The position numbers and the translations under genes are program-made. From positions 1 to 52,628 of the forward strand of contig JAOAPR010000225.1 of the NCBI GenBank assembly GCA_025463005.1: a stretch of 52,628 nt of DNA, in the 5' to 3' direction. Under the pieces are notes generated by a model that had not been told where the DNA came from, made no database searches, and saw nothing but the letters and a program-made list of their open reading frames with translations. Positions 1 through 52,628 of this stretch are shown here, one piece after another; the stretch's first letter is position 1; each line of letters begins with the position of its first letter. The DNA is from Bryobacterales bacterium. GTDB taxonomy: Bacteria > Acidobacteriota > Terriglobia > Bryobacterales > Bryobacteraceae.

Positions 1-3
1 CTG

Positions 4-1908
4 ATGGCGCATGTGGAGTCGTCTCCCGCTGGGCAGCCGATGTGTGTCTGGACGGAAGATTCCCGGAAATTCGCCATCCACCTCCATCCGGAAGTCATTG
101 GCCGTCTCGCAACAGAGTCCTGGGTGGCGTTCAAGCGGGTGCCGCGCCGTGGACTTGAGATTGGCGGGATTCTACTCGGCCACATTGACTCCCAGGACGA
201 TACGACCAACTTTCGGATTGCGGGATTTGAGCCGGTCGAGTCAGAGCACCGCTCAGGGCCTTCTTATGTACTGTCGGAATCCGATTTCGGGCACCTCCAA
301 AAAGCGCTCACGAAGAACGGAACTTCGACCATAGGGGTTTATCGGAGCCAAACGCGGTCCGAGCGGCTGGATTTACAGGATGCCGACGGCGAGCTCTTTC
401 AGCGATGCTTCCCTACGGGCGACGCCCTGTTTCTCATGCTGGCCCCAGTACCGGGTATAGCGGCTTTCTTCGTTCGAACAGACGGAAGGCTGAAGTGCGT
501 TCACGAGTTTGCCTTGACGTCGTCGCTTTCGACCATCATCACGGTCCGGCAAGGCCGTACGGCGCCTGAGATCAGGCTTCCCAACCCGACGCTGCCCGCA
601 GAGATTCAGGCAGCGCCTTCAAGTATCGTCAGGCAACCTTCGGGTGTGGTCCAGCCATTGGACCCTCCAAAGCGGGAAGAACCGGTAAGCGCTCCCAGCG
701 GAACTTTGGATCATCCTCAGCCTCCGGCGCCGGCCTTGAAGAGACCGGCACGGAAATTGAAGTTTATTTGGAATATTAAAAAAGGAGAATGGCTCCTCGC
801 GGCAGCGATTGCCTGCCTGATTTTTGCGGCAACCGCAAGCGTGCTCTCTTATTCCCTTCCTCATCCACCGGCGCCCGATCGGCCGGGCCGCCAGTATCTC
901 CCTCTTACCGTCGAGCGCGTGGGCCCTTCTCTCCGGCTGCTTTGGGACCGGAACGCGTCTGCGCTGCGCGGTGCGACTCGCGCGGTTCTTCATATCCAGG
1001 ATGGGGACCAGCAGAGCGATAAGGATCTCGGGCCAGCCCAATTCAGCGCGGGAAGCATCCTATATGAACCGAAGAACGCTGACGTGACGTTCAGGCTGGA
1101 TGTTTACGCCGCCGAGCCGAACGCCACCGGGTCCGTTCAAGTCATGAATCTGCCCCCGCAGACCACGATTACTCCGTCTGTGCCAGCCCAGCCAAATCTC
1201 AAACCGGCGCCCACGCAACCGTCGAATAACCCAATCCTGGTCCAAACGTCCCTGGCTCGTAACGAGGCAGCGTCGGCATTTCCCATTAAGCCTGCGGCAG
1301 CGGATCCCATTAAAGGGGACACCGAGAGCGAAGAACTCCGGTCCTCTACCTACAAATCCTCCTCCGGACCGGAACCGGACTCAGTGGGAACGCACCCCCC
1401 TCCGGCTCCTGCAGCTCTCGAAAAAACGGAGCAACGGTCACCAGTTGCAGAAAATCGCCCTCCCGAGCGCCCTAGCTCTCTTCGAACGGCGTCGGTAGTG
1501 GAACAACCTGCCCTTCCCAACGTCGGTCGAGAACCTTCTATATCGATATCAGCAGAGCCGGTTTCGGGTTCCCGATTGGGACAACTGGCGGGGAAAATCC
1601 CGCTGGTGCGCCGGTTGAAAAAGCCGGTCAAGATCGCGACGCCGGTCGCGCTGTACCAGGCACAGCCGGCGTTAAAAAGCTCCGATATGGAGAGCCTGGT
1701 TCGGCCAGTCTCGGTTGGCGTGAAGGTTGTTGTTGGGGAATCCGGGAAAGTGACCGATGCAGAAGTTGTCGAATATGGAGATCCTCCTGCGTGGAATCTC
1801 GCAAATGCGGCACTGGCCGCTGCCCGCCGCTGGACCTTTGAACCGCCACCGGTGGACGACAGTGCAATCACCAGCGAGCTGATTCTGCACTTCCGCTTCA
1901 GCCCGTAA
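4..1908 (+). CDS. Degenerate JAB/MPN-like domain fused through a membrane anchor to a TonB C-terminal domain
   Basis: The 634-residue protein has three parts. Residues about 25-160 resemble a JAB/MPN fold, with E52 followed by GGILLG, as at the start of JAMM metalloprotease domains. The place where a JAMM enzyme has Y-H-S-H-P reads Y-R-S-Q-T (113-117), so both zinc-binding histidines are missing and peptidase activity is unlikely. A membrane segment lies at about 263-284, flanked by Pro-rich low-complexity linkers (about 200-255 and 380-540). Residues about 565-634 are a TonB C-terminal domain, ending in an FEPP motif and a beta strand. The inferred topology is a cytoplasmic N-terminal domain with the TonB end in the periplasm. 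The start is the first in-frame ATG, three bases from the window edge, so an upstream start cannot be excluded. The partner receptor is unknown; several occur in this window. Confidence 0.8.
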   Translation: MAHVESSPAGQPMCVWTEDSRKFAIHLHPEVIGRLATESWVAFKRVPRRGLEIGGILLGHIDSQDDTTNFRIAGFEPVESEHRSGPSYVLSESDFGHLQKALTKNGTSTIGVYRSQTRSERLDLQDADGELFQRCFPTGDALFLMLAPVPGIAAFFVRTDGRLKCVHEFALTSSLSTIITVRQGRTAPEIRLPNPTLPAEIQAAPSSIVRQPSGVVQPLDPPKREEPVSAPSGTLDHPQPPAPALKRPARKLKFIWNIKKGEWLLAAAIACLIFAATASVLSYSLPHPPAPDRPGRQYLPLTVERVGPSLRLLWDRNASALRGATRAVLHIQDGDQQSDKDLGPAQFSAGSILYEPKNADVTFRLDVYAAEPNATGSVQVMNLPPQTTITPSVPAQPNLKPAPTQPSNNPILVQTSLARNEAASAFPIKPAAADPIKGDTESEELRSSTYKSSSGPEPDSVGTHPPPAPAALEKTEQRSPVAENRPPERPSSLRTASVVEQPALPNVGREPSISISAEPVSGSRLGQLAGKIPLVRRLKKPVKIATPVALYQAQPALKSSDMESLVRPVSVGVKVVVGESGKVTDAEVVEYGDPPAWNLANAALAAARRWTFEPPPVDDSAITSELILHFRFSP

Positions 1909-1920
1909 CGGGCTGGGGAT

Positions 1921-2064
1921 TCAGCGGCGCTTTGCCTTCTCGATCTCCTCCGCCGCGTGCGGTTCGACGTTCAGGTCGTCGCTGCTTACGCGCCGGGATT
2001 GGTAGATAACATAGACGATGAGAATCACGCCGGCGATGATGAGCCAAACCGTCATCGGTCTCAC
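1921..2064 (-). CDS. Small single-span membrane protein downstream of metallothionein
   Basis: A 47-codon frame starts with GTG at 2064 (an ATG lies three codons later at 2055). It encodes a hydrophobic segment from VWLIIAGVILIVYVIY followed by a charged tail rich in Glu, Asp, Lys and Arg that ends EKAKRR. A GAGGGG ribosome-binding site lies five bases before the GTG, which favours that start over the ATG. It follows the metallothionein gene by 15 bases on the same strand, so the two are probably co-transcribed. The family is not recognised. A membrane anchor or partner for metal handling is only an inference from position. Confidence 0.6.
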   Translation of the reverse strand: MRPMTVWLIIAGVILIVYVIYQSRRVSSDDLNVEPHAAEEIEKAKRR

Positions 2065-2079
2065 GTAGACCCCTCACAT

Positions 2080-2232
2080 TCATGCTCGATTGTCGCTGCA
2101 CTCCGTGTGGCCGCAATTACACAGGATGTCCGGGGTTTCCGCTTCTCCCTCGCAGTATGTGCTGCAATACTTGCTTCCATCCTTCGCCTTACACTGACAA
2201 CTCGGGTGCGCGCACTTTGTTGTTTCGGCCAT
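2080..2232 (-). CDS. Bacterial metallothionein-like Cys-rich protein
   Basis: This 50-residue protein has eight cysteines (7, 12, 14, 23, 27, 38, 40, 45) and two histidines (9, 42). They are arranged as CxHxxCxC, YCSxYC and LCNCGHxEC. This matches the prokaryotic metallothionein pattern (SmtA/BmtA/PmtA type), in which Cys/His clusters bind Zn, Cd or Cu in the cytoplasm and an LxCxCGHxxC segment lies near the end. A strong GGAGGAG lies three bases before the ATG at 2232. It is the first gene of a two-gene minus-strand unit with the membrane microprotein at 1921-2064. No metal-sensor gene is adjacent. Identification is by motif and length, and the bound metal cannot be read from the sequence. 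Confidence 0.85.
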   Translation of the reverse strand: MAETTKCAHPSCQCKAKDGSKYCSTYCEGEAETPDILCNCGHTECSDNRA

Positions 2233-2416
2233 TTGCTCCTCCGCTTGGGGGATCGCTGCAGATCAGACACGTTTCGGGAAACCTGCGCTGGCTCAGGCCA
2301 ACCAAGGAAGTGGTGGTTTTCAGCCAGGCATGAAAGAGTAAGTTATTGTCTGTCAGCGGCTTGAGTCTTTGGTAGCCCGCATGCATCTAAACAGGTGTAA
2401 AAGTTGGGAGGTTCTT

Positions 2417-2956
2417 ATGAAGTCCGCCTTGTTTCTTTCCACAGTGCTAGCCGGAGCGCTTATGCTGTTCACTCCGGACGTTACCTTTGCGCAGCGCGGG
2501 GGTGGCGGGGGAAATCGCGGTGGCGGCGGTAATCGCGGTTCTTCAGGCGGCCAAGGGTTTTCGCAGCAGCGCGGCGGCGGAGGACAATCGTTCTCCGGCC
2601 AACGCCGATCGGGCGGGGGGCAGTCTTTCTCGGGTCAGCGCGGTTTTTCGGGGGGACAATCGTTCTCAAACCAGCGCGGCTTTTCCGGCGGCCAACGCGG
2701 TTTCAGTGATCGCGGCGAGCGCCGGGGCGGAGGCGATCGCGGTCGCTACTATGGTGGCGGCTACAGATACTATGGCGCCCCGTATCGTTCCTATGGCTTC
2801 GGTTTCGGTTATTATCCGGGTTATTACGGCAGCTACTACTACCCGGGTTATTCGTATTATGGCGGGTACTGCAACCCGAACGGCTACTATGACCAGTGGG
2901 GCAATTGGTACCCGGATCCCCGCTGCTCCTACGACCCGTATTATTACGGGTATTAG
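2417..2956 (+). CDS. Secreted Gly-rich / Tyr-rich low-complexity protein
   Basis: This 179-residue protein has a clear signal peptide (cleavage expected after TFA, before QRG). The start ATG at 2417 is preceded by GGGAGG six bases upstream. The first half of the mature chain is Gly/Arg/Ser-rich with imperfect GGQSFSxQR repeats. The second half is extremely Tyr/Gly-rich, with repeated YYG, YYP and GYY motifs, and includes NPNGYYDQWGNWYPDP near the C-terminus with only two cysteines. No enzyme domain is visible. Such composition is seen in surface, adhesive or matrix proteins and in YXWGxW-type exported proteins, but function here is not assigned. It ends four bases inside the convergent HNH gene. 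Confidence 0.75.
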   Translation: MKSALFLSTVLAGALMLFTPDVTFAQRGGGGGNRGGGGNRGSSGGQGFSQQRGGGGQSFSGQRRSGGGQSFSGQRGFSGGQSFSNQRGFSGGQRGFSDRGERRGGGDRGRYYGGGYRYYGAPYRSYGFGFGYYPGYYGSYYYPGYSYYGGYCNPNGYYDQWGNWYPDPRCSYDPYYYGY

Positions 2957-3429
2957 AGATTCGGACTAGTCCTGGCAGCCAGTCTGGCGCGCAGCTCGGA
3001 AGTTTGCCGCCGGTGACAGATCACGCATAGCGATCGGATGTTCTCGAGGTCGCATTCGCCTCCGCCTTCTGCCACGGGAACGATATGATCCGCGTCCCAG
3101 AGGGTTCTCCGATTCAGCCGCTTGAGGCCCCAGCGCTCGAGCAGCTTTAGGCGGTGAACCCCCCGAGCGCGCTTCAGATCCAGATAAGCGGCGCGGCAGT
3201 CCACCCGGCAAATCGCACAGATCCCGTGATCCCGAGCAAACACCTGGTCGCGTAGATAGCCCGGATCCGTGCGGAGCCGCCACTCATGGACGCACCAATC
3301 CGAGCAGAACGTGAATCGGCCGCTGGGGACTTCCAGGTTGCACCAGCGGCAGAGAACACGGCCGCTCGGCCCTCTTGGGAGCATGGCTCTATCGGCAACC
3401 CCGCCGAGCATGGTACGAGAAGTACTCAC
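2953..3429 (-). CDS. HNH endonuclease family protein
   Basis: This 158-residue protein has an HNH motif: D114-H115 in DADHIVP, then N130 and a C-x2-C-H ending (C135, C138, H139) in LENIRSLCVICH. Zinc-binding cysteine pairs lie upstream: CRWC at 27-30, C42 and C46, and C71/C74/C78 in CAICRVDC. The arrangement matches stand-alone HNH nucleases that nick or cut DNA. The start is taken as GTG at 3429; an ATG six codons in is possible and neither has a strong ribosome-binding site. It is not next to a methylase, intein or mobile element, so a defence or homing role is not supported. It overlaps the convergent Gly-rich gene by three bases. Confidence 0.85.
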   Translation of the reverse strand: MSTSRTMLGGVADRAMLPRGPSGRVLCRWCNLEVPSGRFTFCSDWCVHEWRLRTDPGYLRDQVFARDHGICAICRVDCRAAYLDLKRARGVHRLKLLERWGLKRLNRRTLWDADHIVPVAEGGGECDLENIRSLCVICHRRQTSELRARLAARTSPNL

Positions 3430-3608
3430 GACATTTCCAGGATAAATTGTTTTGTCGCGGACGGCGTGGGACGCATTCCTGCGCGGTCGTTCTTACCAGT
3501 CACGAAAACGTTGCGTCCTGCGTGCGGACAAAGGGCCTAATTTCATCGCTCCGCATGCGGGGTCACGTGGCAAGGTGCGTGCACAACGCTATATGAAAGG
3601 AACACACC

Positions 3609-4205
3609 ATGCTAAACAGAGCGAGGACTCAGGGCGATTGGAAGGCGAAGAGGATTGCACCCTTCGCAGTATTGATCGTCTCCCTTATGCCGCTTGTCTC
3701 TGCGCAAGAGAGAGACCGAGACCGGTATCGTGACAACGACAGAGATCGGGTCACGCGACTCGAACCCGGCACCGTGATCGCAGTGCGAACCAACGATACT
3801 ATCGACGTTGAAAGACGGGATAACCGTGTTTATACCGGAATCGTAGATCAGGATGTCCGCGGCACGAATGGTGCGCTGGCAATCCCAAGAGGTTCACCGG
3901 TGGAGCTTATTGTTCGAGTAGCTCGTGACAATGATTTGATTCTTGATATCGAATCAGTCACCGTCAACGGCCAACGCTACGCGATCAGGACGGACCCGAA
4001 TCGTATCGAATCGCAGCGGGACAATAGCATCGTGGGTGCGATTGTCGGCGCCATCAATGGAGGACAGGCTCAAGGTCGAGCTGTGAGAGTGCCTCGGGAC
4101 TCAGTCGTGACCTTCCGCTTAGGTCGTCCCATGGAGATGGGAGTTGCTGATCGCGGTACAACGCGAAACGGCTACCACTACCACGACTACTACGGCGACC
4201 GCTAA
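3609..4205 (+). CDS. Exported protein of unknown function
   Basis: This 198-residue protein has an N-terminal hydrophobic segment (about 17-31, ending LVSAQ) that looks like a signal peptide. A short Arg/Asp-rich stretch with RDRDR repeats follows, then a beta-rich domain from about residue 52 (GTVIAVRTNDTIDV) to about 175. A Gly/Ala segment, IVGAIVGAINGG, sits in the middle, and the tail is His/Tyr-rich (YHYHDYYGD). An AGGA ribosome-binding site lies nine bases before the ATG. No named family is recognised. The composition suggests a cell-envelope protein, and the Arg/Asp-rich segment is unusual. A strong hairpin terminator follows at 4227-4277. Confidence 0.7.
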   Translation: MLNRARTQGDWKAKRIAPFAVLIVSLMPLVSAQERDRDRYRDNDRDRVTRLEPGTVIAVRTNDTIDVERRDNRVYTGIVDQDVRGTNGALAIPRGSPVELIVRVARDNDLILDIESVTVNGQRYAIRTDPNRIESQRDNSIVGAIVGAINGGQAQGRAVRVPRDSVVTFRLGRPMEMGVADRGTTRNGYHYHDYYGDR

Positions 4206-4226
4206 ACTGCGGGAGCCAGCTTAATA

Positions 4227-4277
4227 GGGTTCGAGTCCTGGCCAGTTCGTCGGTCAGGGCTCGAACCCTTTTCTTTT
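4227..4277 (+). terminator. Rho-independent terminator
   Basis: A nine-base perfect stem (GGGTTCGAG at 4227-4235 with CTCGAACCC at 4260-4268) continues inward imperfectly and is followed by TTTTCTTTT. It lies 22 bases after the exported-protein gene and directly before the end of the convergent propeller gene. It probably stops plus-strand transcription, and the same stem may act on the other strand. Confidence 0.85.
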
Positions 4278-5298
4278 AGCGGCCGACGACCACGATCTCG
4301 AAGCTATCCGGTATCGGCGTGCGATTCTTACCCTGTTTGCCGTCCTTGTCCACAGCCGGGGGACCGGTCTCGGTGGCGGGGAGATACAGCTTGTGCGCCT
4401 TTTGATCCGCGGCGATCGTTCTGGCGCCAAACTGGGTTTGAATGGTTGCTACGGGCTCAAACTTTCCCGGCGCAGTCTCACCAACCATCGTAATGGTGCC
4501 GTCACGACCATTCGCGCTGAATGCGTAAGCGTCGTCGAAAGCAACACCGTCGGGCCCCGCGCCGATAGCCGGCGTAGCGACCACCTTGCCCGTGGCAGGA
4601 TCGCTCACAATCATCATCCTGTTGCCGCAGACCGAATAGAGGTGTGTTTTCTTGACGTCGAAGGTAAGACCGCTGGGTCCGTCACACGGAGCGATGGAGT
4701 AGCGTTTGGAGACCAGCGCATTCTTCGCGTCGATTTCAATGATCTCGTTTTTATCCTCGATATTCGCATAGATGTGGCCCTTTCCGTCAACTTGGGCAAA
4801 CTCGGGCTTTCCACCTACGGGAATGGACGATGTAATGACGTTGCCGGTTTTCGCGTCGATGGCGGTTGAGTCACTGCTGCGTCCGTTGAAGGTGAAGACG
4901 CGGTGTGACGACGGTTCATAGATGATGGCATCCGGATTTTGACCGGTCTTGATTTTGCCGTTCACACCAACACTCTCGATAACCTTCAAAGTTTTCAGAT
5001 CGAACACCGTGACGTCATTGTCGGCCCCATCACTGGTAAAGCCGCGGCCGAGATCGTCCGCGATCGCAATGCCATGCACGCCATTCGTGCCGGGAATGGT
5101 GCCAACCAGCTTATCGGTGGCCGTGTCAATTACCTCAGTCTGCGTCCCGTGCGAGACGTAGAGACGGTGATTCGCGCTATCGAGGAAAGCGTAGTCCCAG
5201 CGCGCTCCTCCACCGATCTTAATCTTGTTCACGACTTTGTAGGTGGGTGCGGCGGCAAACGCTGCGGCTGCGAAGATCAGAATAAGGAACGATCTCAT
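4276..5298 (-). CDS. Exported YncE/YVTN-type beta-propeller protein
   Basis: This 340-residue protein has a signal peptide (hydrophobic core FLILIFAAAAFAAA) followed by repeated blades of about 40-45 residues. Typical blade pieces are HRLYVSHG, VEVIDTATDKLVGTIPG-like strands and GIAIADDLGRGFTSDG. It resembles the YncE/cytochrome-D1-like family of periplasmic seven-bladed propellers, which bind ligands or proteins and have no known catalytic residues. The start is taken as ATG at 5298, eleven bases after AGGAG. A GTG four codons upstream would overlap that site. It is divergent from the DUF1259 gene with a 156-base gap, so both could share control. The ligand is unknown. Confidence 0.85.
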   Translation of the reverse strand: MRSFLILIFAAAAFAAAPTYKVVNKIKIGGGARWDYAFLDSANHRLYVSHGTQTEVIDTATDKLVGTIPGTNGVHGIAIADDLGRGFTSDGADNDVTVFDLKTLKVIESVGVNGKIKTGQNPDAIIYEPSSHRVFTFNGRSSDSTAIDAKTGNVITSSIPVGGKPEFAQVDGKGHIYANIEDKNEIIEIDAKNALVSKRYSIAPCDGPSGLTFDVKKTHLYSVCGNRMMIVSDPATGKVVATPAIGAGPDGVAFDDAYAFSANGRDGTITMVGETAPGKFEPVATIQTQFGARTIAADQKAHKLYLPATETGPPAVDKDGKQGKNRTPIPDSFEIVVVGR

Positions 5299-5454
5299 GG
5301 GGTATTGCACTCCTTTTCGTAACGTCTGGACGTCCGTCTGTAAGGGTACGTCAGAATTCTGAAGATTGCATGAAAAGTAGTGCGCTAAATCCCTCTGGCT
5401 AAGGGAAACGGAAATACCCGCCGACGGATCTCCTTGTAAGGGGTAGAGTAAGTT

Positions 5455-6360
5455 ATGAGAACTGCACGCCTTATTCCGTTTATGTTGTTACTTGCTGGAT
5501 TTGCTATGGGCCAAGCGATTCCCGCCGATTATGACGGCTTCATGAAGTCGCTGGGCAAGCAAGGAGACTTCAAGGACAACGTCTTGAAGGTCAACATTCC
5601 CCGGAACGATCTGAAAGTTACTATCGACGGCATTGCCACTCCGACGCCTTTTGGGTTCGGCGGCTGGCTGGCGCTGACCAAGGGTGATGGTGGGATGGAC
5701 GTGATGATGGGCGACCTGGTTCTCCTGGAAGACGAAGTTAACCCTGTGATGTCCGCTTTGCTCAACAACGGCCTGGAGGTCACCGCGGTTCACAATCACT
5801 TCTTCTTTGAGAGTCCCCGGATCTTCTACATGCACGTTCATGGGCGTGGCAAGGCGGCGGATCTCGCAAAGATGGTCAAGCCGGCCGTGGATTTGATTGG
5901 GAGTGGATCGCCTAAACATCAAAGCTCAGTGGCTGGCGGAAACTCCAATATTTCAGGCGGAGAGATCGACACTGCCAAGATCGCCAAAATCGTCGGGCAC
6001 GAGGGTGAACAGAATGGCATGGTCTTCAAGATCACCGTGGGGCGCGACGATCTCAAGCTCAAAGATATGGGCGCTCCCGTGAATGCCCGAATGGGGCTGA
6101 ACACGTGGGCGGCTTTCTACGGCAGTGACGCGAACGCGGAAATAGCCGGTGACGTGGCCATGCTCTCAGGCGAGATTACTCCCGTACTCAAGGCTCTGCG
6201 TTCGAACGGGCTGAACGTTGTGGCTATCCACAACCATATGACGACGAATGAGCCGGCGATCTACTTCCTGCATTACTGGGGAACTGGTCCCACTGAGAAG
6301 CTGGCCAATGGGTTCAAGGCGGCGCTGAACGAATTGGGCAAGCCCGTCCACGTGCATTAG
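5455..6360 (+). CDS. Exported tandem DUF1259 protein (LpqO-like)
   Basis: This 301-residue protein has a signal peptide (MLLLAGFAMGQA) and two copies of the DUF1259 domain. Each copy carries a matching histidine-rich segment: AVHNHFFFESPRIFYMHVHG at about 111-130 and AIHNHMTTNEPAIYFLHYWG at about 256-275. The repeated HNH and E-P-x-I pattern is the hallmark of the family, and the conserved histidines could bind metal, though the biochemical function is unknown. It is divergent from the propeller gene and its last bases overlap the end of the sensor kinase gene. Other Acidobacteriota have similar proteins (general knowledge, not checked here). Confidence 0.85.
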   Translation: MRTARLIPFMLLLAGFAMGQAIPADYDGFMKSLGKQGDFKDNVLKVNIPRNDLKVTIDGIATPTPFGFGGWLALTKGDGGMDVMMGDLVLLEDEVNPVMSALLNNGLEVTAVHNHFFFESPRIFYMHVHGRGKAADLAKMVKPAVDLIGSGSPKHQSSVAGGNSNISGGEIDTAKIAKIVGHEGEQNGMVFKITVGRDDLKLKDMGAPVNARMGLNTWAAFYGSDANAEIAGDVAMLSGEITPVLKALRSNGLNVVAIHNHMTTNEPAIYFLHYWGTGPTEKLANGFKAALNELGKPVHVH

Positions 6361-7709
6361 GAAATCGGGGACGTTAATTCGGGCACGTGATCACGGGCCG
6401 TAAACATCACCCGAAATAGCGACCACGCGCCTTCGCTGCTTTCGACCTCAATGGAAGCCCCGTGCGCATGGGCAATGCTGCCGGCGAGCGCGAGACCGAG
6501 ACCATGACCGTCACCGCTCCGGGCGGGATCGGCGCGGTAAAAGCGCTTGAAAATGTGCGGCAGATCGGCGGCAGGAATACCGGCGCCGAAGTCTTTGACC
6601 AGAACCGCAACTCGCGAATCCGTGCGCTCGACTTTCAAGATCACTTCCCCGCCCTCGCGAGAGTACTTCAAAGCGTTATCTACCAGGGCCAAGAACAAGC
6701 GATGCAGAGCGGGCCGGTTGCCGGAAACGACGGCGGGTTCATCGCCGATGAAAGCTTTCAGGCGAATACGCCGCAATTCTGCAAGGCTACGGGCTTCCGA
6801 GCACACGTCGCTCAGCACGTCCCGCAAATCGAGCGGCGCGAGAGGCATCTCGAGGACGGCTGCATCGCTGCGAGCGAGTACCAGCAGATCTTCGATCAAC
6901 CGGGTCATCCTTTCGGCTTCCGCGGAGACTTCCTCGAGAGATTGCCGGTACGATTCCGGAGTTCGCGCGCGGCGCAGAGCCAGATCAGCCGTGGTTCTGA
7001 TCACCGCCAGTGGAGTACGCAGCTCGTGAGAGGCGTCTCCTACGAACTGTGAGAGTGTTTTCACGGCGGATTCGAGTCTTGAAAACATCGTGTTCAGGAC
7101 TTCGGTCAGACGCGCGAGCTCATCACCGGTGGCGGGAACGGGCAGGCGTTCCGAGAGATTCTCGATGCTGATGGTCAGCGCGGCGTCGGAAATGTTCTGG
7201 ACCGGTTTCAGTGCTCGCCCGCTTAGCCATGCGCCGCCGACACAGGCGATCGCGATGACCACCGGCAACAGACTCCAGAGTAAAATCCGCAAGAGGTCGA
7301 GGGTATGGATGACGCCGGCGATCGACGCGCCGACTTGCAGATCGAAAATTTCCCCGTTAGAAGTAAACCGGCGCTGGAGGCTTCGGACTTCGGACGCCTT
7401 GGCAGGCGCGCTGGAGACAAAACTGAATTTAAAGCCGCTGGCGCCCCGCAGGTCCATCGAGCTGCCGGAGGGCAAAGCCTGGCAAAACTCCTCTAATTCG
7501 TCGCGCACCTGGGGAGCGGAAGATCCCGAGGATTCGCTACGAAAATACTTTTCAAACCGATTGGCCCGTCCGGCGAGATCCTGGTCGACTTCTGCCATCA
7601 TCTGGTGGCGCAGAGACAGCCAGATCAGACCGCCGAACAGGCCCAGTCCGGCAGTCAGGACCGCCGCGTACCAGAGCGTCAATCTGAACCGAATGGAATG
7701 GCGCCGCAC
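6357..7709 (-). CDS. Sensor histidine kinase, CusS/heavy-metal-sensor type
   Basis: This 450-residue membrane kinase has two membrane spans (about 9-30 and 135-158) that bracket a periplasmic sensor region. A HAMP domain with GRALKPVQ follows. The phosphoacceptor motif is SHELRTPLAVIR, and the ATPase domain carries the N box DNALKYS, the G1 box DFGAGIP and the G2 box GHGLGLALA. The start appears to be GTG at 7709 (MRRHSIRFRLTLWY), typical of heavy-metal sensor kinases. No response-regulator gene is adjacent: upstream is the divergent efflux operon and downstream is the convergent DUF1259 gene. Its position suggests control of the divergent efflux pump, but that is inference. Confidence 0.9.
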   Translation of the reverse strand: MRRHSIRFRLTLWYAAVLTAGLGLFGGLIWLSLRHQMMAEVDQDLAGRANRFEKYFRSESSGSSAPQVRDELEEFCQALPSGSSMDLRGASGFKFSFVSSAPAKASEVRSLQRRFTSNGEIFDLQVGASIAGVIHTLDLLRILLWSLLPVVIAIACVGGAWLSGRALKPVQNISDAALTISIENLSERLPVPATGDELARLTEVLNTMFSRLESAVKTLSQFVGDASHELRTPLAVIRTTADLALRRARTPESYRQSLEEVSAEAERMTRLIEDLLVLARSDAAVLEMPLAPLDLRDVLSDVCSEARSLAELRRIRLKAFIGDEPAVVSGNRPALHRLFLALVDNALKYSREGGEVILKVERTDSRVAVLVKDFGAGIPAADLPHIFKRFYRADPARSGDGHGLGLALAGSIAHAHGASIEVESSEGAWSLFRVMFTARDHVPELTSPIS

Positions 7710-7834
7710 GTCTAGAATTTCCGCACCTGCCTGGATCGTAGCAAAGAAAAATGAAAAACCCCTGAAACGGTCTCTTTCAGCGATTCTTCAGGATGATGTG
7801 ATGGACTGATATCTTGAACACAGAAAGGTACCTT

Positions 7835-9190
7835 GTGAACACGAGACTGTTAGGATGGCTTCTCGCCGCTCCCGCGTTTCTGGCAGGGCCGGTAGAGGCG
7901 CAAGTGACGAATCCGGCGGCCCCGGCGCAGGTCTCCTCGGCGCCGCTCACCTTGACGCTGAAAGACGCCCTGGCCCGGGCGGAAACGAATGTTCCACAAG
8001 TGCTTGCGGCTCTGAGCGATGCGGCCGTGGCCCGGGAGGACCTGGTGCAAGCGCGCGCGGGAATTCGCCCGCAGGTCAGTTTCCGGTCGGATTATCTGGG
8101 TACGCAGGGCAATGGAGTCTTTCCCAGCGGTCGCTTCGTCACGAACGATGGTGTACACGTGTACCGCGATTGGGCCGTCCTTCATCAGGACTTCACCGCC
8201 GCCTTTACCCGGACAGGTCCCGAACGTGCGGCCGCGGCGGAAGCCCTTGCACGCGCCAAGGCGGATGTCGCTCGGCGAGGGCTGGTGGTCACTGTGACGA
8301 GAGCGTACTACGGGCTCTTGGCCGCTCAGCGGAAATACGCCACGGCTCAGCAGGCGCTCGATCAGGCGAAGAGGTACTTCGATATAAGCCAGAGTCTCGA
8401 GCGTGGCGGTGAAGTCGCGCACAGCGACGTGGTTCGAGCGGAACTACAGTACACGGCGCAGGAACAAGCCTTTCGGGAAGCGAAGCTCGCCATGGACACG
8501 GCCAGGCTGGATCTGGCGGTGCTGCTGTTCCGAGATTTCGATCAAAACTTCACCGTAGTAGACGATCTGGCTCAGTCCGCTGCGCTGCCTGAATACGCCG
8601 AGATTCAGAAGATGGCGGCACGCGAAAACCCGGACCTTCGAGCGGCAACCAGCGCGCTACTTGTCGCAAAGCTGGATACTAAGATCGCTCGCCAGGCGTA
8701 CCTTCCATCGCTGACCGCTGATATGGTCTACGGCATCGAAGCGAATGCGTTCGCTCTGCACAGCACTGTCGCGGCCGCGCCCGAGAAAGGACCTCAGCCC
8801 AATCTTGGATACTTCCTGACCGTTTCGCTGAACGTGCCCCTGTGGGATTGGGGATCGAGAAGCAGCCGGGTGCGCGCGGCTGAAGTTCGCCGAGAGCAGG
8901 CGAATGTCGAATTAAGCGTCGCCCAACGAACGATCCTGAGAAACCTGCAAGGGTTCTACCAGGAAGCGCAAACCGCCAGGGAGCAGTTAGCTTCGCTGCA
9001 GCGGTCGGTGGATCTCTCGGCAGAGAACCTGCGGCTGAACGGCTTGCGATATCAGGCCGGAGAGGCTACCATTCTGGAACTCGTCGACGCTCAAACGGCT
9101 GTGACGCAAGCTCGCAACGCCTACGAAGACGGATTGGTACGATACCGTCTGGCTCTGGCGAATGTGCAGACGTTGACCGGGATTTTTTAG
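7835..9190 (+). CDS. TolC-family outer membrane efflux protein
   Basis: This 451-residue protein has a signal peptide (MNTRLLGWLLAAPAFLAGPVEA) followed by two outer-membrane-factor repeats of long amphipathic helices, as in TolC/OprM. The start is GTG at 7835, with AAAGG at a suitable distance; a TTG 21 bases upstream is less likely. The C-terminal half shows the family pattern NLRLNGLRYQAGEATILELVDAQTAV. It is the first gene of the operon with the adaptor (33-base gap) and the RND pump, and would form the outer-membrane exit duct. Confidence 0.93.
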   Translation: MNTRLLGWLLAAPAFLAGPVEAQVTNPAAPAQVSSAPLTLTLKDALARAETNVPQVLAALSDAAVAREDLVQARAGIRPQVSFRSDYLGTQGNGVFPSGRFVTNDGVHVYRDWAVLHQDFTAAFTRTGPERAAAAEALARAKADVARRGLVVTVTRAYYGLLAAQRKYATAQQALDQAKRYFDISQSLERGGEVAHSDVVRAELQYTAQEQAFREAKLAMDTARLDLAVLLFRDFDQNFTVVDDLAQSAALPEYAEIQKMAARENPDLRAATSALLVAKLDTKIARQAYLPSLTADMVYGIEANAFALHSTVAAAPEKGPQPNLGYFLTVSLNVPLWDWGSRSSRVRAAEVRREQANVELSVAQRTILRNLQGFYQEAQTAREQLASLQRSVDLSAENLRLNGLRYQAGEATILELVDAQTAVTQARNAYEDGLVRYRLALANVQTLTGIF

Positions 9191-9222
9191 CCACCCACGC
9201 ATGCTCAGGAAAAAATACGAAT

Positions 9223-10566
9223 ATGTCTGACCAAGGCAGCTTGAAGAAGCATCACGCCATTTTGGGCGGATGCGTCGCGCTTGCCGCGATGTTGGGCGGA
9301 TGCGGCAAGGGGACTCCGCCCGCGGCCGAAGCGGCGCCGGCAATTCATGTGATGATCGAGACCGCCGTCCGTGGCGCTATCGACCATGTGGTGTCGGCGG
9401 ATGCAGTCCTTTATCCGGTGAATCAATCCGGCGTGACACCCAAAATAAGCGCACCGGTCAGGCGCGTCCTGGTGAATCGCGGCGATCATGTGCGAGCGGG
9501 GCAATTGCTGGCGGAGCTGGAGAGCACCGACCTCGCCGCCGCGGCGGAAGAAGCGAAGCAGCTGTACGAACAAGCCCAGGCGCAATATCAAACCACTACC
9601 GGCGCTACGGTCCCTGAAGATCGGACGAAGGCGGAAACGGATGTGCAGACTGCGCAGCAGGCCGCGGATGCCGCCAAGAAACTTTATGACAACCGCGTTG
9701 GCTTAGTGCGTGAAGGAGCACTGGCGCAAAAGCTGGCGGACGATGCGAAGGTCGCGATGGTTCAGGCGCAGAGCCAGATGGAGACTGCACAGCGTCATCT
9801 TCAAGCGCTCAGCCAGGTCAGCCAGCGCGAAGCCGTGCGAGGCTCAGGGGCTCAAATGAACGCTGCCAAGGCGCGTTATGAGAACGCCGTAGCGCAGCTT
9901 TCCTACGGTCGAGTGACCAGCCCCATCGCGGGGGTGATCGCGGAACGGCTGGTCTATCCGGGAGAAATGGCGAGCAGCACCGCTCCTTTGGTTTCGATTG
10001 TCGATATCTCGCAAGTGGTCGCGCGGGCTAATGTTCCAGTGAAAGAGGCCTCCTCCATCACTGTTGGCCGGCCGGCTCGAATCACGGGACCGAACGGAGA
10101 TGTCGCCGGTAAGGTTTCGGTCGTCAGTCCGACAACTACGGCGAACTCGACCACCGTGGAAGTATGGGTACAAACGCCCAATCCCGGTGAAAAACTGAAA
10201 CCGGGAGATACGGTGCGGCTGGCCATCATCGCGGAGACAATTCAGAACACTGTGATCGTGCCGGCATCGGCTCTGCTCAATTCGGATACAGGCGGGCAGA
10301 AGGTGATGGTGATCGGCAGCGACCTGGTCGCGCACGAGCGAATGGTCACGGTGGGAGTGCGTCAGGGCGAGCGCGTGCAAATCCTCAGCGGAGTGCAGGA
10401 AGGCGATCAGGTGGTGACTTCGGGAGGCCTGGGATTAGAAGACAAGGCCAAAGTCGTGATCGATCAACCCAAGCCCGAGGAAGAGGAAGACCAGGGCGCC
10501 GACGATAGCGCGGATGACAGCAAGGGCAAAGACGCCCAGGGCAAGGACGCCAAGGGTAAGCAATGA
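9223..10566 (+). CDS. RND efflux periplasmic adaptor lipoprotein (HlyD/MFP family)
   Basis: This 447-residue protein has a lipoprotein signal (lipobox LGGC, Cys at about residue 27). A lipoyl-like half (KISAPVRRVLVNRGDHVRAGQLLAELES) comes next, then a long Ala/Gln-rich coiled-coil hairpin (about 105-210) and the second lipoyl half (VTSPIAGVIAERLVYPGEM). Beta-barrel and membrane-proximal domains complete the core. The last 40 residues are an unusual highly charged tail of Asp, Glu and Lys with repeated KGKDAQGKD-like units. AGGA lies near the ATG. Its last four bases (ATGA) overlap the start of the pump gene, so the pair is translationally coupled. Confidence 0.93.
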   Translation: MSDQGSLKKHHAILGGCVALAAMLGGCGKGTPPAAEAAPAIHVMIETAVRGAIDHVVSADAVLYPVNQSGVTPKISAPVRRVLVNRGDHVRAGQLLAELESTDLAAAAEEAKQLYEQAQAQYQTTTGATVPEDRTKAETDVQTAQQAADAAKKLYDNRVGLVREGALAQKLADDAKVAMVQAQSQMETAQRHLQALSQVSQREAVRGSGAQMNAAKARYENAVAQLSYGRVTSPIAGVIAERLVYPGEMASSTAPLVSIVDISQVVARANVPVKEASSITVGRPARITGPNGDVAGKVSVVSPTTTANSTTVEVWVQTPNPGEKLKPGDTVRLAIIAETIQNTVIVPASALLNSDTGGQKVMVIGSDLVAHERMVTVGVRQGERVQILSGVQEGDQVVTSGGLGLEDKAKVVIDQPKPEEEEDQGADDSADDSKGKDAQGKDAKGKQ

Positions 10567-13500
10567 GCGAGCCCAACACGCCTAATACCGCGGGGAACGC
10601 GGTCGACGAGCATTGGACTGCGCGGTTTTCCCGTCCGATTATCTTTGTGATCATCACGCTGATCGCAGTCGGAGCGTATTTAGCGTTCGCGATTCCGGTA
10701 GCTGTGTTCCCCACCACGGATTTCCCGCGAATTGTGGTCGGAATCGATAACGGAGTCGCGCCCATCAACCAGATGCAGGTGATGGTCACGAGCCGTATTG
10801 AGGAAGCGATGAACACGGTTCCCGGCCTGGAACGAGTTCTCTCGACAACCAGCCGCGGCTCGGGAGAAGTCAACCTCTTTTTCAACTGGAACGTGGACAT
10901 GTTCCAGACGCTGGAATACGTGAATGCGGCGCTTGCGCGGGTGCAACCGTCCCTTCCGCCGACTGCCAAGCTCACGGCGAATCGGCTGACGTTCGCCGCA
11001 TTTCCGATCCTGGCGTACAGCCTGACTTCGGACACCATGCCTCAAACGCAACTCTGGGAACTGGCGAACTATTCGATCAAGCCGCGGCTCAATCGAGTGA
11101 ATGGCGTGTCGATGGTAGTGATCCAAGGCGGCAACGTTCCGGAGTTCCAGATTGAGCCGGATCCTGCAAAATTGCAGGAGGCGCAGGTAACGGTTCCCGG
11201 CATTCTGGACGCGGTAGCGAAAAGTAACATGATCGACTCTCCGGGGCTGATCCAGAATAACCACGAGCTTTCTTTGACGCTGGTAAGCGGCCAGGCAAAG
11301 AACCCGGCCGAGATCGCGAACATCGTTGTTCGTACCACGCCCGGCGGGACTCCCGTGAGAATCGGCGATGTGGCGACGGTGCGGCCGTCCGTAATGCCTG
11401 TGTACACCATCGTTACGGCGAACGGTAAGCCGGCCGTGCTGCTGAATATTTTCCGGCAGCCCGACAGCAATACCGTCGCCGTGGCGGACGCGGCGAACCT
11501 CGAATTAGATCAGATCCGCCAGATGCTGCCGCCGGGAGTAAAAGTGCAGACGTTCTACGACCAGTCCACGCTGGTGCGGGATTCCATCAGCAGCGTGCGC
11601 GACGCGATCCTTATCGGACTGGTGCTGGCGGCAGTGATTCTGGTTTTGTTCCTGCGCGACTGGGGCAGTTCATTGGTCGCGGCGCTGGTGATTCCAGCCA
11701 CCATCGCGATTACCTTGATCGCGCTGAGGGCGATGGGCGAAAGCTTCAACCTGATGACCCTGGGCGGCCTGGCCGCGGCGGTCGGCCTGGTGATCGACGA
11801 CGCCATCGTAGTGGTTGAAAATATCGTTCTGCATCGGGACTCGGGCCAAAACCGGGCCGAAGCGATCCGCAGCGCTCTGCGCGAGATTCGCGTGCCGCTG
11901 GTGGGTTCGACGATTACGCCGATCGTGGTGTTTCTGCCGCTGATTTCGATCACAGGAGTAACGGGAACGTTTTTTCGCGCTCTCGCCATTACGGTTGGGA
12001 CTGCGCTGCTCACGTCTCTGGTTCTCGCACTGACATGGACGCCCACTCTCAGCCACTATCTCCTGAGGGGGCGCGCTTCGGGCGCGGCCAAGGAATCGGC
12101 GGATCTACACGGTCATGTCTCCAGCAGGGGCTTTATGGGGCGGGTGACGCGAAGTTACGACCACACACTGCGATTCGTCCTGGCCTACCCGCTGATTTTC
12201 ACCCTGGCTTGCGCCGGGCTCATCGTCGCGTCCTACTTCTGTTACCAGGCGCTCGGCCGCGACCTTTTGCCGGCGATGGATGAAGGCGGATTTATTCTGG
12301 ACTATCTCATGCCGGCCGGATCGTCTTTGGAGGACACCAATCAGGTCCTGCTGGGGGTGGAGAAAGTTCTTACGTCCACGCCCGAGGTCGAGAGTACGTC
12401 GCGGCGGACGGGGCTCCAGTTGGGATTGGCCGCCGTTACGGAAGCAAATTCCGGCGACTTTGCGGTCAGGTTGAAACGCCAGCGTGACCGCGGAGTTGAC
12501 GAAGTTATCTCCGATATTCGTGGGAAAGTGAACGAGCAATACCCGCAACTGGATGTGGAATTCATCCAGATTCTGCAGGACATGATCGGCGACCTGACCA
12601 GTTCCCCCGAGCCGATCGAGATCAAGCTGTTTTCGTCCGATCCCAAACTGCTGGAGGAATGGGGTCCCAAGGTGGCTGATCGAATCAAGAAGATCAGTTC
12701 TGTAGTGGACGTGAAGAATGGCATTGAAAACACGGTCAGCGGGTCGGCGATCGTGATGAATGTCGATCCGGTAGCTGCGGCCCGGGTTGGGTTTACCCCG
12801 CAAGAAATCGAGCTGGATGCGAGCGCGATTCTGCAGGGCGAGCCCGCGACTACGCCGGTGGTGGTGAACGACCGAGCGTATACGATCCGGATTCGGTTCC
12901 CGCAGGACACGCGGCTTACTCTGGAACAAATCCGAAATACCATCATCACCAGCAGCTCTACCGGGAAGACAGCGACGCTCGGCTCAGTTGCGGATTTTCA
13001 AAACGAAGCAGGACAGACGGAGATCATCCGCGAAAATCTGCAGCGGCGTATCGCGGTTACGGGGCGGTTTGAGGGCGTCAGCCTCGGCGAGGGGATGAAA
13101 TCGGTGCAGCAGGCGGTGGCGGATTTGAAGCTGCCCTCTTCGATTCGCGTCGAATACGGCGGCACCTACCAGGAGCAGCAGAAGTCGTTTCGCGATTTGC
13201 TGGTTGTGCTGGTCCTGGCGGTTGTCCTAGTGTTCACGGTGCTACTGTTCGAGTTTCGCACTTTCGCGGCGCCTATCGCCATCATCGCTTCGGCGTTGCT
13301 CTCGACATCAGGCGTATTCCTCGCGTTACTGGTGACGCGCACGTCGTTCAACATCTCCTCGTTCATGGGCTTGATCATGGTGATCGGAATCGTGGCGAAA
13401 AACGGTATCCTGCTGCTGGATGCGGACCAACGTTTCAGGGCCGAAGGATCTTCGGTTCGCGATGCGATGATCCAAGCCGGGGAGCGACGGCTGCGGCCGA

Positions 13501-13691
13501 TTCTCATGACCGCGCTGGCAACCATTGCCGGCATGATCCCCTTGTCGCTAGCGCTGGGCGCGGGCTCCCAGATGCTCCAGCCGTTGGCGATCGCGGTAAT
13601 TGGGGGATTGCTCGCTTCGATGGTGTTGTCGTTAATCGTGACTCCGGCGGTTCACTATTACTTGAGCGGCGGTAAAGAAAAGACGGCTTGA
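10563..13691 (+). CDS. RND efflux pump, AcrB/HAE1-type inner-membrane transporter
   Basis: This 1042-residue protein is of normal length for an RND pump. It has a first membrane helix at about 22-45, a large periplasmic loop, a cluster of helices (about 345-545), a second large loop and a final cluster (about 875-1035). The proton-relay pair is visible in VGLVIDDAIVVVEN (Asp-Asp, as in AcrB D407/D408), and the matching lysine is in GIVAKNGILLLD. This Asp-Asp pattern places it in the multidrug/hydrophobic class and not with the metal pumps (compare the CzcA-type gene at 43107-46202). It forms a tripartite system with the two upstream genes. The substrate is not predictable from sequence. Confidence 0.93.
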   Translation: MSEPNTPNTAGNAVDEHWTARFSRPIIFVIITLIAVGAYLAFAIPVAVFPTTDFPRIVVGIDNGVAPINQMQVMVTSRIEEAMNTVPGLERVLSTTSRGSGEVNLFFNWNVDMFQTLEYVNAALARVQPSLPPTAKLTANRLTFAAFPILAYSLTSDTMPQTQLWELANYSIKPRLNRVNGVSMVVIQGGNVPEFQIEPDPAKLQEAQVTVPGILDAVAKSNMIDSPGLIQNNHELSLTLVSGQAKNPAEIANIVVRTTPGGTPVRIGDVATVRPSVMPVYTIVTANGKPAVLLNIFRQPDSNTVAVADAANLELDQIRQMLPPGVKVQTFYDQSTLVRDSISSVRDAILIGLVLAAVILVLFLRDWGSSLVAALVIPATIAITLIALRAMGESFNLMTLGGLAAAVGLVIDDAIVVVENIVLHRDSGQNRAEAIRSALREIRVPLVGSTITPIVVFLPLISITGVTGTFFRALAITVGTALLTSLVLALTWTPTLSHYLLRGRASGAAKESADLHGHVSSRGFMGRVTRSYDHTLRFVLAYPLIFTLACAGLIVASYFCYQALGRDLLPAMDEGGFILDYLMPAGSSLEDTNQVLLGVEKVLTSTPEVESTSRRTGLQLGLAAVTEANSGDFAVRLKRQRDRGVDEVISDIRGKVNEQYPQLDVEFIQILQDMIGDLTSSPEPIEIKLFSSDPKLLEEWGPKVADRIKKISSVVDVKNGIENTVSGSAIVMNVDPVAAARVGFTPQEIELDASAILQGEPATTPVVVNDRAYTIRIRFPQDTRLTLEQIRNTIITSSSTGKTATLGSVADFQNEAGQTEIIRENLQRRIAVTGRFEGVSLGEGMKSVQQAVADLKLPSSIRVEYGGTYQEQQKSFRDLLVVLVLAVVLVFTVLLFEFRTFAAPIAIIASALLSTSGVFLALLVTRTSFNISSFMGLIMVIGIVAKNGILLLDADQRFRAEGSSVRDAMIQAGERRLRPILMTALATIAGMIPLSLALGAGSQMLQPLAIAVIGGLLASMVLSLIVTPAVHYYLSGGKEKTA

Positions 13692-14067
13692 ATCATCGCC
13701 GCAGGTGCGGGGCGCGCGGGCACAGGCGTCCGGATCGGCGTTTGCATTCGGAATGCGGGTGCTGGCGCCCCTGTTCTCCCCGTCAATACAAAGATTCCCC
13801 GAGTGCCTGGGGCGTTTCCTCCACAGCAGCCAGTGGACCAATGCACGGCGAACAGCAGGCCATGAGTTTCGCGATCTATCTTATAGAAGTTGCGGGCCCA
13901 GGCTTCTGGTTTTGCCTGAGAAGCCGGCGCTGAGCGACCGAAGACCTGTCGCTGTTTCGACTGGTCAGGTTCGATGAGTCGACGGGAAATCGGTTTGTGC
14001 GGAGTACTGGTAGGACTAGAAAGGGCGCGCGGGTGGAATCGAAATTGTTGTGAATGAGTTGGATCGC
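13692..14067. other. Gene-free stretch downstream of the RND operon
   Basis: No frame in these 376 bases has a recognisable product, ribosome-binding site or family motif. A seven-base inverted repeat (GGCTTCT at 13901-13907, AGAAGCC at 13919-13925) has no T-run, so its role as a terminator is weak. The stretch ends at the broken rpsD copy and may be decayed sequence of the same origin. Confidence 0.5.
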
Positions 14068-14369
14068 ATGGCCAGGTATACCGGACCAAAATTCAAACTT
14101 TCGCGCCGAGAAGGCGTCAACATTACGGGCTGAAGGTGAACGATAAACGGGTGAACGTTCTGTCCTATCTGGTACGTACGAACGACAAGATTGAGCTCCA
14201 GCCCTCGGCAGCCGCCATGGCGGCGGTGCAGTCTGAAATGGCAGCCCGCGGGTCGGTTGCCGAGTGGCTGGAAAGGGACTGGACTACAGCGAGGGTTACC
14301 CGAGTGCCTCGGCGGGGGGATGTTGAGCCGGATATCCGGGAGGATCTGGTAGTGGAGTTTTACTCGGCG
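14068..14369 (+). pseudogene. rpsD: Broken copy of ribosomal protein S4
   Basis: The first frame gives MARYTGPKFKLSRREGVNIT, the standard start of ribosomal protein S4, and then stops (TGA at 14131-14133). From 14127 the next frame reads GLKVNDKRVNVLSYLVRTND, the S4 RNA-binding domain, and continues through VAEWLERDW and RVTRVPRRGDVEPDI to VVEFYSA, the usual S4 C-terminal end. About 90-95 central residues are missing and the two halves are in different frames, so a deletion plus frameshift has destroyed the gene. S4 is essential, so an intact copy must lie elsewhere in the genome. Confidence 0.85.
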
Positions 14370-14437
14370 CTGATGACACACGACGGAATTCGCCTACGGA
14401 ACTCGAGGTGCTGGGCGAAAAGGGGATGCCTACAGAC

Positions 14438-15613
14438 ATGCAGAACGGCGCCACATCGCGCCGGCTATTCGAACCCATCAAGCTTGGCCGCTTCGAGCTA
14501 CCGCACCGCATCACGATGGCGCCGTTGACGCGCTCGCGTGCCCGCCAGCCCGGCAACGTGCCCTCACCAATGAACGCCTGCTACTACCAGCAGCGCGCGT
14601 CAGCCGCGCTGATTGTCGCGGAAGCGACGCAGGTGTCGATGCAAGGACAGGGCTATGCCTGGACGCCGGGCATTCACAGCCGCGACCAGATCGAGGGCTG
14701 GCGTCTAGTTACGGAAGCGGTCCATAATGCAGGCGGCCAGATTTTTCTGCAGCTATGGCACGTAGGACGGATTTCGCATCCAAAGCTCCAGCCGGACGGC
14801 ATGTTCCCCGTGGCGCCATCGGCCATCAAGCCCGCGGGGCAAGCGTTTATCGAGAACGAAACCGGCGAAGGCGAGATGGTTCCGTTTGTCACTCCGCGCG
14901 CTCTGGAGACCGAAGAGGTGCCACTCGTCGTCAGCCAATACGTGCGGGGCGCCATCAATGCGCTCGAAGCAGGTTTTGAAGGAGTCGAGATTCACGGCGC
15001 CAACGGCTATCTCATCGACCAGTTCATCAGCTCCAAAACCAATCACCGCACGGATCGGTATGGCTGGCCGGTTGAGAATCGGGCACGCTTTTTGACCGAA
15101 GTGCTGGAGGGTGTTCTTGAAGTTTGGGGACCCGATCGTGTCGGCGTGCGGCTGTCCCCGCTCGGCTCCTTCAACGACATCAGCGACGATCAGCCGGAAA
15201 CAACGTTCGGCCACATTGCCGAGATTCTGAGCGGCTATCAGCTCGCTTACTTACACCTCGTTAACCCGGCGATCCCCGCGGTGGAGAGCAAGAAAGATCC
15301 CGAGCCGCCTGCAAGCCGCATGCTCGACCTAATGCGCGAGAAGTACCGGGGCACGCTGATGATCGCCGGCGGCTTCGACCAGGACACGGCCGAAGACTGG
15401 CTGGCCAAGGGGAGGGCTGACGTGATCGCCTTCGGACGCAAATTCCTGGCGAATCCGGATCTGCCGGAACGCTTCCGGGTCTATGCGCATCTCAACCGCG
15501 ACGATCCATCGACCTATTACGGCGGCGGCGAAAAAGGATACATTGACTACCTGACGCTGGCGCAAGAACGAGGCGAGAAGCCAAAGCCTGCCTTCGACGA
15601 GAGGTGGCGATGA
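14438..15613 (+). CDS. Old yellow enzyme family NADH:flavin oxidoreductase
   Basis: This 391-residue protein is an FMN-dependent TIM-barrel ene-reductase (NemA/OYE/xenobiotic reductase type). Visible motifs are LFEPIKLGRFELPHRITMAPLTR at the first strand and QLWHVGRISHP. The substrate-binding pair H-x2-N is in GVEIHGANGYLIDQFI, and GGFD and FGRKFLANPDLP form the FMN phosphate-binding end. Such enzymes reduce activated C=C bonds or nitro compounds. The start is placed at ATG 14438 from the family N-terminus; an ATG at 14426 and a GTG at 14408 are also in frame. The stop overlaps the start of the ABM gene, so the two form an operon. Confidence 0.92.
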   Translation: MQNGATSRRLFEPIKLGRFELPHRITMAPLTRSRARQPGNVPSPMNACYYQQRASAALIVAEATQVSMQGQGYAWTPGIHSRDQIEGWRLVTEAVHNAGGQIFLQLWHVGRISHPKLQPDGMFPVAPSAIKPAGQAFIENETGEGEMVPFVTPRALETEEVPLVVSQYVRGAINALEAGFEGVEIHGANGYLIDQFISSKTNHRTDRYGWPVENRARFLTEVLEGVLEVWGPDRVGVRLSPLGSFNDISDDQPETTFGHIAEILSGYQLAYLHLVNPAIPAVESKKDPEPPASRMLDLMREKYRGTLMIAGGFDQDTAEDWLAKGRADVIAFGRKFLANPDLPERFRVYAHLNRDDPSTYYGGGEKGYIDYLTLAQERGEKPKPAFDERWR

Positions 15614-16185
15614 GTATGGTCACAGTGGCGTTGTACGTTGAGTTGGAAGCAAAGCCAGGCAAGGAACCGGAAGTGGAAACATTTCTGCGGGATGCCTTGC
15701 CGATGGTTCAACAGGAACCCGCGACTACAGCCTGGTTCGCGATCCGCATGGGTCCATCGACATTCGGCATCTTCGATGCTTTTCCAGACGAAGCAGGCCG
15801 GCAAACGCATCTCTCCGGCAGGGTTGCCGAAGCGCTTATGGCGAGGGCTTCGGAGCTATTTGCGCAGCCGCCCAAGATCCAGAAGATTGATGCTCTGGCA
15901 GCGAAACTTCCGTCGCAAGCCGCATCGCGCAATCCGACGCGGCCGGCCAGAACTGGAAATAGCCAGGAAGAGCGGATCCCGATGCAGGTCGGCTCCGAGC
16001 TTCGAATCAAGAACACGGGCGAGATTGTCATCGACAATCCCGAGGTGGAGCTGGCCGTGGAACCGAGGGCGGCAGACGCGACCCTCGCGTACAGGTTCAA
16101 TCGAGACGCGAACGAGCACGTCCTGCGGTTGTTGGAACCGGTCGCTGACCACCAACATATGCGCGTCCATCGCCGCGACGACTAG
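15610..16185 (+). CDS. ABM-domain (YgiN-like) monooxygenase with extra C-terminal region
   Basis: Residues about 1-95 of this 191-residue protein form an antibiotic-biosynthesis-monooxygenase (YgiN-like) ferredoxin fold: MVTVALYVELEAKPGKEPEVETFL, then ATTAWFAIRMGPSTFGIFDAFPDEAGRQTHL. A basic linker (about 96-120) leads to a C-terminal stretch of about 70 residues that is not part of the usual domain and was not recognised. The ATG at 15610 overlaps the stop codon of the old yellow enzyme gene (ATGA), with GAGAGG upstream. Co-translation with an ene-reductase suggests joint work on quinones or electrophiles, which is inference. Confidence 0.85.
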   Translation: MSMVTVALYVELEAKPGKEPEVETFLRDALPMVQQEPATTAWFAIRMGPSTFGIFDAFPDEAGRQTHLSGRVAEALMARASELFAQPPKIQKIDALAAKLPSQAASRNPTRPARTGNSQEERIPMQVGSELRIKNTGEIVIDNPEVELAVEPRAADATLAYRFNRDANEHVLRLLEPVADHQHMRVHRRDD

Positions 16186-16191
16186 AAACGG

Positions 16192-16998
16192 TTATTCCGT
16201 ATGTTGCTTGCCAACGGCATTCTTAAAGACTGCCGGAGTTGCGAGCTGGGTCCGCCAGACAGGCCCACCGTCAAACAGGGGGCCTTCCAATTGAATGAAT
16301 CCCGGAGCTCCGCCGTCCACAATCCACACGTGGGTATCGGCAGGTTGCTTTCCGATGATGGGCGCCACGATCCCCGCAATGCCTCCGATTTTCACTTTCA
16401 CCACGTAATGGGTAGCATTCTTTTCCAACTTACCAACCGAGATAGGATCCTCAGCCTGGGGGCTGATTTGGAGCGTAACAACTCGCGGCTTCGGCGTGGC
16501 CACGACCATTGAGACGCTAGTTTGAGGCACACTCGGCTGGATATCCTTGATGATCGTGAGCATCAGACCGTTTGCCAGATCTGGTTTCAAATCAAGCTTC
16601 TCGGTCGTGACCCTTTCGGCTCCATCCTTGTCTTTGTACCGAACGGTGACTTCGCCCGTCGAAGCGTCGACAAAAGTATCTGTCTGTTGTGGAAACGAAG
16701 GACCCTTCTGGATGAGGTGATCGGTCAGGACCCGGAATGTGCCCTGCTGGGAAAAGTTCACCGTGTCGTCATAGAGAGAGCCATCTCTGAAGCGATAGGT
16801 TAAATGAGACGTTACACGATCGCCGCGGGCGACCTGAGTCATCTCGCCGTCGGCAATGGTCTTGCCGTCCAGGGTCTGGAGGGTAAGAAACCCATGCGTC
16901 AAACCCTCGGTGTAGCGCACAACCACTGGTTCGGCGAGCGTAATTTTTGACCACAGCAGACAGGCGGCGGCGAGAACGACTAGTCCAGCTAACTTCAT
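16192..16998 (-). CDS. Exported protein of unknown function
   Basis: This 268-residue protein has a signal peptide (MKLAGLVVLAAACLLWSKITLAEP). The mature part is beta-rich, with segments such as TLDGKTIADGEMTQVARGDRVTSHLTYRF, RYKDKDGAERVTTEKLDLKPDLANG, and a C-terminal GGPVWRTQLATPAVF. It faintly resembles DUF3108-like outer-envelope proteins, but the match is too weak to name. The ATG at 16998 is chosen because it begins the signal peptide; an upstream start would lie inside the preceding dehydrogenase gene. It follows the alcohol dehydrogenase by 26 bases on the same strand and may be co-transcribed with it. Confidence 0.7.
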   Translation of the reverse strand: MKLAGLVVLAAACLLWSKITLAEPVVVRYTEGLTHGFLTLQTLDGKTIADGEMTQVARGDRVTSHLTYRFRDGSLYDDTVNFSQQGTFRVLTDHLIQKGPSFPQQTDTFVDASTGEVTVRYKDKDGAERVTTEKLDLKPDLANGLMLTIIKDIQPSVPQTSVSMVVATPKPRVVTLQISPQAEDPISVGKLEKNATHYVVKVKIGGIAGIVAPIIGKQPADTHVWIVDGGAPGFIQLEGPLFDGGPVWRTQLATPAVFKNAVGKQHTE

Positions 16999-17024
16999 AC
17001 GACAGCGGAACTCCGTTCGGCTAC

Positions 17025-18197
17025 TTAGTTCGGCTTCAGAACGACCTTGATGCAATCATCCGTCTTGTTCAGGAACATATCGTACCCTCGTGGCGCCTCA
17101 TCGAGGTTCATACGATGAGTAATCACGAAGCTCGGATCGATCTCTTTAGCCTGGACGCGCTCGAGCAGCGGACGCATGTACTTCTGGACATGACATTGCC
17201 CGCTGCGGATGGTGAGAGAGCGGTTCATCAACGAACCCATCGGGAATTTATCGATGAATCCGCCGTAAACGCCGATCACGGAAACGATTCCCGCGTTGCG
17301 GCAGGATAGGATCGCCTGGCGCAGAGCGAGCGGCCGGTCTGTCTCGAGCATCAACGCCTGCTTGGTGCGGTCGTACGCGTAAGGTAATCCGGGAGCGTGC
17401 GCCTCCATGCCGACGGCATCGATGCAGGCGTCCGGCCCTTCGCCGCCGGTCATCTCGGTTAAGGCTTCGCGTACATCGACCTCTTCATAGTTCAGAGTCT
17501 CGGCGCCCGCTTTGTCGCGGGCCATACGAAGTCTTGCGGGAAAACGGTCGATGGCTATCACTCGTTCCGCTCCGAGCATGTAGGCACTCTTGATGGCGAA
17601 CTGCCCTACGGGCCCGCAGCCCCAAACCGCGATGGTGTCGCCCTTCTGGATATTGCACATTTCCGCACCCATGTAGCCGGTAGGAAAGATGTCGGAAAGG
17701 AAGAGCACCTGTTCGTCGCTCAAATCGTCCGGCACTTTGAGGGGACCGACATCGGCGAAGGGAACCCTTGCATACTCGGCCTGTCCGCCCGCATATCCTC
17801 CGAGCAAGTGCGAGTATCCATAGACACCGGCGGGCGAATGGCCCCAAAAGGCTTCCGCGATACTGGCATTGGGATTGGAATTCTCGCATACGGAAAATAA
17901 CTGCCGCTGGCACGCCAGACAGGCGCCGCATGCGATGGGGAACGGTACGACAACGCGGTCGCCCTTCTTGAGGTTTCGTACCTTGCGGCCCACCTCGACC
18001 ACTTCGCCCATGAATTCGTGGCCGAGAACGTCGCCGCGCTCCATGGTGGGGACGAATCCGTTATATAAGTGCAGATCGGAGCCGCATATTGCGGTGGACG
18101 TGATCCTGACAATGGCGTCGCCCTGATTTAGGATTTTTGGATCGGGAACATGTTCCACGCGAACATCTTTCTTGCCCATCCAGCAGTTTGCTCTCAT
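17025..18197 (-). CDS. Zinc-dependent alcohol dehydrogenase, formaldehyde-dehydrogenase-like
   Basis: This 390-residue medium-chain dehydrogenase has catalytic zinc residues in [10 protein letters not shown] and [12 protein letters not shown]. The structural-zinc cysteines are in [15 protein letters not shown], and a Rossmann motif is [11 protein letters not shown]. The long insertion with [22 protein letters not shown] matches the FdhA/glutathione-independent formaldehyde dehydrogenase group. The ATG at 18197 follows a GGAG seven bases upstream. The next gene upstream (SRPBCC protein) ends 40 bases before, so they probably share a transcript. The natural substrate is uncertain. Confidence 0.92.
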
Positions 18198-18237
18198 AAA
18201 ATCTCCTTCTCGGAATTGGAAGATGTTGCCAGTTGTG

Positions 18238-19176
18238 TTAGTGGACTTGCGCCGGTATCCTCTCCGGCGGCTGAGCGGGATGCATTCCCGGAAATATGCT
18301 GGCATCAGAGTGCACGATCTCGCCCACCTCCATGATTTGTTTGAACGCGCGCAGGTCATCGTGAATCTGTAACTTTGGTACTGCACGCAGAAGCTTTGCG
18401 ACATGGGCGGTTAACGGGCCCCCGGGAGGCTCAAACGAAAGTTCCACGGTGACGATGGTGCCACGGCCATTGGGGGCCTCCTTAAACGTCACTCGGCCGG
18501 CGTTGTGTATGTCCGATCCCTCGAGCGATCGCCAGGCTATCGTGCGGTTTGGCTCGTCATATACGATTTCAGCGTCCCACTCAACCGTGGTACCGAACGG
18601 CCCTTTGGCTTTCCAATGGGATGTCTGAGGCCCGGTCCGCTGAACGGATTCCAGGTGCTTCATGAAGGACGGGAGCCTTTCCAGGTCGGTCCAGAATCGG
18701 TACACTTCGTCGGGCGGGCGATTGACGGTGATCGATGAGACGATTTTGCGACGGCGCGAAGAATGTTTCCCTCCGTCTTCGCTGAGCTGTTGAGCACACA
18801 TCACGTCAAGGGCCGTCACGCCCAGGACAGCGGCGGTCGCGACAACGGCCCGAGTTTTATGGGTGTGCCGGGCTGACGTAAGAGAAGCTAAGTCCAGCAG
18901 ATCTCCACCCACGCGACCCCAGACCCATCTGGCGGGTCGGGGTTCGGACAAGATGCCCACCCCGGAGGCGATTTCGCGGAGGCCATAGGTACGGAGAACC
19001 TTTCGAGTCTTGATTTCATCGCGCACCCCGATAAGGGCCGCGACCCTGGACGGCGCAGCGACCTCGGCTACACCGAGCGCAATGCTAAACCATCCCAGCC
19101 CGCCGGAAAGACGTTCATAGAAGTCGCGGTTCGCCATCCGATGCGAGCCGCTGTTATGTTGCAAGTTTCCCCTCAT
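18238..19176 (-). CDS. SRPBCC (polyketide cyclase/dehydrase-like) membrane protein
   Basis: The N-terminal half of this 312-residue protein has hydrophobic stretches (about 20-45 and 98-120) and resembles a small membrane module. Residues about 138-285 form a START/SRPBCC helix-grip domain beginning [27 protein letters not shown], the standard start of coenzyme-Q-binding/cyclase-like proteins. An excellent GGAGG lies six bases before the ATG at 19176. The same pair of an SRPBCC membrane protein and a formaldehyde-dehydrogenase-like ADH is found together in other bacteria, to my knowledge, often in stress-related clusters. A lipid or hydrophobic ligand is likely. Confidence 0.85.
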
Positions 19177-19253
19177 CTTTTACCTCCACTGCGTGAGTGT
19201 TGCGTCTCCCGTAGGAGAATCTTTTCAGAGCGAGGCGCGTGCACACCTGCGCC

Positions 19254-19280
19254 GAGAGGAGTCTCTTTAACTCCGCTCTC
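19254..19280 (-). terminator. Possible terminator hairpin after the ArsC-like gene
   Basis: On the minus strand GAGAGCGGAGTT can pair with AGACTCCTCTC across a short AAAG loop, with mismatches. It lies 45 bases after the ArsC-like gene. There is no T-run, so the call is tentative. Confidence 0.35.
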
Positions 19281-19324
19281 CCGGTTAGATCAGTACGTGA
19301 CGATAAGGTTGCGGGATTTGTGGA

Positions 19325-19684
19325 CTACCGGGCAGGGGCGGTGAGCATTGCCGTCCAGGAATCTTCATCGTGACCGATGCTCAGCAAATTGGCGGCTCGA
19401 ACCAATGGCAGCCGCAGCAGTTTCGGATCTCGCTCAATTCGTCCCAGGAGCTCAGAGTCGGAGAGCTTGAGATACTTCAGACCAGCATCAATGTACGCCT
19501 TGCTGTCGGTGTCGAGCAGTCCGGCCAAACCGAAGCGCTCAATAAACCGCTTGATTTCCCCAGGCGACATGGGCTTCACCTTCAAGTCCACCACCTGAAT
19601 CACAGCACGGCGCTCCTTGAAGAATCGCTCAGCGGCGCGGGTCGATTGCGAATTTTTGAGGCCGAAGATCTGAATAGTCAGCAA
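19325..19684 (-). CDS. ArsC/Spx-family protein lacking the active cysteine
   Basis: This 119-residue protein matches the ArsC/Spx fold: a thioredoxin-like N-terminus (MLTIQIFGLKNSQSTRAAERFFKER), a central MSPGEIKRFIERFG helix and the family C-terminal RDPKLLRLPLVR (compare RPIVV or RPLV in arsenate reductases). The position of the nucleophilic cysteine is Ser in KNSQSTR, and there is no other cysteine in the protein, so reductase activity is not expected. The start appears to be TTG at 19684, 24 bases after the exported aldolase gene. A binding or regulatory role is possible. Confidence 0.8.
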   Translation of the reverse strand: MLTIQIFGLKNSQSTRAAERFFKERRAVIQVVDLKVKPMSPGEIKRFIERFGLAGLLDTDSKAYIDAGLKYLKLSDSELLGRIERDPKLLRLPLVRAANLLSIGHDEDSWTAMLTAPAR

Positions 19685-19708
19685 GCTGATCTTCGCGTGT
19701 CGGACACC

Positions 19709-20803
19709 TTAGCGCGAGCGGCCGTCGCGCTTGCCGTCCGGCTCGGCGAGAGGACCCACTTCGACTTTCGCCTGCGTGTTGGCGAGGGGCCCGAGCTCAG
19801 CCGCTACGCCGCGAGCTATGGCAGCCGTCTCGCTGCCCGCCTGGAAGCACGTGAAATCCGGGCGGTCACGCCATGCAAAAGGCCCGCACAGCCGCCTACC
19901 TGCTGAAATCGCGGCATCGTGGACAACATTGATCAAGCGCTCGTAATCGGGGGAGCCCTGCGCGTAGCCCGAGAAGTTTCCGAGGTCGCCGCTAGCCGCA
20001 AAGATGGCCGTCACACCAGGGACCTTGGCGATCTCATAGGCATTCTTGATACCTTCGAGCGTCTCGATCATCAAGATCAGCACGATATTATCGTTAATAG
20101 TGGCGCGATATCCGCCAGGGACGCCGCCCCACATCGAGGCGTCAAAGGCCTGGCCGCCGCCGTTGCTGCGTTTGCCGAGCGGAGGGTAATAAGTCCAATC
20201 CCGCGCAGCGATGGCCTCCTCGACAGTATCGACGGTGGGCACCACAACGACGAGAGCGCCCGCGTCGGTGGCATGCTGGATCTCACGTTCATCCGCATAA
20301 GCGACGCGAACGCCCGGAACCGCTTTCGCGTAGGGACAAGCGCGCCACATGCGGGCCACCTGCTCCCAATCGCGCGCGTTGTGCTGCATTTCCGTCCAGA
20401 TGAAATCGTAGCCGGCGTTGGCCATCGCGCAATAGGTTTCCGGATCGGTGGCGCTGAACACGGTGCCGCCGGTGACTTTGCCGCCCTGCATCATCTTGAC
20501 CTTCACGGGATTCCAGATTTTGGAACCGGCGGGTGGGTTGAAGGCGGATCCGTACTTCCAGGTGGCGGCATTAAAGGCTCCCGCATTCACGGCTCCAGGC
20601 GGCGCCGTAGTTATCGCGCCGCTTTCCTTGCCGGCGGGCGCGGCCAGCGGAAACTTGAGCTTTCCTGCGTCGGCGTTGTTAGCGTAAGGATCGGCGCTGG
20701 CCTTCGGCGGTTGCACGGCCGGGGGGGCCTGCTGCCCCAAAGACTGAAATGTGACAATCGCGACTGCCGCGGATAACGTCACGAAAAGAATCACGCGCTT
20801 CAT
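19709..20803 (-). CDS. Exported HpcH/HpaI-type aldolase
   Basis: This 364-residue protein has a signal peptide (MKRVILFVTLSAAVAIVTFQSLGQ) and a Pro/Ala-rich linker of about 75 residues before a class II HpcH/HpaI aldolase barrel. Family motifs are GTVFSATDPETYCAMANAGYDFIWTEMQH (catalytic H region), VPGVRV (Arg), LILMIETLEGI (metal-binding Glu) and AIFAASGDLGNFSGY (metal-binding Asp region). Cytoplasmic relatives cleave 4-hydroxy-2-oxo acids. Export is unusual. The ATG at 20803 follows AGGAGG by eight bases. It probably precedes the ArsC-like gene in one transcript. The substrate is unknown. Confidence 0.88.
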   Translation of the reverse strand: MKRVILFVTLSAAVAIVTFQSLGQQAPPAVQPPKASADPYANNADAGKLKFPLAAPAGKESGAITTAPPGAVNAGAFNAATWKYGSAFNPPAGSKIWNPVKVKMMQGGKVTGGTVFSATDPETYCAMANAGYDFIWTEMQHNARDWEQVARMWRACPYAKAVPGVRVAYADEREIQHATDAGALVVVVPTVDTVEEAIAARDWTYYPPLGKRSNGGGQAFDASMWGGVPGGYRATINDNIVLILMIETLEGIKNAYEIAKVPGVTAIFAASGDLGNFSGYAQGSPDYERLINVVHDAAISAGRRLCGPFAWRDRPDFTCFQAGSETAAIARGVAAELGPLANTQAKVEVGPLAEPDGKRDGRSR

Positions 20804-20915
20804 TCCACTGTCCTCCTTCACGCTGCTGCGATCCGGATTTTATCAGATTAATGATGAGCGTGCGTGAACATTAGGAACAGCCGCGTCGGTCGGCCTGCGT
20901 GAGCGGACTTGGATT

Positions 20916-21788
20916 TCAGCGCTGCTGACTGAGCCGCGTGCACACGCTCGGGATTGCTTCTCCGTCGGGTTGCTGAAATTTCGCGCAGGTCTGTGCCAGC
21001 GCTTTGCCGGCTCCACTGATCTCTTCACGTAACGACCACAGCAACTCAAGACCTCGCTGATCGCGGGCGTTCCTGGCGACCAGTATCAGGCCCATGACGA
21101 AACGTGATCGCGCCACTTTTCCGTCAAGGGCCAGCGACTGGCGAATCTGGAGCTCGGCCCGGTCGTACTGCCGGGTGAGATACAAAGCATAGGCCAGATT
21201 GGAATGGTTCACAGCATCTCGCGGCAACATACGAACCGATTCCTCCAGCTCTGTGATGGCCAGCGCGGTCTTGCCGATTTTCAGGTATTCGACTCCCAGA
21301 GAACTGTGCGCGTAGGGAATCGCCGATGGTTCGTGGAGAGCGTCCTGAAAGGCTGCGATCGCCTTGGCAGAGTCGCCCTTCTCGGAGTAGCGGTTTGCCG
21401 TCCGGAGCAGTTTCTTAGCCTTTCCCGACAGCGGAAGACGAAGCTGCTCGATCGATACGGTTCCAGCAGACATGTCCTCGCCTCGACGCACGGGGATTTC
21501 TGGTAGCGGGTTGAGATCAAATGCAAGCGGCGAAGTCAAAGAGGCGGGAAAGCGCCCCTCTGGTACCAAGCCATGCAGTTCGTACATTTCAATCTGGGAG
21601 ATCGGCGGCCTGAGGCCGGGCTCTTCCTGCGGATCGAAGAAACTGTTATGCTGCGTTCCGGAAAACTGAATCCCATACTGCTCGTACGATCCTGATCCTG
21701 TCTGCGCCAGCAGACCAGGACATAGAGCAAGCGCCCCCAGGAGCATACGAGAGACACCTTTGACGCTGGAAAAGAGTACGACGGACAT
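20916..21788 (-). CDS. Exported tetratricopeptide-repeat protein
   Basis: This 290-residue protein has an N-terminal hydrophobic signal region (MLLGALALCPGLLAQ). Residues about 125-235 contain consecutive TPR-like helix pairs, for example ANRYSEKGDSAKAIAAFQDALHEPSAIPYAHSSLGVEYLKIGKTALAITELEESVRM. The remainder has no known motif. GGAGG lies four bases before the ATG at 21788. TPR proteins usually act as scaffolds; the partner is unknown. It lies 112 bases upstream of the aldolase gene on the same strand, so co-transcription is possible but not shown. Confidence 0.8.
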   Translation of the reverse strand: MSVVLFSSVKGVSRMLLGALALCPGLLAQTGSGSYEQYGIQFSGTQHNSFFDPQEEPGLRPPISQIEMYELHGLVPEGRFPASLTSPLAFDLNPLPEIPVRRGEDMSAGTVSIEQLRLPLSGKAKKLLRTANRYSEKGDSAKAIAAFQDALHEPSAIPYAHSSLGVEYLKIGKTALAITELEESVRMLPRDAVNHSNLAYALYLTRQYDRAELQIRQSLALDGKVARSRFVMGLILVARNARDQRGLELLWSLREEISGAGKALAQTCAKFQQPDGEAIPSVCTRLSQQR

Positions 21789-22037
21789 ATTTCCTCCAGT
21801 TAAAGAAGCGTTGGAAAACTTCACCTCGCGGTGGGGACAGACTGGGGAAAATGCTGTGCGACGGGGCTGAAGTGGCGAACTACGTTCACCACATACAATC
21901 AGCATAGGGCGTGCCCTGGGCCGTGTCCAATCGAAATTGTTTATGCAGCCGATGAGCGGAGATCAATTAGGGTAAATCTCCTAGTTATCGTTCAATGCAC
22001 GGTTTATTGCAGAATCATTTCATACATCCATACCGGC

Positions 22038-22063
22038 GAGAGGAGGCTGGTGAGCCTCCTCTC
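22038..22063 (-). terminator. Perfect 11-base hairpin, probable terminator
   Basis: GAGAGGAGGCT (22038-22048) and AGCCTCCTCTC (22053-22063) are perfectly complementary around a four-base loop. It lies 17 bases after the end of the exported-protein gene at 22081-22476, with no clear T-run. Confidence 0.6.
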
Positions 22064-22080
22064 TGATCCACCGAACAACG

Positions 22081-22476
22081 CTACTTGCCGGAAGTAAGCG
22101 TGAGAGCAACTCCCTTCAGCATTCTCTTGGGGGAGTGCAAGTTAAGTTCGTAGGTCCATCCGGCGGCTGCGATATTGGTGAGCTCCATGCGCTCACTCGC
22201 ATCGGCAGCGAATGTAAGCGGGCGCGCGGGTTTGGCCGGCGTGTCGAGAGTGCGCGCGAACACAATTGTCTGCACCTTCGTCTCTTCGTTCTCAAACAGG
22301 AGAATGGACGTGGTGTGCGCAATCGGGCTGATTGCGTAGGGTCCGGCCGGCATGGTGGTGCCCGACGCGGAGAACCCGAAGGGGATGCGTGCATGCATGG
22401 TCTCGGCCGACGCCGAGCTAAGCGCACCTAATAGAGAAGCCAGCAGAACGGCTGATTTCAAGAGATTCGTTTTCAT
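22081..22476 (-). CDS. Small exported protein of unknown function
   Basis: This 131-residue protein has a signal peptide (MKTNLLKSAVLLASLLGALSSASAET). The mature part of about 105 residues is predicted beta-rich: MHARIPFGFSASGTTMPAGPYAISPI, then FENEETKVQTIVFARTLD and AAAGWTYELNLHSPKR. Many Acidobacteriota carry small exported proteins of this look, with PFGF near the mature N-terminus, but no function is known to me. The ATG at 22476 is preceded at a distance of nine or more bases by AAGGA. It stands alone between other minus-strand units and is followed by a hairpin terminator. Confidence 0.75.
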   Translation of the reverse strand: MKTNLLKSAVLLASLLGALSSASAETMHARIPFGFSASGTTMPAGPYAISPIAHTTSILLFENEETKVQTIVFARTLDTPAKPARPLTFAADASERMELTNIAAAGWTYELNLHSPKRMLKGVALTLTSGK

Positions 22477-22747
22477 AGACAATATTTCCTTTCGATGCCC
22501 AAAGGGCGGGTTTTGTGAGTGAACCGTAAGTGCGCACATGGCAACGCGCGCAGAAAGGAATCTTCGGCAGGGAATGATTCTAAGGAGAAAAAGCCGGGGC
22601 GGGGGCTACTTTTACGAGCAAAACTGCGTTTGCTCTGACAATTTCAGTCTACCCGATCCGGACCATTTGTCAAGAAGAAAGCGCCTGGTGGCCGGAACAT
22701 GCCCGCTACAGAATGTTCCTAAGATCCTGAACATTTCGTAACAGCTT

Positions 22748-23506
22748 CTAGGGAAGCAGGTAACCGGCGTTGGCCAGGATCGCTCGCCCTTCAGCGCTTA
22801 GTAGAAATGAGCTAAACCATTTTGCATCTTTTACGTGTGACGAAGCCGTGACGATTCCCATCGCCTGTTCGATTGGATGGTAGAGATGGGAATCGATCTT
22901 CAAAACGGTGCCCTGATCCTTCAGCACCAGCGAATAGGCAGTGAAGGCAGCGTTCGCACTGCCCGACGCCGCGAATTGCTTAGCCATGCTGATACTGGTT
23001 CCATAGACGAGCTTGGGCTGGACGGCGTCCCAAAGACCTGCGTTCTTTAGCACCTCCACAGTTGCCTGACCATACGGAGCCAATTCGGGCTGGGCGATGG
23101 CGATGAACCGAATTTGCGGTCCGGCGAGGTCCTTCAATTCGCGAACACCGCTCTTCTCGCCGTCGGGGATCCACAAAGCAAGTTGACCGAGTGCGTAGAC
23201 GGCGCGACTGTCACTGGTGATCTTGCGGTTGGACACGAGGGAATCGACATGTTCAGTATCGGCGGCGGCAAAAACGTCGAACGGGGCGCCATTCTCGATC
23301 TGCGTGGCTAGCTGCGCCGTGGATCCGTAACTAAAGATAACTTCCACGCCAGTCTTCGCTTTAAACGCACGTCCAACCTCGCCAAACGCGTCGGTCAGGT
23401 TGGCTGCCGCCGCGACGGTCAGCTTGCTTTCAGAAGCTCGCGGGGTATTGCAGGAAGCGAGAAGTACAGCCGCGCACAAGATCGCTCGAGCGAGTCGGGG
23501 GTACAT
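22748..23506 (-). CDS. modA: Molybdate/tungstate ABC-transporter substrate-binding protein
   Basis: This 252-residue lipoprotein (lipobox LLASC, Cys at 19) is a periplasmic binding protein of the ModA family. Motifs are LTVAAAANLTDAFGEVGRAFKAKTGVEVIFSYGSTAQLATQIENGAPFDVFAAAD, where the AAN, SYGST and PFDVFAAAD segments line the oxyanion pocket. YGTSISMAKQF and the YHPIEQAMGIV segment are near the C-terminus. It would bind molybdate, tungstate or a similar oxyanion for an ABC importer, but no modB or modC lies in the window. A TATAAT element (23521-23526, minus strand) sits 15 bases before the ATG, implying a very short leader. It is divergent from the TonB-dependent receptor. Confidence 0.9.
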   Translation of the reverse strand: MYPRLARAILCAAVLLASCNTPRASESKLTVAAAANLTDAFGEVGRAFKAKTGVEVIFSYGSTAQLATQIENGAPFDVFAAADTEHVDSLVSNRKITSDSRAVYALGQLALWIPDGEKSGVRELKDLAGPQIRFIAIAQPELAPYGQATVEVLKNAGLWDAVQPKLVYGTSISMAKQFAASGSANAAFTAYSLVLKDQGTVLKIDSHLYHPIEQAMGIVTASSHVKDAKWFSSFLLSAEGRAILANAGYLLP

Positions 23507-23520
23507 GGAGCGTTGTGTTA

Positions 23521-23526
23521 ATTATA
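23521..23526 (-). promoter_or_regulatory. -10 element for modA
   Basis: The minus strand reads TATAAT here, 15 bases before the modA start codon, with no clear consensus -35. The adjacent palindrome (23540-23555) covers the region where the -35 would lie. Confidence 0.5.
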
Positions 23527-23536
23527 TGCCGTCTTG

Positions 23537-23565
23537 TTGACACTACAGGTAGTGTGTTGTGTTAA
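23537..23565 (+). promoter_or_regulatory. Promoter and palindromic operator upstream of the TonB-dependent receptor
   Basis: TTGACA (23537-23542) and TGTTAA (23560-23565) are spaced 17 bases, a good promoter pair for the rightward receptor gene. A perfect palindrome, ACACTACAGGTAGTGT (23540-23555), overlaps the -35 and spacer, as expected for a repressor site. GTTGTGTTAA occurs twice as a direct repeat (23512-23521 and 23556-23565), flanking the palindrome. Confidence 0.6.
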
Positions 23566-23596
23566 CATAACTCCGTCGTTCTTGCACAACACTTTT

Positions 23597-26500
23597 ATGG
23601 CGACGCGGATTCAAACAACATCCATCTTAATGTGGGGGTTAATTGTCGCTTCGACGAACTGTTTCGGCCAAGCGGGCCGGGCCGAACTCTTTGGCACGAT
23701 CACGGACCCTTCCGGCCTTGCGATTCCCAAGACCCACGTCGATGCCGAAGACCAGGCGACGATGGTGCGGTATTCGGCTGCCTCGGATGAACGCGGCGAG
23801 TATCATATCCTGGGCTTACCCGCGGGTCAGTACTTGGTGACCGTGGAGCAACCTGGTTTCCGCACCTACCGGCAAGCGGGCATTACTCTGCGGCTGGGCG
23901 ATCGCACAAGGTTAGACGTGAATTTGGACATCGGCCAGCCGTCTCAAGCAGTCGAGGTCACCGCGTCGGCGCCCCTGGTGCAAACTGCCAGCGGCGACGT
24001 GAGTCTGAACGTCGAAGAAAAGAAAATATCCACGCTGCCGCTGGACGGACGCACCTTCATCCCGTTGTTGACACTCGCGCCAGGGGTCGCGTTACCGGGA
24101 GGGGGCTCTATTCTCGCCAGGATCAACGGCAGCCGGCCGCGCACGAACGAGTATATCTACGACGGCGTCAGCGTGCTACAGCCGGAGCCGGGGCAGGTGG
24201 CTTATTACCCGATCGTCGACGGAATGGCCGAATTTAAACTCAATATCAACGCATACTCTCCCGAGTACGGCCGGTCGAACGGCGGCACCGTGATGGTGAT
24301 TGGAAAATCCGGGAGCAATGAGTTCCACGGCAGTCTGTTTGAGTTTTTCCGCAACGAAGCATTGAACGCGAGGAATCTATTCGCCCAACCGGGTCCGAAG
24401 CCCCAGTTCCGACGCAATCAATACGGAGTAACCGTGGGCGGGCCGATTCAAACCAACAAGACATTCTTCTTCGCAGATTGGCAGGGGACGCGGCTGCGGA
24501 CCGGCATTACGCGATTCAGCGTGGTTCCCACGCTGGCGCAACGGCAGGGAATCTTTACCCAACCGATTTTCGATCCAGCCAGCTCGCCGCGCACACAATT
24601 TGTAAACAATACAATTCCGACGAACCGTTTCGACGCCCTGGGAATTCAAGTGCTTCAGCATTACCCGCTACCGAACGTCGCCGGCGCGAATAATTTTGTA
24701 CGAACCGCGACCGAGCCGGACAACCAGGATCAGGCCGACTTTCGGGTGGACCGTTATTTCGGGGAAAAGCATCGGGTGTTCGGACGGTACACTCTCTTCC
24801 GAGACGACGATACGCCGGTCACTCCGTTGCCCGACGGAAGCGGAAGTCTAACTACCGGCGTGATCGGCCACGCGATTACACGCGGCGACGCAGTCGTTGG
24901 TGACTATAACTGGATGCTTTCGCCTTCGGCTCTGAACCAGTTCCGAGTCGGCTATTCCAGGCGCGACCTTGCCCAGACTTCCCTTCAGAATGGCGGAATC
25001 ACGGTGCCGGGCCTGCCGGCAAATTCGTTCGGATCGGTGTTGCCGATCTTCACGGTCACAGGACTCCAGCAAATCGGTCCGACCAGCGCCGCGAACTCGA
25101 ATTTCACGACCTCCATCACGGAGTTCCTGGATACGTTCACGTTGGTGCGCGGCCGGCACGCCTTCAAGTTCGGAGCTGATATTCGGCGCGAAGCTCTGGA
25201 CGTTCTTAATCCACCTAATCCAACGGGATCGTTTGCCTTTACCACCACCGGCACGAACAGCTCCGCGGTTTCAGGAAGCGGAAACGCGCTGGCCTCGATG
25301 CTTTTGGGGCAGGTGAACGCGTTCAGCATCGACATCCAGAAGCAAATGATTCAGCCGCGAGCTCATATCGCCGAGTTTTTCATCGGAGACGACTGGAGAG
25401 TTTCGCCGCGCCTGATGCTCAATATCGGCACCCGCTACACTCTCAATTTCCCCTCCACGGAGAAGAACGATCAAGGGGCGGTGTTTAATCTGAACACCCA
25501 GGTTCTCGATTTTCCCCACACCGCTCGGGAGGTGCATTGGGGCGACTTCGGTCCTCGTCTCGGACTCGCGTATCGGATTGGCGATAGCTGGGTGATACGT
25601 TCCGGCTATGGCATGGTTTTCTTTGAGCAGACCGGCATCACGACGCCCTTTACGATCCCGCAATTTCCGTTCGTTCAGACGGTGGGTCAGCAATCGCAAG
25701 ATAACGTGAACGCTGCGTTCGGACTGTCCAGCGGGCCCACGGCTCAAGTGACGGCGCCGAATCCGAACTCGGGGTTGGGGCAAGGAGTTTTTGGCGTGGA
25801 TCGCCACAACGGTTCGGGCTATTCGCAGCAATGGAACTTCACAGTTCAAAAAACAATCGGAAAGAACTGGAACGTGGAGGTTGCGTATCTGGGCTCGAAG
25901 AATACACGGCTCGGCATACCCGACGCGAATATCAATCAGCTCCCCTCGCAATACCTCGCCCTGGGCTCGGCGCTTTTGACAAGAGTTTCGAATCCGTACT
26001 TCGGACAGATTCCGGCCTCGTCGTCTCTCGGAGGGACGACGATCGCCCAACAACTGCTGCTGCGGCCGTATCCGCGCTTCACCAACGTGGCTCTGTTCCG
26101 CGACAACGTTGGCAACTCGACCTACAACGCGGCCGCTGCAAAACTGGAGAAGCGCTTCTCGAACGGCTTGACGTTGACGGCGTCCTACACATTTTCGAAG
26201 CTCATCGACGATGCCTCGACAGTGTTCTCGCAGACCATCTTCACGGGACCCGTCCTGGGTACGACGGGAGCCGCGGACGCCAACAACCGGCACCTCGAGA
26301 AGGATCTTTCGACCGGCGACATACCTCGGATTTTCGCGCTGGGCTGGGTGTACGATATTCCGCGATTGTGGAAGATCTCGGGCTGGCAGATCGCGGGCCT
26401 GGTTCGCATACAGGCGGGAGACACCGTAGCAATCAGCCAGGCGACCAACAACAACTCTAGCTTAGGTTTTGCGGTTCAACGGCCCAACAGAGTCAGCGAT

Positions 26501-26818
26501 CCGAACGGGTTTGATGGCCGCAGTGTGGCCAGATTCTTCAACACAGCGGCCTTTACGGGCGCGCCGCAGTTTGTGATCGGGACGATCTCGCGCAACCCGA
26601 TTCGCGGACCAGGGCTTCAGAATGCGGATGTGATGATTGGAAAGACGTTTCGACTGACGGAGCGGGTGAGCCTGGAAACGCGCGCGGAAGCTTTCAATGT
26701 GTCCAACACTCCTCCGTTGAATGATCCAAACGCAAGCTTTGGAAACGCGGCTTTCGGTTCGATTACTAGTGCGGGTAATCCGCGCGACTGCGAATTTGTC
26801 GCGAAGGTGCATTTTTAG
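23597..26818 (+). CDS. TonB-dependent receptor with N-terminal carboxypeptidase-regulatory-like domain
   Basis: This 1073-residue outer-membrane protein has an N-terminal signal region (about 8-30). A carboxypeptidase-regulatory-like domain (about 30-115) begins AELFGTITDPSGLAIPKTHVDAEDQATM. A TonB plug domain (about 125-245) includes PLVQTASGDVSLNVEEKKISTLPLDGRTF, and a long beta-barrel ends in a terminal phenylalanine (KVHF), the usual outer-membrane signature. The start ATG at 23597 has no clear ribosome-binding site. It is divergent from modA (90 bases) and followed by a repeat element and an XRE regulator with an oxyanion-binding-like domain. This suggests uptake of an oxyanion or its complex, but the family also takes up carbohydrates. 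Confidence 0.92.
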   Translation: MATRIQTTSILMWGLIVASTNCFGQAGRAELFGTITDPSGLAIPKTHVDAEDQATMVRYSAASDERGEYHILGLPAGQYLVTVEQPGFRTYRQAGITLRLGDRTRLDVNLDIGQPSQAVEVTASAPLVQTASGDVSLNVEEKKISTLPLDGRTFIPLLTLAPGVALPGGGSILARINGSRPRTNEYIYDGVSVLQPEPGQVAYYPIVDGMAEFKLNINAYSPEYGRSNGGTVMVIGKSGSNEFHGSLFEFFRNEALNARNLFAQPGPKPQFRRNQYGVTVGGPIQTNKTFFFADWQGTRLRTGITRFSVVPTLAQRQGIFTQPIFDPASSPRTQFVNNTIPTNRFDALGIQVLQHYPLPNVAGANNFVRTATEPDNQDQADFRVDRYFGEKHRVFGRYTLFRDDDTPVTPLPDGSGSLTTGVIGHAITRGDAVVGDYNWMLSPSALNQFRVGYSRRDLAQTSLQNGGITVPGLPANSFGSVLPIFTVTGLQQIGPTSAANSNFTTSITEFLDTFTLVRGRHAFKFGADIRREALDVLNPPNPTGSFAFTTTGTNSSAVSGSGNALASMLLGQVNAFSIDIQKQMIQPRAHIAEFFIGDDWRVSPRLMLNIGTRYTLNFPSTEKNDQGAVFNLNTQVLDFPHTAREVHWGDFGPRLGLAYRIGDSWVIRSGYGMVFFEQTGITTPFTIPQFPFVQTVGQQSQDNVNAAFGLSSGPTAQVTAPNPNSGLGQGVFGVDRHNGSGYSQQWNFTVQKTIGKNWNVEVAYLGSKNTRLGIPDANINQLPSQYLALGSALLTRVSNPYFGQIPASSSLGGTTIAQQLLLRPYPRFTNVALFRDNVGNSTYNAAAAKLEKRFSNGLTLTASYTFSKLIDDASTVFSQTIFTGPVLGTTGAADANNRHLEKDLSTGDIPRIFALGWVYDIPRLWKISGWQIAGLVRIQAGDTVAISQATNNNSSLGFAVQRPNRVSDPNGFDGRSVARFFNTAAFTGAPQFVIGTISRNPIRGPGLQNADVMIGKTFRLTERVSLETRAEAFNVSNTPPLNDPNASFGNAAFGSITSAGNPRDCEFVAKVHF

Positions 26819-26835
26819 CGAGAGGTGTCGATCCG

Positions 26836-26927
26836 CAAAATGGGGACAGTCAGCCGGTGTCCCGGCAGGAAGACTCCTGCCTTGTATGGCCGTCTCGCAC
26901 GGGACACTGGTGACTGTCCCCATTTTG
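26836..26927. repeat. Long inverted-repeat element, REP/MITE-like
   Basis: Outer arms CAAAATGGGGACAGTCA...GTGTCCCG (26836-26864) and its complement (26900-26927) match except for a few bases. Inside is a second perfect hairpin, GGCAGGA-AGAC-TCCTGCC (26864-26881). The layout matches non-autonomous REP-like repeats. A short related piece, TGGGGACAG, lies at 21832-21840. Being between the receptor and the regulator, it may also act as a terminator. Confidence 0.75.
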
Positions 26928-26961
26928 AAAGTGACTGCCGACGTTACAATGTGAGCTAGTC

Positions 26962-28083
26962 ATGAAGACGCGCGTCCAAAACCGCTTGGCCGATGTTCGA
27001 AAGAGCAGAGGCGTGGGCGCATCCGACTTGGCGCGCCGCGTACGGGTGAGTCGCCAGACGATTTACGCGATCGAAGCCGGGACCTATGTTCCCAATACTG
27101 AAGTCGCGCTGAATCTTGCGCGGGAGCTCGAGGTCACGGTTGACGAGCTTTTTTTACTCCAGGACGGGGTCCCTCAGGTGCCCGAATCGCTTGCCGCAGA
27201 GGTGCTAAGCGCCGGGCCGCAGGTAAGCGGTCAGCCAGTGCGAGTCTGCCAGATAGGGTCGCGCTGGGTCAGCGTACCGGTTAGCGCCTCTCCATACTAC
27301 ATGCCGGAAGCCGACGGCATCATCAAGCGAACTGGACGAACGAACGGCCGTGCGGACCTGGTGGTGTTCGCGAAGGAAGAGGCATCTCAGAAACGACTGG
27401 TATTGGCGGGCTGCGATCCAGCTACCGGTCTTCTGGCGCGCATGGTGGAGAAGATCAGCGGCGTAGAAATCGTCTCCGCTGCCGCCTCAAGCAAGCTCGC
27501 ACTCACCTGGCTTAGCGAAGGGAAAGTACACGTCGCTGGCTCGCATCTGGAAGATCCGAAAACCGGAGAATTCAATCTGCCGTACATTCGCAAACAGTTT
27601 CCGGACGAGGATTTCAGCGTCGTCACGTTTGCGCGATGGGAGGAAGGATTTGTCGTCGCGCCGGGAAATCCGAGGCGCGTGCGCAAGATTGAGGATCTGG
27701 CGCGGAAGAATGTCAGATTCGTGAATCGAGAGCCGGGCTCAGGAAGCCGCGGGCTGTTGGACAAACTTCTGGAGAAGGCCGGGATGGATGCGGAGACGGT
27801 TCAAGGCTATGATCGGATCGCGCAGGGTCACCTTGCGGCTGCGTATTGCGTAGTTTCCCGGGAGGCAGACGTTTGCGTGGCGACGCGGTCTGCCGCTCAG
27901 ACCTTTGGACTGGATTTTGTTCCTCTACATAGCGAGCGCTACGATCTGGTGATGCGCAAGCGCACGGCCGATCTGCCGGCGGTGAAGGCTTTCCTCGATG
28001 TGCTGCAGCGAGCCACACTGCGCCGCAAGCTGGAAGTGCTGGCCGGTTACGATACTTCGCAGACGGGCACGCTGGTTTCGTAG
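26962..28083 (+). CDS. XRE-family transcriptional regulator with periplasmic-binding-protein-like sensor domain
   Basis: The 373-residue protein starts with an XRE helix-turn-helix (about 8-62: LADVRKSRGVGASDLARRVRVSRQTIYAIEAGTYVPN). A linker leads to a PBP-like domain (about 125-350) with RLVLAGCDPATGLLARMVEKISGVEIV, AGSHLEDPKTGEFNLPYI, FVNREPGSGSRGLLDKLL and GYDRIAQGHLAAAYCVVSREADVCVATRSAA. These match the molybdate-binding-like PBP domain found in ModE-type and XRE-type regulators. The ATG at 26962 is the only in-frame start before a stop. A ligand of the modA type is plausible, and its likely target is the palindrome at 23540-23555 (inference). Confidence 0.88.
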   Translation: MKTRVQNRLADVRKSRGVGASDLARRVRVSRQTIYAIEAGTYVPNTEVALNLARELEVTVDELFLLQDGVPQVPESLAAEVLSAGPQVSGQPVRVCQIGSRWVSVPVSASPYYMPEADGIIKRTGRTNGRADLVVFAKEEASQKRLVLAGCDPATGLLARMVEKISGVEIVSAAASSKLALTWLSEGKVHVAGSHLEDPKTGEFNLPYIRKQFPDEDFSVVTFARWEEGFVVAPGNPRRVRKIEDLARKNVRFVNREPGSGSRGLLDKLLEKAGMDAETVQGYDRIAQGHLAAAYCVVSREADVCVATRSAAQTFGLDFVPLHSERYDLVMRKRTADLPAVKAFLDVLQRATLRRKLEVLAGYDTSQTGTLVS

Positions 28084-28088
28084 ACGGT

Positions 28089-29141
28089 TCATTGGGGAGA
28101 ACCGCAAGCAGTGGCTCGGCCACTCTTTGGGTTTTGAACGTTATCCCAAATGGTCGTCTTACGCCCGTCAGCGCAAATCGCAACGGCCTTCTGGCCGTTC
28201 TTGGACTGGATGTGAAGAACCGCGCCCTGGCTATCGCCAACCCCTTCGCTCATTCCGACGTCGATCAGGAAAATCAATCCGCGCCACTGGAACATCTCAC
28301 CCGCGTTGCGCTGTCGAGAGTCATCAAAAAGAACCGCTTGGTGTTGGTGGCCCTGCACCAGGTGGGCCACGCCGAGAGCAGCCGTATAGCGAGCCAGGAG
28401 TTGCTCAGCGCTTCGATGGGGACCGTCTACCTCGAACCACGATTTTCCACCAGGCCCTTCCTCGCCTATGCGAGCTTCGAGCATTGAATCCTGGCCGACG
28501 AGTTGCTTACTGCCAAAGCCATCTTTGCTGACGCCGTTCTGCAAATCAGCAGTGAGCTGCGAAAGGGTACGGCCGCCAGTGTTGCCGGCATGCGAGAAGA
28601 ACCAATCGCACACCCGGGCGCCGAAGGGCAGCAAGCACATGAGTTGTCCCACGTCCCCACGGCAAGCCGCGACATCCGCGGGCGTAAGACCGCCGGCGCG
28701 AAGATCATTGGCGAAATCTTTCACCTTGTTGGCAGTCGGATCGGCCAGGAACTCCGCCTCATGGTTGCCCATCAGAATTACGACCTGGCCACCTTGCCGC
28801 GCCGAGGAGTCGCGCAGAGACCGAACCAATCGAAGCACCTCTACGGAATGGGGTCCTTTGTCGATCAGATCACCTGTGAACAGCAGGACAGCGCGGCCGG
28901 CAATCCAAGTTACTGTGCGGGATTCGGTGGCACGGATTTCAATGATTCCCGCGGCGCTGAGCAGTTTCACCAGGCGATCGTAGTCGCCGTGTACGTCTCC
29001 CACGGCAAAGATGTCTTCGGTCGTATCGATCTGTACGATAGCCGGGTGCTTCGCCCAATCACGGGAGACTTTGCTCTGAGGAAAAGCCGCCCCGGCCCAC
29101 AGCAACAGGGCGCAGCCCACGCGGTGAATTCTCACGGACAC
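28089..29141 (-). CDS. Exported calcineurin-like (Shewanella-like) protein phosphatase
   Basis: This 350-residue protein has an N-terminal signal region (LLLWAGAAFPQ) and complete PPP-family motifs: GDVHGDYDR, GDLIDKGP, GNHE, a later FSHAGN and GHQH. It thus keeps the dinuclear metal site of Ser/Thr phosphatases and metallophosphoesterases, placed in the periplasm. The start is read as GTG at 29141, directly after the stop codon of the upstream receptor gene (TAG then GTG). The two are therefore translationally coupled; a second GTG six bases on is also in frame. It is convergent with the regulator gene (5-base gap). A natural substrate is not known; release of phosphate near a TonB receptor suggests scavenging. 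Confidence 0.9.
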   Translation of the reverse strand: MSVRIHRVGCALLLWAGAAFPQSKVSRDWAKHPAIVQIDTTEDIFAVGDVHGDYDRLVKLLSAAGIIEIRATESRTVTWIAGRAVLLFTGDLIDKGPHSVEVLRLVRSLRDSSARQGGQVVILMGNHEAEFLADPTANKVKDFANDLRAGGLTPADVAACRGDVGQLMCLLPFGARVCDWFFSHAGNTGGRTLSQLTADLQNGVSKDGFGSKQLVGQDSMLEARIGEEGPGGKSWFEVDGPHRSAEQLLARYTAALGVAHLVQGHQHQAVLFDDSRQRNAGEMFQWRGLIFLIDVGMSEGVGDSQGAVLHIQSKNGQKAVAICADGRKTTIWDNVQNPKSGRATACGSPQ

Positions 29142-31607
29142 CTAGCGCTTCGGCGCGTAACCGATCGTCAACGAGACCATCAAGCTACGTCCCGGCAGCA
29201 GCGTTAGAAGATCGCCACCCGCGGGTGTAAAAGGGGCCGCCGAGGTTGCCGCTACGGCCGGCGATATTCCCGTGATGTTGTGGTTGTCGAACAGGTTGTT
29301 GACGCTTAGCCCGATTCGGCTCCCACGGAGGAATGACGCGTTTTTCACGGTGTAATTGACGAACACATTGGAGACGTTGAAGGGATCGATTTTGACCGCC
29401 TGGTTGACACTGCCGTTGTCGTTGTACATCCGGCCGACACGTTTGTTGAAGAAACCCTCGTCCCAGTTCCGGTGCTGCCACGTCACCCCGACGGTTTCGG
29501 TGTCTCGCGGAGCGTTCGCTACCCACAGGCTCGTGTTTTCGTACTTGGCGGCGCCCAGGGTTCCGTTAAGATACAGACTGACGCCACGGGCAAGCACGAT
29601 GTTGCTTTCCGCTTCGACGCCCTTGGTGTTCGAGGGGCCGGTGAGAACGTATATGAGCTCGGTTTGATTGTCCGGATTGTTAATCGCCGAGTAAGGATTC
29701 TCGAAATGGATGTGATACGCGTTCACATCCAGAGTCCAGCGATTGAACTTTAGTACCGTACCAGCCTGGTAGGTCTTGGCCACGGTCTGCTTCGGCGGCG
29801 TTCTCACGGTACCGGCGGGCACATCGAATGCGCTGGTCGGCGGGATTACGCTGCCTTCGCCGAACTGGGCATACACAGACCAGTTTCTCTGCAAGCGGTA
29901 ACGCGCTGCGACTGATGGCAGCCACTTGTTGAAGTCAACGCTGTGCGGGTAGAAGGCGACACCGCCAATGCAGGTCTTGGTCTTGTCAAGAACGCCGCCC
30001 AGGCAACCTACGGCCTTGCCGTTGTCCTGGTATTGCTCGAAGTGCATGTCGTAGCGAGCGTCTTTGATCCCGGCTGTCACAACCAGTTTTGGCGTGGCTC
30101 TCCACTCATACTCGGCATACGGCTGGTAGGTTTGAGTGATGAAGTGTTCGTGGAAGTTCGGTGTGATGGTGTCCGCCCATGTAAAAGGAGAGGACGGATA
30201 CTGATAGCGGTCGGTATAAGCCCAGTCGTACCAAATGCCTGTTCGGAAGACTCCCCATCGAGACTCGTGGCTGAGCGTGACGGTGTCCCCGATATGGTTC
30301 GCGCCATTGAGCTTGTCGACCCCGCTCGTTACAGAGAGCGTTGTCAGGTTCTTCTCCAGGTTTTGCTTATTCCAATACCGGTAAGTACTGGCCTTATTGT
30401 CCAGCCGCCAGCCATGGCCCAGGTCGGCATTGAGGCCGATGTAGCCGAAGTCCGTTTGTACGTGGTAGAAGCTGTAGCCATAGAAGAAAGGGCTGGTTGG
30501 ATCTCCATTCAACAGATAGTTATCGCCAAACTGTGCCACCTGAGCCCGGTTCGGCGCGTTGGTGTCCGGCGTATTGGTCCAAAGATCGATGAGCCCGAAA
30601 AACGCTGTCAGGACTGTTTTGTCCGTGAACTTATACTGATACTTCATCGAGCCGGCGACTCGCTTCTGGTAGTTGTAGGTCTGGTATCCGTCAGACAGCA
30701 ATTGGTGAAGGTCGAGTATCAGACTGGATTTTTTCTCTTTCAAACCGAACTGCCCGGAATCAAGACTCAGATCGAACAAGCGGGTGTTAAAGGATCCATA
30801 CGAGGCAGTGGCTTTGATGTCCGGGCTGGATGGCACGTCGTGAGACAGGAGGTTGATCGATCCACCGAAGTTCGTCGGACCAACGTTTGAAGCGCCTCCC
30901 GGGCTGCGGTCGAAGTCGACGCCGCCAATCCACTGGCCCGGGAAAAAAGCCCACGAGTGGTGCGTGGGAGAGTTCGTATCCTGAAACGGAATGCCGTCGA
31001 AGGTCATGGTATATTGACCATCGCTGAAGCCGCGGAAATATGTCTTTCCCTGACCTAGCCCGACTCCGTTGGAATTGACGCTAAACGTGCCGGGCGCCAT
31101 CTGGATAACCTCGTTAAAATCCGCGAGCGGTGAAGCGAAGTACTTGATGAACTGCTCGGTGACTTCCGTTCTGGCGGACGTGGCATCGAGGGTGTTTCCG
31201 GAAGGCGCGAGCTGCGCCGCGACCGAAGCGGCCGCCTCCACTGTGACCGTCTGGGTTACATTTCCAACGCTCAGGGGGATCGAGATGTCCTCCGTTCCAG
31301 AGGCGGCCACCTGCTGCCCCACGCGGCGGGTGGTGGTAAACCCGGCCGCCGAAGCCTCAATCGTATATACGCCGGCAGACAGGCCGCCGGCTGCGAAACG
31401 ACCTTCTGCATCGGTTGTAGAGGTGTGAAGGGCTCCCGTCGCTTCGTTCTTCACAGCGACGCTGGCGTTCGGGATAGCTTTCCCAGCCTGATCCAGTACG
31501 GTCCCGGCGAGGGATGCTGAACCTGATTGCGCATGGAGCAGATAGGGTCCTGAGGCGCTAACAAATAGTACGAATACAAATATCCACAGCGAACGGAGAG
31601 ATCGCAT
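29142..31607 (-). CDS. TonB-dependent receptor with carboxypeptidase-regulatory-like domain, coupled to the phosphatase gene
   Basis: This 821-residue outer-membrane receptor has a signal peptide (MRSLRSLWIFVFVLFVSASGPYLLHAQ). The carboxypeptidase-regulatory-like domain at about 33-113 begins ASLAGTVLDQAGKAIPNASVAVKN. The plug at about 125-250 includes RGFSDGQYTMTFDGIPF, and a beta-barrel extends to the end (LMVSLTIGYAPKR). It is shorter than the other receptors here and closer to standard siderophore-type receptors. GGAG lies before the ATG at 31607. Its stop codon abuts the start of the exported phosphatase gene. A perfect palindrome GTAACTT-CCGC-AAGTTAC (31645-31662) lies upstream. A phosphate-containing substrate is a reasonable guess. 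Confidence 0.92.
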   Translation of the reverse strand: MRSLRSLWIFVFVLFVSASGPYLLHAQSGSASLAGTVLDQAGKAIPNASVAVKNEATGALHTSTTDAEGRFAAGGLSAGVYTIEASAAGFTTTRRVGQQVAASGTEDISIPLSVGNVTQTVTVEAAASVAAQLAPSGNTLDATSARTEVTEQFIKYFASPLADFNEVIQMAPGTFSVNSNGVGLGQGKTYFRGFSDGQYTMTFDGIPFQDTNSPTHHSWAFFPGQWIGGVDFDRSPGGASNVGPTNFGGSINLLSHDVPSSPDIKATASYGSFNTRLFDLSLDSGQFGLKEKKSSLILDLHQLLSDGYQTYNYQKRVAGSMKYQYKFTDKTVLTAFFGLIDLWTNTPDTNAPNRAQVAQFGDNYLLNGDPTSPFFYGYSFYHVQTDFGYIGLNADLGHGWRLDNKASTYRYWNKQNLEKNLTTLSVTSGVDKLNGANHIGDTVTLSHESRWGVFRTGIWYDWAYTDRYQYPSSPFTWADTITPNFHEHFITQTYQPYAEYEWRATPKLVVTAGIKDARYDMHFEQYQDNGKAVGCLGGVLDKTKTCIGGVAFYPHSVDFNKWLPSVAARYRLQRNWSVYAQFGEGSVIPPTSAFDVPAGTVRTPPKQTVAKTYQAGTVLKFNRWTLDVNAYHIHFENPYSAINNPDNQTELIYVLTGPSNTKGVEAESNIVLARGVSLYLNGTLGAAKYENTSLWVANAPRDTETVGVTWQHRNWDEGFFNKRVGRMYNDNGSVNQAVKIDPFNVSNVFVNYTVKNASFLRGSRIGLSVNNLFDNHNITGISPAVAATSAAPFTPAGGDLLTLLPGRSLMVSLTIGYAPKR

Positions 31608-31644
31608 AAGAACTCCTGAACTTGAACTGGGTACGAAGGTGATG

Positions 31645-31662
31645 GTAACTTCCGCAAGTTAC
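31645..31662. promoter_or_regulatory. Palindromic site upstream of the TonB-dependent receptor
   Basis: GTAACTT-CCGC-AAGTTAC is a perfect inverted repeat with seven-base arms and a four-base centre. It lies 38-55 bases before the receptor start codon, in a position that could bind a dimeric regulator. Confidence 0.5.
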
Positions 31663-31776
31663 AAGGAACTTACGGTCGCATAAAAGACGCGTGAATGGAT
31701 CTGCAAATTGGCCTTCACGGAAGGTTTATGCAACGTACATCGGGCTTGAGCACGAAGCAATTTAATCTTAGGGCTA

Positions 31777-32085
31777 ATGATTCAACGAATCGTCTTCATC
31801 GCCCTGAGCGCCGGCATCGTGTCCTATGGCCAGGGATTCAATACCGACCAACCCCGCGTCGCCGATGCCCCAGTTGTTCGAGAACAGGATCCAGATCCAA
31901 TGCTGGAGAAGGCCCGCGAGCGCCACTTTGTGGACCGCGCAAATCGGGTAGCGGCGCTCTGGACTAAATTATCCAAGGAATACAACGAACGGCACGCCTT
32001 CAACATCAAGCTCGCTCGCGAGATCTCGAAGGCATTCCGTGATTTGGAAAACGATGAGAATTGGCCGAAAGATCGTTCGAAATAG
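31777..32085 (+). CDS. Small exported protein of unknown function
   Basis: This 102-residue protein has a short N-terminal hydrophobic segment (VFIALSAGIVSYGQG) followed by a charged, mostly helical region rich in Arg, Lys, Glu and Asp (MLEKARERHFVDRANRVAALWTKLSKEYNERHAFNIKLAREISKAFRDLEND). A weak TTAGGG precedes the ATG. The helical region could form a coiled coil or dimer. No family was recognised. It is divergent from the receptor gene, 169 bases away, and the palindrome lies between them. Confidence 0.65.
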   Translation: MIQRIVFIALSAGIVSYGQGFNTDQPRVADAPVVREQDPDPMLEKARERHFVDRANRVAALWTKLSKEYNERHAFNIKLAREISKAFRDLENDENWPKDRSK

Positions 32086-32172
32086 GGCCGAGCCGGCGTT
32101 TATGGAAGTTTCATCTTTTAGACACGATATTAGAAATAAACTGCGATAGCGTGATTCCGAGGTGCAATCACA

Positions 32173-32376
32173 ATGGCTCCAACGATGGCAACAGATATGG
32201 CAGAACCTGATATTCAGCGTGAACCGTGGACACTAGATTCTCCAGTTGAATCGGCTGTGGTTCCTACGAACGATGAGATCGCGAAACTGGCGTATTCGTT
32301 GTGGGAAGCGCGAGGCGGAGTAGGCGGTTCGGCCGAGGAGGACTGGTTGACTGCCGAAGCCGCACTTCGTCAGTAA
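32173..32376 (+). CDS. DUF2934 family small protein
   Basis: This 67-residue protein carries the DUF2934 core: IAKLAYSLWEARGGVGGSAEEDWLTAEAAL (residues about 36-65). In this family the LAYxLWExRG and EDWxxAE motifs are conserved. GAGG lies nine bases before the ATG at 32173. It is convergent with pstB (18-base gap) with a GGCCGG/CCGGCC inverted repeat at the junction (32383-32409). The family is common in Acidobacteriota and Proteobacteria and its function is unknown. Confidence 0.85.
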   Translation: MAPTMATDMAEPDIQREPWTLDSPVESAVVPTNDEIAKLAYSLWEARGGVGGSAEEDWLTAEAALRQ

Positions 32377-32394
32377 AGAGCGGGCCGGTAAACC

Positions 32395-33243
32395 TCAGCC
32401 AAGCCGGCCGGTGACGTAGTCTTGCGTGCTCCGCTCGGCTGGCTGCAGGAAGACTGCGTCCGTCGGACCAAACTCGACCAGGCGGCCCATCAGGAAAAAC
32501 CCCGTGTAATCCGCGATGCGGCCTGCCTGCTGCAGGTTATGGGTCACCATCACTACGGTGCACTCGTCGCGTAGCTGTAAAACCGTTTCTTCCACCTTCG
32601 CCGTCGAAATAGGATCCAGGGCAGAGCACGGCTCGTCGAGTAACAGTACTTGGGGATCGATGGCGAGAGCCCGCGCGATACAAAGGCGCTGCTGCTGGCC
32701 GCCGGAAAGCGATAGGGCAGACTCGGACAGCTTATCCTTCACCTCATCCCAGAGCGCAGCCTTCTTCAAGCTCTTTTCGACGATCTGCCCCAGCGTACGC
32801 TTGTCACTGACGCCGCCAATGCGAACCCCGTAAGCGACGTTTTCGAAGATCGACTTTGGAAATGGGTTCGGCCGTTGGAAAACCATTCCAACCCGCCTCC
32901 TCAGTTGGGTGACCTCCATTTCTTCAACATTCATGCCGTCCAGCACTAGGCTGCCGGTTGCGCGAGCTCTCGGAATCATGTCGCTCATCCGGTTGATGGC
33001 CCGTAGGAAAGTCGACTTTCCGCACCCCGACGGTCCGATCAGTGCCGTGATCCGGTGCTGATGAATGTCCAATGAAATGTCATGCAGGGCCTGGAACGTT
33101 CCGTAATAGAAGCTGAAGCCCTCCGCTCGCAACTTGATGACCGAAGGCGAGCCGGCGAGCTGCTCACTACGAACCCGAACTGCCGGCGCCGACAACTGGA
33201 GAGCCATCCTCGCGGCCGCGCCGGAGGCGAAACTGGTGCTCAT
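32395..33243 (-). CDS. pstB: Phosphate ABC-transporter ATP-binding protein
   Basis: The sequence gives the PstB signature from [18 protein letters not shown]. It has Walker A in [10 protein letters not shown]-loop [15 protein letters not shown], signature motif LSGGQQQR and Walker [16 protein letters not shown], and ends in [14 protein letters not shown], typical of PstB. It would supply energy for phosphate import through PstCA. The start is taken at ATG 33243 (282 residues); an ATG at 33297 and one at 33207 are also in frame and none has a clear ribosome-binding site. No pstS, pstC, pstA or phoU is in the window, so the gene stands apart from its partners. Confidence 0.93.
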
Positions 33244-33443
33244 GATAGTTATGAGAGGTGCTGATTCGTGAGGCGGAGCGCACAGCTTAACATTCAAGAA
33301 TTACAAATTGATGACAACAGGCGGGCACGGCTTGTAACGCATCTTCGGTTACAGCTTTTCGAAACATTTCTTATTGAAAGTGTTTCATTAAAGATTCATC
33401 CAGTGTACACGGACGCTTAAGCTGCATTGGTGAAGCTGGATGC

Positions 33444-34574
33444 ATGAAAGCAATGCGTATTCACTTCCAGTGGTCGCCGGGCTTTTCAGTGGAGTCTTTT
33501 TGTGCCGGTGTATCCCTGCATTCGCATACCCTGCACTCGCGCGAGCCGCTCGACTTCTTCTATCGCGCGGCGAAACATTCATGGCTGGTGCGAACTCTCC
33601 TGCGCCAGGTAGAACAGCGGTACGAAGCGGTTCAAGGCGCGCACCTGGACCTGGCGCGGGGGTGGTGGACTCCTCCGCTAGCGCCTCTGGATGCATATAA
33701 TCTTGAATCCGACCAGATCAAAGCGATGGGCCTGAGTCCACTGGTCTCACTTACGGATCATGACAACATCGAAGCTCCCACATCGCTTCAGGCAGTGGAC
33801 GCGACGCGCAAGATACCTGTTTCCATCGAGTGGACCGTGCCTATCCGCGATACCTTCTTTCACCTGGGCGTTCACAATCTGCCTCCGCTGCGTTCACGCT
33901 CTATTGTGAGCCGGATGCAGGAGATTACCGCAAAGCCGAAGGCGGCTGCCCTGAAGGAAATGTTCGCGGCGCTGCATGCGAGCCCGGGTACACTGGTTGT
34001 GCTCAACCATCCGATGTGGGATGAGAAGGGAGTCGGCGCCGATGCGCATCGTGCGGCCCTACTCGACTTACTCGGTCAATGCGGCGAGTGTATCCACGCC
34101 ATCGAGTTGAACGGGCTCCGTCCATGGGATGAAAACCGCCAGGCGATCCTGCTAGGGCATACCTGGTCGAAGCCCGTCGTCTCGGGTGGAGACCGTCATG
34201 CGCTGGAGCCGAACGTCATGCTCAACCTCACCAACACCACGAATTTCGCTGAGTTCGCGACCCAGATCCGAAGCGGCCACAGTGACGTGCTGGTGGGCTC
34301 ACGCTACCGGGAGGGGCACGTTGCGCGCATCATCCAAGACGTCGTCGACGTACTCAGCACCTACCAAAACCATGGGCTCGGCTGGAGAGAGTGGCCAGAC
34401 CGGGTGTTTTACATGCTCGAGGACGAGAAGATACAGTCGTTGTCCCAGATTTGGGGGACTCGGCCACCCGCTCCCGTGGCTGTGTTCACAGGGTGCATGC
34501 ACCTGGCGGGACGAGCGCCGTGGCGCCAGGCTCTTCGGACCGCCACGTGGCGCCCTGAACACGTTGTGCTTTAA
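33444..34574 (+). CDS. PHP-domain-like phosphoesterase
   Basis: This 376-residue protein has the ordered metal-binding motifs of PHP phosphoesterases: SLHSHTLHS (H26, H28, H31), LTDHDN (about 102-106), a Glu in SIEW, LNHPMWDE (about 185-192) and GGDRHA (about 247-252). The C-terminal part includes GHVARIIQDVVDVL and a Pro-rich tail. PHP domains hydrolyse phosphoester bonds with three metal ions. The start is at ATG 33444 (or 33453); no clear ribosome-binding site is seen. It is divergent from pstB with a 200-base gap. The exact substrate is unknown. Confidence 0.8.
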   Translation: MKAMRIHFQWSPGFSVESFCAGVSLHSHTLHSREPLDFFYRAAKHSWLVRTLLRQVEQRYEAVQGAHLDLARGWWTPPLAPLDAYNLESDQIKAMGLSPLVSLTDHDNIEAPTSLQAVDATRKIPVSIEWTVPIRDTFFHLGVHNLPPLRSRSIVSRMQEITAKPKAAALKEMFAALHASPGTLVVLNHPMWDEKGVGADAHRAALLDLLGQCGECIHAIELNGLRPWDENRQAILLGHTWSKPVVSGGDRHALEPNVMLNLTNTTNFAEFATQIRSGHSDVLVGSRYREGHVARIIQDVVDVLSTYQNHGLGWREWPDRVFYMLEDEKIQSLSQIWGTRPPAPVAVFTGCMHLAGRAPWRQALRTATWRPEHVVL

Positions 34575-34641
34575 CGACCCTTCCCGGCCCATCGGGGAAA
34601 CCCCTTAAAGAAAATTTCGCTCCTGCCGATAGCACTAGCGC

Positions 34642-35505
34642 ATGACATGGCTGGTGCGATTCCGGATTTCGCGGATTCTGGCGCTTGCCCTACTCTCGCT
34701 CGGATGTTTAGCGGCTGATAATCAGGGCGGCAGCATCGTAATAAAGGATGGCTTCGTATTTGTAGATACCATCATTAATGGGCGCGGTCCTTTCCGGATG
34801 CTGGTTGATACCGGAACGACTACTTCCCTGCTGGCTCCGGATTCGGCCACAGCGGCCGGCTTAGCGTACGATCACAGGGTAGTTTTGATCTCATTGGGTG
34901 ATGAAACGCTAGTTGCAGCGACTTCGACCGGCGAGCTACGAGTAGGATCAACCACAGCCACCGGGGTGGAGATCGCGGTCGCGCCAATCGGCCACGTTCG
35001 CAAGATCGATCGAGGCGCCCATGGCATACTTGGCCAGAGTTTCCTTTCGAGATCGGCCTACTTGATCGATTACGCGCGCAAGAAGCTGTGGCTAGGCGAG
35101 GATGCAATGCGACGGGCGGTGGAATTGCCCTTGATCCTTTCCGCACAGCAAACTAACGGACGAACTATCCTGCCGGTAACGCTTCAGGCGGGCGGGCCCT
35201 TCTGGCGGCTCACATTAGACAGCGGCGCGAGCAATTTGATCGTGAACTGCAACAAGCGGTGCCCGATGATCACAGATCTGCGCAGCGACGGACGAATCAT
35301 GGCGCTTGTGGGCGAGCGCCCGGTTCTGGGCGGTACGTTGCGACAAGTAGAAATCGGCGGGGCGCGGATGTCGTTTGTACGGGCTTTGCTGATCGACGCG
35401 GATCTGGCGGACGGTCAAGATGAGGGTGTTATTCCGAGCCAGTGGTTCTCAGCCGTCTACGTGGATGGCAATGCAGGACTCGTGCGGCTGGCGCAACGCC
35501 GCTAG
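34642..35505 (+). CDS. Exported aspartic protease with two DTG/DSG motifs (retropepsin-like clan AA)
   Basis: This 287-residue protein has an N-terminal hydrophobic region ending in SLGC, so it may be a lipoprotein. Two halves each carry an aspartic protease motif: MLVDTGTTTSLL (about 53-64) and LTLDSGASNLIV (about 192-203), and each half later has a hydrophobic-Gly-rich strand (GILGQSFL in the first). In viral retropepsins one motif per chain suffices because two chains pair. Here two motifs in one chain suggest an internal pair, as in pepsin. Alternatively each half could pair with another copy. The ATG at 34642 is the apparent start. The substrate is unknown. Confidence 0.8.
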   Translation: MTWLVRFRISRILALALLSLGCLAADNQGGSIVIKDGFVFVDTIINGRGPFRMLVDTGTTTSLLAPDSATAAGLAYDHRVVLISLGDETLVAATSTGELRVGSTTATGVEIAVAPIGHVRKIDRGAHGILGQSFLSRSAYLIDYARKKLWLGEDAMRRAVELPLILSAQQTNGRTILPVTLQAGGPFWRLTLDSGASNLIVNCNKRCPMITDLRSDGRIMALVGERPVLGGTLRQVEIGGARMSFVRALLIDADLADGQDEGVIPSQWFSAVYVDGNAGLVRLAQRR

Positions 35506-35523
35506 TCGCGGCACTCAGCATTC

Positions 35524-37299
35524 TTAAGCGCCGCGCGAATTGATCGAACCGAGGTAGTTCCGCCAGCCGCCAAATTGAGTGATTTCCCGTGCGCCGGCGA
35601 CCGCGCTCCCTTCGCATAGGAAACACTTCACAGATTGCCCGGATGAAAGGCTCACGGTCCCGATACCCAGGGGAGCCGGGATACTGTTCACAAATCCTCC
35701 GAAGCAATCTTCAGGCATCGCCCAAACTTCCAACTCAATCCCGGGACCGCGGAAGGCCTCCTCACGAACGAGCCCTGGCTTAGGAATCCTGCCGTCGAGA
35801 GCATACAAGCGATATCCTTCGGCAGTCGAAATCGTGCGCAGCAACTTCGCGCCCCGATCGGTCAATTCTCTGTTCAGAGGCTGGCCCGATAGATGAGCGC
35901 CGACCACGGCTATCTCGACGCATCCCGGCGGGCAGCTTCCGAGTTCCAGGAGCGGCTGAGAATCGCCCGAGGAACTGCGATGAAATGCTCCGGCAATGGA
36001 CAAAAGAGCCTCATCCGAGAAGGCCGGCCCGATCATCGATACGCCGAAAGGAAGACCGTTGGCGCGCATTCCCGCGGGGACGGCCACCGCGGCCAGGTCC
36101 AGAAGATTGACAAAGTTCGTATAGTAGCCGAGATTCGTGTTCAGTTTTATTGGATCGGCCTCGATTTCCTTATGCGTGTAAATCGTGCCGGTGGTGGGCA
36201 GAAACAGAAAGTCCATGCGGTCCCATTCGATTTCCGCGGCGCGCCGAAGCTCGCGAAGCTGGTACTCCGCCTGGAACGCATCGATCGCACTGTAGCGAGT
36301 TGCGCCGGATATAATCTCGCGCACGACCGGGTTCATATGATCACGATTAGTTTCCATGAACTCGCGAATCGCTGCCATGCGCTCGGCGACCCACGGACCG
36401 GAATAAAGGAGGTCCGCCGCCTTTCGGAAAACCGAGAAGTCGATCTCGACTTTGCGGCCGCCAAGATCTTCGAGGACTCCGATCGAGGCGCGATAGAGAC
36501 GCTCCGCCTCGTCGTCTCCGAAGAACTGGAGCTGATTGTCGGGCGGTACTCCAAATCGAAATGATCCCCTTAACCAAGGCGCCGCGTCTTCGCCAGGACG
36601 GGGCCGGCGCGAGAATGGGTCGGATGGATCGAAGCCTCGCGCGGACGACCAGACAGCATGGGCTTCGAGGCAGTTATGGGCGAAGATCGACACACAATCG
36701 AGCGTGCGGCACGCCGGAACCACACCGCTTGTGCTCAGGAGTCCACGCGTCGGTTTCAGGCCGACGAGGTTATTGAAGGCGGCCGGCACACGTCCCGAGC
36801 CGGCTGTATCGGTTCCTAGGGAGAATGCGACGAGCTCGCGAGCCACAGCTACCGCGGAGCCGGAGCTCGATCCACCCGAAATGTAGCGGTCTTCGAACAC
36901 GCTCGAACACGCCCCATACGGAGAGCGTGTTCCCACCAATCCAGTGGCGAACTGGTCCATGTTGGTTTTTCCGACAAGAATCGCACCTGAATCGATCAAC
37001 CTTTGGACGACATGAGCGGTTTTCTTCGGTGTGTATGCGTACGCGGGACATCCGGCTGTCGTCGCCATGCCCACAAAATCGAAGTTGTCCTTGACGGCGA
37101 ACGGTATTCCGTAAAGCGGCAATCCGGCGGCTGGCTGCTGCTCCAGCTCGCGAGCACGGCTGAGGGCCGACTCGCGCGGCACCAACGATATCCACGTGGG
37201 ATTGAGGGGCTCCGCCTCGATCCGGCTGTAGATAAGAGAGATGACGTCGGATGGTCTGCGGCCTTCTTCATACTCTTTTCGCAATGACGTAAGGTTCAT
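35524..37299 (-). CDS. atzF: Allophanate hydrolase
   Basis: This 591-residue protein is an amidase-signature enzyme with the catalytic Lys70 (PFAVKDN), the SGGSSSGS segment (Ser144/145) and Ser168 in TDTAGSGRVP. Its C-terminal domain (about 465-591: EIAVVGAHLSGQPLNRELTDRGAKLL) is typical of AtzF. It hydrolyses allophanate to ammonia and carbon dioxide, the last step of guanidine or urea degradation through carboxylation. The ATG at 37299 overlaps the stop codon of the upstream DUF1989 gene (TGATG). In the usual operon a biotin-dependent urea/guanidine carboxylase gene stands between them; it is absent here. Confidence 0.93.
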   Translation of the reverse strand: MNLTSLRKEYEEGRRPSDVISLIYSRIEAEPLNPTWISLVPRESALSRARELEQQPAAGLPLYGIPFAVKDNFDFVGMATTAGCPAYAYTPKKTAHVVQRLIDSGAILVGKTNMDQFATGLVGTRSPYGACSSVFEDRYISGGSSSGSAVAVARELVAFSLGTDTAGSGRVPAAFNNLVGLKPTRGLLSTSGVVPACRTLDCVSIFAHNCLEAHAVWSSARGFDPSDPFSRRPRPGEDAAPWLRGSFRFGVPPDNQLQFFGDDEAERLYRASIGVLEDLGGRKVEIDFSVFRKAADLLYSGPWVAERMAAIREFMETNRDHMNPVVREIISGATRYSAIDAFQAEYQLRELRRAAEIEWDRMDFLFLPTTGTIYTHKEIEADPIKLNTNLGYYTNFVNLLDLAAVAVPAGMRANGLPFGVSMIGPAFSDEALLSIAGAFHRSSSGDSQPLLELGSCPPGCVEIAVVGAHLSGQPLNRELTDRGAKLLRTISTAEGYRLYALDGRIPKPGLVREEAFRGPGIELEVWAMPEDCFGGFVNSIPAPLGIGTVSLSSGQSVKCFLCEGSAVAGAREITQFGGWRNYLGSINSRGA

Positions 37300-37946
37300 C
37301 ACGACTCCCAAATCAACACCTGCACGGGCGTGGGATTGTAGGCGTTGCAGGGATTGTTGAGCTGCGGGCAGTTGCTTATTAGCGCGAGCACGTCCATCTC
37401 GGCGCGCAATTCAACGTATTTGCCGGGTTCCGAAATGCCGTCCTCGAACGTAAGTGTGCCGTCGGGGGTCACGGGCACGTTCATAAAGAAATTGATGTTG
37501 TTGGCGATGTCCCGTTTGTCCATGCGCGCGCCGCCCTCCCAGGAGAGAACAGCCTTTAGAAAACTACTCCGGCAGGCGTGCATGTGGCGCTTGGCGATGT
37601 CATAACGAACCATATTGCTTTCATTCGCGCATGCTCCCCCAAGAGTGTCGTGCCGGCCGCAGGTATCGGCAACGATCGTAAGCAGCACCGATCCTTGGGA
37701 GGACATCAGGCGTGTTCCGGCTGTGAGGTAGATATTCCCTTGCGCACGGATCGTGTCTTGCGCGCTGTAGCGATCCGAATAATCGTGAGCGTCGTAGAAC
37801 AACGTATCCACGGCCTGATTTCCGTGCAGATCGACAATGCGGAGGATCTCGCCCTTGCGGATTTCATGGATCCATGCCCCTCCGGCCGGTATTTCAGCGC
37901 TGTACTTTGCGAGCTGAGGAGCGAGACTACTGGGAACGAGACTCAT
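37299..37946 (-). CDS. DUF1989 family protein, carboxyguanidine-deiminase/urea-carboxylase-associated type (second copy)
   Basis: This 215-residue protein is of the urea carboxylase-associated family (DUF1989). Motifs are [79 protein letters not shown] and the C-terminal [33 protein letters not shown]. Two such proteins form carboxyguanidine deiminase (CgdAB), which turns carboxyguanidine into allophanate. The start overlaps the previous gene by four bases and its stop overlaps atzF by one, so all three are translated together. Assignment of A or B subunit was not attempted. Confidence 0.88.
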
Positions 37947-38659
37947 AGGAAATAACGCTCCGTAAGCGTGAAGCCTCGCTCATTTTCAGGGCGGGAGACG
38001 CGGCAAGGATCGTCGGGTCCGGGCGGAGGCACATGCCAAATAGCCACCTGTGCAGGTTTGGGCGCGTATCTCGGCGAAGGATCGAGCGGGTGCTGACACG
38101 TGTTCAGAATCGTCAGGACATTCATCTCGGCTCGCAATTCCACGTAGGAACCGGGGGTGGAATTGCCCTGGTGAAAAGAAATCGCGCCATCGTCGCCTAC
38201 ATTCACGCGGCTGAAGAAGTTGACGTTAGCAGTAAGATCGCGCGGACCAAGTCCCCATTTACCGAGCTCGATCAGAAAGCTATCGTGCGTATTTTTGTGA
38301 TAATCGTTGCGGCATTCCTGATAGGCCGCCTCACCATATTTGCTGTTCACCGATTGCGCGTTCGACGCGCCGCCGATGGGATCATGCCAGCCGACCGAGT
38401 CGCCGGTAATGGAACAGAGAATCCGTCCCATGTCGGAATACAACGCGTTCCCCTTGGTCAAACGTGCGATGTGCTGCGCTTTGAGAGTATCCGGCATGTT
38501 GTACCGCTCGGACGGACATTCGAAGTTGTAGAAGATCGCACCGACGTTGGCTCCGCCCTCGAGATCGGTGATGCGAAGTGATGTGCCGCGCTTAAGCACA
38601 TGCGACCAGGTCGCTCCCGGCTGGATAGTCTCTTCCCACAAAATGGCAGATTCCGCCAT
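37943..38659 (-). CDS. DUF1989 family protein, carboxyguanidine-deiminase/urea-carboxylase-associated type (first copy)
   Basis: This 238-residue protein is related to but distinct from its neighbour. Motifs are [107 protein letters not shown], and the C-terminal [19 protein letters not shown]. These fit the larger of the two urea carboxylase-associated proteins. GGAAGGAGG lies a few bases before the ATG at 38659, a strong ribosome-binding site. It follows the ATPase gene after a 204-base gap that can form structured RNA (38747-38823). It would pair with the second copy as carboxyguanidine deiminase. Confidence 0.88.
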
Positions 38660-38746
38660 AAACCTCCTTCCCGGTCTGGAAAATGCTATTGAACGAGTCG
38701 GCTAGTGCGTGCAGGCGGACCGCAGCAGACGTCCATGGAGGTCAGA

Positions 38747-38823
38747 CGGAGAAACACGCTGAGCGTGATTCGCGCATGTGTATTCTCCGCACTCGACCGG
38801 GGGGTCATAGTGTGAGTATGCGG
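38747..38823 (-). promoter_or_regulatory. Two overlapping hairpins in the leader of the DUF1989 genes
   Basis: On the minus strand CCGC-AT-ACTC (plus 38823-38814) pairs with GAGT-GCGG (38794-38787), enclosing GACC-CCCC-GGTC (38806-38795). Next, CGGAGAA-T-ACAC (38789-38778) pairs with GTGT-TTCTCCG (38757-38747), 11 pairs with one bulge. The two share three bases (38787-38789), so full versions of both cannot form at once. It lies 88 bases before the first DUF1989 start. It does not match guanidine-I, -II or -III riboswitches as I know them. Confidence 0.5.
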
Positions 38824-38863
38824 CCCAAGCTCCGCAAGCTCAAGACAAAAGATTCGATAACGG

Positions 38864-39703
38864 TCATAAGAGAATCTTGTCTGGCAGTTCTTCCCCGCTA
38901 AATAACGCGGATTCAGGGTCGCGGCTCGATCCGCAGACGCCTTCGACTTTCGCGATCAGGCGCGGCATTTCGTCCTCCCGGCACGGCTGGTTGAGGGCCA
39001 TATCCAGCATCACGCGGGATCCGTGCGCCGGATCTTCTTTGGCAAGCACCACAACTCGCGTAGCCATTGAAAGGGCCTCCTGCGTGTTGTGCGTGACAAA
39101 CAGCACAGTGGTCCGGGTATCGCGCCAAAGCTGGCGGATAAGTTTCTGCATGTCGCGCCGGGTTCCCGGATCGAGCGCACTGAAGGCCTCATCCATCAGT
39201 AGAATGCGAGGCTGTGTCATCAATGCCTGGGCGATCGCAACGCGCTGCTGCATGCCGCCCGATAACTGGTCGGGATACTTGGTCGCATCCGCCTCGCGCA
39301 GGCCAATGCGCATGAGGTAGTCCATGGCGTGCATCCGCAACTCGCGCCTGCGGCGGAAGAAGCGCGGCATCATGCGCGTGAACAGGTTGAACTCGCGTAC
39401 TTCCGGTCCGAAAGTGATGTTGTCGAGCACGGTCCGGTCCGGGAACAACGCGTACTTCTGCGGTACGTAGCCGCGCGTCCAGTCCGGACGCAGATGGCGC
39501 TCGCCATCGACCAGCACTTGCCCGCGCGTAGGCTGCTCCGATCCGAGCACAAGCCGGAGGAGCGTCGATTTGCCGCAACCGGTCTGTCCGAGCACGCAAA
39601 CGAACTCGCCCTCCGCAATCGACATGTCAATGCCGCTCAGGATCGGCCGCGCCGGCGATCCGTATGTCATCGAGAGGTTCTCAATGCTGATGAGGTTCGT
39701 CAT
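38864..39703 (-). CDS. ABC transporter ATP-binding protein, NitT/TauT type
   Basis: This 279-residue ATPase has Walker A GQTGCGKST, Q-loop VPQKYALFPDRT, signature LSGGMQQRVAIAQA, Walker B ILLMDEAFSALDP, D-loop and H-loop in VTHNTQEAL. It belongs to the nitrate/taurine/urea-associated group. The ATG at 39703 begins MTNLISIENLSMTYG, the usual family start; the upstream frame is in the permease tail. It would power import of guanidine or a related nitrogen compound with the two genes upstream. Confidence 0.93.
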   Translation of the reverse strand: MTNLISIENLSMTYGSPARPILSGIDMSIAEGEFVCVLGQTGCGKSTLLRLVLGSEQPTRGQVLVDGERHLRPDWTRGYVPQKYALFPDRTVLDNITFGPEVREFNLFTRMMPRFFRRRRELRMHAMDYLMRIGLREADATKYPDQLSGGMQQRVAIAQALMTQPRILLMDEAFSALDPGTRRDMQKLIRQLWRDTRTTVLFVTHNTQEALSMATRVVVLAKEDPAHGSRVMLDMALNQPCREDEMPRLIAKVEGVCGSSRDPESALFSGEELPDKILL

Positions 39704-39714
39704 GCCTCGCCGTG

Positions 39715-40575
39715 TCACGCCTCGCGAAACCAGGGATGGAGTTTCCGGTTGATCACGCGCATGGAGAGGTCGACCAGAAACAGCAGCAGCGCGACCCACA
39801 GGACGTAAGGAATGATGATCTCCATTCCCATGTGCCGGCGCAGCAGTGCGATTCGGTACGCCAGGCCATCGGTGGACGCAATCATCTCACCGGCGAAAAG
39901 AAACAGCATCACGGCTTTGAGGTTCAACCGGATACTGTTGAGCACGTTCGGCATCAGTTGTTTCAGCACCACCCGGTACGCCACATCGAAATCGCCCGCC
40001 CCAAGGGTGAAGGCTTTCGTGACCTGTTCCGGAGGAATTCCGCGCGCCAGATTGAACGTATCGAGGATGATGGTGGGCGTCACGCCGATCACGATCAGCA
40101 TGACTTTTGACAGCTCATCGATTCCGAACGCGATGAACAGGATCGGCAATAACGACAACGCTACGATCTTGTCGAAGAACAGAATAAAGCGGAGGAAAAA
40201 CACGCGTACATAAGGAAACAGACCCATGTGCAAGCCCAGCAGCACGGCCGGAATCAGCAGCAGCATGCTATAGAAAAACCGTCGCGATGTCGCTTTCGTG
40301 TCCTTCCACAACATGCTCGCCGGGAAGCGGCGAAACACCGATGCGTTCTCCGGCAGGGTAGCTTCGTCGTCCTCGGCGGGCTTCAAGGCCGCATCCGTAA
40401 AGCCGTTCACCATCTGCGTCACGGTCGGCGTAACGCGCTCTTCCGGATTCTCCGCGTGCCGCGCTTGAGCGACATACAGGTATATCCCCACGCCCGCGGC
40501 AAACAGAAGCCACGATAGCGCTGTATCGAATGTGCGTCCGGGCTTCGAGTGGATCAGGGAAAATGCTGAAGTCAT
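39715..40575 (-). CDS. ABC transporter permease, NitT/TauT type
   Basis: This 286-residue membrane protein has a first span at about 17-35, a long periplasmic or loop segment, and spans from about 90 onward (FFYSMLLLIPAVLLGLHMGL, LSLLPILFIAFGIDEL). The permease coupling region KAFTLGAGDFDVAYRVVLKQLMPNVLNSIRLNLKAVMLFLFAGEMIA contains the family EAA-type loop. It lies 10 bases downstream of the binding-protein gene and 11 bases before the ATPase start, forming one transporter operon. Two permease copies would form the channel. Confidence 0.92.
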   Translation of the reverse strand: MTSAFSLIHSKPGRTFDTALSWLLFAAGVGIYLYVAQARHAENPEERVTPTVTQMVNGFTDAALKPAEDDEATLPENASVFRRFPASMLWKDTKATSRRFFYSMLLLIPAVLLGLHMGLFPYVRVFFLRFILFFDKIVALSLLPILFIAFGIDELSKVMLIVIGVTPTIILDTFNLARGIPPEQVTKAFTLGAGDFDVAYRVVLKQLMPNVLNSIRLNLKAVMLFLFAGEMIASTDGLAYRIALLRRHMGMEIIIPYVLWVALLLFLVDLSMRVINRKLHPWFREA

Positions 40576-40585
40576 TCCTGCGCCC

Positions 40586-41638
40586 TCAGAGAGTGCCTTT
40601 TGCCGCCATCTGCATCCAGCTGGTATCGAACTGTAGCCTGACCTGATTTGTTTTCCCTTGTACGGAGCCGTCCGGATAACGGATCGCTACATCGTCCACG
40701 GACTTGGTGTTGTTGCCGAGAAGGTTGTGAGTGAAGCAAAACTGCCGCACCAGCTCCATTTTCGTCTTGAGATCGGCCGACTCCCCGAAGGCCGCCGCTT
40801 CTTGCGCCTTGTAAAACATCTTGGTGGTGCTGAGCTGCTCCTTGTAGGAAGCCAAGGTATCGGACGAACCTTCTCCGATCGAAGCCAGAACTTTGTCGGC
40901 GCCGGGGCCCGACATCAGGCCCATCAGCTCATACCATGCGCCCGTCAATGCTTTCGCAAATCGCTGCCCGGAGCCGTCGGGACGATTCAAAATGTCGGTC
41001 CTGACCACGGTCAAATCAAGGATCTCGCCCGGTATCTGCGACGAATTGAAAAGCGACGTAATGCCTTTCTGTTTGAGAATCTGCGACACCAGCGGCTTCC
41101 ACGTGACGACCGCTGAAGCAGATGTGTCGCTGAGGAAAGCGGTCGCGATATCGGAATCAGACGTGTTTACCATTTGCACACTCTTGATCTGAGCCCGGAG
41201 ATTGTTTATGGTCATGGCGCGGTCGAACAGATACTCCGAGACCGTCTTCTGGACCAGCAGCATCTTCTTCCCTGCCAGCCCCCCGAGCGTCAGTCCGTTG
41301 CGTACCAGTACCGCGTCATTGCCGTTCGAGTAATCGCCAACAATAATCGCGGTGGTCGGAACGCCGGAAGCCGCCGGCATGTCCAGCGCCTCCATATTTG
41401 TCATCGTGCAGGCATCGATATTCTTCGCTACAAATGCGTCCAGTGACGGAGCGTAATCGAAACGCTGAACTTTGATGGTGATGTTGTACTTGTCGGCCCA
41501 CTTGCGAAGAATGCCGGACTTGTTCAGGTAATGGTAAGGGGTCCAGCCGGCGTATATCGACCAGCCAACGGTAAATGTAGGTTTCTGGCCGAAGGCCGAA
41601 ACCGAAAGAAGCAAGCACAGTATGAAAGCGCGCAGCAT
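40586..41638 (-). CDS. ABC transporter substrate-binding protein, NitT/TauT/urea-associated type
   Basis: This 350-residue protein has a signal peptide (MLRAFILCLLLSVSAFGQ) followed by a binding-protein fold. Its first strand is FTVGWSIYAGWTPYHYLNKSGILRKWADKYNITIKVQRFDYAPSLDAFVAKNIDACTMTN, then QKTVSEYLFDRAM and DIATAFLSDTSASAVVTWKPLV. These are typical of the binding proteins encoded with urea-carboxylase/guanidine operons. It is the first gene of the operon and its ATG at 41638 has a weak GGA upstream. It likely binds a guanidine-like compound, which is inference from the downstream genes. Confidence 0.9.
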   Translation of the reverse strand: MLRAFILCLLLSVSAFGQKPTFTVGWSIYAGWTPYHYLNKSGILRKWADKYNITIKVQRFDYAPSLDAFVAKNIDACTMTNMEALDMPAASGVPTTAIIVGDYSNGNDAVLVRNGLTLGGLAGKKMLLVQKTVSEYLFDRAMTINNLRAQIKSVQMVNTSDSDIATAFLSDTSASAVVTWKPLVSQILKQKGITSLFNSSQIPGEILDLTVVRTDILNRPDGSGQRFAKALTGAWYELMGLMSGPGADKVLASIGEGSSDTLASYKEQLSTTKMFYKAQEAAAFGESADLKTKMELVRQFCFTHNLLGNNTKSVDDVAIRYPDGSVQGKTNQVRLQFDTSWMQMAAKGTL

Positions 41639-41858
41639 CGAGTTTGTCCAATCTTCAGAACTCCGGTCTGCGACAGGGCGAACAGGAATGTCCGGAATCT
41701 GGATGCGGCAAACTCAGCCGCGCGGCTCGAAGAGCCTGGAAAGACCGACCAGCCAGTAAGGTCCTGTGGAAGGCCGCTTAAGCGATCCTCCAGGGCGACG
41801 AGGCCTGCTGTCTCGAACTTCAGTTTAGCAAAGGACTGAATTGCGCGCCCAAGGCCGG
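41639..41858 (-). other. Leader/promoter region of the guanidine-type operon, no recognised riboswitch
   Basis: This 220-base gap has a 12-base palindrome AGCCGCGCGGCT (41716-41727) and a neighbouring hairpin GGCTC-GAA-GAGCC (41724-41736). The guanidine-I (ykkC) landmarks were searched for by eye and not found. A short frame, M..LAGLGRAIQSF, crosses it on the minus strand but has no family match and is not called. Confidence 0.45.
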
Positions 41859-42470
41859 CTAACAACACTTTCTGTGCCGAATGGAATCGATGCCTTCCTT
41901 GGCGATGATAGGTACCATCACCAGTGCCGCGACCGGGTCAGCCCACCACCAGCCGAACAGCGCATTGAGCAGCAAACCTCCCAGCAGGATCGCCGAAAGA
42001 TACGTGCAGAAGTCCGCCTGTCGCGCATCCGCATTCATTGCGGCGCTTTCGATATGTGCCGCGACCCGCCGCTTCGCTCGTGCTAACAGAGGCATCACGA
42101 CGACCGATGCTGCGGCAAGGATGATGCCAGGAACGCTGCGCTCCGGCCGCTGGTTGCGGATCAGCGCCGAGCCAGAAGAGTAAGCGACGTAGACCGCGAG
42201 ACCAATAAAGCACCAACCTACGATGCGAAGCGTGATTCGCTCGGCCGCTTCCCGCCGGGATTCGCTTTGATCGTGGTGGAGCCGCCAGAGCAACGCAGCT
42301 CCCGACGTAACCTCGATGATGCTGTCCAGGCCAAAGCCGAGGAGCGATACCGATCCCGCGATCAGTCCGGCCGCTACGGAAATGATACCTTCCAGGCTGT
42401 TATAGGCGACGGTAAAGTATTCGAGAGCGCGGCCTCGGCGGACAATCTGGCGGCGAGCTGCGACGGCCAT
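41859..42470 (-). CDS. CDF-like cation transporter, short form
   Basis: This 203-residue protein has five to six membrane spans (for example GIISVAAGLIAGSVSLLGF, ITLRIVGWCFIGLAVYVAY, VPGIILAAASVVVMPLL, SAILLGGLLLNALFGWWWADPVAALVMVPI). CDF-type acidic motifs are FGLDSIIEV and MNADARQADFCTYLSA. It lacks the cytoplasmic C-terminal domain of full CDF proteins. The start is placed at ATG 42470; an AGGAG lies further upstream, so the exact start is uncertain. It sits in a metal-related block with MerC and a CzcCBA-type system and could carry Zn, Cd or a similar ion. Confidence 0.75.
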   Translation of the reverse strand: MAVAARRQIVRRGRALEYFTVAYNSLEGIISVAAGLIAGSVSLLGFGLDSIIEVTSGAALLWRLHHDQSESRREAAERITLRIVGWCFIGLAVYVAYSSGSALIRNQRPERSVPGIILAAASVVVMPLLARAKRRVAAHIESAAMNADARQADFCTYLSAILLGGLLLNALFGWWWADPVAALVMVPIIAKEGIDSIRHRKCC

Positions 42471-42498
42471 TAAGGCCAGTCTAGCGCTCCTGGCTACA

Positions 42499-42547
42499 TG
42501 TGGGGCAGGATTGTATCCTGCGCGCAGGTTGAAAGACCTGCCCCACA
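42499..42547. repeat. REP-like inverted repeat
   Basis: TGTGGGGCAGG (42499-42509) and CCTGCCCCACA (42537-42547) are perfect complements, with an inner CAGGAT-TGT-ATCCTG palindrome. The form is like dispersed REP elements of Acidobacteriota; only one copy was seen in this window. Confidence 0.6.
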
Positions 42548-42561
42548 CACAAACTGACGCA

Positions 42562-42972
42562 TTACTCAGCGCATGTATCGTCGCATCGCGGGCACCGTGA
42601 ACAAAGATACTGATTCGTTCCGTGAGCCGATACAATCAACGCGGCCCCGGCGACTATAAACGGGGTCTCTTGAAGAGACTGTCCCGCGAGACGGCCCACC
42701 AGGATGCTGAGAACCCCAAACAGGAAGAGCCAGAGGCACCGTTTCTTGCGGTGCCGCGTCCGGTACGCAGGAAGGAGGCCGCAAACACCAATGATAAGGC
42801 TACCGGCGAGGATGATCCATTCTAGCGCTTCATTGTGGAGCCAGCTGAGACCCGCAGCCGCGAGGCTTCCAAGAGCCAGCGGCAAAACGACGCAGTGAAT
42901 CGCGCACAGCAGCGATACTGCCATACCTGCTCTATCGAGACGCTGGGTAGAGTGGGCAGAGGCAGTCTTCAT
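42562..42972 (-). CDS. MerC-domain mercury transport protein
   Basis: This 136-residue membrane protein has the MerC pattern: first span with SLLCAIHCVVLPLALG (metal-binding Cys pair), then spans about 50-65, 80-95 and 98-115, and a Cys-rich tail CSRCPRCDDTC. MerC-like proteins carry Hg(II) or other soft metals across the membrane. No merA, merR, merT or merP is near, so a simple mercury operon is not present. The ATG at 42972 has no clear ribosome-binding site. It is on the same strand as the short CDF-like gene, 91 bases upstream of it, with a repeat element between them. Confidence 0.85.
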   Translation of the reverse strand: MKTASAHSTQRLDRAGMAVSLLCAIHCVVLPLALGSLAAAGLSWLHNEALEWIILAGSLIIGVCGLLPAYRTRHRKKRCLWLFLFGVLSILVGRLAGQSLQETPFIVAGAALIVSAHGTNQYLCSRCPRCDDTCAE

Positions 42973-43106
42973 GGGCTAATGAGCAACAGGACCTTTTTAC
43001 CGCAAGACTGCCCGTACGCCTAGTCTTTTCTTACACCCGGCTAGATTCAGACTGCCACTGGCACTATTTGGGGAATGGCCGGATCGGGAGTCGTCGGGCG
43101 GTTCAT

Positions 43107-46100
43107 TCATGCCTCTCGAGCGGCGGGCGACGATTCGTTTTCTTTGGGACTGAACCACGGGTAAAGAGCAGGTAGGAGATAGAGCGTCAGGAGCGTCGAC
43201 GTGATCAGGCCGCCAATCACGACCGTTGCCAGAGGCCTTTGAATTTCGGCTCCAGTCTCAGTTGAGATCGCCATCGGCAAGAATCCAATACTGGCCACCA
43301 ATGCGGTGATCAGCACTGGTCTTAACCGATCGGCAGCCCCCTCACGAACTGCGACAGGCATCGGCAGTCCGCGCTGTCGTAAGGAGTTGATGTAGCTAAC
43401 GAGCACGATCCCGTTCAGAACGGCAACGCCGAACAGCGCAATGAAGCCAACCGAAGCAGACAGATTCAGGTTGAGGCCGCGGACCCACAGTGCCCCAATG
43501 CCGCCTACCAATGCGAAGGGGACGTTTAGAAGGATGAGGCCAGCCTGCGTTAACGAATGAAAGGTCGCAAACAGCAAGGCAAAGATGATCGCGATCGAAA
43601 CAGGCAGAACGAACATGAGCCTGCGGTTCGCCCGCGATTGATTCTCGAACTGGCCACCCCATTCGATCTCGTACCCGGGGGGAAACTTGATGGAGCTATT
43701 GACCTTCTCCTGAGCTAACCTGACAAAGCTTCCGAGATCCGTTCCGCGTACATTCGTCTGAACGGCCACCCGGCGGCGCGCGTTCTCGCGTGAGATTACT
43801 TCGGGACCACGAACGGTTCTTATCTGGGCCACTTGATTCAACTTGACGAGTTCGCTCCCTGGGGCTCGGAGCACGAGTTCCTTCAAAGCTTCCGGATCGT
43901 TCCTTAGCCTATCCGGAAGACGCATTGAGATTGGGAATCGCGTCTGACCCTCGATCATCTCCGACAGCGGCTGGCCACCGACCAACGTTTCGATGACTTC
44001 CTGGACATCGGAAACATTCAGCCCGTATCGTGCCAGAGATGGTCGGGTCACATCTATTTGCAGTTCAGCCACACCGGAGAGCACTTCCATCTGCGGTTCT
44101 GCAGCACCAGGAATGGCGCTAATCAAGGCAAGGACTCTCTTGCCCAGATCCTCTAACGTCTCAAGGTCATCGCCAAAGATCTTTATAGCGACGTCTCCGC
44201 GGACTCCCGTCACGGTTTCGTCCAGTCGCATTTCCATCGGTTGCGTAAACGTGTAGGAGACTCCCGGAATGCTTTGGAGAGCTCCTGAAAGCTTTTCGAT
44301 CAACTCCTGCTTGTCGCGGCAGCACCTCCATGTATCTTTCGGGGCCAGCTGGAGATAGGAATCGGATTCGTAAATGCCCATGGCCTCAGTCGCTACATCC
44401 GGCCTCCCGAGTTTCGTCACAACCCCAGCGACTTCTGGAAAGCTTCGCATTGTGCTGGCAATTTCTTTGCTGATTTCAATAGATTCGGTAAGCGCGATTC
44501 CCGGAAGTTTGCGAGTCGTGACTAGAATGGAGCCCTCATCCAGCTTAGGCATGAATTCGGTGCCGATGAATCGCAGCGAAACGATGGCAGAAGCGACGAG
44601 GATTAGCGCAAGCGTTACCAGAATTGCCTTATGATTCATGGCATGATCGAGCGAGCGCGCGTACAGGTTTCGCAAACGCCGCAATTGAGCATCCCAAGTT
44701 TCGCTGACTCTGGCACGCTGGACTTCTTTCGCCCTCAGAAAGTAAGTCGACAGCGCCGGCACCGCCGTCAACGCCAAAATCAGTGAGCCAAGCAGAGCCG
44801 AGCATACGGTGATCGCCATGGGCCGGAACATACGTCCTTCCAGACCCTGGAGGGTGAAAATCGGCAAGTAGACGGCGATAATGATCGCCACCCCAAATAG
44901 AATCGGGCGAGCCACTTCACGGGATGCCGCGCGAATCGATTCGACTAGCCGCCGTTTCTCAGAGAACTTCTCGAGATGATGCACCGAATTCTCGATCATC
45001 ACGACCGAACCGTCAACGATCATTCCGAAGTCGATGGCGCCCAGGCTCATCAGATTTGCGGTCACGCCGAAGATAGCCATCCCTATGAAGCCGAAAAGGA
45101 TCGACAAGGGAATCATCAGCGCGACGATAAGCGCGGCGCGCAGATCGCCCAAAAACAAGAGAAGGATAATCGTTACCAGCAGGCCGGCCTCGAAGAGGTT
45201 GTGCAGCACCGTGTGGATCGTGCCATCGATGATTTGTGACTGATCGTAAAAGGCGCGGAGTCGATAACCTTCGGGAAGACGGATCTGGGCCAAACGAGTT
45301 TTGATGCGATCGATGACGACCCTGCCGTTTTCGCCTTTTAATGCAATCGCGGTCGCCGAGACAGCTTCTCGGTTCTCGCGCAACGTTGCTCCATACCGCA
45401 GCAGCGGAACCGTCGCTACTGTGCCTACATCCCGAAGCATGACCGGGACGCCCTCACGCGCCAGCAGCACTGTATTTTCAAGATCGGCTGAACCGGACGC
45501 GCGGCCAAGACCCCGAATCGTGTATTGCTGCTCGGCGTGTTCGATGTATCCGCCGCCAAAATTGGAATTATTGCTGGCGACACGCTCAATGACGTCATGG
45601 GCGGTTAGCCCATACCGCCCGAGCGCAATAGGATCGAGTTGAATCGCATATTGCTTGGATTGACCACCCCAAGCGTTCACTTCGCTTACGCCAGGCACAC
45701 TGCGAAGCGCGTACCGGAGCGTCCAGTCCTGGAAGGTCTTGACATCCATCAATGATTTGTCACGACTCTCAAGAGTGTACTGATACACTTCTCCGAATGC
45801 GGTAGCCATAGGTCCGAGTGTGGGTTGCAGATTCCGTGGCAATCGGGAGCGGACTTCTTGCAACCGCTCGGCTATAAGCTGCCTCGCAAGGTATTGATTG
45901 AATGAGTCATCAAAGATCACGGTGATCATGGACAGGCCCAGTTTGGATATCGAGCGAACCGTCTCAACGCGAGGCATACCTACCAGGGCGCTCTCGATAG
46001 GATACGTAACGAGCTCGTCCACTTCGGTCGAAGACATAGACGGGCATTCGGTAACGACCACTACTTGGTTGTTCGTCAGGTCAGGAAACGCATCGATGGG

Positions 46101-46202
46101 GAGGTTCGAAAGAACGTATCCACCCGTGATGGCAAGCGCGACGATGCCCGCCAGCACCAGCCACCGGTTTTCGAGAGCCGAATCAATGATACGAGTCAAC
46201 AT
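43107..46202 (-). CDS. czcA: Heavy-metal RND efflux pump, CzcA/CusA family
   Basis: This 1031-residue RND pump has the metal-pump motif DFGMIVDGSVVMIEN in the fourth helix, where CzcA has the conserved D-x5-D-x6-E triad. This differs from the Asp-Asp of the multidrug pump at 10563-13691. Other marks are LPIDAFPDLTNNQV, TYPIESAL and the C-terminal GLITSTLLTLYLLPALYPW. This triad points to divalent Zn, Co, Ni or Cd; a Cu/Ag pump would show a different pattern. It is downstream of adaptor and outer-membrane genes in the order C-B-A. The start ATG is 12 bases after the adaptor stop. Confidence 0.93.
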   Translation of the reverse strand: MLTRIIDSALENRWLVLAGIVALAITGGYVLSNLPIDAFPDLTNNQVVVVTECPSMSSTEVDELVTYPIESALVGMPRVETVRSISKLGLSMITVIFDDSFNQYLARQLIAERLQEVRSRLPRNLQPTLGPMATAFGEVYQYTLESRDKSLMDVKTFQDWTLRYALRSVPGVSEVNAWGGQSKQYAIQLDPIALGRYGLTAHDVIERVASNNSNFGGGYIEHAEQQYTIRGLGRASGSADLENTVLLAREGVPVMLRDVGTVATVPLLRYGATLRENREAVSATAIALKGENGRVVIDRIKTRLAQIRLPEGYRLRAFYDQSQIIDGTIHTVLHNLFEAGLLVTIILLLFLGDLRAALIVALMIPLSILFGFIGMAIFGVTANLMSLGAIDFGMIVDGSVVMIENSVHHLEKFSEKRRLVESIRAASREVARPILFGVAIIIAVYLPIFTLQGLEGRMFRPMAITVCSALLGSLILALTAVPALSTYFLRAKEVQRARVSETWDAQLRRLRNLYARSLDHAMNHKAILVTLALILVASAIVSLRFIGTEFMPKLDEGSILVTTRKLPGIALTESIEISKEIASTMRSFPEVAGVVTKLGRPDVATEAMGIYESDSYLQLAPKDTWRCCRDKQELIEKLSGALQSIPGVSYTFTQPMEMRLDETVTGVRGDVAIKIFGDDLETLEDLGKRVLALISAIPGAAEPQMEVLSGVAELQIDVTRPSLARYGLNVSDVQEVIETLVGGQPLSEMIEGQTRFPISMRLPDRLRNDPEALKELVLRAPGSELVKLNQVAQIRTVRGPEVISRENARRRVAVQTNVRGTDLGSFVRLAQEKVNSSIKFPPGYEIEWGGQFENQSRANRRLMFVLPVSIAIIFALLFATFHSLTQAGLILLNVPFALVGGIGALWVRGLNLNLSASVGFIALFGVAVLNGIVLVSYINSLRQRGLPMPVAVREGAADRLRPVLITALVASIGFLPMAISTETGAEIQRPLATVVIGGLITSTLLTLYLLPALYPWFSPKENESSPAAREA

Positions 46203-46214
46203 TTCCGGCGCTGA

Positions 46215-47441
46215 TCACTGATCCTGAATCATGAGCTTTAGCAGGTGGGACTTGAGCGCGAACCCGCCTTTCACTACTACAGCCTCGCCGCTCTTCAAAC
46301 CGCGAACGATTTCGAGTTCCCCCTCTGCGTGCTGCCCAATCTCAACTGGGTGGGCGCGAAACTCGTTCTGCGTCTCACGCACAAACACAACGAGGACACC
46401 GTCGATCTCCTGAACGGCTTCGTCCGGCACGATCAACGCCGAGCGCCGTCCGGATTGCCGCACGCTGGCGGTTGCATACATTTCCGGTTTGAGCAGACCT
46501 TGTGGATTCGGTACGGCGATCCGGATCTGAAGGGTTCGCGTCGCCGGGTCCATGTGCTCGCCCAGTTTGAGAATACGGCCCACAAACGCACGGTTCGGAT
46601 AGGCTCGAACTTCGATACGGACAGGCTGTCCAGCTCGAATTATGGACAAATCCCTTTCATTGGCCGCGCCGATCATCCACAAATTGGTCGTATCTGAGAT
46701 CGTAAACAACTCCTCGCCCGTATTGACGACGCTGCCGACTGTGGCTTTGCGGTCTAGAACCACGCCCGCTTCAGGAGCCAGAATTGGAACGTCATCGTCC
46801 TCGCTGTGATTGCCAAGGGGGCTGTTATCCTCAACCGGCACGCGGAGGATGGCGAGATGAGCGCGTTCCTTCTCGAGTTCACTTTGCGCCTTGTCGATGG
46901 CAGCTTGGGTGTTTCGCAAGTCCGCATCCGCGGTTTCAACATCCTGGCGCGAACCAGCCCTCAAGTCGAAGAGCCTCTGGGCACGTTCACGCCGCTGTTT
47001 CGCATAGTCTTGTGCCGAACCCGCTCGCTCCAGTTCAGTCTGCGCTTGCTCGTACCCTGCGCGAACCTCGTGCACATCATGGCTATGGATGCGGCCTAGG
47101 ATCTGGCCTGGGCGAACAGCATCGCCGAGATGTGCTGAAACTTCGTTCACTCTGCCGCTGGCGATCGCACCGACACGCCAAGTCTTATCTTCATTAATGG
47201 TGAGCCGACCTGGGACAGTAAGCGTCGTGGCCAGATCCTTAAGTCCTACGGATTCGACCACGATATGCCCCTTCTGCTGCTCCGTAGCGTCGAGAACGAT
47301 TGCTGGGGCGTCTCTTTCGCCTTTCTGTGAAGACTCAACCGGTGCGTCGCCGGCAGGCGTATCACGCGCCGAGGCCGATGTGCTCTTCGACTGACATGAC
47401 CAGAAGGCCAGCGATACAGCAATGATCAAAAGCACTCTCAT
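46215..47441 (-). CDS. czcB: Heavy-metal RND periplasmic adaptor (CzcB-like lipoprotein)
   Basis: This 408-residue protein has a lipobox (LAFWSC, Cys at 16) and an HlyD-like core. A first lipoyl half (GRVNEVSAHLGDAVRPGQILGRIHS) precedes a coiled coil of about 120-205, followed by DVPILAPEAGVVLDRKATVGSVVNTGEELFTI and then beta-barrel and C-terminal domains. His and acidic residues in NHSEDDD could bind metal. Its start overlaps the stop codon of the outer-membrane gene by four bases (ATGA), showing translational coupling. Confidence 0.92.
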   Translation of the reverse strand: MRVLLIIAVSLAFWSCQSKSTSASARDTPAGDAPVESSQKGERDAPAIVLDATEQQKGHIVVESVGLKDLATTLTVPGRLTINEDKTWRVGAIASGRVNEVSAHLGDAVRPGQILGRIHSHDVHEVRAGYEQAQTELERAGSAQDYAKQRRERAQRLFDLRAGSRQDVETADADLRNTQAAIDKAQSELEKERAHLAILRVPVEDNSPLGNHSEDDDVPILAPEAGVVLDRKATVGSVVNTGEELFTISDTTNLWMIGAANERDLSIIRAGQPVRIEVRAYPNRAFVGRILKLGEHMDPATRTLQIRIAVPNPQGLLKPEMYATASVRQSGRRSALIVPDEAVQEIDGVLVVFVRETQNEFRAHPVEIGQHAEGELEIVRGLKSGEAVVVKGGFALKSHLLKLMIQDQ

Positions 47442-48664
47442 GGCAGACTTCCTTGCGCCGTTTCCAGGACCACGGCGCTTTGCTGAAATTCCGAAAGGCT
47501 GCGAATGTACAGCAAATCGGTCTCAATCTTGGTGCGCTCCGCATCGAGAAGCCGGAGTATGTCCGACCCGGTTTCCCGATAGGCCGCGTCCACGATTTGA
47601 TACACCTCACCGGCCCGATCGCGCATCGGCCGCAGCGTGTCATTCAACGCCTTTTGCCGAGACTCGTAGGCTCTTTTGGCACTCTCCAGTTCCGCCCGAA
47701 TTGCGGCTTCTGTTGCTGCGATCGACGACTCCGCCGCTCTGGTTTCCGCAATCGCGGCTTCAATCTGACCTTGGTTTCGATTACGAATCGGAAGGGGAAA
47801 TTGGACGGCCGCGTACAGCGTGTCGAACCCAAGCGTTCGCTTGTAACCAACGTGGAGGTCGGGATCTGTCTTGGCATTTGCCTGCTGCAGGCGTAAGTTG
47901 GCCTGCGCCTGGTCAACGCTTGCACGGGCCAGCTTAATCTCGACTCGCTGCTCCAAAACCTGATCGAGGGGCACTACGGCAACGGTGCGAGCCTGCTCAA
48001 GGGTGTCGGCAAATTCGACGGTCGGGAACGCGCCCTTGCCCATCTCGCGAAAAAGCGCGATCGTGGCCCGTTCCGAATCTAGTTCCGCGGTTCTGGCTGA
48101 ACTGACCAGGCGATCGCGCTCTACTTCGATCCGCAGCAAATCCACCTCCGCCGCCGCTCCCTCACGAACCCGGTCCCGGTGGAATTGAACGACCCTGTCG
48201 AAGCTCCTTACTTCGTCTTGGAGCAGATCCCGAATTCTCTCGTCGCCCGCCGCTGCCCAATAGGCGATGCTGACGCGACTGACAATTTGCCTTCGCGACA
48301 ACTCCGCTTCAAGTTCGCTCCGACGGGTGTTCTCAGTTGCAAGTTCGACTCTGCGGATACGCTTTCCACCGGTTTCGAGAACCTGGGCGACGAAAGCATA
48401 TGTATCGGCATCTCGCGGGTACTTGAACGCTGGGAATCCCGAGAAACGGGTATTCTCTGATTGGAGAATCAGCCGGGGATTCGGGGTCAAACCGGCCTGC
48501 CGTTGAAGCCCTTCCGCAACCCCGACGCGGGCGGCCGCCGTGACCAGTTGAGGGTTGTCCGCCAACGCCTGTGATACGGCATCCGCCACCGTTAAGCGTA
48601 CTTGCGCGAGCAGCGCCTGAGAAAGGATCAACTGGAGCGCGCACGTCCGCACGGATAAATGCAT
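47438..48664 (-). CDS. czcC: Heavy-metal RND outer-membrane channel (CzcC-like, TolC family)
   Basis: This 408-residue protein has a short signal region (LQLILSQALLAQ) and two TolC repeats (VSQALADNPQLVTAAARVGVAEGLQRQAGLTPNPRLI; EVYQIVDAAYRETGSDILRLLDAERTK). The combination CLTPNP-like start and downstream CzcB/CzcA is typical of metal systems. ATG at 48664 follows GAGG by five bases and is preferred over GTG at 48670. It is the first structural gene of the CzcCBA-type operon after the small His-rich protein. Confidence 0.9.
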   Translation of the reverse strand: MHLSVRTCALQLILSQALLAQVRLTVADAVSQALADNPQLVTAAARVGVAEGLQRQAGLTPNPRLILQSENTRFSGFPAFKYPRDADTYAFVAQVLETGGKRIRRVELATENTRRSELEAELSRRQIVSRVSIAYWAAAGDERIRDLLQDEVRSFDRVVQFHRDRVREGAAAEVDLLRIEVERDRLVSSARTAELDSERATIALFREMGKGAFPTVEFADTLEQARTVAVVPLDQVLEQRVEIKLARASVDQAQANLRLQQANAKTDPDLHVGYKRTLGFDTLYAAVQFPLPIRNRNQGQIEAAIAETRAAESSIAATEAAIRAELESAKRAYESRQKALNDTLRPMRDRAGEVYQIVDAAYRETGSDILRLLDAERTKIETDLLYIRSLSEFQQSAVVLETAQGSLP

Positions 48665-48735
48665 ATTCACCTCGCGAACCGAATCAAACTGAACAGAAAA
48701 GATGCGCCCGAGGCGCGAGAAGCCGGCGAGGGATG

Positions 48736-49110
48736 TTAGGCGGGAGGAGCGCGGGGACTTCTAGCGCATAAAAGCGGCGGGTCGTGAGCGGCGGGTAGTG
48801 GGGCTTCCACAGTCCATCCACTTCGTTCAGGGGCGGGAAGGCGGAAACCTTCCGCAAGGACTATTGGAGCCAAACCTGAAGCGGTCGCAGTGGCTGAGAA
48901 CCAGTTTTGAAGCTGTGCATCATCGTCTGGGTCCAGTCCTCTGAACTCGGGCACACTCCCCGTTGGATGAACGGATCTAAGGTGTAGGTGGAGGATGGCG
49001 CCTGGATGGCGCTGCGTGGCCTCATGCTGATGTGTGTGCAGGGCAGGCGCTTCCACAAACGCGAGGAGTAGCGCCAGGCTCGCGACAATGGCAGTAAACG
49101 ACCGTACCAC
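48736..49110 (-). CDS. Small His-rich exported protein at the head of the metal-efflux operon
   Basis: This 124-residue protein has a signal peptide (MVRSFTAIVASLALLLAFVEAPA) and a mature N-terminus rich in histidine: LHTHQHEATQRHPGAILHLHLRSVH (eight His in about 25 residues). The remainder is Pro-rich and acidic. The start is read as GTG at 49110, with only a weak ribosome-binding site. It lies 71 bases upstream of the czcC-like gene on the same strand. A periplasmic metal-binding role, as in CzcE/CzcI-type accessory proteins, is likely but not homologous in an obvious way. Confidence 0.75.
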   Translation of the reverse strand: MVRSFTAIVASLALLLAFVEAPALHTHQHEATQRHPGAILHLHLRSVHPTGSVPEFRGLDPDDDAQLQNWFSATATASGLAPIVLAEGFRLPAPERSGWTVEAPLPAAHDPPLLCARSPRAPPA

Positions 49111-49232
49111 GTCTTCAGCTATATCACAAAAGGACTGATCTACGTTTAGGGGTGGAAGCTCGCGGCGGTCGGGCGGCTCTGGCCACGTAAACGGGAGAAT
49201 TTTAGCGATGAACGGAAATTGCGCACCAAGGG

Positions 49233-49271
49233 GGGCCCGTCCGAGGCTTAATTCTGCCGGCGAACGGGCCC
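49233..49271 (-). terminator. GC-rich hairpin after the third receptor gene
   Basis: GGGCCCGT (49233-49240) and ACGGGCCC (49264-49271) form a perfect eight-base stem, 22 bases after the receptor stop codon on the minus strand. There is no T-run, so it may be a terminator or a repeat. Confidence 0.45.
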
Positions 49272-49292
49272 GACTGGAAGGTCACCGGTCGC

Positions 49293-51809
49293 CTAGAATA
49301 CGAAACCGATCGCGGCTTGATAGGCCCGCGGCTGCACGAAGTGCGTCCCGCTGAACGTTGAAAGGAAGTTGTAGAGCGCGTCCTTGTTCGTGAGATTGGT
49401 GACCATGAAGCGGGCGGTGGTGTGATAGCGTTCGCGACGGAACAGATTTTCCGTCCCGACTCCCAGATCGAAAATGTTCCGCGAAGCCACCCGAGGGGGA
49501 TTATGGTCGGCGTCCAGGGTGCCCGGTGCAGGAATCACCAGTCTAGTCGCACCGTAATTCGAGAGGGTGCATTGCGAATCGGTAAGCGGCGTATCGATCG
49601 TCGGACGGAAACTCCCGCAGAAAAACCCGATGGCTGATTGCTGAGCCCCTGTGAGCCCCAGCGCATCGTCCAGCGTTCCCACGGCTCCCGCTACCAAGCC
49701 GCTGTCATAGCGCCAGGTCCAGGCGATCCAGGGTCCGTCTTTTCCCTTTTGATACCGCAATTGCGTGGTCTGCTGGAAGGCCTGATCGTGGTCGATGCGG
49801 AAAACGGAATCCGGCGGAACTCCATTGTTGAAAATCAGGCCGCCAGTCTCGGGCGGAAAGTATCGCGCCCGGGTATGTCCCATGGTCGTGGTCCACTGGA
49901 AGCCGTGCAGGTTCGGAGTGCCGATGCGCACCGCAACGCCATCCAGCTTCGATTTGTTCCATGCGATGGGGAAAGCAATTGGGGTGTTGAAGAGCACGCC
50001 AAAGTCGTAGGCGTTGTTGGTGTACTTCCAAAAATAGTCCGCGCTGACAACCAGCCAACGGCCGACCGCTTGTTCGAGTCCGGCATTGAATTGGTTCCGG
50101 TTTCCGGGATGCAGAGGCTGGCTTACGGCTCCGAATGTGTTTGAAACCAGGCCGCCCACGCCAGTCGCGCTCGAAAGAATGAGGTTCTCGTTGTACGGTG
50201 TTTCAAATGTGCGCGTGTACGAGAAACGCAGGACGGTTCCGGTCGGCTTAATCAAGTACGAGAATCCAATACGCGGCTGAGCGCTGGTGTCCGAAACAAT
50301 TCCGTGATAGATGTCCACCCGCAAACCAGCCTGCACCTGAAGATTGCCGAACTTAATGGAATCCTGCGCGTAGATGGCATACTGATTGATCTTTTTGCTA
50401 GCGTCGAACTGGAAGAGTTTGCCCCCCGGCTGAGTCAGGTCGTACGGGCTTAGGCTACTCAGAAAATTCCCGTCCTGGTCTTGAAACGCGCCGGCGGTGG
50501 GATCGGTGATTCCGAACGAGAAGTTTTCGTGAAGACGGGTTTGCATGAGCTGCGTCCCGATCTTGAAATTATGCCTGCTGGTTACGTAGGAAAGATCCGC
50601 CTTCCCACCCCAATTGGTCAAAGTCCGATTCTGCGCCAACGTTGCCGGCGTATCGGCGGTAAAGTCGGGACTCGGATAGTAGTTCACATGATCATGGCGA
50701 TAGAAGGGATTGATTGTGAGCAACGTGGTGGGGCTGAAGATGTGCTGATATCCAGGCGCAAAATTGAAGGTTGTCGCTTTCTGGCGCTGGTCTTGCCCCA
50801 ATTGATCATAGGTGTTGGGGATCTGGAACCAGTTGCGGGCGCCGAGGATATTCAGATGGAATGTGTCCTTGCCGCTCGGCTGGAAATCGAAATGGTCGAA
50901 GAACGTGCCATTGTTTCCGATCGCGTGAATCGGAGTGAACTCAGGAGTATCCAGGAAACGGCCCGAGCGAACCGCATTGAAGGCGAGAAAGTTTCCTACT
51001 TTCGAGTTGCCTAATCCCAGCGTGGCTTCTTCGGAATAGGTGGCAAACGATCCCCACTGGCCGAGCAGACTTCCGTATGGTTTTTGGCCCAGCCCGGATC
51101 GAGTGACGGCATTCACGATCAGGCTGGTCTTGTCCCCGAACTCAGCCGGCGGAGCGCCCGTGATTAGCTCCATCGATTGGATTGCATCTAACGGGATCTG
51201 CGTTGAGAAAGCCTTGCTTTGCTGATCGCTAATCGGTTGGCCATCCACTGAAAAGCTGGTCTGCGCGTGATCCCCGAGCGGGTGAAAAAATCCATTGGAG
51301 TCGGCGGCAACAGCTCCGCTGCTTAACATGACAGCGTCGCTCACGCCAGCGCCAGGAGAGGAGACTGGAAGTTTCGAGAGGCTTGAAATGTCAACGTCGT
51401 TGTGAGCGTAGGGCACGTTTTCCAACAGATCGCCGCCGGCTGCTTCTACCGTGACGGTTTGCTTGGTTCCGGCGACAGCCATCGGTATTTTCAAGCTGAC
51501 CGGCACGGTGCTGCGAACGTCCACATCCTGCTCGACAGTGCCGAAGTTGGGCGCGCTCACTTCCAGGTGATAGGGGTTCGGCGGAATGTTGGTGAGACGA
51601 AACGCTCCAGTGCCATCGGTGGTCGCGCTCTGCTGATAATTGGTGACGCGATTGATGATCGTAACTCGGGCGTTGGGCAGCACGGCTCCCGAAGGATCGG
51701 TCACGCTGCCTTGGATAGTTCCTGCGTTACCGAGAGCTTGACCAAACAGTGCAGAAGGGGAGAGGAAGCATACTGCAATGAGAGCGCTTAGGACGAGAAG
51801 TCTCTTCAT
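49293..51809 (-). CDS. TonB-dependent receptor with carboxypeptidase-regulatory-like domain
   Basis: This 838-residue outer-membrane protein has a signal peptide (MKRLLVLSALIAVCFLSPSALFGQ). A carboxypeptidase-regulatory-like domain at about 32-112 begins TIQGSVTDPSGAVLPNARVTIINRVTN. The plug at about 130-235 includes TSFSVDGQPISDQQSKAFSTQIPLDAIQSMELITGAPPAEFGDKTS, and a beta-barrel ends in a terminal phenylalanine (AIGFVF). The start ATG at 51809 begins the signal peptide; an ATG at 51833 is also in frame. A LytTR response regulator lies 100 bases upstream on the same strand and may control it. The substrate is unknown. Confidence 0.92.
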   Translation of the reverse strand: MKRLLVLSALIAVCFLSPSALFGQALGNAGTIQGSVTDPSGAVLPNARVTIINRVTNYQQSATTDGTGAFRLTNIPPNPYHLEVSAPNFGTVEQDVDVRSTVPVSLKIPMAVAGTKQTVTVEAAGGDLLENVPYAHNDVDISSLSKLPVSSPGAGVSDAVMLSSGAVAADSNGFFHPLGDHAQTSFSVDGQPISDQQSKAFSTQIPLDAIQSMELITGAPPAEFGDKTSLIVNAVTRSGLGQKPYGSLLGQWGSFATYSEEATLGLGNSKVGNFLAFNAVRSGRFLDTPEFTPIHAIGNNGTFFDHFDFQPSGKDTFHLNILGARNWFQIPNTYDQLGQDQRQKATTFNFAPGYQHIFSPTTLLTINPFYRHDHVNYYPSPDFTADTPATLAQNRTLTNWGGKADLSYVTSRHNFKIGTQLMQTRLHENFSFGITDPTAGAFQDQDGNFLSSLSPYDLTQPGGKLFQFDASKKINQYAIYAQDSIKFGNLQVQAGLRVDIYHGIVSDTSAQPRIGFSYLIKPTGTVLRFSYTRTFETPYNENLILSSATGVGGLVSNTFGAVSQPLHPGNRNQFNAGLEQAVGRWLVVSADYFWKYTNNAYDFGVLFNTPIAFPIAWNKSKLDGVAVRIGTPNLHGFQWTTTMGHTRARYFPPETGGLIFNNGVPPDSVFRIDHDQAFQQTTQLRYQKGKDGPWIAWTWRYDSGLVAGAVGTLDDALGLTGAQQSAIGFFCGSFRPTIDTPLTDSQCTLSNYGATRLVIPAPGTLDADHNPPRVASRNIFDLGVGTENLFRRERYHTTARFMVTNLTNKDALYNFLSTFSGTHFVQPRAYQAAIGFVF

Positions 51810-51909
51810 TGCAATAGTATTAGCGACCGGCATCAATCGACCTACGATATTCTCACGACCGGCCAAATATGGCAGATGAGCGGGACATGAACGCCGATGA
51901 GCGGACCAG

Positions 51910-52628
51910 CTACCAGCGCAAGATACTGCGGATATTGTGGGCCTGGCGCTTGCTGACAACCAACTGCAGGGAATTGCTGAGAGTAACAAGCCAACGTTGA
52001 CTGCTCAGCGCGCTCATCTTCCGAACGTGGTTCACGTTCACGATCGCATTGCGATGCACCCGCTCGAATTGCTGCCCTTTTAAGCGATCTTCGATCACGC
52101 GCAGGGTTTGAGTCGCCAAGAGCCGCTGTTTCGCAGTAACCATCCAAACCAGCTCTCCTTCAGCCTGAAAAGCCAGAATCTCATCTGGATCCAGCAGAAA
52201 GTACTCCCCGCCGTTTCGGCCCACAATCTTTCGGCCATTGAGGGAATTGGGAGGCGCGGCCGTGGATGCAATCTTTGCAACCTCGTTCGCTACCTCAAGC
52301 GGGTTCGTGCGTAGTTTCCTGGCCCGCTCCACCGCCTGGCGGAGCCGCGCTTCGCCAACAGGCTTCAGCAGATAGTCGACGGCCCCCGCTTCGAAAGCCT
52401 CAATGGCGTATTGGTCGAAAGCGGTGACGATTACGACCACGGGCAGATGTCCACCGCCAAGCTTCCGGACGACTTCGAAGCCGCCCATAACGGGCATCTG
52501 GAGGTCAAGGAAAACCAAGTCTGGCTGGAGCTCCGTGATCTGCTGCAAGGCTTGTTTGCCGTTCTCAGCCTCCCCGACAATAACCACCTCGGGAACGGCC
52601 TCCAGTTCTTCCCGCAACACGCGACGGG
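51910..52628 (-). CDS. LytTR-family response regulator, cut by the window edge
   Basis: The visible 239 or so residues contain a receiver domain (phosphoacceptor in LVFLDLQMPVMGG, conserved Lys in YLLKPV). A LytTR DNA-binding domain follows (about 125-236: IVGRNGGEYFLLDPDEILAFQAEGELVWMV, then RVHRNAIVNVNHVRKM). The frame reads on past 52620 into the window end (RRVLREELE), where the family normally has an acidic DDEP start, so the N-terminus lies outside. Its cognate kinase is probably also outside. It may regulate the adjacent receptor gene (100 bases), which is inference. Confidence 0.88.
   Translation of the reverse strand, partial: RRVLREELEAVPEVVIVGEAENGKQALQQITELQPDLVFLDLQMPVMGGFEVVRKLGGGHLPVVVIVTAFDQYAIEAFEAGAVDYLLKPVGEARLRQAVERARKLRTNPLEVANEVAKIASTAAPPNSLNGRKIVGRNGGEYFLLDPDEILAFQAEGELVWMVTAKQRLLATQTLRVIEDRLKGQQFERVHRNAIVNVNHVRKMSALSSQRWLVTLSNSLQLVVSKRQAHNIRSILRW

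What the first reader, a model, noticed from the sequence alone, without database searches (positions are those of the whole stretch)
22748..28083. Possible oxyanion acquisition system: modA, TonB-dependent receptor and PBP-domain XRE regulator
A ModA-type binding protein, a large TonB-dependent receptor and an XRE regulator with a molybdate-binding-like sensor domain lie together. modA and the receptor share a 90-base divergent promoter region with a palindrome. Classic molybdate uptake uses porins for outer-membrane passage, so a dedicated TonB receptor under an oxyanion-sensing regulator would be a new route. The substrate could be molybdate, tungstate or a metal chelate.
Basis: partly seen in the sequence, partly recalled or inferred. 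Interest (0 to 1): 0.75.

Follow-up and report, generated by a model that had tools for sequence, protein, structure and literature searches.

The report
Molybdate-regulated TonB receptor module
Some soil Acidobacteria appear to devote one of their many outer-membrane TonB receptors to acquiring molybdenum or tungsten, because that receptor is tied, through a shared DNA switch, to genes that look like molybdate sensors and importers.

Summary
The three genes are real: modA (22748-23506, -), a PF25183 TonB-type receptor (23597-26818, +) and an XRE/PBP_like regulator (26962-28083, +). The neighbourhood is conserved beyond chance: of 99 regulator loci, 70 have an orthologue of this receptor within 1 kb and 7 have a receptor of a second clade. 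Receptor-family neighbours: 57 of 90 regulator ORFs versus 5 of 532 distant ORFs. A conserved operator, TGTCRTGTTAAnATGACA, overlaps a -10-like core before the receptor. It also precedes other partners of the regulator (MOT1, modA, a PF00174 protein) in some loci. Elsewhere in the phylum the sister receptor clade sits beside an unrelated HTH_17+TOBE-type regulator in 12 of 16 loci. Best explanation: a molybdate/tungstate-controlled outer-membrane uptake step feeding ModA and a ModBC encoded elsewhere. Substrate, sensing and transport are inferred. Against: 22 of 99 loci lack both receptor clades, modA is near in only 13, and the own modBC lacks the operator. Nearest precedent: P. aeruginosa T6SS-ModA-IcmP. 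Nine library searches listed no TonB-dependent molybdate transporter.

The parts
22748..23506 (-). modA, molybdate-binding protein of the periplasm (secretion signal with a lipobox-like LLASC, by eye)
   Evidence: TIGR01256 205 bits; the only match over that cut-off in the 6.36 Mb genome, two weaker ones at 33-35 bits; own modB and an ABC gene on contig C82 with no modA in the 18 kb read there
23530..23547 (.). second operator copy, modA-proximal
   Evidence: matrix score 16.7; CCGTCTTGTkGACAsTACA kept in L074 and L075 but not in L165
23555..23572 (.). main operator TGTTGTGTTAACATAACT, overlaps a -10-like core of the receptor promoter
   Evidence: matrix score 24.7; 21.8 with a matrix trained without the window group; only exact match in the own genome
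23574..23591 (.). weak third operator-like copy
   Evidence: matrix score 14.4, no more than the best background window
23597..26818 (+). TonB-type outer-membrane receptor (CarboxypepD_reg + OMP_b-brl_4)
   Evidence: PF13620, PF25183; poor AF2 model (pLDDT 62), yet the 50 PDB matches listed are, by name, all TonB-dependent transporters
26962..28083 (+). XRE HTH + PBP_like (PF12727) regulator
   Evidence: AF2 pLDDT 91, Foldseek to LysR effector domains, phosphate-binding proteins, WtpA 3cfx (rank 23) and ModA 3gzg (rank 48)

Best explanation
This is a molybdenum/tungsten acquisition module. The XRE/PBP_like protein binds molybdate or tungstate in the cytoplasm through its PBP domain (inferred) and binds the near-palindrome TGTCRTGTTAAnATGACA that overlaps the receptor promoter (operator conservation shown; binding inferred). 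When the oxyanion is plentiful it blocks transcription (inferred from the overlap with the -10-like core). When it is scarce, the receptor and, from the divergent side, modA are made. The receptor uses TonB energy to bring molybdate/tungstate, or more likely a chelate of it, across the outer membrane (inferred). ModA captures the oxyanion in the periplasm and hands it to the ModBC encoded on another contig (inferred).
For: (1) Linkage: receptor orthologue within 1 kb of the regulator in 70 of 99 loci, a second receptor clade in 7 more; 57 of 90 regulator ORFs versus 5 of 532 other ORFs have a receptor-family neighbour, although the own genome holds at least 65 such receptors. Of the 70, 64 have the receptor upstream on the same strand and 6 are turned. 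(2) Co-occurrence: 22 of 23 relatives with the receptor (E <= 1e-150) have the regulator versus 14 of 38 without it (my counts; Fisher). (3) Operator: in 46 genomes at <=1 mismatch there are 10 sites, 9 at this module, against one hit for the reversed control; a matrix trained on 38 distant sites puts 26 of 31 held-out upstream regions above the best of 300 background windows (14.4), the window at 21.8, while 40 paralogue 5' regions of the own genome reach at most 13.7. (4) The same operator stands before MOT1 (L145, L146), modA (L124), PF00174-regulator pairs (L084, L098, L149; weaker in five more) and receptors away from the regulator (L162 23.3, L161 18.8, L160 15.4). (5) In 16 receptor loci without this regulator, 12 have an HTH_17+TOBE-type regulator within 700 bp (eight of these proteins scanned, all eight with both domains). 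That regulator lies beside a modA-like gene in L270 and L278 and, weakly, L276. (6) Own modB with an ABC gene exists away from modA.
Against: No binding, expression or transport data. modA is near the regulator in only 13 of 99 loci and the PF00174 gene in 20, so the receptor-regulator pair, not the triad, is the conserved unit. 22 of 99 loci have neither receptor clade; five of these have under 700 bp upstream, but L057-L060, L147 and others do not. Ten of these 22 show no operator match of 14 or more (three of them cut by contig ends), nor do L047 and L061 of the second clade or the truncated L083. Five of 31 held-out upstream regions, among them L081 with the orthologous receptor, fall below the background maximum. 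14 of 38 relatives carry the regulator without the receptor. The own modBC region shows no operator (L164). Free molybdate is small enough for porins, so the need for a TonB receptor is unexplained unless the substrate is a chelate. Four of 16 receptors outside have no TOBE neighbour in the DNA fetched. HTH-TOBE presence is not significantly higher in genomes with the receptor (15 of 16 versus 8 of 13, p 0.06).
Confidence: 0.74

Rival explanations
1. The receptor is under molybdate control but imports something else: a substrate whose use needs a molybdoenzyme, so that it is switched with cofactor supply.
For: TonB receptors usually carry large or scarce substrates (recalled); a molybdoenzyme stands beside the regulator in one locus read for it (L054); a CCP_MauG-type cytochrome lies downstream of the regulator in 9 of 99 loci.
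Against: In the cluster list and the loci read, I saw no catabolic gene family recurring around the receptor; not all 99 loci were read gene by gene. In receptor-free loci the operator stands before MOT1 or modA.
Confidence: 0.14
2. The receptor acts in protein secretion, as its relative Oar is reported to do for protease PopC in Myxococcus (recalled), and its link to molybdate is indirect.
For: Same broad Oar-like architecture, CarboxypepD_reg plus barrel (the likeness to Oar is recalled).
Against: No secreted effector gene was seen to recur beside it in the cluster list or the loci; the recurrent partners are Mo uptake or sensor genes.
Confidence: 0.05
3. The linkage is shared ancestry or chance among closely related MAGs in genomes crowded with such receptors.
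For: Nearly all 80 loci are Bryobacterales or other Acidobacteriota MAGs; receptors number at least 65 in the own genome.
Against: 57 of 90 versus 5 of 532; orientation changes; the receptor found is the orthologue among 35-262 first-look candidates per genome; separate pairing with TOBE-type regulators elsewhere in the phylum; the operator is kept at receptors on other contigs.
Confidence: 0.03

Closest known systems
ModABC with ModE regulation (Proteobacteria; recalled)
   Same: ModA-type binding protein, ModB and an ABC gene present in the genome, oxyanion-sensing repressor proposed
   Different: Regulator is XRE+PBP_like and has no TOBE domain; operator TGTCRTGTTAAnATGACA; an outer-membrane receptor belongs to the regulon; modA is split from modBC
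P. aeruginosa H2-T6SS / ModA / IcmP molybdate route (Wang et al. 2021, not read; seen as cited in passages of PMC8602904 and PMC11734730)
   Same: An outer-membrane protein for molybdate paired with ModA
   Different: [quoted passage not shown] here a TonB-type receptor beside a molybdate-type regulator
TonB siderophore receptors of Azotobacter vinelandii under VnfA1 (one passage of PMC9542535)
   Same: TonB receptors tied to metal-dependent nitrogenase regulation
   Different: Siderophore-type receptors under VnfA1; here an Oar-like PF25183 receptor linked to molybdate-type sensors; nitrogenase was not looked for here
PF25183 (Oar-like) receptors of Acidobacteriota
   Same: Same protein family
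   Different: This clade separates from the paralogues sampled (support 100, quick tree) and is tied to molybdate-type regulators

Membership tests
TonB-dependent transporter | 22-strand barrel with N-terminal plug | tested here: inconclusive
   PF25183 hit but no Plug hit; Foldseek matches to TonB-dependent transporters, yet the model is poor (pLDDT 62; residues 115-239 under 50)
TonB-dependent transporter | energisation by TonB | not testable with these tools
   needs a bench test; a TonB box was not looked for
ModA | TIGR01256 equivalog score over cut-off | tested here: met
   205 vs 62.5 bits
ModA | cognate ModB/ModC in the genome | tested here: met
   modB 239 bits vs cut-off 182.6, ABC_tran gene 10 bp behind it; a modC model was not run
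ModA | binds molybdate/tungstate | not testable with these tools
   no assay
XRE / PBP_like (PF12727) regulators | HTH_3 plus PF12727 | tested here: met
XRE / PBP_like (PF12727) regulators | oxyanion binding by the PBP domain | not testable with these tools
   fold resembles phosphate-binding proteins, WtpA and ModA; pocket not compared
ModE | HTH plus TOBE domains (recalled) | tested here: not met
   the window regulator has no TOBE match; TOBE regulators were found beside the sister receptor clade
Moco riboswitch control | Rfam match near the genes | tested here: not met
   no Rfam family reached its gathering score in the window

The most novel reading that the evidence does not exclude
A clade of TonB-dependent receptors across Acidobacteriota is the outer-membrane importer of molybdenum/tungsten, as oxyanion or as a chelate (molybdophore or cofactor), under two unrelated molybdate sensors recruited independently. 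The small PF00174 protein without a conserved cysteine would be a periplasmic acceptor for a molybdopterin-like or chelated form.
Probability: 0.55. Interest if true: 0.86.

Novelty: new variant of a known kind. Interest (0 to 1): 0.76.

Why it matters
TonB-type receptors number at least 65 in this genome and such expanded sets mostly lack known substrates (recalled). Here one clade gets a concrete, testable assignment, with an operator, two alternative sensors and a periplasmic partner. If true, it adds a dedicated, energised outer-membrane step for Mo/W in Gram-negative bacteria and points to Mo chelates as a nutrient form in soil. The operator and the TOBE pairing also give a way to find further members of the regulon.

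Tried and rejected
A Moco-type riboswitch: no Rfam match. Other own-genome operator sites: at up to 2 mismatches 8 strand hits against 4 for the reversed control; the one with 1 mismatch (C33) lies upstream of a radical-SAM gene, and one with 2 mismatches lies upstream of a receptor paralogue (L220, matrix 13.7); not pursued. Receptor substrate from the fold: the AF2 model is too poor. Regulator ligand pocket by VIA-align: library absent. One search used a receptor query in the wrong frame; its receptor figures are discarded and replaced. In one search alignment rows slipped into the DNA database and filled the output with warnings; the result table at its end was read.

Rows dropped and limits: 17 of 35 loci were removed as duplicates loci before the 99-locus counts; one search kept the best 80 of 250 confirmed stretches. 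The ORF count (57 of 90) leaves out nine loci where the simple gene caller missed the regulator, and counts any PF25183-cluster neighbour. The first matrix was trained on the receptor upstream regions it then scored (68 of 69 entered it); the held-out test is. In one search, 40 of the 64 other receptor places listed were examined; two of the 40 regions overlap and two are short. One search scored 12 first-look candidates per genome and three. The TOBE set (16) is 15 loci plus G058. In the tree every third regulator-linked receptor plus six chosen ones was used, by the quick method without bootstrap, with long-branch warnings.
Full report
Observation. The binding protein at 22748-23506 (-) is an above-cut-off ModA whose best solved relative is a molybdate-binding protein. 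The receptor at 23597-26818 (+) has a carboxypeptidase-regulatory-like domain and the PF25183 barrel. The regulator at 26962-28083 (+) has an XRE HTH and a PF12727 PBP_like domain. The window lies in a 6.36 Mb assembly of 342 contigs. That genome has one PF12727 match, one modA over the cut-off and at least 65 PF25183 receptors (65 of 116 candidates were scored). modB (239 bits) with an ABC gene 10 bp behind it lies on contig C82, with no modA in the 18 kb read there, so the window's ModA is the probable partner of that ModBC. In one relative (G007, L065) modA, a small PF00174 protein, the regulator and an ABC gene (80% identical to the own one beside modB) lie within one 19.5 kb stretch.

Conservation of the neighbourhood. 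A regulator orthologue beyond the HTH alone is present in 36 of 61 relatives searched, one of them cut by a contig end (my count, whose tally is 40 of 61 with any match). With 80 loci from named genome records, 18 non-duplicates from the relatives and the window, 99 loci were compared. A receptor orthologous to the window's lies within 1 kb in 70 of 99 and a second receptor clade in 7. Within the DNA fetched (up to about 9 kb a side) modA is found in 13, the PF00174 protein in 20, a CCP_MauG cytochrome in 9 and MOT1 in 2. Neither receptor clade is found in 22 of 99; five of these have under 700 bp upstream of the regulator (L098, L130, L133, L146, L071), but L057-L060, L147 and others have kilobases. 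At ORF level, 57 of 90 regulator ORFs have a receptor-family neighbour against 5 of 532 ORFs more than three genes away (Fisher p 7e-51; the loci are related, so the p-value is only indicative). Across 61 relatives the receptor orthologue (E <= 1e-150) is in 23; 22 of these have the regulator, against 14 of 38 without the receptor. By my reading of the coordinates it is linked to the regulator in 19 of the 23, on another contig in G003, G012 and G021, and without regulator in G058.

The receptor clade. In a quick tree of 63 receptors the regulator-linked receptors and their relatives from elsewhere in the phylum form one clade (43 rows, support 100) apart from the paralogues sampled. The seven diverged receptors found beside the regulator (L047, L055, L056, L061, L066, L096, L149) form a second clade (support 100). 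The tree carries long-branch warnings among paralogues.

The operator. Upstream regions of 69 receptors next to regulators, of both clades, mostly share an 18-bp near-palindrome, TGTCRTGTTAAnATGACA, that contains a TGnTAAnAT, -10-like core and is often followed by a second partial copy. In the window it is at 23555-23572. A matrix trained on 38 distant sites scores the window 21.8; 26 of 31 held-out upstream regions exceed the best of 300 background windows (14.4), five do not (L055, L061, L081, L066, L047); 40 of the 64 other receptor 5' regions of the own genome reach at most 13.7. In the own genome the window site is the only exact match. In 46 genomes at up to one mismatch there are 10 sites, 9 at this module and one elsewhere (G014:C51), against one hit for the reversed pattern. 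Where no receptor orthologue adjoins the regulator, the operator is found between MOT1 and the regulator (L145 25.2, L146 28.3), between modA and the regulator (L124 23.2), before the PF00174 gene (L084, L098, L149 at 21-23; L078, L138, L139, L143, L151 at 15-18) and just before the regulator (L062 21.8, L063 24.1). It is also kept before receptors on other contigs (L162 23.3, L161 18.8, L160 15.4). Against this: ten of the 22 receptor-free loci have no hit of 14 or more (L130, L133, L147, L057, L058, L059, L060, L065, L070, L071; of these L130, L133 and L071 are cut by contig ends), and the own modBC region has none.

An unrelated sensor with the sister clade. In 247 genomes of the phylum, 17 have the receptor orthologue at E <= 1e-150 and 10 have a regulator match at E <= 1e-40; 15 of the 17 show no such regulator. 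Adding G058 gives 16 loci, and in 12 of them the receptor lies within 700 bp of a small protein of one family; eight of these proteins were scanned and all eight have HTH_17 and TOBE domains. TOBE is the molybdate-binding domain of ModE and molbindins (recalled). This regulator matches in 24 of 30 genomes searched, once each except G163, whose second match is broken by stops; the own-genome match covers only the TOBE part, at 43 bits. It lies beside a modA-like gene and a permease in L270, beside a modA-like gene in L278, and beside a weak modA match in L276. HTH-TOBE presence is not significantly tied to receptor presence (15 of 16 versus 8 of 13, p 0.06); adjacency is what is striking. None of the 15 receptors outside the regulator group has a high-scoring operator (best 2.9; G058 4.2), as expected if the XRE/PBP_like regulator reads the operator.

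Mechanism. Shown: the linkage, the conserved operator, the alternative sensor. Inferred: the PBP domain senses molybdate or tungstate (the fold resembles LysR effector domains, phosphate-binding proteins, WtpA and ModA; the profile search found solved relatives for the HTH part, one match reaching residue 120, none for the PBP part); the regulator binds the operator; binding represses, because the operator overlaps the -10-like core; the receptor imports Mo/W, free or chelated; ModA and ModBC complete uptake. The receptor model is poor (pLDDT 62), but the 50 PDB matches listed are by name all TonB-dependent transporters. The PF00174 protein has no cysteine among its conserved columns in 16 sequences, so a sulfite-oxidase-type activity is unlikely; a binding role is a guess.

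Literature. Nine full-text searches gave, in the titles and abstract starts listed, nothing that describes a TonB-dependent molybdate transporter or an XRE/PBP_like molybdate regulator. Several lists were cut (for example 20 of 162, 20 of 3,330) and the library holds open-licence papers only, so this is weak evidence of absence. The nearest precedent is the P. aeruginosa T6SS-ModA-IcmP route (passages of PMC8602904, and PMC11734730). Azotobacter has VnfA1-dependent TonB siderophore receptors (one passage of PMC9542535).

Verdict. A real, conserved and specific molybdate-type regulatory module around one receptor clade; the transport function is a strong inference, not a demonstration.

Noticed in passing
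window 26836-26926: Strong hairpin of about 90 nt (z -6.2) with TGGGGACAGTC at both ends, between receptor and regulator: looks like an inserted REP or MITE-type repeat; in L074 and L075 the gap between the two genes is 42 bp against 147 here.
   Followed up: partly
L062 1970-2827 (also L033); L263 2035-2913; L264 about 2035-2907: A protein of about 285-292 aa with no Pfam match, by eye a secreted outer-membrane barrel: divergent from the XRE/PBP_like regulator with the operator between (L062), and beside the TOBE regulator in L263 and L264. Possible alternative outer-membrane component.
   Followed up: partly
L047, L055, L056, L061, L066, L096, L149: A second, distinct receptor clade (27-29% identity to the window's) also sits next to the regulator, with operator scores from 9.7 to 24.5.
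   Followed up: partly
L160 11410-12699 and L161 11666-12925: Receptors on other contigs than the regulator are divergent from a similar transporter gene in two genomes; the L161 one is MFS_1.
   Followed up: no
L078, L083, L084, L090, L098, L138, L139, L143, L149: A CCP_MauG-type di-haem cytochrome gene lies just downstream of the regulator in 9 of 99 loci; reason unknown.
   Followed up: no
window 29142-31607: Second TonB receptor (TonB_dep_Rec, Plug; siderophore-receptor model below its cut-off) beside a calcineurin-like phosphoesterase gene at 28089-29141.
   Followed up: no
L122: Record titled Bordetella parapertussis whose receptor groups with Bryobacterales in the tree: probably a mislabelled MAG.
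   Followed up: partly
L167 (G000:C33:3243): One-mismatch operator match upstream of a radical-SAM gene in the own genome; may be chance.
   Followed up: partly
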